A stretch of DNA of 37,317 nt from Actinomycetota bacterium. GTDB taxonomy: Bacteria; Actinomycetota; Thermoleophilia; Miltoncostaeales; Miltoncostaeaceae. The position numbers and the translations under genes were made by a program. Of the stretch, positions 1 to 37,317 are shown piece by piece; the first letter of the stretch is position 1; each line of letters starts with the position of its first letter. The stretch lies in NCBI GenBank assembly GCA_005800465.1, contig SYFI01000030.1:1-37317 (forward strand), in the 5' to 3' direction. The notes under the pieces were generated by a model, which saw only the letters and a program-made list of their open reading frames with translations, did not search any database and was not told where the DNA came from.

Positions 1-213
1 ACCGGCGCAAAGCACATCGTGGGCCGGCACTTGGACCGTCCCCTCGGTGAGGGGAACGATGTCCCCCGCTGGCTTGATGCCCCAGTTCCGCTCGTAGATG
101 GCGGCGGCATGCCGGTCGATCTCGGAGGCGAACACGCACTCCCCACCGAGGCCGCTCATGACCTGATGGAACCCGCCAATGCCCGCGAAGAGATCAACGA
201 ATCGGAATGCCAT
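1..213 (-). CDS. DNA (cytosine-5-)-methyltransferase, N-terminal fragment
   Basis: Only the first 71 codons are inside the window; the gene runs off the left edge and so is absent from the ORF track. The reverse-strand translation from ATG at 213 begins MAFRFVDLFAGIGGFHQ, the AdoMet-binding motif I of C5-cytosine methylases. It is followed by a motif II-like SEID, a motif III-like GDI and, at the edge, DVLCAG, which normally leads into the catalytic PCQ loop. The enzyme would transfer a methyl group from AdoMet to C5 of cytosine in a short DNA target. It is divergent from the 300-1487 gene (86 bp apart), and both lie inside what looks like a tRNA-integrated island. It could be a solitary methylase or part of a restriction-modification system; the specificity region is not visible. 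Confidence 0.9.
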   Translation of the reverse strand, partial: MAFRFVDLFAGIGGFHQVMSGLGGECVFASEIDRHAAAIYERNWGIKPAGDIVPLTEGTVQVPAHDVLCAG

Positions 214-299
214 TGGGGCCACGATAGCCGCCGGTCAGGACGGGGCGCTGACGCTGTCACCGCGCCGCAGTAAGGTGCGCAAAGACCCTCTCTTTCACT

Positions 300-1487
300 G
301 TGGTGGTGAGCATGGCCACGAATGCCGTTCAGGAGACCGCGGAAGCGCGGAAGAAGTTGATCATTGCCGCGTTCTCGGAGGAACTCGATCCACTGAACGA
401 ACGCTCGTCGGCTCGCGTGCTCGCCGACATGATCAAGTCTGGCGAGCCCCGGCCGATCCTTACGAGCGGCGACATCGACGGCCTCCTGTCGGCCGCGATG
501 CTGTCGTCTGTCTCGGCGCGCGTCGGCTCGACGGACGGACGGTGGGAGGTCGTTGCGATCACCCTCTCGACGCCTGAGGGTCAGGCGATCCTGACGCACC
601 CTGCGGTCGCGGCCGAGCGGCCGCCCAACATCTTCGGCGTCGATGTGTTCTCAACCGAGTTCGACAATGTGAGCAACCACATCGTCCTCTTTGGCGACCG
701 CCGCCTCTCCGTTGATCAAGTCCGGGAGGCGTTCGAGGACTGGGACGCCGCGGTTCGCGCCGCCGCCGCTAGCCCCGACCGGTTGATCGCGGACCCGAAC
801 CTCTGGGCCGAGATCTACGCCTCACGCAATGACGGCGCCTATCCACACGGCGCCCCTTACAAGTATCCGTTGGGCACTGCGCAGATCCTGCTGGCGCTCC
901 TTGAAGCGGGGGAGGTAGCGCCGCGCTTCTTTGACGGCCACTACCTGCCCTGGCTCTTGGCGAACTGCGATGGCGGTGTCGCCTCCTACACCAGCAAATA
1001 CTTCCCCAATGTGAGCCTTTGGTGGTCCTTGATGGCCGGGGCCGTAGGCCCCGGCTCGCTCACGCAGATGATCTATGAGCGTGTGCGAACCATGCTGCCC
1101 CACGACTTCTCGAACGCGGTCCATCAACTGAGCCGCGAGCAGTCAGCGCAGAGCCGGGCTCACCACTTGGACGACACATGGAACATCACGCCAAAGACCG
1201 CGGTTGCCATGGCCACGGTCTTTGACCTGATCGAACAGCTGACTGGTTGGGGCGACCCTGTTCGCGATGGCACAGCGGGCATAGTCGATTGGGTGCTCAT
1301 TCCCGAAACCGACGGCATCAAGGTTCCGCTCGCGCGCGGGAAGATGGTGGCGGAGGCGACTGCCAGCGGCATGACCCTGGCCGATGTCGCGAACTCGATC
1401 CGACAGGCGGTGAGCGGGGCGACGAACGCCAACTTCTACATGGGCGGTCAGAGCGGTGATCGCTTCAACTGGTTCGGGGGTTGGTAG
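300..1487 (+). CDS. Hypothetical protein with DHH-phosphoesterase-like motif, beside a cytosine methylase
   Basis: A 395-residue protein that I do not recognise as a whole. Residues 52-67 (PILTSGDIDGLLSAAM) resemble motif I of DHH/RecJ-type phosphoesterases, usually hhxxDxDGhxSA. The later segment IFGVDVF...NHIVLFG may be a degenerate counterpart of the following DHH motifs, but this is weak. No signal peptide or membrane segment is apparent. Three GTGs (300, 303, 306) precede an ATG at 312 and no Shine-Dalgarno sequence is clear, so the exact start is uncertain. The gene lies back to back with a C5-methylase and is followed by short hairpins and a tRNA-Arg 3' fragment, so it is probably island cargo. 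A role as nuclease or defence partner of the methylase is inference only. Confidence 0.75.
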   Translation: MVVSMATNAVQETAEARKKLIIAAFSEELDPLNERSSARVLADMIKSGEPRPILTSGDIDGLLSAAMLSSVSARVGSTDGRWEVVAITLSTPEGQAILTHPAVAAERPPNIFGVDVFSTEFDNVSNHIVLFGDRRLSVDQVREAFEDWDAAVRAAAASPDRLIADPNLWAEIYASRNDGAYPHGAPYKYPLGTAQILLALLEAGEVAPRFFDGHYLPWLLANCDGGVASYTSKYFPNVSLWWSLMAGAVGPGSLTQMIYERVRTMLPHDFSNAVHQLSREQSAQSRAHHLDDTWNITPKTAVAMATVFDLIEQLTGWGDPVRDGTAGIVDWVLIPETDGIKVPLARGKMVAEATASGMTLADVANSIRQAVSGATNANFYMGGQSGDRFNWFGGW

Positions 1488-1500
1488 GGGGCCATGTCGG

Positions 1501-1537
1501 GGGGCCATCAGGAGCCCCAATGCCGGTCAAACCGGCA
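1501..1537 (+). terminator. Two short stem-loops after the 300-1487 gene
   Basis: GGGGC...GCCCC (1501-1518) is followed by a tighter hairpin, TGCCGGT-CAA-ACCGGCA (7-bp stem, 1521-1537). Both lie 14-50 bases past the TAG stop of the hypothetical gene. There is no T-run, so an intrinsic terminator is plausible but not certain. Confidence 0.35.
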
Positions 1538-1616
1538 CGCCTGCCATCGAGACAAATGCCCTGCTCGCGCTAGGGTTGCCCGAGCCACTCCAAGAAGCTG
1601 GACGAAGACACCAAGA

Positions 1617-1663
1617 CAGAGTTCCTAATCCTGGTGTCGGAAGTTCGAATCTTCCCGAGGGCA
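1617..1663 (+). other. 3' half of tRNA-Arg(CCT): probable attachment-site remnant
   Basis: The sequence from the anticodon arm to the discriminator base fits the 3' part of tRNA-Arg. The anticodon loop is TTCCTAA (anticodon CCT, 1624-1626), with a flanking stem CAGAG/TCCTG that has one mismatch. The variable loop is GTGTC, the T arm is GGAAG-TTCGAAT-CTTCC (perfect 5-bp stem, 7-base loop), the acceptor strand is CGAGGGC, and A1663 is the discriminator. CCA is not encoded. Upstream there is no D arm and no properly placed partner for CGAGGGC, so the 5' half is missing. This is the pattern left where an element integrates into a tRNA gene and displaces the original 3' end. The island would lie to the left (methylase and DHH-like gene) and the old chromosome to the right. 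Confidence 0.7.
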
Positions 1664-2000
1664 CTTAAGGTTGACCCCGTGTACCCCGGGGTGCAGGAGA
1701 CGGGTCGGCACACCGACGCGACAGCAAAAACCTGTACGGGTCCCGCGGGCGGTATGTGGGGTGCGGTCGGGTGGCTGTCGGCCTCCAACCGCGAGGTTCA
1801 TGAGCCCCGCCTCACTGTCGCACCGAGCGTTGTGGTCACCGGCGTGTGGGAGCTGGCGACCGGTCCAAGGTGGTTCCCGAGCAGAACTTCTGGCTGCAGG
1901 GGATGTCCACGGCGCCGCCCGCCGCGGGCTGAGAATCACCACACCCTGGCGCAGATTATTTCGCGCCAGGGTGTTGTCTCATGCGTGATACTTTAGTGCG
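1664..2000. other. Non-coding stretch between the att remnant and the toxin-antitoxin pair
   Basis: No convincing gene is seen in these 337 bases; the ORFs in the track here are overlapping frames without family resemblance. The only clear structure is the strong hairpin at 1941-1974, described separately. Confidence 0.5.
1941..1974. terminator. Strong 12-bp hairpin upstream of the toxin-antitoxin operon
   Basis: ACACCCTGGCGC (1941-1952) pairs perfectly with GCGCCAGGGTGT (1963-1974) around a 10-base AT-rich loop. It ends 26 bases before the antitoxin ATG. No T-run follows, so it may be a terminator for transcription from the left. Because antitoxins of this class bind inverted repeats near their own promoter, an operator role is also possible. 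Confidence 0.45.
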
Positions 2001-2237
2001 ATGGAGCGCGTGACTATCAGGGACCTGCGGAACCACGGCGGTGATGTGGTTGATCGCGTGACGGCGGGGGAGACCCTGATGGTCACCCGGGCAGGCACGC
2101 CTGTGGCCGAACTCCGGCCGCTCCGGCGCGATGCACTTGATGCCGCCACGCTCCTCGGGCGGTGGCGCAATCTGGCCCCCGTCGATCCCCAGCGGTTTCG
2201 TGCGGATGTCGACGCAGTCGTGGATCAGGCGCTGTGA
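2001..2237 (+). CDS. Type II antitoxin, Phd/YefM family
   Basis: A 78-residue protein beginning MERVTIRDLRNHGGDVVDRVTAGETLMVTRAGTPVAEL. This is the typical Phd/YefM N-terminal DNA-binding fold: an initial strand, a helix with R-N-x-x-x-x-V, then T-R-x-G-x-P-V-A-x-L. The C-terminal part (about residues 50-78) would wrap around and block the toxin active site. In this family the antitoxin neutralises the toxin and represses the shared promoter, often through inverted repeats such as the hairpin just upstream. The stop codon overlaps the toxin start (GTGA), so the two are translationally coupled, the usual arrangement for this pair. Confidence 0.9.
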   Translation: MERVTIRDLRNHGGDVVDRVTAGETLMVTRAGTPVAELRPLRRDALDAATLLGRWRNLAPVDPQRFRADVDAVVDQAL

Positions 2238-2656
2238 CATCTGGCGAGGCGGGGCTGCTGGATACCAGCGTGGTCATCGCGCTCCCCTCACTCGCCGATC
2301 CGGCCGTACTTCCCGATGAGCCGGTCATCAGCGCGGTGACCCTTGCCGAGCTCACCATCGGCCCGCTTGTGGCACGGAGCCCTGCCGAACGCGCTCGCAG
2401 GCAGGCGGTGCTGCAGCAGGCCGAAGCCGACTTCGAGCCCCTGCCCTTCGACGCTGCGGCCGCACGCGCCTTTGGGACTGTCGCGGCAGCGCTCCGGTCG
2501 TGCGGTCGAAAGCCCGCGGCCCGGGCATTCGATGCACTGATCGCGTCGGTTGCACTGGCAAATGGCCTCCCGCTCTATACGGCGAACGTCGCAGACTTTG
2601 CGGGTATCCCGGGCCTTCGGGTTGTGGGCGTGACGATCCCGTCTGGGGCGTCTTAG
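2234..2656 (+). CDS. PIN-domain toxin, VapC family
   Basis: A 140-residue PIN-domain ribonuclease. The likely start is GTG 2234, which overlaps the antitoxin stop by four bases; the 164-residue ORF in the track begins inside the antitoxin gene and adds a tail unlike VapC. From this start the acidic active-site residues fall at D10 (LLDTSVVI), E39 (TLAEL), D100 (AFDALIA) and D121 (NVADF), the expected set for Mg2+-dependent cleavage. Family members usually cut specific tRNA or rRNA sites; the target here cannot be read from sequence. It sits beside the tRNA-Arg attachment remnant but on the chromosomal side of it. Confidence 0.9.
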   Translation: MTSGEAGLLDTSVVIALPSLADPAVLPDEPVISAVTLAELTIGPLVARSPAERARRQAVLQQAEADFEPLPFDAAAARAFGTVAAALRSCGRKPAARAFDALIASVALANGLPLYTANVADFAGIPGLRVVGVTIPSGAS

Positions 2657-2701
2657 CCACGAGGGGAGCAGGGCCTGATCCGGGCCCGCACCACATCTGG
2701 T

Positions 2702-4204
2702 CTAGGCCACTCGCAGAAGCCAGTCGCGCAGGGCGCCAAAGGTGGCGTCGTGGTCGCCGAAGTCGTGGCCCACGCCATCCAGCATCCGCACCTCCACATC
2801 CGCATGGCCGTCGGCCCGCGCCCGTTCGGCAAGCCTGTCGGCATCCGCAGGCGCCACGATCACGTCGTCGCTCCCCTGCACCAGCAGTACCGGCGCGAGC
2901 ACCCGGCCCACGTGCAGATACGCCTTCGCAGCCCCGGAGTCGGGCCCGCGGCTGTGCCACCACGTGCGCGCGGTGTACACGCCCGCCGCATGAGGGCTGT
3001 CGGCGGCGAGATACATGCGGTGGATAACAAGACTGATGTCGTCCTTCAGATCGGCATCGGCGTACGGCCGGCAGATCTCCAGGAGTTCCTCGTACGACGG
3101 CGATGCCCCGCATCTGTTCATACGGGCACGACTCGACTCGGGAAGGCTCCAAGCAGTGCCGAGCCCCACCGCGCCCACGATCGGAAGACCCAGATCGTGG
3201 GCAGCGCAGTAGAGCGCAGCCGTGGCACCGAGCGAGTAGCCCGACACCAGAACGTGGTCGTAGCCCTCGCCCGCGAGCCACGTGGTGGCCGCCCGAACGT
3301 CCTCGAGCACGTCTTCCCGCACGGCCGTTCCGAAGAGCTGCGACACGTTGCCCATGCGGGTATCCATGGTGAGAATCGGTACCCCGAGCCCCGCGACCGG
3401 AGCGCGCAGAAAGCGGAGCGCGCCCACACTGAGGTTGCCCTCGTCGCCGTGCAGGTGCACGACCGCCGTGCGCCGCCCCGTCTCCTGGATCCGGGCATCG
3501 GTGGGGACGGCGTGGCGCTCGAAGATTCCGTCATGCAGGCTGCCATCGGGGCCACGCACCGTCACCAGTCGCACGTTGCCGGTCGCCCCTCTGCGCGGCG
3601 GCACTGTTGCGCGGCGCTCCTCGGGCAGGAAGCCAATCCACGCCGCGGCACGATCGGCCACCTCGGGCACCATCCCCCAGAACGTGTGGTCGGCACCGGG
3701 CACGTATTCCAGATGCACCGGAAGACCAGCGGCCCGTGCGGCCTCGGCTAGGTTCTCGCCGTCGTCACCCGGCAGCACCGTGTCATCCCCCGCCTGCATG
3801 AGCGCGACGGGCACGCCGATGTCGCGAATGCGGTCCACCGATACCGGGTTCCGCGACTCCGGCCCGCGGCACTGCCACCAGGAGCGCAGCGACCACGCCT
3901 CAGCGTCGTACGGGGAGTCGGTGGGTCCTGCCCCCCGATGGACGACGACCACATCGTCCCCACCGTCGCGGTCCACCCCGGCCCGTAGCGCCATCCGCGT
4001 CACCTCGGTGTATGTGGGCTGCGCGCGCAGGCGGGTCCACCGCGCGCGAATCGACTCCGGGAGACTCCACGGGTGGGCCAGGGTGCACAGGCCCACCACC
4101 TCTGGCGGCCGGCGCAGCGCCTGGTAGTCGGTGACGATGCTGGCACCGAGGCTGTAGCCCATGAGCACCACGCGCTCGAAGCCGATCTCCCGGGCGAGAT
4201 CCAT
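2702..4204 (-). CDS. Tandem alpha/beta hydrolase, main ORF (N-terminus lost to a frameshift)
   Basis: A 500-residue ORF holding most of one alpha/beta-hydrolase domain and a complete second one. Domain 1 keeps the nucleophile elbow GYSLGAS (about residue 17) and a late GADHTFWG (catalytic His). Domain 2 starts with VVHLHGDEGNL, has SGYSLGATAA, an acid in QGSDDVIV and a late GVGHDFGDH, so a full Ser-Asp-His set is visible. The two halves also share phrases such as RTWWHSRGPDSG/RSWWQCRGPESR, which points to internal duplication. The ORF begins in mid-domain because the true start lies upstream in another frame (see 4240-4554). Serine esterase or peptidase chemistry is expected; the substrate is unknown. 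No signal peptide is seen. The neighbouring VapC gene is convergent. Confidence 0.8.
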   Translation of the reverse strand: MDLAREIGFERVVLMGYSLGASIVTDYQALRRPPEVVGLCTLAHPWSLPESIRARWTRLRAQPTYTEVTRMALRAGVDRDGGDDVVVVHRGAGPTDSPYDAEAWSLRSWWQCRGPESRNPVSVDRIRDIGVPVALMQAGDDTVLPGDDGENLAEAARAAGLPVHLEYVPGADHTFWGMVPEVADRAAAWIGFLPEERRATVPPRRGATGNVRLVTVRGPDGSLHDGIFERHAVPTDARIQETGRRTAVVHLHGDEGNLSVGALRFLRAPVAGLGVPILTMDTRMGNVSQLFGTAVREDVLEDVRAATTWLAGEGYDHVLVSGYSLGATAALYCAAHDLGLPIVGAVGLGTAWSLPESSRARMNRCGASPSYEELLEICRPYADADLKDDISLVIHRMYLAADSPHAAGVYTARTWWHSRGPDSGAAKAYLHVGRVLAPVLLVQGSDDVIVAPADADRLAERARADGHADVEVRMLDGVGHDFGDHDATFGALRDWLLRVA

Positions 4205-4239
4205 TGCCCCCGCGAGGTCGTCGGGCGTGTTGTCAAACA

Positions 4240-4554
4240 GCCCCCGCCGTACACCACTCCAAAGTTGGCCATGCGCGTGTTGATCGACAGCGCCGCGTAC
4301 CCGTGGTGAGCGAGTTCGAAGGCAATGCGCCGGGGAAACCCACCCATGTAGTCGCCGAGCGACCCGTGCACCACGATCACCAAGGTGCCTGCCTGAGGCA
4401 GGGTGTCGTCACGCGGGCGCATGAGCAGGCCATCCCAGTGCTTATGGTCCGCAGTATGGATGATCACCAGCTCGGTATCTGCTTCCAGATCATCGTGCCC
4501 AAACTCCGTGTGGGGCCGCGCGCCAGAGCGCATGGCGACGGGGTCGGGGCGCAT
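4240..4554 (-). pseudogene. N-terminal part of the tandem alpha/beta hydrolase, shifted by one base
   Basis: Reading from ATG 4554 gives MRPDPVAMRSG...LVIVVHGSLGDYMGGFPRRIA...INTRMANFGVVYGGG, the first strands and oxyanion region (HGSLG) of hydrolase domain 1. At the C5 run 4241-4245 (G5 on the coding strand) the frame changes. One extra G would continue as LFDNTPDDLAGAMDLAREIGF and join the 2702-4204 ORF perfectly. The intact gene would therefore span 2702-4554. The lesion is at a homopolymer, so a sequencing or assembly error is as likely as real gene decay. Confidence 0.75.
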
Positions 4555-4873
4555 GTCGTCGGATGGCGGTCGCAGGTCGGTCGCGGGCGCATTATTGCCG
4601 CGGCACAGTTACCGCGCCCACGTCTGCGGGGCCACGCGCGGCCCTCGGGTGAGCGACTGCACACGGGCGTGCGATACGGGGTTCGCCCGGGCAGTGGCGC
4701 GCGCAGTACGTAATGGGTTTCCGACCAGCAGATGGTCGGGTTGGAACCGAACCAACGCGCGCCGCTCGCGCGGATGACATCTATTTCGGCATGTACTCGG
4801 CGTGCATCCCGCCAATCGGAGAGGGGTGGGCTGCAAGTGGGCTCGTGGGCGAGGTGGGGGTACAGTCGTATCC
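4555..4873. other. Divergent intergenic region with one perfect hairpin
   Basis: These 319 bases separate the hydrolase start (-) from the channel leader ORF (+). No gene is supported. CCGACCA-GCAGA-TGGTCGG (4721-4739) is a perfect 7-bp stem with a 5-base loop and could be an operator or a short terminator. Promoters for both genes should lie here, but no clear -35/-10 pair stands out. Confidence 0.4.
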
Positions 4874-4957
4874 ATGACCGATCTCAACGAGTCTGGCCCG
4901 CAGGGAGAAGCGCCCCCGCCAACCTTCGGTGATCTCACCAAGATGCAGCGATCTTGA
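4874..4957 (+). other. 27-codon leader ORF in frame with the channel gene, ending in TGA
   Basis: ATG 4874 opens MTDLNESGPQGEAPPPTFGDLTKMQRS, then TGA at 4955-4957. After only four further codons in the same frame comes ATG 4970 of the channel ORF. A G-rich stretch (GAGGTGGGGG) precedes ATG 4874, whereas ATG 4970 has no good Shine-Dalgarno sequence. The leader reads like the acidic cytoplasmic N-terminus of the channel protein, so the TGA probably interrupts the original gene. Confidence 0.45.
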
Positions 4958-4969
4958 GCGCTCGCACGA

Positions 4970-5494
4970 ATGATGGTGCGCACCCTGCTCACCGTCGCCA
5001 TCCTCATCACCGTCTATGCGGTGATGTTGCCAAGCGACCTCGCCGATGGCAACGTCGGCGTGCGGCTTGTGGGCTCGTTGCTGGTGTTCGCGGGAGTGCT
5101 TGCCCTGCAGGTCGATGCCATCACCCGGGACCCGCTGCCCGACTTGCGAGCCGGGTCGTCCATGATCACCGCCGTCACCCTGCTCGTGCTCATGTTCGCG
5201 ATGACTTACGCCACGCTGGCCAGCGCACACCCCGAGTGGTTCTCGCAGCCCTCGGACAAGTCGTCGGCCATCTATTTCACGGTCACCAATCTGGGAACCG
5301 TGGGATTTAGCAACATCACTGCCGTCAGCCATACGGCACGGTGGGTGGTCACCGCCCAGATTGTCGTCGACCTCACTCTGGTGGTGGCGCTCGGCCGCGT
5401 GCTGTCCAGCGCAGCCCGGGCTGGGCGTGTGCGTGAGGAGCGGCTGGCGTCAGATGCCGGACGCACGACGACCGACGACCACCCTACGACCTGA
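4970..5494 (+). CDS. Small potassium-channel-like membrane protein
   Basis: A 174-residue inner-membrane protein with about four hydrophobic segments: TLLTVAILITVYAVML, LVGSLLVFAGVLALQV, SMITAVTLLVLMFAMTYATL and WVVTAQIVVDLTLVVALG. Between the last two is IYFTVTNLGTVGFSNITAVS, which matches the P-loop of two-TM potassium channels (Ion_trans_2 type). The filter reads TVGF where TVGYG is usual. The last transmembrane segment is followed by a basic, then acidic tail. The true N-terminus may be at 4874, separated by an in-frame TGA. Its 3' end overlaps the convergent protease gene by 11 bp. No RCK domain is attached. Function as a K+ channel is inferred from the P-loop; selectivity is uncertain. 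Confidence 0.7.
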   Translation: MMVRTLLTVAILITVYAVMLPSDLADGNVGVRLVGSLLVFAGVLALQVDAITRDPLPDLRAGSSMITAVTLLVLMFAMTYATLASAHPEWFSQPSDKSSAIYFTVTNLGTVGFSNITAVSHTARWVVTAQIVVDLTLVVALGRVLSSAARAGRVREERLASDAGRTTTDDHPTT

Positions 5495-7976
5495 CGGTGT
5501 TGGAGAGTGCCGAGGTGCTAGTGGGGGTGATGGCCCGCACCTGAACCTTGCCACCGCGTCGCACCGATGCCCGGATGGTGCCATTCGTGTGGGCCATGCG
5601 ACCGATCAGGCGTCCATTGGCAAATACCTGGTAGCCGGTGGCACCCGGGCTCATCGTCATCCGAATTGTGAGGCCGCGGGGGGTCCGCACCACCGAGCGA
5701 AGGCGTGGGGTTGCCAAGATGTCGCGCGAATGGATCCCACCCGGGCGTCTGCTTACCGGTGGCGTGGATGGGTTACCGGGAGTGGGGCTACGTGAGTCAC
5801 CATCACCGCGGGGATTGGGAGTGGGTGTGCTCGGTGTTCCCGGGGCGCCGGGGGTACTCGGGGCACTTGGGGTACTGGGTGCCGGGATGGCCGGGACGAT
5901 CCCGGAGTTGATGTCAAGCAGGAGGTTGGGCGACTGCGGTCCGATACCGGAGATGACGTTCGTCGTGGCCCCTTCCCGGATTGCGGCAACCACGGTGGCC
6001 GGAGTGGCACCGGTGCTGCCCGAGAGCAGAAGCGCCGCGGCACCAGCCACGTGCGGCGATGCCATGGACGTCCCCGACAGCGAGCGTGATCCGGTGGTGG
6101 AGGTGTTGGAGGCCGACACGATTGCTGAACCCGGCGCGAACACATCAACGCACGATCCCCAGTTCGAATAGCTGGCCATCGCATCGTTCGCTGCTGTGGC
6201 CCCCACCGTGATGGCAGAGGGCTCCGCCGCCGGTGACGCGCCGCATGCGTCGGCATTGCTGTTACCTGCCGCGACGGCGAACGTGATGCCATCGGCAACC
6301 GCCGCCCGCACCGCGGCATTCAGCGCCTGCGAGTAGCCGCCGCCCAGGCTCATATTGGCGACAGCGGGCACGTCAGCCTGATGGTTGCTGATTGCCCAGT
6401 CAATGCCGGCAATCACGCCTGACGTACTGCCACTGCCAGCGCAGGAAAGCACTCGAACCGGAATGATGGAGACCGCTGGTGCGACGCCGAAGGTGGCTCC
6501 GCCCACGGTGCCGGCCACGTGCGTTCCGTGGCCGTTGCAGTCGGTTGCTGGATCAACGGCGGGATTGGCGGGGCTGGCGGCGTGCAATGCGTCGAATCCT
6601 GATTGCACCCGGCCACCGAAGTCCACGTGGTCGGCCTGCACGCCGGTGTCAATGATGTAGGCGGCCACCCCTCCGCCGTCGAGCGGTGCGGTGATGCGGC
6701 CGTCCAGCGGAAGCGCGCGCTGATCAATGCGGTCCTGCCCCCACGAGGTGACGGCGCGGTCCTGGGCGGCACCCGATCCCGGGGCCGCCGGAGGTGCTGA
6801 TGGGGGCGCGGGTGCCGGGGCCGACGACGCCATGGTCCACGTGAGCGTGGGCGCACCTGATGTGCCGCCCCAGCCATCAATGGCGAACAAGTACGAAGTG
6901 CCCTCAGTCACTGGAACCACGATCTGGCTCCATGTTGCGGCTCCTGCCTCCGCGTCGTCGTTCTCGGCCAAAGTGGAGAGCCCGGCGACCGTGTTCCCGG
7001 TATACGCGCCAAGCAGCGTGTCGTAGGTGCTGCCACGAGTATCGAGGGTGAGGGTGCCGGTGGCGGGAGCCGTCCAGCGGTACCAGATGGATGCGCTCGC
7101 ACCCGACCCTCCATGCGACGGCTCCCCGGTCTCGCGCGTCGCCTCCACGGTGGATCCGGTGGCGGTGCCCGAACTGCTCAACAGGGATGACGCACTCACA
7201 AACAGGTCGTTCGCCGGCGCCGCTGTGGGCACCGTGAGCGCCCAGGTCAGCGTGGCAGCGCCCCACTGTCCGCCCCATCCGTCAATGGCAATGCCGTATT
7301 TGGCACCTGCAGTGACGGCAAATGAGATGGCACTCGTGAGGCCCCCACCCGAGTCATCGTTCGCCGCCAGCAGCGTGAGCGAGTCAAGGGCGCTTCCGGA
7401 GTACGCGGCAAGCATGGTGTCGAACCCGCTCCCCAGCGTGTTCATGCGCACAGTCCCCGATGACGGAGCGGTCCATGTGAACCACACGGATGCCCGCCCG
7501 GTCGACGAGAAGTGCACGGGCTCGCCGGTCTCGCGCGTGGCCCCGTCGGTGGTGGTGGCGACACTGCCGCTGGTGCCGGTCATCGCCCGGCTGCTGGCAA
7601 AGGCGTCATTCGACGGCGCAGTTGCTGTGCTCATGGGCGGAACGGGTACGCCGGGCGATGCATCGATGCTCATTGGACGGTCGGGCTCCACCAGCAGCAC
7701 ATCGGGGTCACTGTTGAGGCGGGCGATGTCGGCCTTGTCAAGATCGGCGACAAACCCCTTGCCAATGGCCCTGAACGTGTCGCCCACGTCGTTGCCCCGG
7801 CGCTCCTCGGTGCGCACCTTGGCGGTCAGGTTCGCAGCTGGATCGATCATTATGATCTGCGGCGTCGCGGTGTCGGCCGCCGATGCCGCTGCCGTACCCA
7901 GCGCTCCCGCGATCGCGATGCCGCCGAGAAGGGCGACGAGTGCACGCGGAGTACGGAGGGTGGGGAGGGAAGACAT
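5484..7976 (-). CDS. Secreted subtilisin-like (S8) serine protease with two beta-sandwich repeats, copy 1
   Basis: 830 residues. A signal peptide (to about ASA-A, residue 33) is followed by an inhibitor I9-type propeptide (about 39-100, PQIIMID...LLVEPD). Two copies of a beta-sandwich module come next (about 123-248 and 255-381; NDxF...ATRETGEP...WYxWTAP...YDTLLGAYTG...NDD...AIDGW). After a Pro/Ala linker is the S8 catalytic domain with D443 (YIIDTG), H483 (GHGTHVAG), N572 (AAGN) and S637 (GTSMASPH). A Pro/Gly/Ser-rich linker and a 60-residue C-terminal module (about 765-830) finish the protein. It should be exported and self-activated by propeptide cleavage. It is a paralogue of the next gene upstream on the same strand, 101 bp away, with its own promoter region carrying the shared motif at 8038-8054. 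Confidence 0.93.
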   Translation of the reverse strand: MSSLPTLRTPRALVALLGGIAIAGALGTAAASAADTATPQIIMIDPAANLTAKVRTEERRGNDVGDTFRAIGKGFVADLDKADIARLNSDPDVLLVEPDRPMSIDASPGVPVPPMSTATAPSNDAFASSRAMTGTSGSVATTTDGATRETGEPVHFSSTGRASVWFTWTAPSSGTVRMNTLGSGFDTMLAAYSGSALDSLTLLAANDDSGGGLTSAISFAVTAGAKYGIAIDGWGGQWGAATLTWALTVPTAAPANDLFVSASSLLSSSGTATGSTVEATRETGEPSHGGSGASASIWYRWTAPATGTLTLDTRGSTYDTLLGAYTGNTVAGLSTLAENDDAEAGAATWSQIVVPVTEGTSYLFAIDGWGGTSGAPTLTWTMASSAPAPAPPSAPPAAPGSGAAQDRAVTSWGQDRIDQRALPLDGRITAPLDGGGVAAYIIDTGVQADHVDFGGRVQSGFDALHAASPANPAVDPATDCNGHGTHVAGTVGGATFGVAPAVSIIPVRVLSCAGSGSTSGVIAGIDWAISNHQADVPAVANMSLGGGYSQALNAAVRAAVADGITFAVAAGNSNADACGASPAAEPSAITVGATAANDAMASYSNWGSCVDVFAPGSAIVSASNTSTTGSRSLSGTSMASPHVAGAAALLLSGSTGATPATVVAAIREGATTNVISGIGPQSPNLLLDINSGIVPAIPAPSTPSAPSTPGAPGTPSTPTPNPRGDGDSRSPTPGNPSTPPVSRRPGGIHSRDILATPRLRSVVRTPRGLTIRMTMSPGATGYQVFANGRLIGRMAHTNGTIRASVRRGGKVQVRAITPTSTSALSNTVRS

Positions 7977-8037
7977 GTCGTGAGGCTACGTCCGGAAACA
8001 TTGGTTTGGGCGATCCGCACAGAAACCGCCACAACCC

Positions 8038-8054
8038 TTCACAGACTTCTCACA
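8038..8054 (-). promoter_or_regulatory. Shared motif upstream of protease copy 1
   Basis: On the coding strand the sequence is TGTGAGAA-GTCT-GTGAA. The same two half-motifs with the same 4-base gap occur upstream of protease copy 2 (11079-11095). The element lies 62 bases before the ATG at 7976. Position and conservation suggest a promoter or activator site common to both proteases. Confidence 0.5.
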
Positions 8055-8077
8055 AACCGGGGAGAGCGGTACGAGGT

Positions 8078-11014
8078 CTAGCGGGGGGCGCGCACCATGT
8101 TCGACGCCTGTGATGTGCCCTGGGTAGTGACCATCTTTACCGTGATCTTCGCGCCCTTTCGCACCTTGCGCCTGATCGTGGGCGTGTGCGATGCCGTGGT
8201 CAGCACAAGCTTGCCGTTGACGAACACCCTGATCTTCGCGCCCTTGGGGGCGGTCACCACAATTCGCAGGCCCTTCTTTGTGCGCTTAAGCGACTTGATG
8301 CGGGGGACCTGCAGTGCGGTGACTCCGTTAATCGACTGGCTGTTCTTTTGGGCTGCTGGCATGGGCACCGATGAGGCCGCGGCAAACAGGAGAAGGTTCG
8401 GGGAACCGCCACCCGGGTTGCTCACGACGCCGGGAGTTGCTCCGTCGATGATCCCTTGCCTCACCTGCGCAGGAGTCGCGCCGGGCACGCCCGACAGCAG
8501 CAGGGCAGCCACCCCGGCCGCATGCGGTGCGGCCATCGATGTTCCCGACAGCACCTCGGTTGCCTTGGGATCGCTGCTCCAGGCCGACTCGATGTCCACG
8601 CCTGGGGCAAACACGGTCACGCAAGGGCCGTAGTCAGAGAACGGGGCACGGTCGTCCTGAACATCGGTTGCGCCCACCGAGATGGCGGTTGGAGCGGATG
8701 CGGGCGACATCGTGCATGCGTCGGTGTTGCTGTTTCCAGCGGCCACAGCCATGGTGATGCCATCTGCGGTGGCGGTATCAACGGCACGGTTGAGCGCCGA
8801 TGACGACGGCGTTCCCATGCTCAAGTTGGCGACGGCCGGCGTGCCGGCCACGTGGTTGCTCACCATCCAGTTGATACCCGCGATGACGTCGGACACCGAT
8901 CCGTCGCCGGTGCACCCGAGCACCCGTACGGGTACAACGCGCGCCATGGGCGCCACGCCGTAGTGCCCGCCCGCGATGCTGCCGGCCACGTGCGTGCCGT
9001 GCCCGTTGCAGTCCTCGGTGCCGCTCCCGTCGCCCACGCCATCCAGACCGCCGAGCACACGCCCACCGAACTCCTCATGACTTGCCAGCACGCCGGTGTC
9101 GATGACGTACGCGGTCACGCCGGTGCCGTCAAGTGGCACCGCATACCGGTTGTCGAGGGTTTTCCCGCGCTGGTCCAGGCGGTCAATCCCCCAGTCAAAT
9201 GCCTCGCGGTTCTGCGGCAGACCGGGCCCGGTGACAGGCGCCTGAGTTGAAGGGTCGGTGGTTCCCGGTCCGGTGGGTGCCGGGCCGGGTGCCGGGTCGG
9301 TGGGCAGCGGGGTGATGGGCATGGCGGGCGTCACTGGGGCGCTGGCGGCGGATGCGCTGCCCTGGCCCACGGCATTGGTGGCGCGCACGGTAAACGTGTA
9401 CGCCACCCCATTGGTGAGGCCGGTGATGCCGCAGGTGGTGAGCGCGGTGGTGCAGGTGGTGCGGGGGTTGCCGCCCGATGCCACTGCGGTGTAGTCGGTG
9501 ATGTCAGACCCACCGTTTGAGGTGGGTGCGACCCACAACACCGTGGCGGCACCGTCGCGCGCGATTGCGGTGACGCTCTTCGGGGCGCCAGGCGCGGTGG
9601 GCATGACGAACCCCGATGACGCACCAGACCACTGTGAGGCGCCCTGCGTATTGGTGGCCATCGCCCTGCAGGTATATGTGGCCCCCGGGGTGAGGCTCAC
9701 GATCGGTACCGACGTGTCGGTTGATGTACCGGTGCGTGTGATGCCGCCAGTACTCGACGAGCACGACACGGTGTAGGAGAGGATTGCCGATCCGCCGTCA
9801 GACACCGGGGGGGTCACCGACACGGTCACGGAGGTGCCATTGGGCGCCCCGGCACCGACAGCCAGCGGTGGATCCGGCGCCGTGATGGGTGCCACCGAAA
9901 CAAAGTTCCACCCCAGCGCCACCGATCCGGTCGCCCCATTCGCCCCATCGATGGCGATGCGGTAGGTGGTGTTGGGCGTCACGGTGAACGACATGCCTCT
10001 GCGGGTGCTGCCGAGCGGTGTGGTGTCCGTGGCCAGCACTGGGGTAAGCGCACTTACCGCGGTGCCGGTGTACGCGCCCAGCAGCGTGGCGAACGAACTG
10101 CCGGTGGTGAACAGCGACACCACACCGTGATCGAGTGCGGTCCACGAGTACCACACCGATGCGGCGCCACTGCCGCCGTGGGTCGGCTCTCCGGACTCGC
10201 GACTTGCGAAGGCAGTCGATCCCGCCACGCTGCCCTGAGACCCGGTAATGGCCGTGGCCTGGTCGAAGGTATCGTTCACGGGGGCGGTGGGCGTGAGCAG
10301 CCAGTTGAGTTTCGTGTTACCGCTGGTTCGCCGGTATCCGTCAATGACGATGCGGTATGTCGTGCCTGCGGTCACGTTGACGCTCACGGAACTGGTGAGC
10401 CCGGTACCGAAGTCGTCGTTGGCGCCACCGGGCAGCACGGTGAGTGCTCTCACGGCCGACCCCGTGTAGATGGCGAGCATCGTGTCGTAGTTACTGCCCA
10501 CGGTGGACAGCGACAACGTGCCCGTGTCGGTGGCGGTCCACGAATACCAGATGGAAGACCCGTTGTTACCCCAAACCGACAGCGGCCTGGGCTCGCCGGT
10601 CTCGCGCGTGGCGCTGCGCGTGGTGCCGGTGATGTTGCCGCTTGCCCCGGCAATGCCAGTGGCTGAGGCGAACGAATCGTTGCCCGGCGCAGCGTTGATG
10701 CTCACATGCTGGTCGGGCTCTACGCTGATAACCGACGGGTCGTTACGCAGCCGGGTGATGTCGGCTGGATCCAGGCTGGCCGCGAAGCCATCGATGGCGG
10801 CGGTGTAGACGTCGGTGACCTCGTTGCCGCGCATGGCCTCAGTGACGGCCTTCGCGTTGGCGTTGGCCGTGGGTTTGAGCACCACGATCTGCGGCGTGGG
10901 ATCGGTGGTGGCACCCGATGCCACGCCCGCCGCCAGGCCCATCGCAACGATCGCCGCTCCACCCAGAAGAAGGGCACGGGACAATCCATGAGATGAGGAG
11001 GCACCGAGACGCAT
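8078..11014 (-). CDS. Secreted subtilisin-like (S8) serine protease with beta-sandwich and FnIII repeats, copy 2
   Basis: 978 residues with the same plan as copy 1. A signal peptide (to about ASG-A, 34) precedes an I9-type propeptide (about 41-101) and two beta-sandwich repeats (about 111-240 and 246-371). Here two fibronectin type III-like domains are inserted (about 377-472 and 475-563; GLTNGVAYTFTVRATNAVGQGS is typical). The S8 domain has D639 (YVIDTG), H672 (GHGTHVAG), N761 (AAGN) and S826 (GTSMAAPH). The basic C-terminal module (RTKKGLRIVVTAPKGAKIRVFVNGKLV) matches the end of copy 1. The protein is extracellular or cell-surface; the added domains probably bind substrate or cell wall. A tandem duplication followed by gain or loss of the FnIII pair explains the two genes. 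Confidence 0.93.
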   Translation of the reverse strand: MRLGASSSHGLSRALLLGGAAIVAMGLAAGVASGATTDPTPQIVVLKPTANANAKAVTEAMRGNEVTDVYTAAIDGFAASLDPADITRLRNDPSVISVEPDQHVSINAAPGNDSFASATGIAGASGNITGTTRSATRETGEPRPLSVWGNNGSSIWYSWTATDTGTLSLSTVGSNYDTMLAIYTGSAVRALTVLPGGANDDFGTGLTSSVSVNVTAGTTYRIVIDGYRRTSGNTKLNWLLTPTAPVNDTFDQATAITGSQGSVAGSTAFASRESGEPTHGGSGAASVWYSWTALDHGVVSLFTTGSSFATLLGAYTGTAVSALTPVLATDTTPLGSTRRGMSFTVTPNTTYRIAIDGANGATGSVALGWNFVSVAPITAPDPPLAVGAGAPNGTSVTVSVTPPVSDGGSAILSYTVSCSSSTGGITRTGTSTDTSVPIVSLTPGATYTCRAMATNTQGASQWSGASSGFVMPTAPGAPKSVTAIARDGAATVLWVAPTSNGGSDITDYTAVASGGNPRTTCTTALTTCGITGLTNGVAYTFTVRATNAVGQGSASAASAPVTPAMPITPLPTDPAPGPAPTGPGTTDPSTQAPVTGPGLPQNREAFDWGIDRLDQRGKTLDNRYAVPLDGTGVTAYVIDTGVLASHEEFGGRVLGGLDGVGDGSGTEDCNGHGTHVAGSIAGGHYGVAPMARVVPVRVLGCTGDGSVSDVIAGINWMVSNHVAGTPAVANLSMGTPSSSALNRAVDTATADGITMAVAAGNSNTDACTMSPASAPTAISVGATDVQDDRAPFSDYGPCVTVFAPGVDIESAWSSDPKATEVLSGTSMAAPHAAGVAALLLSGVPGATPAQVRQGIIDGATPGVVSNPGGGSPNLLLFAAASSVPMPAAQKNSQSINGVTALQVPRIKSLKRTKKGLRIVVTAPKGAKIRVFVNGKLVLTTASHTPTIRRKVRKGAKITVKMVTTQGTSQASNMVRAPR

Positions 11015-11078
11015 GGTGCATACAGGCTAGGCGGGTTCCCTCTTCGAAAAGTCGATCTCGGGTGTATCAAGGCCACAG

Positions 11079-11095
11079 TTCACGTTTTTCTCACA
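11079..11095 (-). promoter_or_regulatory. Shared motif upstream of protease copy 2
   Basis: The coding strand reads TGTGAGAA-AAAC-GTGAA, matching 13 of 13 fixed positions of the motif at 8038-8054 with the same gap, and lying 65 bases before the ATG at 11014. Both copies are followed within a few bases by TGTGGC. It also lies in the 106-bp divergent gap before the yaaA-like gene, so it could affect that gene too. Confidence 0.5.
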
Positions 11096-11120
11096 CTTTG
11101 GCGGCCGGTAGCCTCATTGC

Positions 11121-11903
11121 GTGCCTCCAGCGCCTCCCGTCATCCTGCTTCCGCCATCCGAGGGCAAGGCCCCCGGTGGCGACGGACCCATGGCTGCCAT
11201 CGATACCGGCGCCTTCCCGGAATTGGCCGGTGAGCGTGCCCGCGTGCGTGACGCCGTGCGAACCGTGCTTCGCAGCAGGGTGGCAGCAGAGAAGCTGCTC
11301 GGGGTGCGTGGTGCTCATCTCGATCGCGCCCTCGCAGAGTGGGCTGGCCTGGACACTGCCCCCACGCTGCCAGCGGCGTACCGGTACTCGGGCGTGGTGT
11401 GGGGTGCCGTGGGAGTGGACGACATGCCCGCCGCCGTACGCCGTCGTCTGATGGCCCGGGTGCTGGTTCCGTCGGGCCTGTGGGGCGTGGTGTCGGCTGC
11501 CGATCCCATCCCGGCCTATCGGCTCAAAATGGGTGCACGTGTGGCACCCATCGGGCTTCTTTCAGCCTTTTGGAAGCCGCGCGCGAGCCTGGTCGTCGCG
11601 GCCCGGGCACGCCGGGGCGCGGTCATCGATCTGCTGCCCATCGAGCACGCGGCCGCATTCGACTTCGCGCAGTTCCGGCCGGGCGCGAGGGTGCGGGTGG
11701 ACATCGTGGACGACACCCCTGGCGGCCAGCGGTCGGTGGGGCACGCGGGGAAGTCGCTGAAAGGTGCGCTGGCCCGGGCAATTGTGATCGAGGACGCCCG
11801 TACGGCAGCCGATGTGGCCGACCTTCGGGTGGAGGGCCTCGAACCCGGACGCCTGGAAGACGACGGCAGCACCGTTGTCTTCAGGCGTCGGGTCCACGGC
11901 TGA
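11121..11903 (+). CDS. yaaA: YaaA family peroxide-stress protein (DUF328)
   Basis: A 260-residue cytoplasmic protein that starts at GTG with the family signature ILLPPSEGK. Further family features are YSGVVWGAV, RVLVPSGLWGVVSAADPIPAYRLKMGARV and a late HAGKSLKG. Length and motif order fit YaaA, which in Escherichia coli lowers intracellular free iron and protects DNA during hydrogen peroxide stress. The biochemical activity is not settled beyond DNA binding. It is divergent from the protease pair and convergent with carD: its TGA stop (11901-11903) directly abuts the carD stop (11904-11906), with no terminator between them. Confidence 0.9.
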   Translation: MPPAPPVILLPPSEGKAPGGDGPMAAIDTGAFPELAGERARVRDAVRTVLRSRVAAEKLLGVRGAHLDRALAEWAGLDTAPTLPAAYRYSGVVWGAVGVDDMPAAVRRRLMARVLVPSGLWGVVSAADPIPAYRLKMGARVAPIGLLSAFWKPRASLVVAARARRGAVIDLLPIEHAAAFDFAQFRPGARVRVDIVDDTPGGQRSVGHAGKSLKGALARAIVIEDARTAADVADLRVEGLEPGRLEDDGSTVVFRRRVHG

Positions 11904-13013
11904 CTACTTCTTCTTCGGCGCAGCCTTTGCAGCGGGCTTGGCAGCAGGCTTCTTCGCGGTCGCCTTCGCTGCAGTCTTGGCCGGTGCCTTTGCAGCAGCG
12001 TTGACCGGCGCCTTCGCAGCCGGCTTGGCAGCAGCCTTCTTGGCAGCAGGCTTGGCCGTTGCCTTTCCAGCAGCGTTGACCGGCGCCTTCACAGCCGGCT
12101 TGGCAGCAGCCTTCTTGGCGGCAGGCTTGGCAGCAGCCGGCTTGGCAGCAGCCTTCTTGGCAGCAGCCTTGGCAGCCGGCTTGGCAGCAGCCTTGGCAGC
12201 CGGCTTGGCAGCGGGCGTCGCAGCAGCCTTCTTGGCGGCAGGCTTGGCAGCGGGCGTCGCAGCAGCCTTGACCGGGGCCTTCGCAGCCGGCTTGGGAGCG
12301 GCCTTTGCAGCCTTCTCTTCAGTGGCTTTCGCAGCAGCCTTCTGCAGGGCAGCCTTGGCCATGGTGGCCGCCGACGGTGGGGTTGACGACAGCGGCGGGC
12401 GCACGGCCGGGCGCATACCGGTGCGGCTCTGCTGGGCGGCAGCGGCACGGGCGGCGGCCGCGGCCTTCGGGTCGGCCTTGGGCGGCGGCTTGGGTGCCAC
12501 ACGCTTGCTGCTCGGCTTGTGCTTAATAACCAGCCTGCCGGCAAGGGCGTCGTCGATCAGCTGGCCGGCGCCCTCCTCGTCCACGCGGCGGGCGTACATC
12601 AGCTCACTCACCAACACGCGACGGGCGCGCTCAAGCATCTGCATCTCACCGGGCGACAGGCGGGCGTCCTGCTGACGGCGCTCGAGGTTGCGCACCACCT
12701 CCGCCAACTCCAGGATGTCGCCGCTTCGCAGCTTCTCCTGGTTGCGCTTGAACCGCTGGTTCCACTGCGCGGGCATCTCGCTGCCCTCGGCAGCGAGCAC
12801 CGACAGCACCTCAGACACCGCACGCTCATTGATAACCGGGCGCAGGCCGGCGGTCTCGGCGTTCTCGGACGGCACCATCACGATCATCGGCGGCTGCAGG
12901 ATCTCAATCGTCAAATACTCGCGCCGCTCACCACGGATCTCGTGAAACTCCTTGGCCAGAACGGTTCCCGCACCGTGGTGCGGGTAGACGACCTTGTCCC
13001 CAACCTCGAACAT
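11904..13013 (-). CDS. carD: CarD-family transcription regulator with a histone H1-like tail
   Basis: 369 residues. Residues 1-160 form a standard CarD/CdnL protein: FEVGDKVVYPHHGAGTV and YLTIEI (RNA polymerase beta-interacting N-domain), then a helical C-domain with a basic patch and the conserved W84 (PAQWNQRFKRNQEK), used to stabilise the open complex at promoters. Ordinary CarD ends here. This one continues for about 205 residues, first a linker (KPSSKRVAPKPPPK), then about 130 residues of KPAAKKAAAKPA repeats like histone H1 or the mycobacterial HupB tail. The tail should be disordered, strongly positive and DNA-binding. It is the last gene of a minus-strand run (universal stress protein, uppP, small protein, carD). 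Confidence 0.92.
   Translation of the reverse strand: MFEVGDKVVYPHHGAGTVLAKEFHEIRGERREYLTIEILQPPMIVMVPSENAETAGLRPVINERAVSEVLSVLAAEGSEMPAQWNQRFKRNQEKLRSGDILELAEVVRNLERRQQDARLSPGEMQMLERARRVLVSELMYARRVDEEGAGQLIDDALAGRLVIKHKPSSKRVAPKPPPKADPKAAAAARAAAAQQSRTGMRPAVRPPLSSTPPSAATMAKAALQKAAAKATEEKAAKAAPKPAAKAPVKAAATPAAKPAAKKAAATPAAKPAAKAAAKPAAKAAAKKAAAKPAAAKPAAKKAAAKPAVKAPVNAAGKATAKPAAKKAAAKPAAKAPVNAAAKAPAKTAAKATAKKPAAKPAAKAAPKKK
11907..12311 (-). repeat. Low-complexity Lys-Ala-Pro coding repeat of the carD tail
   Basis: Degenerate 12-15 base units (plus strand GCAGCCTTCTTGGCAGCAGG and variants) encode KPAAK/KKAAA blocks over about 405 bp. The long plus-strand ORF across it (11812-12675) is an artefact of this repeat. 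Such tracts change length easily by slippage. Confidence 0.85.
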
Positions 13014-13165
13014 TCAATCTCCTCGTGCAATCAGATCGCGCCTCGGGCGGCGGACTCATTCACGCGCTCCGGTCGGACCCTCTGGGAGATCCGGTGCGCC
13101 GTCAAGTGTCCCCACATGGTACCGCCTGCCCGGGCGGCCCTTTCGATGCGGGGATCTGGTGCTGG

Positions 13166-13372
13166 CTACCAGTTGGCGGGCCAGCGCTCCAGCGAGTCCT
13201 TGTGCCGCCGCTCGCGCTCGCGTCGCGTGATCTCCTCGGGGTCAGCGGCTGCCTTCTTGGCATTCCGCAGCGCCTCGATCATGTCGTAGCGGCGTTGTTC
13301 CTTGTCCTTCGCGTCCTGCGCGGCCTTACGCTTGGCGCGGGCGAGGGTGCTGTCATGGTGAGCTCCGAACAC
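13166..13372 (-). CDS. Small highly charged hypothetical protein
   Basis: 68 residues, MFGAHHDSTLARAKRKAAQDAKDKEQRRYDMIEALRNAKKAAADPEEITRRERERRHKDSLERWPANW. It is rich in Lys, Arg, Glu and Asp, probably all helical, with no Cys and no membrane segment. I know no family for it. It lies in line between uppP (43 bp upstream) and carD (152 bp downstream) on the same strand, so it may be co-transcribed. The composition suggests a nucleic-acid- or ribosome-associated small protein, but this is a guess. Confidence 0.55.
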   Translation of the reverse strand: MFGAHHDSTLARAKRKAAQDAKDKEQRRYDMIEALRNAKKAAADPEEITRRERERRHKDSLERWPANW

Positions 13373-13415
13373 GACTCCGCAGAGTAGCGCGATCTGAGGA
13401 TCGTGCCTACGCTGA

Positions 13416-14240
13416 TCAACTGATTACGCCCGATCCGGCGAGAATTAGGACGATCAGCCCCAGTGCCACGCGGTACACCACGAAGATGTAGAGGCTGTGC
13501 TTGGTGAGCCATTTGAGCAGGAATGCAATGGAGGCATAGCCCACGATGAACGACACGACGGTGCCCACCAGCACCGCTCCGACACCCGCGTCCATCGACC
13601 CCGAACCGCCAAGCTCCTTGGCCAGTTCGTACAGGCCCGACAACACGATGGCAGGGATGGAGAGCAGAAATGAGAACCGGGCGGCTGCCTCGCGGTCAAA
13701 GCCCATCACGAGGCCAGCGGTGATTGTGGCGCCTGAGCGGGACACCCCGGGGATGAGCGCCAGCGCCTGGGCCAGGCCCACCACGATGGCGTCCTTGCGG
13801 GTTACCGATTCCACCGGGCGCCTCTTCGATCCCAGCGCATCGGCTGCGCCAAGCAGCAGGCCGAGCACGATGAGCGTGATGCCCATCAGGTACAGGCTGC
13901 GGGCACCGGTCTCGATCTGGTGCCGGAACAGAAATCCGATGATGCCGATAGGGATGGTGCCGATGATCAGATACCAGCCCATGCGCGCGTTCAGATCTGA
14001 GCGCAGGCGCGGGCGGGTGAGGCTCCTGAACCACGTGGTCACCACGTTCCACAGATCGCGCCGGAAGTAGATGACCACCGCAGCCATGGTGCCCAGCTGG
14101 ATGATGGCGGTGAACTCGGCGCCAGGATCGGACCAGCCGAAGAACGCTGGGACGATGCGCAGGTGGGCGGAACTGGAAATGGGAAGGAACTCGGTGAGCC
14201 CCTGCACGATTCCAAGCACGATTGACTGAAGGAGTGACAT
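13416..14240 (-). CDS. uppP: Undecaprenyl-diphosphatase UppP (BacA)
   Basis: A 274-residue integral membrane protein. The family motif near the N-terminus is intact ([15 protein letters not shown], with E17 and the Ser triplet), as is the second motif [18 protein letters not shown] containing the catalytic Arg. About eight hydrophobic segments and the length match the family. The enzyme removes a phosphate from undecaprenyl diphosphate to recycle the lipid carrier for peptidoglycan and other wall polymers, and overexpression gives bacitracin tolerance. It lies 67 bp downstream of the universal stress gene on the same strand. Confidence 0.95.
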
Positions 14241-14307
14241 CGGGACGGCACCCTACCCGGCGTGACGGGTGCACCCAGCCGCCGCCGCGGCCGCGATCAG
14301 GCCGTTA

Positions 14308-14739
14308 TCAGCCCTTGGGAATGCGCGCCAGCAACACGTCGCAGGCGGCATGCCGCGACAGGTGCAGCGCAAATGATCCGAGCAGCAGGCGCTCAATCTT
14401 GCCGCGTTCGGCTCCGGCTACCACCAGGTCAACGCCGTGCTCCTCGGCCCACAGGCACACGGCATCAGGCGGATGCCCCTGCAGCACGACCGGCTCTGCG
14501 CCCGGCACCCCGGCCACGGCCTCGGTGAGCCACTCGAGCGCGGCGCCCTGCATCACCTCGGGGTCCGGGATAAACACCCCGCCCTCCCCCATGTAGGGAG
14601 GTGGCATGGAAATGCTGGTCACATGCAGCACGGAGAGGCGTGCGCCCGTGAGCGCGGCGATGCGCGATGCCTCACCAAGGGCCCTCTGCGACCCCGGGCT
14701 GTCCTCAATTGCCACGGCGATGTGCTGGTAACTGTCCAT
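14308..14739 (-). CDS. Universal stress protein, UspA family
   Basis: 143 residues from ATG 14739 (MDSYQHIAVAIEDSPGSQRALGEASRIA). The track ORF starts further upstream, inside the divergent HAD gene, and its extra N-terminus is unlike Usp. The fold markers are present: an N-terminal strand with the acidic residue of the nucleotide site, a middle strand with LSVLHV, and the C-terminal ATP-binding loop VVAGAERGKIERLLLGSFALHLSRHAACDVLLAR (G-x2-G-x9-GS). It is therefore likely an ATP-binding Usp. Its start is 45 bp from that of the divergent HAD gene, so the two promoters overlap. Confidence 0.9.
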   Translation of the reverse strand: MDSYQHIAVAIEDSPGSQRALGEASRIAALTGARLSVLHVTSISMPPPYMGEGGVFIPDPEVMQGAALEWLTEAVAGVPGAEPVVLQGHPPDAVCLWAEEHGVDLVVAGAERGKIERLLLGSFALHLSRHAACDVLLARIPKG

Positions 14740-14784
14740 ACGGCAATCGTAGGGTGTGCAACCGGGCGGCGGTAGGATCGGCAC

Positions 14785-15588
14785 GTGACGGATCTCGCAC
14801 CCCTTGCAGAGCGCTACGACGGACTCATCCTCGATCTGGATGGCTGCCTGTGGGTGGGTGACCGCCCCGTTGGCGGTGCCGCGGCCGCAGTGGATGCGTG
14901 GCGGGCATCTGGCCGCCCACTGGTGTTTCTCACCAACGACCCGCGGTCGGCGCCCGACGAAGTGGTGCAGCGACTGTGGGCCCATGGCGTGCGTGCATCG
15001 CTTGACGAGGTGGTGACCTCCGGCGTGGTGATGCAGGAGTACCTGGCCGAACGCTTTGCCGGTTGCACGGCGGTGGTGGTGGGAAGCCAGGCCATGGTGC
15101 GACATGTGCGGCTTGCGGGGCTTCGCGTCATCGCCGATGTGTCGCTCGTTCCGGATGCCGATGTGGTGGTGCTGGCCAGCCATCCCGGCCTTGCCGACCC
15201 CGAACTCACGTGGGCGGTGCGTGCTGCCTATGCCGGTGCCGCGGTGGTGGCGACCGGTCGCGACCCGGTCGTGCCGTCGGATGCCGGGGTGATCCCCGGA
15301 ACCGGTGGTGTGGTTGCGTATGTGGAGTACTGCTCAGGTGCCGAGGCCGTGGCGGTGGGTAAGCCGGGCGCCCATGCCTGGCGAATTGCCCGTGAGCGCC
15401 TCGGGGTGGACGGCCCGGTGCTGGCGGTGGGCGATCGGCTGGACAGCGACATCGGAGGCGCGGCGGCCGCGGGCATTGATGGTGCCCTGGTGCTCACCGG
15501 GGTGAGCGATACCGCAGATGTACAGGCATGGGATGGTGCCCAGCCAGTGGCGGTGGCCGCCGATCTGGGCGCCCTGCTTCTGGCCTAG
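14785..15588 (+). CDS. HAD-superfamily phosphatase, NagD-like (subfamily IIA)
   Basis: 267 residues from GTG 14785. The HAD motifs are clear: motif I LILDLDGCLW (nucleophile D17, acid D19), motif II FLTNDPRS, a Lys motif in VAVGKPGAHAW, and motif IV VGDRLDSDIGGAAAAG. The C2-type cap between motifs II and III and the overall size match the NagD/4-nitrophenylphosphatase/phosphoglycolate phosphatase group of sugar- and nucleotide-phosphate phosphatases. The substrate cannot be set from sequence. The last four bases (CTAG) are shared with the stop of the convergent fusion gene. Confidence 0.9.
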   Translation: MTDLAPLAERYDGLILDLDGCLWVGDRPVGGAAAAVDAWRASGRPLVFLTNDPRSAPDEVVQRLWAHGVRASLDEVVTSGVVMQEYLAERFAGCTAVVVGSQAMVRHVRLAGLRVIADVSLVPDADVVVLASHPGLADPELTWAVRAAYAGAAVVATGRDPVVPSDAGVIPGTGGVVAYVEYCSGAEAVAVGKPGAHAWRIARERLGVDGPVLAVGDRLDSDIGGAAAAGIDGALVLTGVSDTADVQAWDGAQPVAVAADLGALLLA

Positions 15589-18041
15589 CTGGGTGGCTCC
15601 AGCGACGCGCTCTCTCGCACCACCCGGCGATTGACCTTTCCGGAGGCAAGATGCGGCAGCTCGTCGCGCCACTCCATTGCGGGTGCCGCATGAATACCCA
15701 GTTCGTGTGCCACGGCCGCGTGGATCTCCTTCGCCGCCGCCTCGGTGTCGGCGCCGTCCACCGCCACGGCCACCGCGACAGGCCGCATGAGCCCACGGTC
15801 GTCGTGGCGTCCCACCACCACCACCTCGGCGACCGCTGCATGCGAGAGAACCACGTTCTCCACGGCCACCGGGCTCACCCACTTGGCGTCCACTTTGAAG
15901 AGATCATCGGCACGGCCCACATGCCGGTAGATGCCCTGCTCCTCAATCACCATGTCGCCCATGCGGATCCACTCGCCCATGAGCAGGTCACGGGTGAGGT
16001 CGGCGCGGCGGAAGTAGCCGGATGTGTTGCTGTCGGACTTGATCCACAACTGACCGGCAGTGCCGCTTGGCACGGGCACGCCGTCTGCGTCGCGCAGGGA
16101 GACCTCGGCACCCGGGACGGGTCGCCCGAGGCTTCCGGGCAGGTCATCGCCCGGCCGGGTGGACAACACCACGTTCGAACACTCCGAGCAGCCGAGGCCC
16201 TCCACCACGTCGAGCGAGGGCATCACCTCGCGCAGACGCCTGAGCACCGTTGCGGGCAGGGAGTCGCCTGATGATGCCCCCATGCGCACGGTGCTGAGGC
16301 CCTCGATCTGATCCGGGTGCCGGTTGACGAACTCGGCCAGCTGCGACCAGAAGGTGGGAACGCCGGTGAGCACAGTCACTCCGTGGTCGCGGCAGGCGTG
16401 CATTACCGTGCGCACGTTCGGAGTGATGCGCGTGTGGATGACATGGGCACCACATCCGAGGGGGCGGAAGAACCCGTTGCCGAATCCGAGTGACGTGAAA
16501 CCGCGCGAGACTGCGTGACAGGTGTCGCCGGGCCCGAGCCCCAGCACCTCGGTTGCGTAGCCGTCCACCGAGGTTCGCATGTCGCGATGGGCATGGACCG
16601 CCCCCTTCGGGCGTCCGGTCGAACCCGACGAGAACACGATGTACGCCGGGTCCTCGGGGTGTACCGCGGCCACGGGCACCGGTGTGCCCTGCGCCAGATC
16701 ATCGGAGGTCATGGTGCGCCATGGGCCCTCTGGCACCGGTACCTCGGTCACCACGATCGCCGGCGCGGCGTCGTCAAGGATTCCTGCCAGCATCTCGTTG
16801 TTCCCATTCGGATCGAGGGGGATGGCCACCCCGGCTGCGGCTGCGGTGCCAAGCACGGCCTGCATCCAGTGGCGTCCATCGCGCAGCACCACGGCAACGC
16901 GCTCGCCCGCGCAGAGGCCCGCTCCGCGCAGTGCCCCGGCCCCGGCCCCAACGGCCGCCGAGAGGTCGTCGTAGGTCCACGTGCCGTCTTCGTCGGTGAC
17001 CGCCGGGGTACGTCCGCGTCCATCGCGCCGGTGGCGCTCCACCAGCAGGTCCACCAGATTTGCCTCGCGGGTCGCGCTGGGAGGAAAGGGGGTGGCCGCC
17101 AACGGTGTCGCCATGACCTCGGCAAGCGCATCAAGCGCATCGGGGGGAACCCGGTTGGGCATAACAAGGATGGCGTCGGTGGCACCGGCATCGGCAAATG
17201 CGCGCAGGCGGGATGCAATGTCATCTGGGCTCCCCACAAGGCCCTTGTGCTCAAGCCAGCGCAGGTACTTTTCAGGCTCGCTCTCGAGCGCGGTGGCCTC
17301 GGGCGTGACCCATGCGATGGCCTCTTCGGGGTCGCGCATGGGAAGCGCGTAAAGGTAGGTGGCCACCCGGAGGGGCGCCTCGATTCCAGCCGCCTCCCGC
17401 GCGGCAACGGCGATGGCCACGCGCTCTGCCAGGTCGTCCGGCTCGAGGAATGCGGCGAAGATCCCATCGGCACGCTCACCGGCGATGCGCAGCAGCCGGG
17501 GGCGGTGCGCGGCGATGAGGATGGGCGCCGTGGTGGGCCCGGGCGCGCATGGGGCATCGATGATGAGCCCGTCCACGGTCGCACCGTCGGGGTTCGCGAA
17601 CATCGCGCGCATCACGTCGAGTGCCTGCAGCAGCCCTGCAGTGCGTTCCTTCGGCGGCACGAATGGATACCCGTACGCGTCGTGTTCACCCTTGTCCGAT
17701 CCGGTACCGATACCGATCACCAGACGGCCGGCCGAGATGTGCTGCAGCACCGAGGCCATCTTGGCCCCGAGCGCCGGGGGGCGGTAGGCAGCCGACAGCA
17801 CCGCGGTGCCAAGGGTGATGCGGTGTGTGACCGCGGCGATGGCAGCGAGGCCGGTGAAGGCGTCAAACGCCGCGTCCCGGTGCAGCCGTCCCGGGGTCCA
17901 CAGGTGGTCGTTCAGCCAGACGGAGTCAAACCCCAGCGACTCGGCACGAATGGCCGCGTCGCGAAGATCAGGCCACGACGATGCGTACTGCGGCAGCCTG
18001 ACGCCCAGCCTGAGGCCGGGCCCATTGCCCAGCGGGGTCAT
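15585..18041 (-). CDS. Fusion: luciferase-like F420/flavin oxidoreductase + acyl/aryl-CoA ligase
   Basis: One uninterrupted 818-residue ORF with two enzymes. Residues 10-310 are a luciferase-like monooxygenase TIM barrel: RLGVRLPQYASSWPDLRDAAIRAESLGFDSVWLNDHLW, the family glycine stretch VIGIGTGSDKGEHDAYGYPF, and GSPDDIASRLRAFADAGATDAILV, closest in style to actinobacterial F420-dependent members. After a linker of about 30 residues, 345-818 is an AMP-forming ligase with SSGSTGRPKG (471-480), GCSECS (617-622), MGDM (694-697), GRADDLFKVDAKWVSP (709-724) and the C-terminal catalytic Lys in SGKVNRR (K802). The PGDDLPGSLGRPVPGAE and WVSP strings recall benzoate-CoA ligases. A redox step followed by activation of the product carboxylate is a reasonable inference. 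The start overlaps the upstream LytR_C stop (ATGA), indicating an operon. Confidence 0.92.
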   Translation of the reverse strand: MTPLGNGPGLRLGVRLPQYASSWPDLRDAAIRAESLGFDSVWLNDHLWTPGRLHRDAAFDAFTGLAAIAAVTHRITLGTAVLSAAYRPPALGAKMASVLQHISAGRLVIGIGTGSDKGEHDAYGYPFVPPKERTAGLLQALDVMRAMFANPDGATVDGLIIDAPCAPGPTTAPILIAAHRPRLLRIAGERADGIFAAFLEPDDLAERVAIAVAAREAAGIEAPLRVATYLYALPMRDPEEAIAWVTPEATALESEPEKYLRWLEHKGLVGSPDDIASRLRAFADAGATDAILVMPNRVPPDALDALAEVMATPLAATPFPPSATREANLVDLLVERHRRDGRGRTPAVTDEDGTWTYDDLSAAVGAGAGALRGAGLCAGERVAVVLRDGRHWMQAVLGTAAAAGVAIPLDPNGNNEMLAGILDDAAPAIVVTEVPVPEGPWRTMTSDDLAQGTPVPVAAVHPEDPAYIVFSSGSTGRPKGAVHAHRDMRTSVDGYATEVLGLGPGDTCHAVSRGFTSLGFGNGFFRPLGCGAHVIHTRITPNVRTVMHACRDHGVTVLTGVPTFWSQLAEFVNRHPDQIEGLSTVRMGASSGDSLPATVLRRLREVMPSLDVVEGLGCSECSNVVLSTRPGDDLPGSLGRPVPGAEVSLRDADGVPVPSGTAGQLWIKSDSNTSGYFRRADLTRDLLMGEWIRMGDMVIEEQGIYRHVGRADDLFKVDAKWVSPVAVENVVLSHAAVAEVVVVGRHDDRGLMRPVAVAVAVDGADTEAAAKEIHAAVAHELGIHAAPAMEWRDELPHLASGKVNRRVVRESASLEPPS

Positions 18042-18637
18042 CCCCCGAGGACGAGCACCACGTCGACGTCAGGCTGCACCGTGACGGCCTCCGATTCGAT
18101 GGTGCTTCCCGCGACCAGGGCATCTTCCGACTTCGCGCCCAGATCTGCAGCAACCTGCTTGGCGGCGACGTCCTGACCGGTGCGGAAGTACGCGATGGTC
18201 GTCGGCTGCGCGGCAGCGTTGCCCTTGCCCACATTCACGTACCCGATGGCCTGCGCCTGCGACTGCGTCTTGGCAGCCAGGCCCTTGGTGGCGGTGCCGT
18301 TGAGCACCACCAACTTGATCTGGTCACGGGCCGGTGCACCGGAGATGGTGGAGCCCGTTGTACCGGTAGTCCCCGTGGTCCCTGTGGTGTCAACGGTCGC
18401 CGTAGTGCCCACGGTGTCGATGGCAGCGCTGGTGGCGGTGGTATCGGTGGGTGCAACGGTGGCGGTGGTCTCAATCGCCTGACCGACCGGCGGCAGCGTA
18501 AGGCCGCCACCGTCGCCACGGGCGAACCACCCGATGACAAAGCCGATGACGATGCACGAAACACCTAGGAGCACAGGACGTGCCCAGCCGTTGGTGCTGC
18601 CGCGAGATGAGTCGTTTGCAGCCATAACCGTCGACAC
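18038..18637 (-). CDS. Membrane-anchored LytR C-terminal domain (LytR_C) protein
   Basis: 199 residues. A short cytoplasmic N-terminus is followed by one transmembrane helix (VLLGVSCIVIGFVIGWFA, about 22-40) and a low-complexity Thr/Gly spacer (TVDTTGTTGTTGTTGST, about 70-97). The LytR_C fold spans about 105-199 (IKLVVLNGTATKGLAAKTQSQAQAIGYVNV...VDVVLVLGG), the VxVLNGTxxxGLA pattern of this domain. It lacks the LytR-CpsA-Psr phosphotransferase domain, so it is a stand-alone extracytoplasmic LytR_C protein, common in actinobacteria and possibly involved in wall-polymer recognition. The start could be ATG 18637 or 18625. It is coupled by ATGA to the fusion enzyme downstream, a puzzling partner. 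Confidence 0.85.
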   Translation of the reverse strand: MSTVMAANDSSRGSTNGWARPVLLGVSCIVIGFVIGWFARGDGGGLTLPPVGQAIETTATVAPTDTTATSAAIDTVGTTATVDTTGTTGTTGTTGSTISGAPARDQIKLVVLNGTATKGLAAKTQSQAQAIGYVNVGKGNAAAQPTTIAYFRTGQDVAAKQVAADLGAKSEDALVAGSTIESEAVTVQPDVDVVLVLGG

Positions 18638-18840
18638 TCTACCCCAACATCACGATGTGTGTGTCACGGAGCCCGTTGGCAGTGCTCGGCGCCGGGGGCT
18701 GCTGCTATGTTTCCAGCAGGTCGCAGGGCCATCTGGCGCCAGCAATTGTTGATCCGCGCCGATCGCCTCCGACCTCCTTGTCCGCATCGGTTCCCCCTTG
18801 GGGCCGACGCCCGTAATGCCCCACAGGCACGGGCCGAAAT

Positions 18841-21381
18841 GTGCGAGATGGCATGACTGCATCCTCAGAGACCACCGAGGTCCTCGCCCCCGCCGAGCGG
18901 CTTCTGGCTGCGCTCGCCGATCCGGCGAGCTGGTGGCCCGACGTCGTGCTGCGTGAGCACCAGATAGAGGCCCTCGACGAGCTCGCCGTGCGGCTGCGTG
19001 CAGGTGAATCGCGCACATGGGTGGATGCCCCCACTGGGTCGGGCAAGACCATCACCTTCTGCGCACTTGCCGCAGCGCTCGACGGATCAGCACTCATTCT
19101 CGTTCCCCGCCGCAACCTGGCCGAGCAGACCGCCACCGCACTGCAGACCTTCTTCCCCAGCCTCAAGTTCACGGTGGACGGGGTGGCGGGCATCGGGACC
19201 CCGGGGGTGACCATTTGTACGTATCAGGCGGCGCTCCGCCATGTAGATGAGGCCGATTGGGAGTCGGTGACTTTGCTGGTGTGCGATGAGGCCCACACCA
19301 CGCTGGGCCAGCAGACCCGCAAGATGATCGACAACGCGACCAACGCGATCGTGGTGGGATTCACCGCAACTCCGGCCACCACAACGGGCCATGTGGAGCA
19401 GGTGTTCGGTCCGGTGGCCACCACGCTCGACCGCCAGGCGGCGATCGACCGCGGAATCCTGTGCCCGCTCAGGTCGCTGCGCGTGGAGCGGGCCGTCGAC
19501 CTTTCCGACGTCACTCGCGTGCGCGGTGACTTCGACCAGGCCAGTCTGGGTCGCGCCCTCGACCGTGCGTTGTGGCACCGCGCCTGTGCCGATGTGTGGT
19601 CAGAGCACTTCCAGCCGCTGGGGCTCGCCGGCGTGGCCTACACGGCAACCGTTGCGCAGGCGCATGCCCTGGCCGACGAGATGGTCGAGCGGGGCGTGCG
19701 CGCCGCCGCGGTGTCGGGGCAGACGCAGAGCAGGGAATTGCAAAAGGTCCTCAGACAGTTCGGGGCCGGCGAAATTGACGTGCTGTGCAACGCCGACCTG
19801 CTCACCGAGGGCTGGGACGAGACCCGTGCCGCGGTGGTCATGCATCTGGCGCCCACCACGTCGGAGCGTGTGTTCGTGCAGCGCCTGGGCCGCGTGATGC
19901 GCCCGGCCCCCGAGAAGGAAGCCGTGTCGGTGGAGTTCCTGCCGGTGGGTGACCCCATGGGCGTGCAGACCAGCCACGACCTGTTTGGTGAGGGCTGGTA
20001 CAAGCCGCTCGGTCGTGTTGCCGGGCCCCCTGAGGGCGGCGAGCGGGGCAAGCTTGCACGGGCGGCCGCGGTGCTGGCCGAACAGGACGGCGGGCGTGCG
20101 AGCCTGGTGAACCCACGTGCCAGTGCCAGCGCGCTGGTGAAGGGGTTCGTCGATGGCGGCTGGCGCGAGGCTGACCCCGGCGACATCCCCATGGGCGTTA
20201 TGGAGGAGTGGGTGGAGGCCGCCGCCAACGACACCGATTGGTCTGAAGTGGCCGAGCGGGTGTCGGCCGGCTTCGACGTGCGCGGGGCGCATGCCTGGTG
20301 GGCACTGTCCGGCGTGGTGGCACGCAAGGCGCAAAACGGCGACGAGCAGCCGCTGTGGCGGGCATGGGCGCTGGCACTGCTGGTGCACCCCGAACTGCGT
20401 CAGGCACTGCCCGAAGATGCCCCACGCGCGGTGCTCGACCGCCTTCGCATGACGGCCCGCGAACGCATCCGCGCGTTGTGGTTCCACGCCGATCAGGATG
20501 GCAAGTGGGACAGCGTGGCCTCGCTCGAGCAGCAGGGGCGATCGGCCGAACGCCGCCGCCGTTGGTCGGCCCTCGACTCGGCATCGGCGTGGGCGCCCTC
20601 CTGGGCCTGGGAGGTATCTCGTGGGTTGGCTGATGTCAGCCGTCCCGGTCGTAATCAGGAGCTGCACCGCATTGCGAAGTGGGAGTCGCAGCACCTGATC
20701 GAGAACGGCGGCGACGTGGGCCTCATCGGGCTGTGGTTGCGCGCCGTGGGCGCGCCGGCCCCCGATCCCATTGCCCCACCTGACGGTGAACTGCCGCTCA
20801 AGCCGGGCGTGGCCGGACGTCTGGTGCTGGCCCTTGGCCCGGGCGACGTGCCGCAGAAGAGCGAGGACATCCGTATCGCCAGCCGTGCCGCGGGTGCCTG
20901 CGGCGGATGGGCGGCGCTTCGCGGCGCGCTGGATGCAATCGACTGGACAACGCCCGACGGCCGCCGTGCGCTGCGCGCCGCCGTGGGCACCCGCAATGCG
21001 CGTGCCCTGCAGAACCGGCGCGCGTGGAACCAACTGCGCCCCAAGTGTCCGCGCTTGCCCCCGGCCGAGGATGTGGGAATCGGCGAGCCGCCAAAGAGCG
21101 GAGGCGATGACGCCGCCGGAAAGCGCCGTCGCCGCCGTCGCCGCAAGTTGAGTACCGCCGATGTGGCCAATGGCACCTCGCCGCCCAAGGAGACGGCGAA
21201 GGAGAAGCCCGCCGCCGCCCCGGCTGCACCGCAAGGTGCATCGGCACCGGGCGATGGTGCGCCAGCTGAGGCACCGAGCTCCCCACGTAAGCGCCGCCGC
21301 CGCCATCGCAAGAAGGCCGCAGGTGCGGGCAGCGGTTCGGGCGCAGCCGATTCCACGACCGGCGCTCCCCCGGGCGAATGA
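18841..21381 (+). CDS. Superfamily 2 DEAD/DEAH-type helicase with Arg-rich C-terminal tails
   Basis: 846 residues (start GTG 18841, or ATG 18853). The helicase core has a Q-type REHQIEAL (38-45), Walker A APTGSGKT (63-70), LVPRRNLAEQT (Ia), Walker B/II VCDEAH (147-152), III GFTATP (173-178), a second RecA domain with DVLCNADLLTEGWDE (V), and FVQRLGRVMRP (VI). This resembles the SSL2/DEAD-like group acting on duplex nucleic acid. The next 330 or so residues are of unknown fold, rich in Trp and Ala. The end is disordered with KRRRRRRRK and RKRRRRHRKK tracts that should bind nucleic acid. It is coupled to the small gene 21378-21644 by an ATGA overlap. The biological role is unknown. Confidence 0.9.
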   Translation: MRDGMTASSETTEVLAPAERLLAALADPASWWPDVVLREHQIEALDELAVRLRAGESRTWVDAPTGSGKTITFCALAAALDGSALILVPRRNLAEQTATALQTFFPSLKFTVDGVAGIGTPGVTICTYQAALRHVDEADWESVTLLVCDEAHTTLGQQTRKMIDNATNAIVVGFTATPATTTGHVEQVFGPVATTLDRQAAIDRGILCPLRSLRVERAVDLSDVTRVRGDFDQASLGRALDRALWHRACADVWSEHFQPLGLAGVAYTATVAQAHALADEMVERGVRAAAVSGQTQSRELQKVLRQFGAGEIDVLCNADLLTEGWDETRAAVVMHLAPTTSERVFVQRLGRVMRPAPEKEAVSVEFLPVGDPMGVQTSHDLFGEGWYKPLGRVAGPPEGGERGKLARAAAVLAEQDGGRASLVNPRASASALVKGFVDGGWREADPGDIPMGVMEEWVEAAANDTDWSEVAERVSAGFDVRGAHAWWALSGVVARKAQNGDEQPLWRAWALALLVHPELRQALPEDAPRAVLDRLRMTARERIRALWFHADQDGKWDSVASLEQQGRSAERRRRWSALDSASAWAPSWAWEVSRGLADVSRPGRNQELHRIAKWESQHLIENGGDVGLIGLWLRAVGAPAPDPIAPPDGELPLKPGVAGRLVLALGPGDVPQKSEDIRIASRAAGACGGWAALRGALDAIDWTTPDGRRALRAAVGTRNARALQNRRAWNQLRPKCPRLPPAEDVGIGEPPKSGGDDAAGKRRRRRRRKLSTADVANGTSPPKETAKEKPAAAPAAPQGASAPGDGAPAEAPSSPRKRRRRHRKKAAGAGSGSGAADSTTGAPPGE

Positions 21382-21644
21382 CTGACGGCTCCTCCGCTGC
21401 ACCGCCCGGGGGCGCGGGCGCCGTGGCCGATCGCCGGTGGGCCCGGGTGCGCGAGATCGCGGCCGATATCACCCGGCTGGAGGCCGCGGAGCGTGCAGAT
21501 GGCCTGAGCGATGGTGAGCTCACAGAGTTGGCCCGCTTGCGACTGGCGGCCGAACGCGCGAGCGCCCGGGCGATTCTGGCCGACGAATTGGCGGACAGCA
21601 TCGCAGTGGCCGAGCGTGTGAAGCGCGCCGCTCCGGGGGCATAG
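21378..21644 (+). CDS. Small helical hypothetical protein coupled to the helicase
   Basis: 88 residues. After a Gly/Ala-rich start, residues about 18-85 form continuous heptad-like helix (RRWARVREIAADITRLEAAERADGLSDGELTELARLRLAAERASARAILADELADSIAVAERVKRA). No cysteines, membrane segments or known motifs are seen. Its ATG overlaps the helicase stop (ATGA), so it should be made in step with the helicase and may bind it. I cannot assign a family. Confidence 0.6.
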   Translation: MTDGSSAAPPGGAGAVADRRWARVREIAADITRLEAAERADGLSDGELTELARLRLAAERASARAILADELADSIAVAERVKRAAPGA

Positions 21645-21775
21645 TGATGGCGCTGGTAACTGTCGGGCTCGTGCTGGGTCTGCGATCGCACCGGCAGGCG
21701 CATGGCATACCGGAACCTCGATTCTTCAGCGGATCTTAAGAACCCTTACCACGGCCTTCACATTGACGACCTACG

Positions 21776-22750
21776 GTGGCACCCGTGCACGATGAAGAAA
21801 TGACAGGCGCACTCCCGCCGCTGAGCCCCCGCCCCGCATCCGGTGACGGCCTTCCGCCGCTCGCCCCGCGGGCATCGCAGGGCGCGCAGGGACTTCCGCC
21901 GGTCGAGTCGGTTGCCCGCACCGGCGCCACGGCCTCACCCGATGCCCCGCCGCCGCCGAGATCGACGACACCGCCGAAGGCACCTGAGACGCCGCAGGCG
22001 CCACGCGAACGGGCCGTTCGCATGCGGGTGGTCACGCTGGTGGTGGTGGCCGCAGCCGCAGGTGCCATCGGCGGTGGGCTCGCCGCATCGTTCCTTGGCG
22101 GTGATGATCAGGGTGCGGCCTCTGGAGCAACCGGCAGCAGCCAGGCGGTGCCCACCGCCTCGGCCGCCGATTCGGCGATCATGCCGCTGCAGGACGCCAT
22201 CTCCAGCGTGAGGCCATCGGTGGTGCAGGTACGCACTGCGGGGGGGCAGGGCAGTGGCGTGGTCATGCAGTCGCGCGGGCTCATCATCACCAACAATCAT
22301 GTGGCCGGTGCCAAGGGCACCAAGGTGACGGTGGTAACCGCCGATAACCGCGAGGTGCCCGCCGTGGTGGTGGCGAGCGACCCCCAGCGCGATCTGGATG
22401 TACTGAGGCCGCAGGGGTCGGTGGGACCGGGTGCCGCGTTGGCGGCCGAGCCGGATGCCGGTCTGCGTGCCGGCGACACGGTGTTTGCCATCGGTAGCCC
22501 ATTTGGGCTCATGAACACGGTCACAGTCGGCGTGGTCAGTGCCGTCAACCGCCCCGGTGATTCGGGTCAGCCCATGATCCAGACCGATGCGCCCATCAAT
22601 CCCGGCAACTCCGGGGGTGGTCTGTTTGACCTCCGCGGTCGTCTGGTGGGAGTTCCCACATCAATCAACAGTCCGGTGCCCGGCAACGTGGGCATCGGCT
22701 TTGCCGTGACCTCTGCCGAGGTACAGCGGATGCTTAAGTCAGTGAAGTGA
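21776..22750 (+). CDS. Membrane-anchored HtrA/DegP-like serine protease without PDZ domain
   Basis: 324 residues. A Pro-rich cytoplasmic N-terminus (1-80) is followed by one transmembrane helix (VVTLVVVAAAAGAIGGGLAASFL, about 85-107), a short linker and a trypsin-like S1C domain (about 138-324). The triad is H175 (ITNNHVAG), D206 (QRDLDVL) and S279 (NPGNSGGGLFD). The sequence ends at IGFAVTSAEVQRMLKSVK, so the C-terminal PDZ domain usual in HtrA is absent. The active site faces outward, for quality control or processing of exported proteins. Start options are GTG 21776, GTG 21785 and ATG 21800. It heads the MoxR-DUF58-Bat gene run, 23 bp before the moxR start preferred here. Confidence 0.9.
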   Translation: MAPVHDEEMTGALPPLSPRPASGDGLPPLAPRASQGAQGLPPVESVARTGATASPDAPPPPRSTTPPKAPETPQAPRERAVRMRVVTLVVVAAAAGAIGGGLAASFLGGDDQGAASGATGSSQAVPTASAADSAIMPLQDAISSVRPSVVQVRTAGGQGSGVVMQSRGLIITNNHVAGAKGTKVTVVTADNREVPAVVVASDPQRDLDVLRPQGSVGPGAALAAEPDAGLRAGDTVFAIGSPFGLMNTVTVGVVSAVNRPGDSGQPMIQTDAPINPGNSGGGLFDLRGRLVGVPTSINSPVPGNVGIGFAVTSAEVQRMLKSVK

Positions 22751-22773
22751 TGAACGATCAAGGAGCAGTGCCA

Positions 22774-23790
22774 GTGAACGACGATCCCATTCCCGTGCCG
22801 GACGCCGACGCATCGCCGCGCGACCGGCTTGAGGCCGTGCTCTACGAGCTGCGCCGCGTGGTGGTGGGGCAGGACGAGCTGCTTGACCGCGTGCTCGTGG
22901 CCCTGCTCGCCCGTGGCCACGTGCTGCTTGAGGGCGTGCCCGGCCTTGCCAAGACCCTCACACTCGAGACCGTGGCCAAGGTGAGCGGTGGCGACTTCCA
23001 TCGCATCCAGTTCACGCCCGACCTGGTGCCGAGTGACGTGGTGGGCGGGCAGGTGCTCACCCGTGACGGCGACTTCACCACGCGGCTGGGGCCTGTGTTC
23101 GCAAACTTCGTGCTGGCCGCCGAGATCAACCGGGCACCCGCAAAGGTGCAGAGCGCGCTCCTCGAGGTGATGGCCGAGGGCCACGCATCGATCGCCGGCG
23201 AGACGCACGCCACACCGACGCCATTCTTCGTGCTGGCCACGCAGAACCCCATTGAGAGCGAGGGCGTGTCCGCACTGCCTGAGGCGCAGCTCGACCGATT
23301 CATCTTCAAGCTGGTGGTCGACTACCCGCCAGTGGCCGATGAAGAGGAGATCGTGCGCCGCATGGCCAGCGATCCGCCGGCCGCCCGCAGGCTGCTCGAC
23401 CCCGCGCAGATCATGGAGCTTCAGGCGATCGCCGACGAGGTGTTTGTAGACCACCGGGTGCGCACCTACGCCGTGCAGCTGGTGACCGCCACGCGTAACC
23501 CGGCTGAGGCCGGGTTGCCTGACCTGGCCCCGTATCTGGAGCTGGGTGGGTCGCCACGCGCAAGCCTGTCGCTCATCCGCGGTGCCCGCGCACTCGCCGT
23601 GATGCGCGGCCGGGGGTACGTGTTGCCCGAGGACGTCGCAGCGCTCTACCACGACGCCCTGCGCCACCGCATCGTGCTCAGTTACGAGGCCCTGGCCGCA
23701 GAGGTGAAGCCGGAGCAGGTGCTCGACCGCATCCTGGCGGCAGTCGCACAGCCGAAGGTGGAGATCGGTGGCGGGCGCAACGTCGCCTGA
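22774..23790 (+). CDS. MoxR-family AAA+ ATPase
   Basis: 338 residues from GTG 22774, chosen because AAGGAG lies 8 bases upstream; the track start at 22747 overlaps the protease stop and lacks this site. The AAA_3 MoxR core is clear: VVVGQDELLDRVLVALLARGHVLLEGVPGLAKT (Walker A), TPDLVPSDVVGG, sensor 1 FFVLATQNPIESEGV, and the GGSPRASLSL sensor 2 region. The Walker B segment reads FVLAAEINRAP where LLADEINRAP is the family norm: the Mg2+-binding Asp is Ala, while the catalytic Glu remains. MoxR ATPases act with DUF58 and VWA proteins as chaperone-like assemblies that mature metal- or envelope-associated complexes. Confidence 0.93.
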   Translation: MNDDPIPVPDADASPRDRLEAVLYELRRVVVGQDELLDRVLVALLARGHVLLEGVPGLAKTLTLETVAKVSGGDFHRIQFTPDLVPSDVVGGQVLTRDGDFTTRLGPVFANFVLAAEINRAPAKVQSALLEVMAEGHASIAGETHATPTPFFVLATQNPIESEGVSALPEAQLDRFIFKLVVDYPPVADEEEIVRRMASDPPAARRLLDPAQIMELQAIADEVFVDHRVRTYAVQLVTATRNPAEAGLPDLAPYLELGGSPRASLSLIRGARALAVMRGRGYVLPEDVAALYHDALRHRIVLSYEALAAEVKPEQVLDRILAAVAQPKVEIGGGRNVA

Positions 23791-23791
23791 C

Positions 23792-24694
23792 ATGACCCGA
23801 TCTGACGCCAGCGCCGAAGCACTGCTTCGTCGCGTGGACGTCAGGGTCGGTCGCCGTCTCGACGGCCTGCTGCAGGGTGAGCGCCAGGGGCGCCGCCCCG
23901 GGCCGGGTGGCGATGCGTCGCTCACCCGTGCCTACGAGCCGGGTGATGACGTGCGGTGGATCGACTGGCCGCTGACCGCGCGGTCGGTTGATGCCATGGT
24001 GCGCGTCCCTGAGCTCGAGCCGGTGCTCACCGCGTGGGCCTTGGTGGACATGTCGCCGTCAATGATGTTCGGCACGCACGGCGGCACGAAGATCGCCCAG
24101 GCCCGTGAGGTGCTGGCGGCAATGGGCGTGGTGCTGCGTCGACGTGGTGACCGTCTGGGTATTGCGGCCACCACCACCGGCGCACTCGATCTGATCCGGC
24201 CCCCACGCGGGGATCGCCGGGGTCTGGTCAACGCCGTGGCGGCTGTGGATGCGATGCAGCCCGACCTGTCGCCAGGACGCACCGACCTTGCACACGCCAT
24301 CACGCTGCTCGGCCGCGTGGCCCGCCACAGGGGCATGGTGGCCATCATCAGCGACATGCCGTGGTCGCCGGGTCTGGAGCGCGCCATCGGGGGTCTTGGC
24401 CGTCGTCACGACGTGGTGGTGGTGGAGGTCCGCGATCGCCGTGAACGCGAAATGCCCGAGGTGGGAACGATCCCGCTGCGCGACTTGGAGACCGGCCGCA
24501 CGTTATTGGTGGACACCAATGACCCGGCATTTCAGGCGCGATTTCGGGCTGCGGTTGCCGATGCCGAGACGCGCCGCAAGGGCATGATCGCCCGCACCGG
24601 GGCGCGGTACGTCGCCATTGAGCCCGGCCGCGACTGGCTGCTCGACATGGCCCGTGCGCTGTCGCAGAGATCGCGCCGGAGGCTGGCCTCGTGA
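23792..24694 (+). CDS. DUF58 protein, partner of MoxR
   Basis: 300 residues from ATG 23792, one base after the moxR stop; the track start at 23768 lies inside moxR. The family signature YEPGDDVRWIDWPLTARS is present near residues 48-65, followed by a VWA-like fold (ALVDMSPSMMFG...KIAQAREVLAAMGVVLRRRGDRLGI). The MIDAS-like string DMSPSM keeps the D-x-S-x-S spacing. No transmembrane helix is visible, so it is probably cytoplasmic. DUF58 genes almost always follow moxR and precede VWA/Bat genes, exactly as here; the molecular role is not firmly known. Confidence 0.9.
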   Translation: MTRSDASAEALLRRVDVRVGRRLDGLLQGERQGRRPGPGGDASLTRAYEPGDDVRWIDWPLTARSVDAMVRVPELEPVLTAWALVDMSPSMMFGTHGGTKIAQAREVLAAMGVVLRRRGDRLGIAATTTGALDLIRPPRGDRRGLVNAVAAVDAMQPDLSPGRTDLAHAITLLGRVARHRGMVAIISDMPWSPGLERAIGGLGRRHDVVVVEVRDRREREMPEVGTIPLRDLETGRTLLVDTNDPAFQARFRAAVADAETRRKGMIARTGARYVAIEPGRDWLLDMARALSQRSRRRLAS

Positions 24695-25629
24695 GCTTCG
24701 CGTACCCGTGGCTGCTGCTGTTGCTCGTGCCGCTTGCCGTGGGCGTGGTGTGGTGGGTGTGGCGCGACCGCAGGGGCGTGACCAGCCACGCAGCCATTCC
24801 ATTTGCCGACCTCGACCTGATAGCCATGGCCACCCCGCGCCGCCGCTCGACCCGTTGGCTGCCGGGCATGCTGTTGGTGCTGGCCATCGCCGGGTCAACC
24901 GTTGCGCTCGCCCGCCCGCAGACCATGACCAGTGTGCCCCGCGACGAGGGCAGCATCATGCTTGCCATTGACGTATCGGGGTCAATGGCAGCTGACGACA
25001 TCCAGCCATATCGCCTTCGTGCCGCGCAGGATGCCGCCGTGGCATTCGCCGACAAGGTCCCGCGACAGTTCCAGGTGGGGCTGGTGGCATTCAGCGGTCA
25101 GGCCAACGTGCTGCTGCCGCCGAGCACCGATCGCGATGCCTTCAAGCGCGCGGTGAATTCGCTGATAGCTGACGGGGCCACCGCCAGCGGTGAGGCCATT
25201 GTCAGTTCGCTTGACGCCATCCGGTCCACGCAGCCGGGTGCCACCAAGTTGCGTAGCGCGCGGATCCTGTTGCTGAGCGATGGCGCGAACACCGTGGGCA
25301 CGCTGCCCCAGGACGCAGCCCAGCAGGCCAAGGATGCCGGGGTGCCCGTGTACACCGTGGCGCTCGGCACAGCTGACGGCCAGCTGCCCGACGGCCGCCG
25401 GGTTCCGCCGGATCCCGAGTCGCTCGCCGCCGTGGCTGAGATCACCGGCGGCCAGTCATTTGAGAGCCAGGACGCCGACTCGCTGGATCAGGTGTACGGC
25501 GACCTTGGCACGTTCATCGGCACCCGCCAGGTGATGGGCGAGGCCACCTCGTGGCCCGCCGGCATCGCCGCCCTTCTGCTCATCCTCGCCGGCATCGCCG
25601 CCTGGCGCGTCAGCCCGAGGCTTCCCTGA
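24691..25629 (+). CDS. BatA-like membrane protein with von Willebrand A domain
   Basis: 312 residues, GTG start overlapping the DUF58 stop by four bases (GTGA). Two N-terminal transmembrane helices (WLLLLLVPLAVGVVWWVW, about 7-24; MLLVLAIAGSTVALA, about 60-74) precede a VWA domain with a complete MIDAS: DVSGS (94-98), the Thr in DGATASGE (about 161-168) and LLSDGAN (about 195-201). A C-terminal helix (AGIAALLLILAGIAAWRV) closes the protein. The VWA domain should face outside and bind a partner through a divalent metal. It is paired with the very similar next gene. Confidence 0.9.
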   Translation: MSFAYPWLLLLLVPLAVGVVWWVWRDRRGVTSHAAIPFADLDLIAMATPRRRSTRWLPGMLLVLAIAGSTVALARPQTMTSVPRDEGSIMLAIDVSGSMAADDIQPYRLRAAQDAAVAFADKVPRQFQVGLVAFSGQANVLLPPSTDRDAFKRAVNSLIADGATASGEAIVSSLDAIRSTQPGATKLRSARILLLSDGANTVGTLPQDAAQQAKDAGVPVYTVALGTADGQLPDGRRVPPDPESLAAVAEITGGQSFESQDADSLDQVYGDLGTFIGTRQVMGEATSWPAGIAALLLILAGIAAWRVSPRLP

Positions 25630-26618
25630 TGTTCACGTTCATCAATCCAATGTGGCTCTGGGCCCTGTTGGTGGTGCCCGCGCTCGTGGTGATCGCCGTG
25701 TTGTGGGAGCGCGACCGGTCGAAGGTGGGCCAGGCATTTGCCGACCCGTCGGTGATGGCCATCGGGTCGGACCGCCGCGCACGCACGCTGCGCCGAACCG
25801 CATTGGCGCTGGCCATCCTGGCTGCGGCCATGGGGCCAATCGCGCTTGCCCGCCCAGCGGTGGACACCACCGAGCAGAAGCACCAGGGCGCCGTGATACT
25901 TGAGATCGACACCTCGAAGAGCATGCAGAAGACCGACCTGCTGCCCAACCGGCTGGATGCCGCCAAGGTCGCAGCAAACCAGTTCCTCGACTCCGCACCG
26001 GAGGAGGTTCTGGTGGGGCTGGTGACCTTCTCGGACCGCGCCGTGGTGCAGGTGGCACCCACACTCGACCGCATCGCGGTGCGAAACGCGCTGGATCGCC
26101 TGCAGGTGAAGGAGGGCACGGCACTGGGCGATGCGGTGGCGGCCGGGCTCGGGTCGCTCTCGGGTGCGGGGGTGCTGAACCCGCTGCCGGCATCGCCCGC
26201 GCAGTCGGCCGGGCGCATCATGATCCTCACCGATGGCGCCGGAAATGTGGGTCTGTCCACCGACGACGCCATCGCCCGCGCGCAGGCGGTAAAGGTGCCG
26301 CTCTACACCGTGATGCTGGGCAACGACGCCGGCCGTCCCGATCGTCCTCCTCCGCCGCAGGTGCTGGCGGGCATGGCGACGCAGACCGGCGGCGTCTTTG
26401 CACAGACGACCTCAACGGCCGACCTCACCAAGATCTTTGAGGACCTGGGCGGAGCGCTCACGGTCGTGCCCACGGTGCGAGAACTCACCGTGCTGGCACC
26501 CCTCATTGCCTTGATTCTGCTGGCCATCGCCGGGGTGTTGATGGCGTTCTCGCGCCGCCGCCCCATCGCCACCGGACCTGGTGCCGTCATGCCGGGGCTG
26601 CCTCCGCTGGAGGGCTGA
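25629..26618 (+). CDS. BatB-like membrane protein with von Willebrand A domain
   Basis: 329 residues from ATG 25629, which shares one base with the preceding stop (TGATG); the 355-residue track ORF starts too early, inside the previous gene. Layout repeats that of its neighbour: N-terminal helix PMWLWALLVVPALVVIAVLW, a second helix around ALALAILAAAMGPIALA, a VWA domain with MIDAS DTSKS, KEGTALGD and ILTDGAGN, and a C-terminal helix (VLAPLIALILLAIAGVLMAF). Together the pair resembles BatA/BatB of aerotolerance-type operons. It is the last gene of the HtrA-MoxR-DUF58-BatA-BatB run. Confidence 0.9.
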   Translation: MFTFINPMWLWALLVVPALVVIAVLWERDRSKVGQAFADPSVMAIGSDRRARTLRRTALALAILAAAMGPIALARPAVDTTEQKHQGAVILEIDTSKSMQKTDLLPNRLDAAKVAANQFLDSAPEEVLVGLVTFSDRAVVQVAPTLDRIAVRNALDRLQVKEGTALGDAVAAGLGSLSGAGVLNPLPASPAQSAGRIMILTDGAGNVGLSTDDAIARAQAVKVPLYTVMLGNDAGRPDRPPPPQVLAGMATQTGGVFAQTTSTADLTKIFEDLGGALTVVPTVRELTVLAPLIALILLAIAGVLMAFSRRRPIATGPGAVMPGLPPLEG

Positions 26619-26621
26619 CCG

Positions 26622-26640
26622 CGGGGGGCTATGGCCCCTC
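26622..26640 (+). terminator. Weak GC hairpin after batB
   Basis: GGGGC-TATG-GCCCC forms a short stem just after the batB stop, without a T-run. It overlaps the proposed ATG of the next ORF, so it could instead modulate that start. Confidence 0.25.
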
Positions 26641-27086
26641 CGTGCGTAGTGGCTGGGAAACCCCCGCGTCGGGTCGCGGCGGAACGTTCCTTGGTGGGGA
26701 TAACCCCCGTATTTGGCTCGAAATGGGCAGATCCGTGCGTGAATCCACGGGGCGGCACCATCTCGCCGCAGGCCGGTGCCGCTGCCATCGAGAAGGACAT
26801 TCAGCCTGCGCGCGCCGACACGCTTGCCCGCCTACGCGCGCTCACGCCACCACCTTCGCGCCTCGCGCACCTCAAGCACGAGGTGTTGTCCGCGTTTGCC
26901 GTATCGCTCGCCGCCGACAAGGCCACTGCTGGCCACCTCCGCGCGGGCGGCATGCCAACCAACGACCCCAACTCACCGCTGCACGTGCGTGCATCGGCAA
27001 TCAAGTCGAAGATGATGGCCGATCTTGCCGCAGCCGCGAAGCCCATTGCCATCACGGTGCCGCCGGCGCGCAACCTCTGGCCCTAG
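26631..27086 (+). CDS. Hypothetical protein, unknown family
   Basis: 151 residues with no recognised domain. The first 50 residues (MAPPCVVAGKPPRRVAAERS...CVNPRGG) look unlike normal coding sequence. The rest (KDIQPARADTLARLRALTPPPSRLAHLKHEVLSAFAVSLAADKATAGHLRAGG) is a plausible helical domain, so the real start may be a later codon such as the GTG of VNPRGG. It follows batB by 12 bp and is convergent with ktrA, whose stop is 7 bp away. It could also be chance coding in a high-GC gap. Confidence 0.4.
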   Translation: MAPPCVVAGKPPRRVAAERSLVGITPVFGSKWADPCVNPRGGTISPQAGAAAIEKDIQPARADTLARLRALTPPPSRLAHLKHEVLSAFAVSLAADKATAGHLRAGGMPTNDPNSPLHVRASAIKSKMMADLAAAAKPIAITVPPARNLWP

Positions 27087-27093
27087 CCCAGAG

Positions 27094-27750
27094 TCAATCC
27101 AGGCGGGTGAACGCCTCGACTTTCGCGGCTTCGCCAACCACGAGAAGCTCATCGTCGACCTCGATGACCGTCTCTGCGGCAGCCGGCGTGTAGTCACCAC
27201 CCGGTTTCTTCACGCACACAACGGTGACGTCGTGGCGGCTGCGGATACCAGCCTCCCCAAGACTCTTTCCGGACACGCTCGGTGGCACCATCGTCTCGCC
27301 CATGGCGAAGCGGGGATCAAGCATGACGAAGTCAAGGGCCCGCCCCACGAGGGCGTGGGCCACGCGGTTTCCCATGTCGCGCTCCGGGTAGATGACGCGG
27401 TGCACGCCGATGCGTTCGAGGATGGCCCCGTGGCGGCTTGTCACCGCCTTGGCCCAGACCCGTGGCACGCCGATCTCGAGTATCACCGACGTGGCGAGGA
27501 TGCTCGCCTCGATGTCACTCCCCACCGCGATGAGCGCGGTCCCCACGTCCTCGGCGCCGATCTGGCGTATGGCGTCGATATCGGCGCCGTTTGCCTGCAC
27601 CGCCTGCCCGATGAGGTTCATGTGGTGCTGCACGCGGGCGTCGCTGGCATCCACACCGATGACCTCCTGCCCGAGCGCCACGAGGCCCTCTGCCGCGGCC
27701 GACCCGAACCGGCCGAGTCCGATCACCATGAAATCTGCGCGCTTAGCCAA
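27094..27750 (-). CDS. ktrA: KtrA/TrkA-type potassium uptake regulator (RCK)
   Basis: 218 residues from TTG 27750, preceded by GAGGAAAGG seven bases upstream. The track ORF starts further upstream inside ktrB and includes unrelated sequence. An RCK_N Rossmann domain begins KRADFMVIGLGRFGSAAAEGL (GxGxxG) with the ligand-binding acid in EVIGVDASDARV. RCK_C follows (about 135-218), with the typical GKSLGEAGIRSRHDVTVVCVKKPGG and VIEVDDELLVVG. It forms a cytoplasmic ring that gates KtrB in response to nucleotides. Its start overlaps the ktrB stop by eight bases, so the two are coupled. Confidence 0.93.
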   Translation of the reverse strand: MAKRADFMVIGLGRFGSAAAEGLVALGQEVIGVDASDARVQHHMNLIGQAVQANGADIDAIRQIGAEDVGTALIAVGSDIEASILATSVILEIGVPRVWAKAVTSRHGAILERIGVHRVIYPERDMGNRVAHALVGRALDFVMLDPRFAMGETMVPPSVSGKSLGEAGIRSRHDVTVVCVKKPGGDYTPAAAETVIEVDDELLVVGEAAKVEAFTRLD

Positions 27751-29089
27751 CGATGGGCCTTTCCTCGGGGTAGTGGTACGACGTGCTGCGCTCGCGCAGC
27801 ACCAGTGACGCGCCCAGCACCTGGGGGCCAAGGCGTCCCAGGATCATCAGCACGATCAGGATGGCATCCCCGGCAACCGGAAGCGACGAGGTGATGCCCG
27901 TGGACAGCCCCGTGGTCGAGAGCGCTGAGGTGACCTCGAACAGCGACTGCTCAAGGCCGAATTCGGTGAGCGACACCATCAGCAGCGTGCCGAGCGCGAT
28001 GAGGCTGGTGAACACCACCGTCACGGCGAGCGCCACACGGATTGCTGCACCCGGAAGCCTGCGGCCGAGTAACTGCACCTCGCGATCGCCACGCAGCGAC
28101 GCGATGGTGGCGATGGCGAGCACCAGCATGGTCGTGACTTTGATGCCGCCTGAGGTCGACACGCTGCCTGCGCCGATGAGCATGAGGAAGTCGGTAACCA
28201 TGAGCGACTCGGGCTTCATCTGCGCATAGTCCACGCTGTTGAACCCGGCAGTGCGGGGCGAGATTCCCTGGAACCCGCCGTTCAGGATCTTGTCGCCCAC
28301 GCCCATTGGTCCGAGCGTTCCCGGGTTGCCCCACTCAAACAGCAGCACCAGGCCGATGCTGAGCACCAGAAGTACCGCGGTGCCGATGAGCGTGAGGCGT
28401 GTGTGCAGGCTGAACCGGTGCACGCGGTCGTGTATGCGCTGGCGCCGGATGATCTCGCTCCACACCGGCAGCCCCAGACCGCCCGCGATGATGGCCACTG
28501 ACAGCGCCCCGAGGATGACCCAGTCGTCGGAGAACGACATGAAGTTGTCCTGAAACAGGGCGAAGCCGGCGTTGTTGAACGCGGTGACCGAGTGGAACAG
28601 CCCGTACCAGAGCGCCCGCCCAAACCCCTCACCCAGTGACAGGAACCGCAGAAATAGCACCAGCGCGACCAACGACTCGATGATGGCGGTGAGAATGGCC
28701 ACACCGATCAGGATTCTGCGCACCTCGCCGGGCGCGATGAGCCCTTGCTCTGCCTGCGCCGCCTGACGTCGTCTCAGGCCGAGGCGTCCGCTGATGATGA
28801 GCACGAGGATGGCCGTGAAGGTCATCACCCCTAGGCCACCCAGTTGGCACAGCACGAGGATGACCGCCTCGCCGAAGCCGCTCCAGTAGCTGGCGGTATC
28901 GACCACTGATAACCCGGTAACGGTGACGGCGCTGGTGGCCGTGAAAAAGGCGTCGCCGATGGCCGCCGGCCCCGGGGCCGAGGTGCTGATGGGCAGCATC
29001 AGCAGGAGTGTTCCCCCCGCGATGAACGCGAGAAACGCCAGTGCAACCGATTGCGCCGGGCGAAGGCGGGCAAGCGGACGGCTGCTCAT
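27743..29089 (-). CDS. ktrB: KtrB/TrkH-type potassium transporter, membrane subunit
   Basis: 448 residues with about ten hydrophobic segments arranged as four transmembrane-pore-transmembrane repeats. The four pore loops are visible: TSAVTVTGLSVVD, HSVTAFNNAGFALF, ISPRTAGFNSVDY and GSVSTSGGIKVTT, each with the filter glycine. This is the ion-conducting subunit of a Na+- or H+-linked K+ uptake system, controlled by the KtrA ring encoded directly downstream. Length is normal for KtrB. It is divergent from the flippase-like gene with a gap of about 100 bp. Confidence 0.93.
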   Translation of the reverse strand: MSSRPLARLRPAQSVALAFLAFIAGGTLLLMLPISTSAPGPAAIGDAFFTATSAVTVTGLSVVDTASYWSGFGEAVILVLCQLGGLGVMTFTAILVLIISGRLGLRRRQAAQAEQGLIAPGEVRRILIGVAILTAIIESLVALVLFLRFLSLGEGFGRALWYGLFHSVTAFNNAGFALFQDNFMSFSDDWVILGALSVAIIAGGLGLPVWSEIIRRQRIHDRVHRFSLHTRLTLIGTAVLLVLSIGLVLLFEWGNPGTLGPMGVGDKILNGGFQGISPRTAGFNSVDYAQMKPESLMVTDFLMLIGAGSVSTSGGIKVTTMLVLAIATIASLRGDREVQLLGRRLPGAAIRVALAVTVVFTSLIALGTLLMVSLTEFGLEQSLFEVTSALSTTGLSTGITSSLPVAGDAILIVLMILGRLGPQVLGASLVLRERSTSYHYPEERPIVG

Positions 29090-29192
29090 GCGTCCAGTGC
29101 CAGAGCGAGCGGCAGGAGCCCAGTGCGCGTGCGTGTGGTGTCGGGGGCTGTCGGTGTCGTCACGGGCGCAACTTTAGGCGTACCATCGCGCG

Positions 29193-30293
29193 GTGGGCCA
29201 CCTCGCCTCCCTCATGCACAAGGGTCATGCCATTGACCGCAAGGCGCTCAAGCACCTTCTCGGGCGCGTGGTCGTGTACGTGCTCATGCTCATCATCGTG
29301 CTGGCCATTATCAAGTTGGTGCCACGCATCTGGAAAGACGTCAGCGAGGGCAACCCGCTGTATGTGGCGCTTGCGATCCCATTCGAGATTCTCTCCATCG
29401 CCGGCTACGTGCTGCTGTTCTGGGCCGTGTACGGGGCCGCCGCGAAGCGCAAGGATCAGGGCGCCGATACCGCCCGCCCGCTGGGGCTGAAGAAGAGCAT
29501 GCAGCTCACCACCAGCCGCCTGGCGCTCGGCGACACGCTGCCGGGCGGCGGCGCCACTGGGTTCGCTGTGCAGTTCTGGGCACTCAGCCGCGCGGGATTC
29601 AACGCCGCGCAGATCTCGCGCACCACCACCGCATTTCTGGTGCTGAGTAACACCGTCATGACGGTGATGATCTTCGTTCTCGGCATTCTCATCGGCGCGG
29701 GGATCACGCAGGGGCACCTGCACCCGGCCATCACCTGGATTTCGGCCGGCGTGGCGCTGGCGGTCATGATCACGCTGCTGCTGTTCGCGAGGAAGGGCCG
29801 CGACTTCGTGCCGCCCGACCCTGCCGATGAGAAGCCGATCACGGGCCGTTTTGCCAAGACGCGAACCCTCATGCGTCAGGTGGCCGACCGCTTTCCCCCT
29901 GGCGCCAATGACGCCATGCACATCATCCGCCGCCCCTGGGCCATCGTCGGAATGCTGGCCAACCCGGGCTTTGACTTCTGCGCCTTTTATCTGGGAATCG
30001 CGTCGGTGGGTGATCCACTGCCCTTGTCGATCATGCTCATGGCGTACTTCATCGGCCAGGTGGGCTCGCTCATCCCGTTGCCCGGTGGCATCGGGGGCGT
30101 GCAGGGGCTGGTCATTGGGGTGCTGGTGGCGGGCGGCGCCGATGCGAGTGCGGCGACGGCTGGCGTGCTGGTGTGGACCGGCGTGGCACTGGGCACACAG
30201 ATCGTGTGGGGCATGTGGCAGTACATCGGTCTGCGGAAGTCCATCAAGCAGTGGCAGGCAGAGGGCGACACCCCGCCCGCGGCACCCGCCTAA
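29193..30293 (+). CDS. Flippase-like integral membrane protein (LPG synthase TM region/UPF0104)
   Basis: 366 residues from GTG 29193 (or ATG 29214) with about seven or eight hydrophobic segments. The marker of this family is near the end: YFIGQVGSLIPLPGGIGGVQGLVIGVLVAGG, together with the earlier DTLPGGGATGFAVQFWALSRAG. Such proteins form the membrane half of lysylphosphatidylglycerol synthase and also occur alone as lipid-flippase-like proteins. No synthetase domain is attached here. A partner or substrate cannot be named from the neighbours (ktrB divergent, repeat array downstream). Confidence 0.85.
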   Translation: MGHLASLMHKGHAIDRKALKHLLGRVVVYVLMLIIVLAIIKLVPRIWKDVSEGNPLYVALAIPFEILSIAGYVLLFWAVYGAAAKRKDQGADTARPLGLKKSMQLTTSRLALGDTLPGGGATGFAVQFWALSRAGFNAAQISRTTTAFLVLSNTVMTVMIFVLGILIGAGITQGHLHPAITWISAGVALAVMITLLLFARKGRDFVPPDPADEKPITGRFAKTRTLMRQVADRFPPGANDAMHIIRRPWAIVGMLANPGFDFCAFYLGIASVGDPLPLSIMLMAYFIGQVGSLIPLPGGIGGVQGLVIGVLVAGGADASAATAGVLVWTGVALGTQIVWGMWQYIGLRKSIKQWQAEGDTPPAAPA

Positions 30294-30305
30294 CTGGAGA
30301 CCCCG

Positions 30306-30338
30306 CAGGTGTCGTGTGTGCCCAACACGACGCACCTG
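30306..30338 (+). terminator. Hairpin after the flippase-like gene
   Basis: CAGGTG-TCGTGT pairs with ACACGA-(CG)-CACCTG, 12 bp with a 2-base bulge and a 7-base loop, starting 13 bases after the stop. No T-run. It is a probable transcript end and borders the repeat array. Confidence 0.45.
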
Positions 30339-30340
30339 TG

Positions 30341-30633
30341 CTCATTTGTAACGGGGTCTGACCCCACCCGGGGTCAGACCCCCAATGCGCACCCCGGCGT
30401 GCACTCGGCCGTGGCAAAGCGTGCACATTTGTAACGGTGACTGACCCCATCCAGGAGCGGATTCCACTTGGGATCTGGCGCACTGCTGGGGCGTTCGTAG
30501 GGCGTGCACATTCGTCACGGTGACTGACCCCACCCGGGGTCCGACCCCAGGGGTCAACCGTTGCGTGCACCTACGTGTGCGGAAGCGCGCACATTTGTGA
30601 CGGCGACTGACCCCACCCGGGGTCTGACCCCGG
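30341..30633. repeat. Four-copy array of palindromic REP-like repeats, period about 80-83 bp
   Basis: Copies begin at 30341, 30421, 30504 and 30587. The consensus is close to GCACATTTGTAACGGTGACTGACCCC followed by ACCCGGGGTCTGACCCC. Three copies (1, 3 and 4) contain the inverted repeat TGACCCC-acccg-GGGGTC(A/C/T)GACCCC; copy 2 has lost it (CATCCAGGAGCGG). Between copies lie 36-43 bases of unrelated sequence, often with GTGCAC. No ORF crosses the array convincingly and no transposase is adjacent. It resembles intergenic REP/BIME clusters mobilised by REP-associated tyrosine transposases. Confidence 0.75.
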
Positions 30634-30765
30634 GCATGCCGGGGGTGCACGCTTCGGCCTTCCCAGGTCCATTACGCAGTGGCAGTCAGAGGACGTCGCC
30701 CCGCCCGTGGCGTCAACGATTTCAGCGTCTGTGGTGGGGCCCGAACTGAGGACGGTGGGGCGGTG
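30634..30765. other. Tail of the intergenic region after the repeat array
   Basis: Together with the array this completes a gene-free stretch of about 470 bases (30294-30765). I see no further repeat copy or gene here. Confidence 0.4.
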
Positions 30766-31134
30766 CTAGCGGGCGCCCACGCCTGAGGGCGGGGTTTTGA
30801 TGGTCTTGGGGGCTAGCAGCGCGATGAGGCCACCGAGGAACAGCACTCCGGCACCCACCAGCACTGCGGGGTTGAGGCCATCCACAAGTGCCTGGGCGCT
30901 GCTGTACGCCCCCGCCCCGGTGAAGATGGCCGTCATCACCGCGATGCCCAGCGCACCACCTACCTCGCGCACGGTGTTGTTGGCGCCCGATGCCTTGCCG
31001 ATGTCCTGCTCGGGTACGGACTCGATGAGCATGTTCGAGACCGGTGCGAACACCAGCGCCATGCCGAACCCGGCGAGCAGGAAGCCGCCCACCAAACCGC
31101 CGTATGAGATGTCGGGCGTGATGATGAGCCCCAT
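30766..31134 (-). pseudogene. MFS exporter (DHA2/EmrB-QacA type), C-terminal fragment
   Basis: 122 codons in the same frame as the 31135-31848 ORF, separated only by TGA at 31135-31137. The sequence GLVGGFLLAGFGMALVFAPVSNMLIESVPEQDIGKASGANNTVREVGGALGIAVMTAIF is the well-known late segment of 14-TM EmrB/QacA exporters. The codon at the TGA is most likely a former TGG (Trp) in ...GFL-W-MGLII.... Without read-through this part would not be made as one protein with the rest. Confidence 0.8.
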
Positions 31135-31848
31135 TCACAGGAACCCGGCGGTCATGATGAACAAGCCCGATGCCATGAGCGGTCGTGACCCGATGCGGTC
31201 GCTGTACGCGCCGGCAAGTGGTGCGATGAACATGGGCATGATCGTCCACGGCAGGACCTTCAGACCTGCATCAAATGCGCCGTCGCCCTGCACCGTCTGA
31301 AGGAACTGCGCGAGAAAGAACACCGCCCCGAACGTGCCGAAGTACAGGCACACCGAGACGGAGTTGGCAACGGCAAAGCCGCGGATGCGAAACAGGCGAA
31401 GCGGCAGCATGGGGCACTTCGCGCGCGTTTCCCACCACAGGAAGAGCGCGAGAAACACCACTCCCCCGATGAACGTGGTGAGGATCTGCGGCGACCCCCA
31501 CCCGACCCCGGGGCCGCGCACGATCCCGTACGCCAGCCCAAACAGGCCGACGGCCACCAGCACCAGGCTCCCCAGGTCCAGGTGGCGGTCGGGGCCATAC
31601 GACTCCCGCAGCTTCCACAGCGCGATGGGGGCGAGGATGAGGCCGATGGGCACGTTCACCCAGAAGATCCAGGGCCACGACAGGGCGTCCACCAGGCCGC
31701 CACCAAGAAGAGGCCCGGCGGCAACGGCAAGCCCACTGATTCCCGACCAGATGCCAATGGCCAGCCCCCGCTTGCCGGGAGGGAAGGCGTCGGCCAGCAG
31801 GGTGAGCGACAGGGTTATTACCGGAGCGGCACCCAGCCCCTGTATCAC
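31135..31848 (-). pseudogene. MFS exporter (DHA2/EmrB-QacA type), middle fragment
   Basis: 237 codons covering about transmembrane segments 4-11: RVIQGLGAAPVITLSLTLLADAFPPGKRGLAIGIWSGISGLAVAAGPLLGG (motif C region), WIFWVNVPIGLI (typical of DHA2), then FGTFGAVFFLAQFLQTVQG and APLAGAYSDRIGSRPLM. It ends at the in-frame TGA 31135-31137 and lacks both the N-terminal bundle start and the C-terminus. The family exports drugs or other small molecules using the proton gradient. Confidence 0.82.
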
Positions 31849-32204
31849 GCGGAAGAAGATGAGCCAGTTGATGTCGGGGCCAGCGCACAGCCGGCGGATG
31901 CCACCGCGAAGATGGTGATGCCGATGGCGAACACACGCCGACGTCCGAAGCAGTCGCCAGGCGCTGCGCCCGTGAGCAGCAGGGCTGCGAATGCCAGCGT
32001 GTACGCGTTGATCACCCAGCCGAGCGTGGTCACCGAGGCGTCAAGGTCACGACGCATGGTCGGCAGCGCGGTGGTCACCACCAGGTTGTCGAGCACCAAC
32101 ATGACAAGGGCGAGGCCGGTGATGACAAGCGCCCAGATCTGGGCGCTCTTGGATCCGGCATTTGGGGGGTCGATGGCGTGCGGGTGTCTCGTCTTTACGG
32201 CCAA
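31845..32204 (-). pseudogene. MFS exporter (DHA2/EmrB-QacA type), N-terminal fragment
   Basis: ATG 32204 opens MAVKTRHPHAIDPPNAGSKSAQIWALVITGLALVMLVLDNLVVTTALPTMRRDL, the first helix and motif D of DHA2 exporters, and continues to ASAGCALAP. There a missing base in the GGGG run at 31876-31879 shifts the frame; one extra C on the coding strand restores DINWLIFFRVIQGLGAAP and joins the middle fragment. Motif A reads GDCFGRRR where GDRFGRRR is usual. The whole former gene is 30766-32204. Confidence 0.78.
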
Positions 32205-32323
32205 TCTAGGTGTCGCCGTGGGTGTACCGTTGTCGGATCTGCATCCGCCCCGATGCTGTTTTGATGCGCCCGCAATTAACAGATCGGCGACCGCCGGTGA
32301 GATCTTATTTTGGGAGGAACCCC

Positions 32324-32503
32324 ATGGCCGACGGTGTCAGCATTCAGATCAAGGACGGTGGCCCCGCCGTCATCAGCGGTGAGTTCACCGTCACGGGTGC
32401 AGACGGCAACGTGATTGAGGGGCTCAACCCCGTGATTGCCATCTGCCGCTGTGGCAGGAGCCAGAACCAGCCGTTCTGCGACGGATCGCACTCGCAGGGC
32501 TGA
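32324..32503 (+). CDS. CDGSH-type iron-sulfur protein
   Basis: 59 residues from ATG 32324, with GGAGGA seven bases upstream; the 97-residue track ORF adds unlikely sequence before this. The C-terminal motif ICRCGRSQNQPFCDGSH is the CDGSH signature (C-x-C-x9-C-x3-H), which binds a redox-active 2Fe-2S cluster with three Cys and one His. It is a minimal stand-alone member (MADGVSIQIKDGGPAVISGEFTVTGADGN...). Bacterial versions are thought to act in electron or cluster transfer; the partner is unknown. A strong bidirectional terminator follows. Confidence 0.92.
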   Translation: MADGVSIQIKDGGPAVISGEFTVTGADGNVIEGLNPVIAICRCGRSQNQPFCDGSHSQG

Positions 32504-32526
32504 CTACGTGCCTGAATGAGTGTGTG

Positions 32527-32550
32527 AAGGGCCCGGGGATCCGGGCCCTT
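32527..32550. terminator. Bidirectional intrinsic terminator
   Basis: AAGGGCCCGG-GGAT-CCGGGCCCTT is a perfect 10-bp stem with a 4-base loop between two convergent genes. The 3' flank on the plus strand is CGCGTTTC, so the T-run is weak. It serves the CDGSH gene (+) and the 32558-32779 gene (-). Confidence 0.75.
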
Positions 32551-32557
32551 CGCGTTT

Positions 32558-32779
32558 CTAGGCTGAGTGCGTGAGCGAGGCGAGCGAGGCGAGCGAGGTG
32601 AGGCCCTCAGCGGCCACCATGGCCATACCGATCTCGTCCGGGTCGCTCACGGCGATCTCCTCGTGCAGCACCGCACGGGCCAAGGAGAGTGCTGCATCGA
32701 TCGCCCGGAGGTGATCGGCGGTGAGCTGCACGACGAGAGCCTCGTCATGGTCGCGCTGGATGGGTTTCATGATCGTCAT
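32558..32779 (-). CDS. Small hypothetical protein with SLA repeat tail
   Basis: 73 residues from ATG 32779 (MTIMKPIQRDHDEALVVQLTADHLRAIDAALSLARAVLHEEIAVSDPDEIGMAMVAAEGLTSLASLASLTHSA). The 118-residue track ORF reaches 32914 and would overlap the start of the divergent reductase, so the shorter form is preferred. It appears soluble and mostly helical with an acidic middle. The end SLASLASLT comes from three tandem 9-bp units. No family is recognised. Confidence 0.55.
   Translation of the reverse strand: MTIMKPIQRDHDEALVVQLTADHLRAIDAALSLARAVLHEEIAVSDPDEIGMAMVAAEGLTSLASLASLTHSA
32573..32599. repeat. 9-bp tandem repeat, three units
   Basis: GAGCGAGGC repeated three times (last base differs in the third unit). 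It encodes the SLASLASL tail of the small minus-strand protein and keeps the reading frame when units are gained or lost. Confidence 0.8.
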
Positions 32780-32885
32780 GTACCGAATGATTGCGCGGCC
32801 TCCTGCCGTTGTCAGGGGGGGATCGGTGTCACTGTGACGTCGGCTTGACATGTCCGAATCGGCACGAATCCCGTAAGGTCGGAGC

Positions 32886-33842
32886 ATGAGCATCCGACGC
32901 GAATTCGGCAGCACGGGGCTTCAGGTTTCTCCCCTGTGCCTTGGTGGCAATGTGTTCGGCTGGACGTGCGATGAGCAGGCCTCGTTCGGCGTCCTCGATG
33001 CCTACGTGGAGGCCGGGGGCAACTTCATCGACACCGCCGCGGTGTACTCCACTTGGGTACCCGGCAACGTGGGTGGTGAGTCGGAGGCCATCATCGGCCG
33101 CTGGTTGAAGGCGCGCGGTAATCGTGCCGACCTGGTTATCGCCACGAAGGTGGGGTACCCCGGCGACCCGCACATGCGCGCCGGACTCGACCGCGCGAAC
33201 ATCCGTGAGGGCATTGAGAGGTCGCTCGATCGTCTGGGCATCGAGCAGGTCGACCTGTTTTACGCCCACAAGGACGACCCGGCAACGCCGCTCGACGAGA
33301 CCATGGGTGTGCTCAGCGAGCTGGTGGACGAGGGTCTGGTGCGCACGCTGGCAGCCAGCAACTACTCCGCCGGGCGCCTGGCGGAGGCAATCGACGTGAG
33401 CGACACGCACGCACTCGCGCACTTTGAGGGATATCAGCCGCACTTCAATCTTCTGGAGCGCGCCGAGCTGGAGGGCGACGCCGAGGACGTGTGCGTGCGC
33501 GAGGGTCTGGGCGTGGCGCCGTACTTCACGCTGGCCCGTGGGTTTCTCACCGGCAAGTACCGGCAGGGGCAGGATCTTCCCGCCACCCCTCGTGCCGGGG
33601 GCATTAAGAACGAGTACCTCAACGACCGCGGGTGGGCACTGCTTGCCGTGCTCAACGAGGTCGCGGCCGCGCAAGGAGCCACCCCGGCTCAGGTATCGCT
33701 TGCATGGGTCATGAAGCGCCCCAGCATCAGTTGCGCCATCGCCAGCGCAACGTCGCCCGCTCAGGTGGCCGAGATCATGGGCGCCGTGGGGCTCGAGCTC
33801 ACCGATGCTGAGTGGGCAAAGCTGGACGCCGCAGGGCGATGA
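32886..33842 (+). CDS. Aldo/keto reductase
   Basis: 318 residues, cytoplasmic (alpha/beta)8 barrel. The catalytic tetrad is complete: D49 (FIDTA), Y54 (VYSTW), K88 (IATKVG) and H128 (YAHKDD). NADPH-site elements are seen later (SNYSAGRLAEA; a C-terminal SATSPAQVAEIMGAV replaces the usual G-S-x-x-x-x-Q). The sequence style (FGSTGLQVSPLCLGGNVFGWTCDE) fits the YajO/Tas-like group. It reduces aldehydes or ketones with NADPH; the substrate is unknown. The stop overlaps the next ATG (ATGA), so it is co-translated with the DsbA-like gene. Confidence 0.93.
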   Translation: MSIRREFGSTGLQVSPLCLGGNVFGWTCDEQASFGVLDAYVEAGGNFIDTAAVYSTWVPGNVGGESEAIIGRWLKARGNRADLVIATKVGYPGDPHMRAGLDRANIREGIERSLDRLGIEQVDLFYAHKDDPATPLDETMGVLSELVDEGLVRTLAASNYSAGRLAEAIDVSDTHALAHFEGYQPHFNLLERAELEGDAEDVCVREGLGVAPYFTLARGFLTGKYRQGQDLPATPRAGGIKNEYLNDRGWALLAVLNEVAAAQGATPAQVSLAWVMKRPSISCAIASATSPAQVAEIMGAVGLELTDAEWAKLDAAGR

Positions 33843-34495
33843 GCACCGGGTCGGCTGAGACGCAGGAGCAGGCACCTCTCACCGTGCAGGTGTGGAGCGA
33901 CTACATATGTCCGTTCTGCCACATCGGTCGCGAGCGGGTCACGTATCTGGAGCGCGAATACGGCGCAGAGGTGCAGTGGCTTCCCTTTGATCTGCATCCC
34001 GAGTACCCCGACGAGGGGATCCTGCGCGTGTCGCTGGTGGCCACCTACGGGCAGGAGGCCATTGACCGGGTGGCGGCATTGGCCGAGGCGTCGGGGCTCC
34101 CACATAACCCCAACCCGGATGTCGTTCCGCGCAGCCGCAATGCGCTTGAACTCGCTGAGTGGTCGCGCGGGTTTGGCCACGATGCACACCAGCGCATGCA
34201 TGAGGCCTTGATGGATGCCTACTGGCGTGACGGCCGCGACATCGGCGATTGGGCGGTACTCGAGGATGTGGCACACAGCGTGGGGCTCGACGGAATGGTG
34301 GGTCGGCAGTCGGTGCAGCACGGGGCATTTGGCCCGGTTGTCGACGATTCCACCACTTGGGCACACTCGGCCGGCATCACCGGTGTTCCTGCGATGGTGC
34401 TGAATGGCAGACTCCTGGTGCGCGGTGTCGTGCCGCATGAGGAACTCGACGATGCCGTGCGCGCAGTTTGCGATGCCGATCCGGTCGAGGGTTGA
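33839..34495 (+). CDS. DsbA-family thioredoxin-fold oxidoreductase (FrnE-like)
   Basis: 218 residues from ATG 33839; the track start at 33812 lies inside the reductase gene. VQVWSDYICPFCHIGRERV carries the CPFC redox motif (C24, C27). The central helical insertion and the cis-Pro segment near the end (AGITGVPAMVLNGRLLVRGVVPHEEL) match the FrnE/2-hydroxychromene-isomerase-like branch of DsbA proteins. There is no signal peptide, so it acts in the cytoplasm, probably as a disulfide oxidoreductase or glutathione/mycothiol-type isomerase. Translational coupling with the aldo/keto reductase suggests a shared detoxification or stress role. Confidence 0.92.
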   Translation: MSTGSAETQEQAPLTVQVWSDYICPFCHIGRERVTYLEREYGAEVQWLPFDLHPEYPDEGILRVSLVATYGQEAIDRVAALAEASGLPHNPNPDVVPRSRNALELAEWSRGFGHDAHQRMHEALMDAYWRDGRDIGDWAVLEDVAHSVGLDGMVGRQSVQHGAFGPVVDDSTTWAHSAGITGVPAMVLNGRLLVRGVVPHEELDDAVRAVCDADPVEG

Positions 34496-34815
34496 GACCC
34501 CTCCACAGACCGCTCTACAAGGGGCATCCGGGCCCTCTGAACCTTTCAACGGAGGCCATGTGGTCGCGCCGCTCGAGGCTCGTGGCAGCCGATGCAACCG
34601 GTGGGGCGTTGACGGGGCCTTCGCGGTCATGTACCAATCCCCATCCTTCCGCGCAGGGTGCCTTCCGGCATACCTCGCGCGGTAGTGCATTTCGTATATG
34701 AATATTCGTCCGACACCCACCTCGAAGATGCCCTCCGGCGGAGTCACCGCCGAGCATCCCCCGGTGGCGCGCGCCTAGCGGCGCGGGCCCGGGAACGGTA
34801 GATCCGGAGACGTTG
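34496..34815. other. Intergenic region before the transhydrogenase operon
   Basis: These 320 bases hold no supported gene. They contain an AT-rich island (34687-34708), a CGGCGG-agtca-CCGCCG hairpin close to 34757-34773, and a GGAGA Shine-Dalgarno just before ATG 34816. It probably carries the operon promoter and a structured leader; no known riboswitch class is recognised. Confidence 0.4.
34687..34708 (+). promoter_or_regulatory. AT-rich patch, candidate promoter of the pnt operon
   Basis: GCATTTCGTATATGAATATTCG stands out in a GC-rich neighbourhood and offers TATATG or GAATAT as a -10 element about 110-120 bases before pntAA. A convincing -35 is not seen. Confidence 0.3.
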
Positions 34816-36060
34816 ATGGCCGATACCGACACGCCGCGCATTGTGGTGGGAATTCCCAGGGAAGAGCGCGCGGGCGAAACCCGCGTGGCGCTCAGCCCCA
34901 CGGCGCTTCCCCAGCTGACCAAGGCCGGGTTCGACATCGTGATCGAGTCGGGAGCAGGCGACGCCGCCGGCTATCCCGACTCGACCTTCGCCGAACGAGG
35001 TGCCCGGATCGGTTCACGCGACGACGTTTTTGCGGCCGACATCGTGGTGCAGGTAAACGTGATGGGCGCAGATGCCGCGAGCGCCGACCTGGCGCGGTTG
35101 CGCGAGGGGCTGATCGTGGTGGGTGCCGTGGCACCGTTCGCCCGTCCGAAGTTGGTGAAGGCCGTCGCCGACACGGGGGCGGTGCTGTACGCGCTGGAGA
35201 TGGTGCCCCGCACCACCCGCGCGCAGTCGATGGACATCCTCTCCTCGCAGGCTGCCGTGGCCGGATACAAGGCCGTGCTGATGGCGGCCAATGAGCTTCC
35301 CAAGATGTTCCCGCTTCTCACCACTGCCGCTGGCACCATCGCGCCAGCCAAGGTATTTATCGTTGGAGCCGGTGTGGCCGGCTTGGGCGCCATCGCCACC
35401 GCGCGCCGCCTGGGTGCGTTGGTGGAGGCCTACGACGTGCGCCCGGCTGCCCGCGAGGAGGTGCAGTCGCTCGGGGCCCGGTTTGTCGAGTTGCCCCTTG
35501 AGACCGACCAGAAGGAGGGCTCGGGCGGTTATGCCACGCAGCTCTCCGATGAGGCCATCAAGAAGCAGCAGGAGCTGATGGCTAAGACTGTGGCGGCAAG
35601 CGATGTCATCATCACGACCGCGCAGGTGCAGGGCACCACGGCGCCGCAGATCATCACCACCGAGATGATCAAGGGAATGGGCGCCGGGTCGGTCATCGTC
35701 GACCTGGCCGCCGAGCAGGGCGGCAACTGTGAGCCCACCGTTGCCGGCGAGACCGTTGACATTGACGGCGTGATGGTGATTGGCGTGGTGAACCTGCCCG
35801 GCGAGATCCCGGTACATGCCAGTCAGCTGTTTGGCAAGAACGTGGCCAACTTCCTCGGCCTGATGGTGGTGGATGGCGCGATCGATCTGGATGTGGATGA
35901 CGACGTCATCCAGCAGAGCGTTGTCACCCGTGGTGGCGATGTGGTCAACAATCGCGTGCGTGAGGCCCTGAGCCTTGTGCCGCTTCCCGAGCTCGAGCCG
36001 CCGGCCCCTGAGCCTGCGCCCGATGCCGAGTCCGAGTCCCCTGAGGAGGCTGCCAAGTGA
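34816..36060 (+). CDS. pntAA: NAD(P) transhydrogenase alpha subunit, part 1 (NAD(H)-binding, PntAA)
   Basis: 414 residues from ATG 34816 (GGAGA upstream; TTG 34813 is the alternative). The alanine dehydrogenase/PNT N-domain begins VVGIPREERAGETRVALSPTAL, with MDILSSQAAVAGYKAVL further on. The NAD-binding domain has VFIVGAGVAGLGAIATARRLGALVEAYDVRPAAREEVQSLGARF, and the mobile loop appears in GGYATQLSDEAIKKQQ. This soluble domain I passes hydride between NADH and NADP+ bound to PntB. The acidic Pro/Glu tail replaces the transmembrane part, which is encoded by the next gene, giving the three-subunit layout common in actinobacteria. Confidence 0.95.
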   Translation: MADTDTPRIVVGIPREERAGETRVALSPTALPQLTKAGFDIVIESGAGDAAGYPDSTFAERGARIGSRDDVFAADIVVQVNVMGADAASADLARLREGLIVVGAVAPFARPKLVKAVADTGAVLYALEMVPRTTRAQSMDILSSQAAVAGYKAVLMAANELPKMFPLLTTAAGTIAPAKVFIVGAGVAGLGAIATARRLGALVEAYDVRPAAREEVQSLGARFVELPLETDQKEGSGGYATQLSDEAIKKQQELMAKTVAASDVIITTAQVQGTTAPQIITTEMIKGMGAGSVIVDLAAEQGGNCEPTVAGETVDIDGVMVIGVVNLPGEIPVHASQLFGKNVANFLGLMVVDGAIDLDVDDDVIQQSVVTRGGDVVNNRVREALSLVPLPELEPPAPEPAPDAESESPEEAAK

Positions 36061-36389
36061 ACGTCAGTACCGAGTTCATCATCACGGGGCTTTTCGTCTT
36101 CGCCCTTGCCGGTTTCCTCGGCTTCGAGACGATCCGCCGGGTCCCGCGCCTGCTCCACACGCCCCTGATGGCGCTTACCAACGCGCTGTCGGCGATCTCC
36201 CTAGTGGGTTCATTGGTGGTGCTGGGTCGCCAGTACTCCACCTACGCCACCATCCTGGGGTTCATCGCCGTGGTGGCTTCCACCATCAACGTGGTCGGTG
36301 GCTTCCTCATTACGGACAAGATGCTGCGCATGTTCAAGACGCGTCAGCAGAAGCCCAAGAAGGTCGCTGAGGCGGAGGTCGGTTCGTGA
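36057..36389 (+). CDS. pntAB: NAD(P) transhydrogenase alpha subunit, part 2 (membrane, PntAB)
   Basis: 110 residues from GTG 36057, overlapping the pntAA stop by four bases (GTGA). Three or four transmembrane segments are visible (FIITGLFVFALAGFLGFETI, LMALTNALSAISLVGSLVVLG, ATILGFIAVVASTINVVGGFLITDKML). The phrase RVPRLLHTPLMALTNALSAI is diagnostic of the PntA transmembrane domain. With PntB it forms the proton channel that couples proton flow to NADP+ reduction. Confidence 0.95.
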   Translation: MNVSTEFIITGLFVFALAGFLGFETIRRVPRLLHTPLMALTNALSAISLVGSLVVLGRQYSTYATILGFIAVVASTINVVGGFLITDKMLRMFKTRQQKPKKVAEAEVGS

Positions 36390-37317
36390 CTGATGCCGTG
36401 CATTACTTCCTTGACCCGAGCAGCACACGCGCGGTGATCATCGGGCTGCTGTACCTGGCCGGTGCCATCGGCTTTGTGCTGTCGCTCAAGTGGATGTCCG
36501 ACGCGAAGACCTCGCGCAAGGGCATTTTCGCGGGCGAGATGGGATTCCTCCTGGCGGTGATCGGCACGCTGGTCATGCCGGGAATCACCAGCACCGGATA
36601 CATCTACATCGCCATCGCGCTGCTCATCGGTGCGGCCATCGGAGTGCCGCTGGGCCTGCTCGTTCCCATGACCGCCATGCCCCAGCGCATCGCGCTGTCG
36701 CACGCCTTTGGCGCCCTCGCCGCCGGCCTGGTGGGAATCGTGGAGTTCTACAACTACACGCCCGAGATCAGCGGCTTTGTGATGGCCGTGCTGGGAATCG
36801 AAATCGTGCTGGGGTGTCTGGTGTTCACGGGCTCGCTCATGGCGGCCGGAAAGCTGCAGGAGATCCTGCCGCAGCGGCCGTTCGTGTACCCGGGACAGAT
36901 CTTCGTCAACTTCGGCGTGCTGGGTGTGGCCATCGGCTTTATCGTCGCCCTGGTCATCAACCCAGGCCTTACGTGGGCCATCCCGATCATCATCGTGTGT
37001 GGCCTGGTCTTCGGTGTGTTCCTCATCATCCCCATCGGCGGCGCGGATATGCCCACCGTCATCGCGCTGCTCAATGCGTACGCCGGTATTTCGGCTGCAC
37101 TCCTCGGATTTGTGCTCTCAAACAACCTGCTGATTGTCGCGGGTGCGCTCGACGGCATGTCGGGCCTCATTCTGGCCATCGTCATGTGCCGCGCCATGAA
37201 CCGCTCATTCAGCAATGTGCTGTTCGGTGCCTTTGGGCAGATTGAGGAGGCTACGGGCGAGCACGGTGAGATGGGGTCCATCCGCACCGCGTCATACGAC
37301 GAAGCCGGCGATATCCT
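36386..37317 (+). CDS. pntB: NAD(P) transhydrogenase beta subunit (PntB), 3' end beyond window
   Basis: GTG 36386 overlaps the pntAB stop (GTGA) and is preceded by GGCGGAGG. The reading frame stays open to the window edge (310 full codons), so it is missing from the ORF track. It starts MTDAVHYFLDPSSTRAVIIGLLYLAGAIGFVLSLKWMSD and contains the PntB landmark MPQRIALSHAFGALAAGLVG, then many transmembrane helices and NAYAGISAALLGFVLSNNLLI. The visible part is the membrane domain; the C-terminal NADP(H)-binding domain III lies outside. The complex makes NADPH from NADH using the proton gradient. Confidence 0.95.
   Translation, partial: MTDAVHYFLDPSSTRAVIIGLLYLAGAIGFVLSLKWMSDAKTSRKGIFAGEMGFLLAVIGTLVMPGITSTGYIYIAIALLIGAAIGVPLGLLVPMTAMPQRIALSHAFGALAAGLVGIVEFYNYTPEISGFVMAVLGIEIVLGCLVFTGSLMAAGKLQEILPQRPFVYPGQIFVNFGVLGVAIGFIVALVINPGLTWAIPIIIVCGLVFGVFLIIPIGGADMPTVIALLNAYAGISAALLGFVLSNNLLIVAGALDGMSGLILAIVMCRAMNRSFSNVLFGAFGQIEEATGEHGEMGSIRTASYDEAGDI

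Follow-up and report, generated by a model that had tools for sequence, protein, structure and literature searches.

What a luciferase-like (LLM) oxidoreductase and an AMP-forming acyl-CoA synthetase might do on one polypeptide chain is the question raised by a gene in the window analysed here, i.e., the whole 37,317-nucleotide stretch of contig SYFI01000030.1. The original prediction described one 818-codon frame in which an LLM half and a benzoate-CoA-ligase-like half, both retaining their key motifs, are joined by a normal linker and could couple oxidation of a substrate to its activation. The gene and its parts are as follows, all on the minus strand and in window coordinates.

15585 to 18041, minus strand: fused gene, N-terminal LLM oxidoreductase and C-terminal AMP-forming acyl-CoA synthetase of benzoate/anthranilate-CoA-ligase type (about residues 327-811), 818 amino acids (ORF, Pfam, homologues)
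17109 to 18014, minus strand: LLM domain, TIM-barrel of F420 type, residues 10-311 (PF00296; best NCBIfam families TIGR03621/03560; model)
17904 to 17909, minus strand: D45-H46, unvarying among LLM halves and standalone LLM relatives (alignment)
17685 to 17687, minus strand: E119, likewise unvarying among LLM halves and standalone relatives (alignment)
17064 to 17108, minus strand: flexible interdomain linker, residues 312-326 (model and homologue comparison)
15864 to 17063, minus strand: AMP-binding large domain, residues 327-726 (Pfam, fold search)
16602 to 16631, minus strand: ATP/phosphate loop SSGSTGRPKG, residues 471-480 (alignment)
16473 to 16499, minus strand: acyl pocket strip FTSLGFGNG, residues 515-523; counterpart in BadA FFAYGLGN with Y228 (alignment, PMC7277991)
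16170 to 16193, minus strand: acyl pocket strip GCSECSNV, residues 617-624; counterpart in BadA GSTEMLHI, G327-I334 (alignment, PMC7277991)
15891 to 15917, minus strand: hinge motif GRADDLFKV, residues 709-717 (alignment)
15636 to 15863, minus strand: AMP-binding C-terminal lid domain, residues 727-802, ending on the catalytic Lys802 at 15636 to 15638 (Pfam, alignment)

The gene is a single intact open reading frame with an ATG start, and Pfam assigns it a Bac_luciferase domain (PF00296, residues 19-288, E 1.4e-41, 143.3 bits against a gathering cut-off of 27.9), an AMP-binding domain (residues 341-677, E 4.6e-64) and an AMP-binding_C domain (residues 727-802, E 1.8e-11), the last two also well over their gathering cut-offs. 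The same scan of the protein found no domain beyond these three, and no carrier or condensation domain. Within the genus of the window's genome dN/dS is low, at 0.10-0.15 in the LLM half and 0.11-0.19 in the ligase half, and the 818-residue minus-strand frame is therefore the coding one. A rival frame of 553 amino acids on the plus strand (16515 to 18176) lacks support of this kind and appears to be an artefact of high G+C content on the antisense strand. Both halves are under purifying selection and similarly constrained, and SSGSTGxPKG, GRxDD(L)FKV, Lys802, D45-H46 and E119 are kept in all or nearly all of 28-29 fused homologues. The frame, the two halves and their motifs are thus as originally proposed, and judging by these residues both halves look functional.

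The loop SSGSTGRPKG, the hinge GRADDLFKV and K802, which the fused homologues share except at a few variable positions, place the ligase half in the ANL superfamily, close to aryl-CoA ligases. A Foldseek search with the whole predicted model returned the anthranilate-CoA ligase AuaEII and benzoate-CoA ligases as the nearest solved structures. Against the benzoate-CoA ligase family TIGR02262 the ligase half scores 286.9 bits, below the curated cut-off of 375.25, and a homologue encoded as a separate gene (G024) scores 318.1 bits. In BadA, Y228, G327, S328, T329, H333 and I334 line the benzoate pocket, and the enzyme accepts a wider range of substrates when the last two are made smaller (PMC7277991). 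In our alignment these positions correspond to L518, G617, C618, S619, N623 and V624, and only a few family members depart from this pattern (His for N623 in G028; Phe for L518 in G027 and in one G029 copy). Benzoate is an unlikely substrate because most of the BadA pocket residues differ, and with Y228, S328, T329 and H333 replaced and the family score missed, a benzoate-like substrate finds no backing. The pattern suggests a different acid, conserved in the family and probably larger than benzoate or of greater polarity.

For the LLM half, the best NCBIfam match is TIGR03621 (123.4 bits against a cut-off of 213.15), with TIGR03560 also found; the top-scoring subfamilies are all F420-linked, and no NCBIfam cut-off is reached. 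Among solved structures the F420-dependent Mer reductases match best, and the profile of this half also matches 3rao, an uncharacterised LLM, and the pyrimidine monooxygenase RutA. Because the top-scoring subfamilies are F420-linked, F420 is our best guess for the cofactor and a plausible one, ahead of FMN. Aldehyde oxidation in the manner of luciferase, as first suggested, fits less well, the LLM half being closer to F420 hydride-transfer enzymes than to FMN luciferases.

We consider it roughly an even bet (probability about 0.5) that the protein is a bifunctional enzyme whose two halves carry out adjoining steps on one metabolite. That the steps fall on the same molecule is probable, given that the two halves appear functional and evolve jointly. 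The C-terminal half would adenylate a carboxylic acid, probably aromatic or small and polar and not benzoate, and convert it to the CoA thioester, and the N-terminal half, most likely an F420 hydride-transfer enzyme, would perform the adjoining redox step. With low confidence we place oxidation first and trapping by CoA second. The tether would keep both sites together at 1:1, through proximity and co-regulation, and not by way of a rigid tunnel. The cofactor, the substrate and the direction are the parts of this explanation that we infer.

The direction may be the reverse. CoA activation of aromatic acids commonly precedes redox chemistry, and the ligase could first make an acyl- or aryl-CoA, of which the LLM half, acting as an F420H2 reductase, would then reduce a double bond or another group. 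The closeness of the LLM half to the Mer reductases agrees with this, as does the number of reductases among F420-dependent LLHTs, which include Mer, picrate reductase and alkyl-proline reductases (PMC8498797). No sequence feature that sets the direction was found, however, and no acyl-CoA pathway genes lie nearby, so we regard this order as possible but doubtful.

Alternatively, the LLM half could be a monooxygenase using reduced FMN and oxygen, which would produce or hydroxylate the acid that the ligase then activates, a reading that overlaps the others on the ligase side and comes closer to the luciferase analogy of the original prediction. The matches to 3rao and RutA are in line with it, and neither CofD nor CofE nor an FbiC/CofH above cut-off was detected in seven fusion carriers (G022, G023, G028, G030, G033, G034 and G037), among them the single-contig genome G030. 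Yet FDOR-A is retained in all seven, and an above-cut-off Fno in every one except G037. Furthermore, G041 carries its F420 cluster (FbiC, CofE, CofD) on a 46.6-kb contig of 73% G+C, against 77% around the fusion. Given the retained FDOR-A and Fno and this lower-G+C contig, the cluster may sit on an accessory element missed by the assemblies, or the carriers may scavenge the cofactor, and we withdrew the missing genes as proof against F420. With the best LLM subfamilies being F420 ones as well, an FMN monooxygenase is unlikely. The window's own genome encodes CofD, FbiC and CofE, which makes F420 available to the host. The G041 cluster lies at G041:C3:4313-11622 (L123) in an otherwise near-complete genome; G000:C18 (L124) was noted alongside it. 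The earlier wording "probably F420-linked" is plausible: the subfamilies, the Mer relatives and the host's own genes speak for it, the seven carriers without biosynthesis genes against it.

How the two sites are held together on the chain was addressed with an AlphaFold model built from the 28 fused homologues. Both domains are mostly well folded in the model (mean pLDDT 82), and residues 312-321, within the linker at about 312-326, fall below 50. The linker is real and hypervariable in length and sequence, spanning 22-53 residues between fixed anchors across homologues and evolving near-neutrally within the genus (dN/dS 0.3 to >1). The model does not fix the relative placement of the domains because its pTM is 0.55. 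The tunnel or channel that had been envisaged between the sites is thus not supported by the structure prediction, which gave a flexible tether.

We then asked how widely the architecture occurs. Fused homologues 49-94% identical to the window protein are found across its genus and family, with at least 28 in independent assemblies, all from one family. In a search with the LLM half, the pair was present in 39 of 42 family genomes, including all 20 of the genus. The fusion was not found outside the family, either among 257 other genomes of the class or among 397 genomes sampled from the phylum. Matches of full-length range in the class's other families reach at most 39% identity, mostly in frames too short for the fusion; outside the family, the phylum sample gave matches to the ligase half only (31-38%). 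Plasmids yielded only distant unfused pairs and no fusion. In trees of each half the family members form one clade, apart from the free-standing relatives, and the AU test does not reject that the fusion arose once (p 0.31 for the ligase, 0.20 for the LLM half). The fusion is real, lineage-specific and of long standing in its family. As a separate observation, two genomes hold a second copy, at G029:C71 (L060:5659-8175) and G012:C91 (L117), the G029 one more diverged and in different surroundings with ABC transporter and MFS genes. A bin labelled Bifidobacterium breve (CAMCOB010000091.1, L041) also carries the fusion at 93% identity, a label that is almost certainly wrong.

Three of the 39 carriers encode the halves as separate but linked genes. 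In G026 and G035 the genes overlap, by GTGA and ATGA respectively, in unusual genomic surroundings; in G024 they lie 3.7 kb apart with other genes between, and no ligase remnant is evident in translations beside the G024 LLM gene. The trees of both halves do not tell whether these split pairs are ancestral or derived. G020, a 99% complete genome, lacks the fusion, and the alpha/beta hydrolase and LytR_C genes adjoin at the usual site, 18 bp apart (L063:12170-13780) with no fusion gene between them. G032 and G039 also lack it, and both genomes are incomplete. That the halves stay linked even when unfused, and in other surroundings, argues for a functional partnership rather than hitch-hiking; homologues that are always split, without gene linkage, would have spoken against the original prediction, and the opposite is seen. 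Of the oxidation-to-activation coupling that it proposed, the coupled steps are likely in view of the shared constraint and the linkage of split genes; a fixed tunnel and luciferase-style oxidation are doubtful.

The genes next to the fusion were compared across loci.

18038 to 18637, minus strand: LytR_C-domain protein, overlapping the fusion gene start by 4 bp, synteny conserved (neighbourhood comparison)
14785 to 15588, plus strand: HAD-type (NagD-like) hydrolase, convergent, overlapping the fusion 3' end by 4 bp (neighbourhood comparison)
18841 to 21381, plus strand: long syntenic neighbour of 846 amino acids, helicase-like by eye, divergent (neighbour clustering)

The LytR_C gene and the fusion gene may be co-transcribed. 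The HAD position is mostly taken by an alpha/beta hydrolase in other genera, and the helicase-like neighbour is conserved in 16 of 21 loci examined. In the loci examined, these flanking genes (LytR_C, HAD, helicase-like, alpha/beta hydrolase) form no pathway and have no evident metabolic tie, and neither do the neighbours in G026, G035 and at the second G029 copy, where ABC transporter, malate synthase, glycosyltransferase and similar genes are found. The alpha/beta hydrolase, which looked like an epoxide hydrolase, was considered as a pathway partner and rejected as plain synteny, as it persists in the fusion-less G020 and beside the LLM half alone in G024. Elsewhere in the window, two tandem genes at 5484-7976 and 8078-11014 (minus strand) encode what by eye are large, mutually paralogous subtilisin-like proteases with extra N-terminal domains, and a gene at 11904-13013 (minus strand) encodes a CarD-like protein, also by eye, with a long, repetitive Lys/Ala/Pro-rich C-terminal tail.

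The lack of pathway context, the flexible linker and the common occurrence of free-standing relatives of each half would all suit a fusion that serves co-expression only, joining two enzymes that act independently in separate pathways, or for a redox half turned structural or regulatory. Such a role is quite improbable, since constraint is similar on both halves, the pair persists across the family and remains linked when split, and the LLM core residues are invariant. Joining of two genes by sequencing or assembly error, for which nothing but the draft state of the genome speaks, is refuted to near certainty by the 28 or more independent fused homologues with different linkers, one of them in single-contig G030.

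If the bifunctional enzyme is confirmed, no LLM-acyl-CoA synthetase fusion would, to our knowledge, have been described before it: the open-licence literature gave no published description, in keeping with the earlier view of the architecture as undescribed. There are many F420-type LLM enzymes, and few of them have a known substrate. The fusion would indicate which reaction goes with that of an LLM that could not otherwise be assigned, the attached acid-activating domain narrowing the substrate search for this one to carboxylic acids and their precursors. It is tempting, though tentative, to speculate that a two-step enzyme, oxidising or reducing a carboxylate-bearing metabolite with F420 or FMN and passing it to a built-in CoA ligase, is the near-universal, family-wide entry step of an undescribed catabolic route. 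A confirmed fusion enzyme would also mark an undescribed core step in this family of actinobacteria, which has been little studied and counts lake bacteria among its members.

LLM and adenylation domains on a single chain are already known from NRPS/PKS assembly lines. As in the fusion, the LLM of TIGR04020 (seco_metab_LLM), e.g., in the pal module for palmerolide (PMC8739492), is combined with adenylation in one biosynthetic system, but the LLM half scores only 40.4 bits against the TIGR04020 cut-off of 244.45, the fusion has no carrier or condensation domain, and its partner is of the free-standing CoA-ligase type. On Rhodococcus catabolic plasmids (e.g., NZ_CP050953.1, L126:10868-15228) an operon encodes a hydroxyacyl-CoA dehydrogenase, an AMP-binding ligase, an SDR and an LLM, adjoining Rieske oxygenase, FAH-family and aldolase genes of ring-cleavage type. 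Ligase and LLM genes thus occur together there within a catabolic region, but the proteins are unfused, about 27% identical and of other subfamilies; the operon is an analogy, not a homologous system. The lux operon pairs luciferase with the acyl-activating LuxE, so that in it, as in the fusion, an enzyme of luciferase fold goes together with the activation of an acid. The analogy is loose, since FMN luciferases are distant from the F420-type LLM half, which is closer to F420 hydride-transfer enzymes; furthermore, the lux proteins are separate, and no luxC-like reductase was found among the fusion-gene neighbours scanned. F420-dependent LLM/LLHT enzymes (TIGR03621, TIGR03560; Mer, FGD, Adf) have the same TIM-barrel and the conserved D-H and E positions, whereas the LLM half lies below all subfamily cut-offs, is fused to a ligase and uses F420 only putatively. 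With BadA, AuaEII and BclM (TIGR02262; PDB 4EAT, 4WV3, 2V7B) the ligase half shares the fold, the core motifs and about 28-29% identity over its length, and differs in a shorter N-terminal subdomain, replaced pocket residues, a sub-cut-off score and the fused LLM domain. The fusion is thus a new pairing of two well-known enzyme families, limited to one lineage of mostly uncultured actinobacteria.
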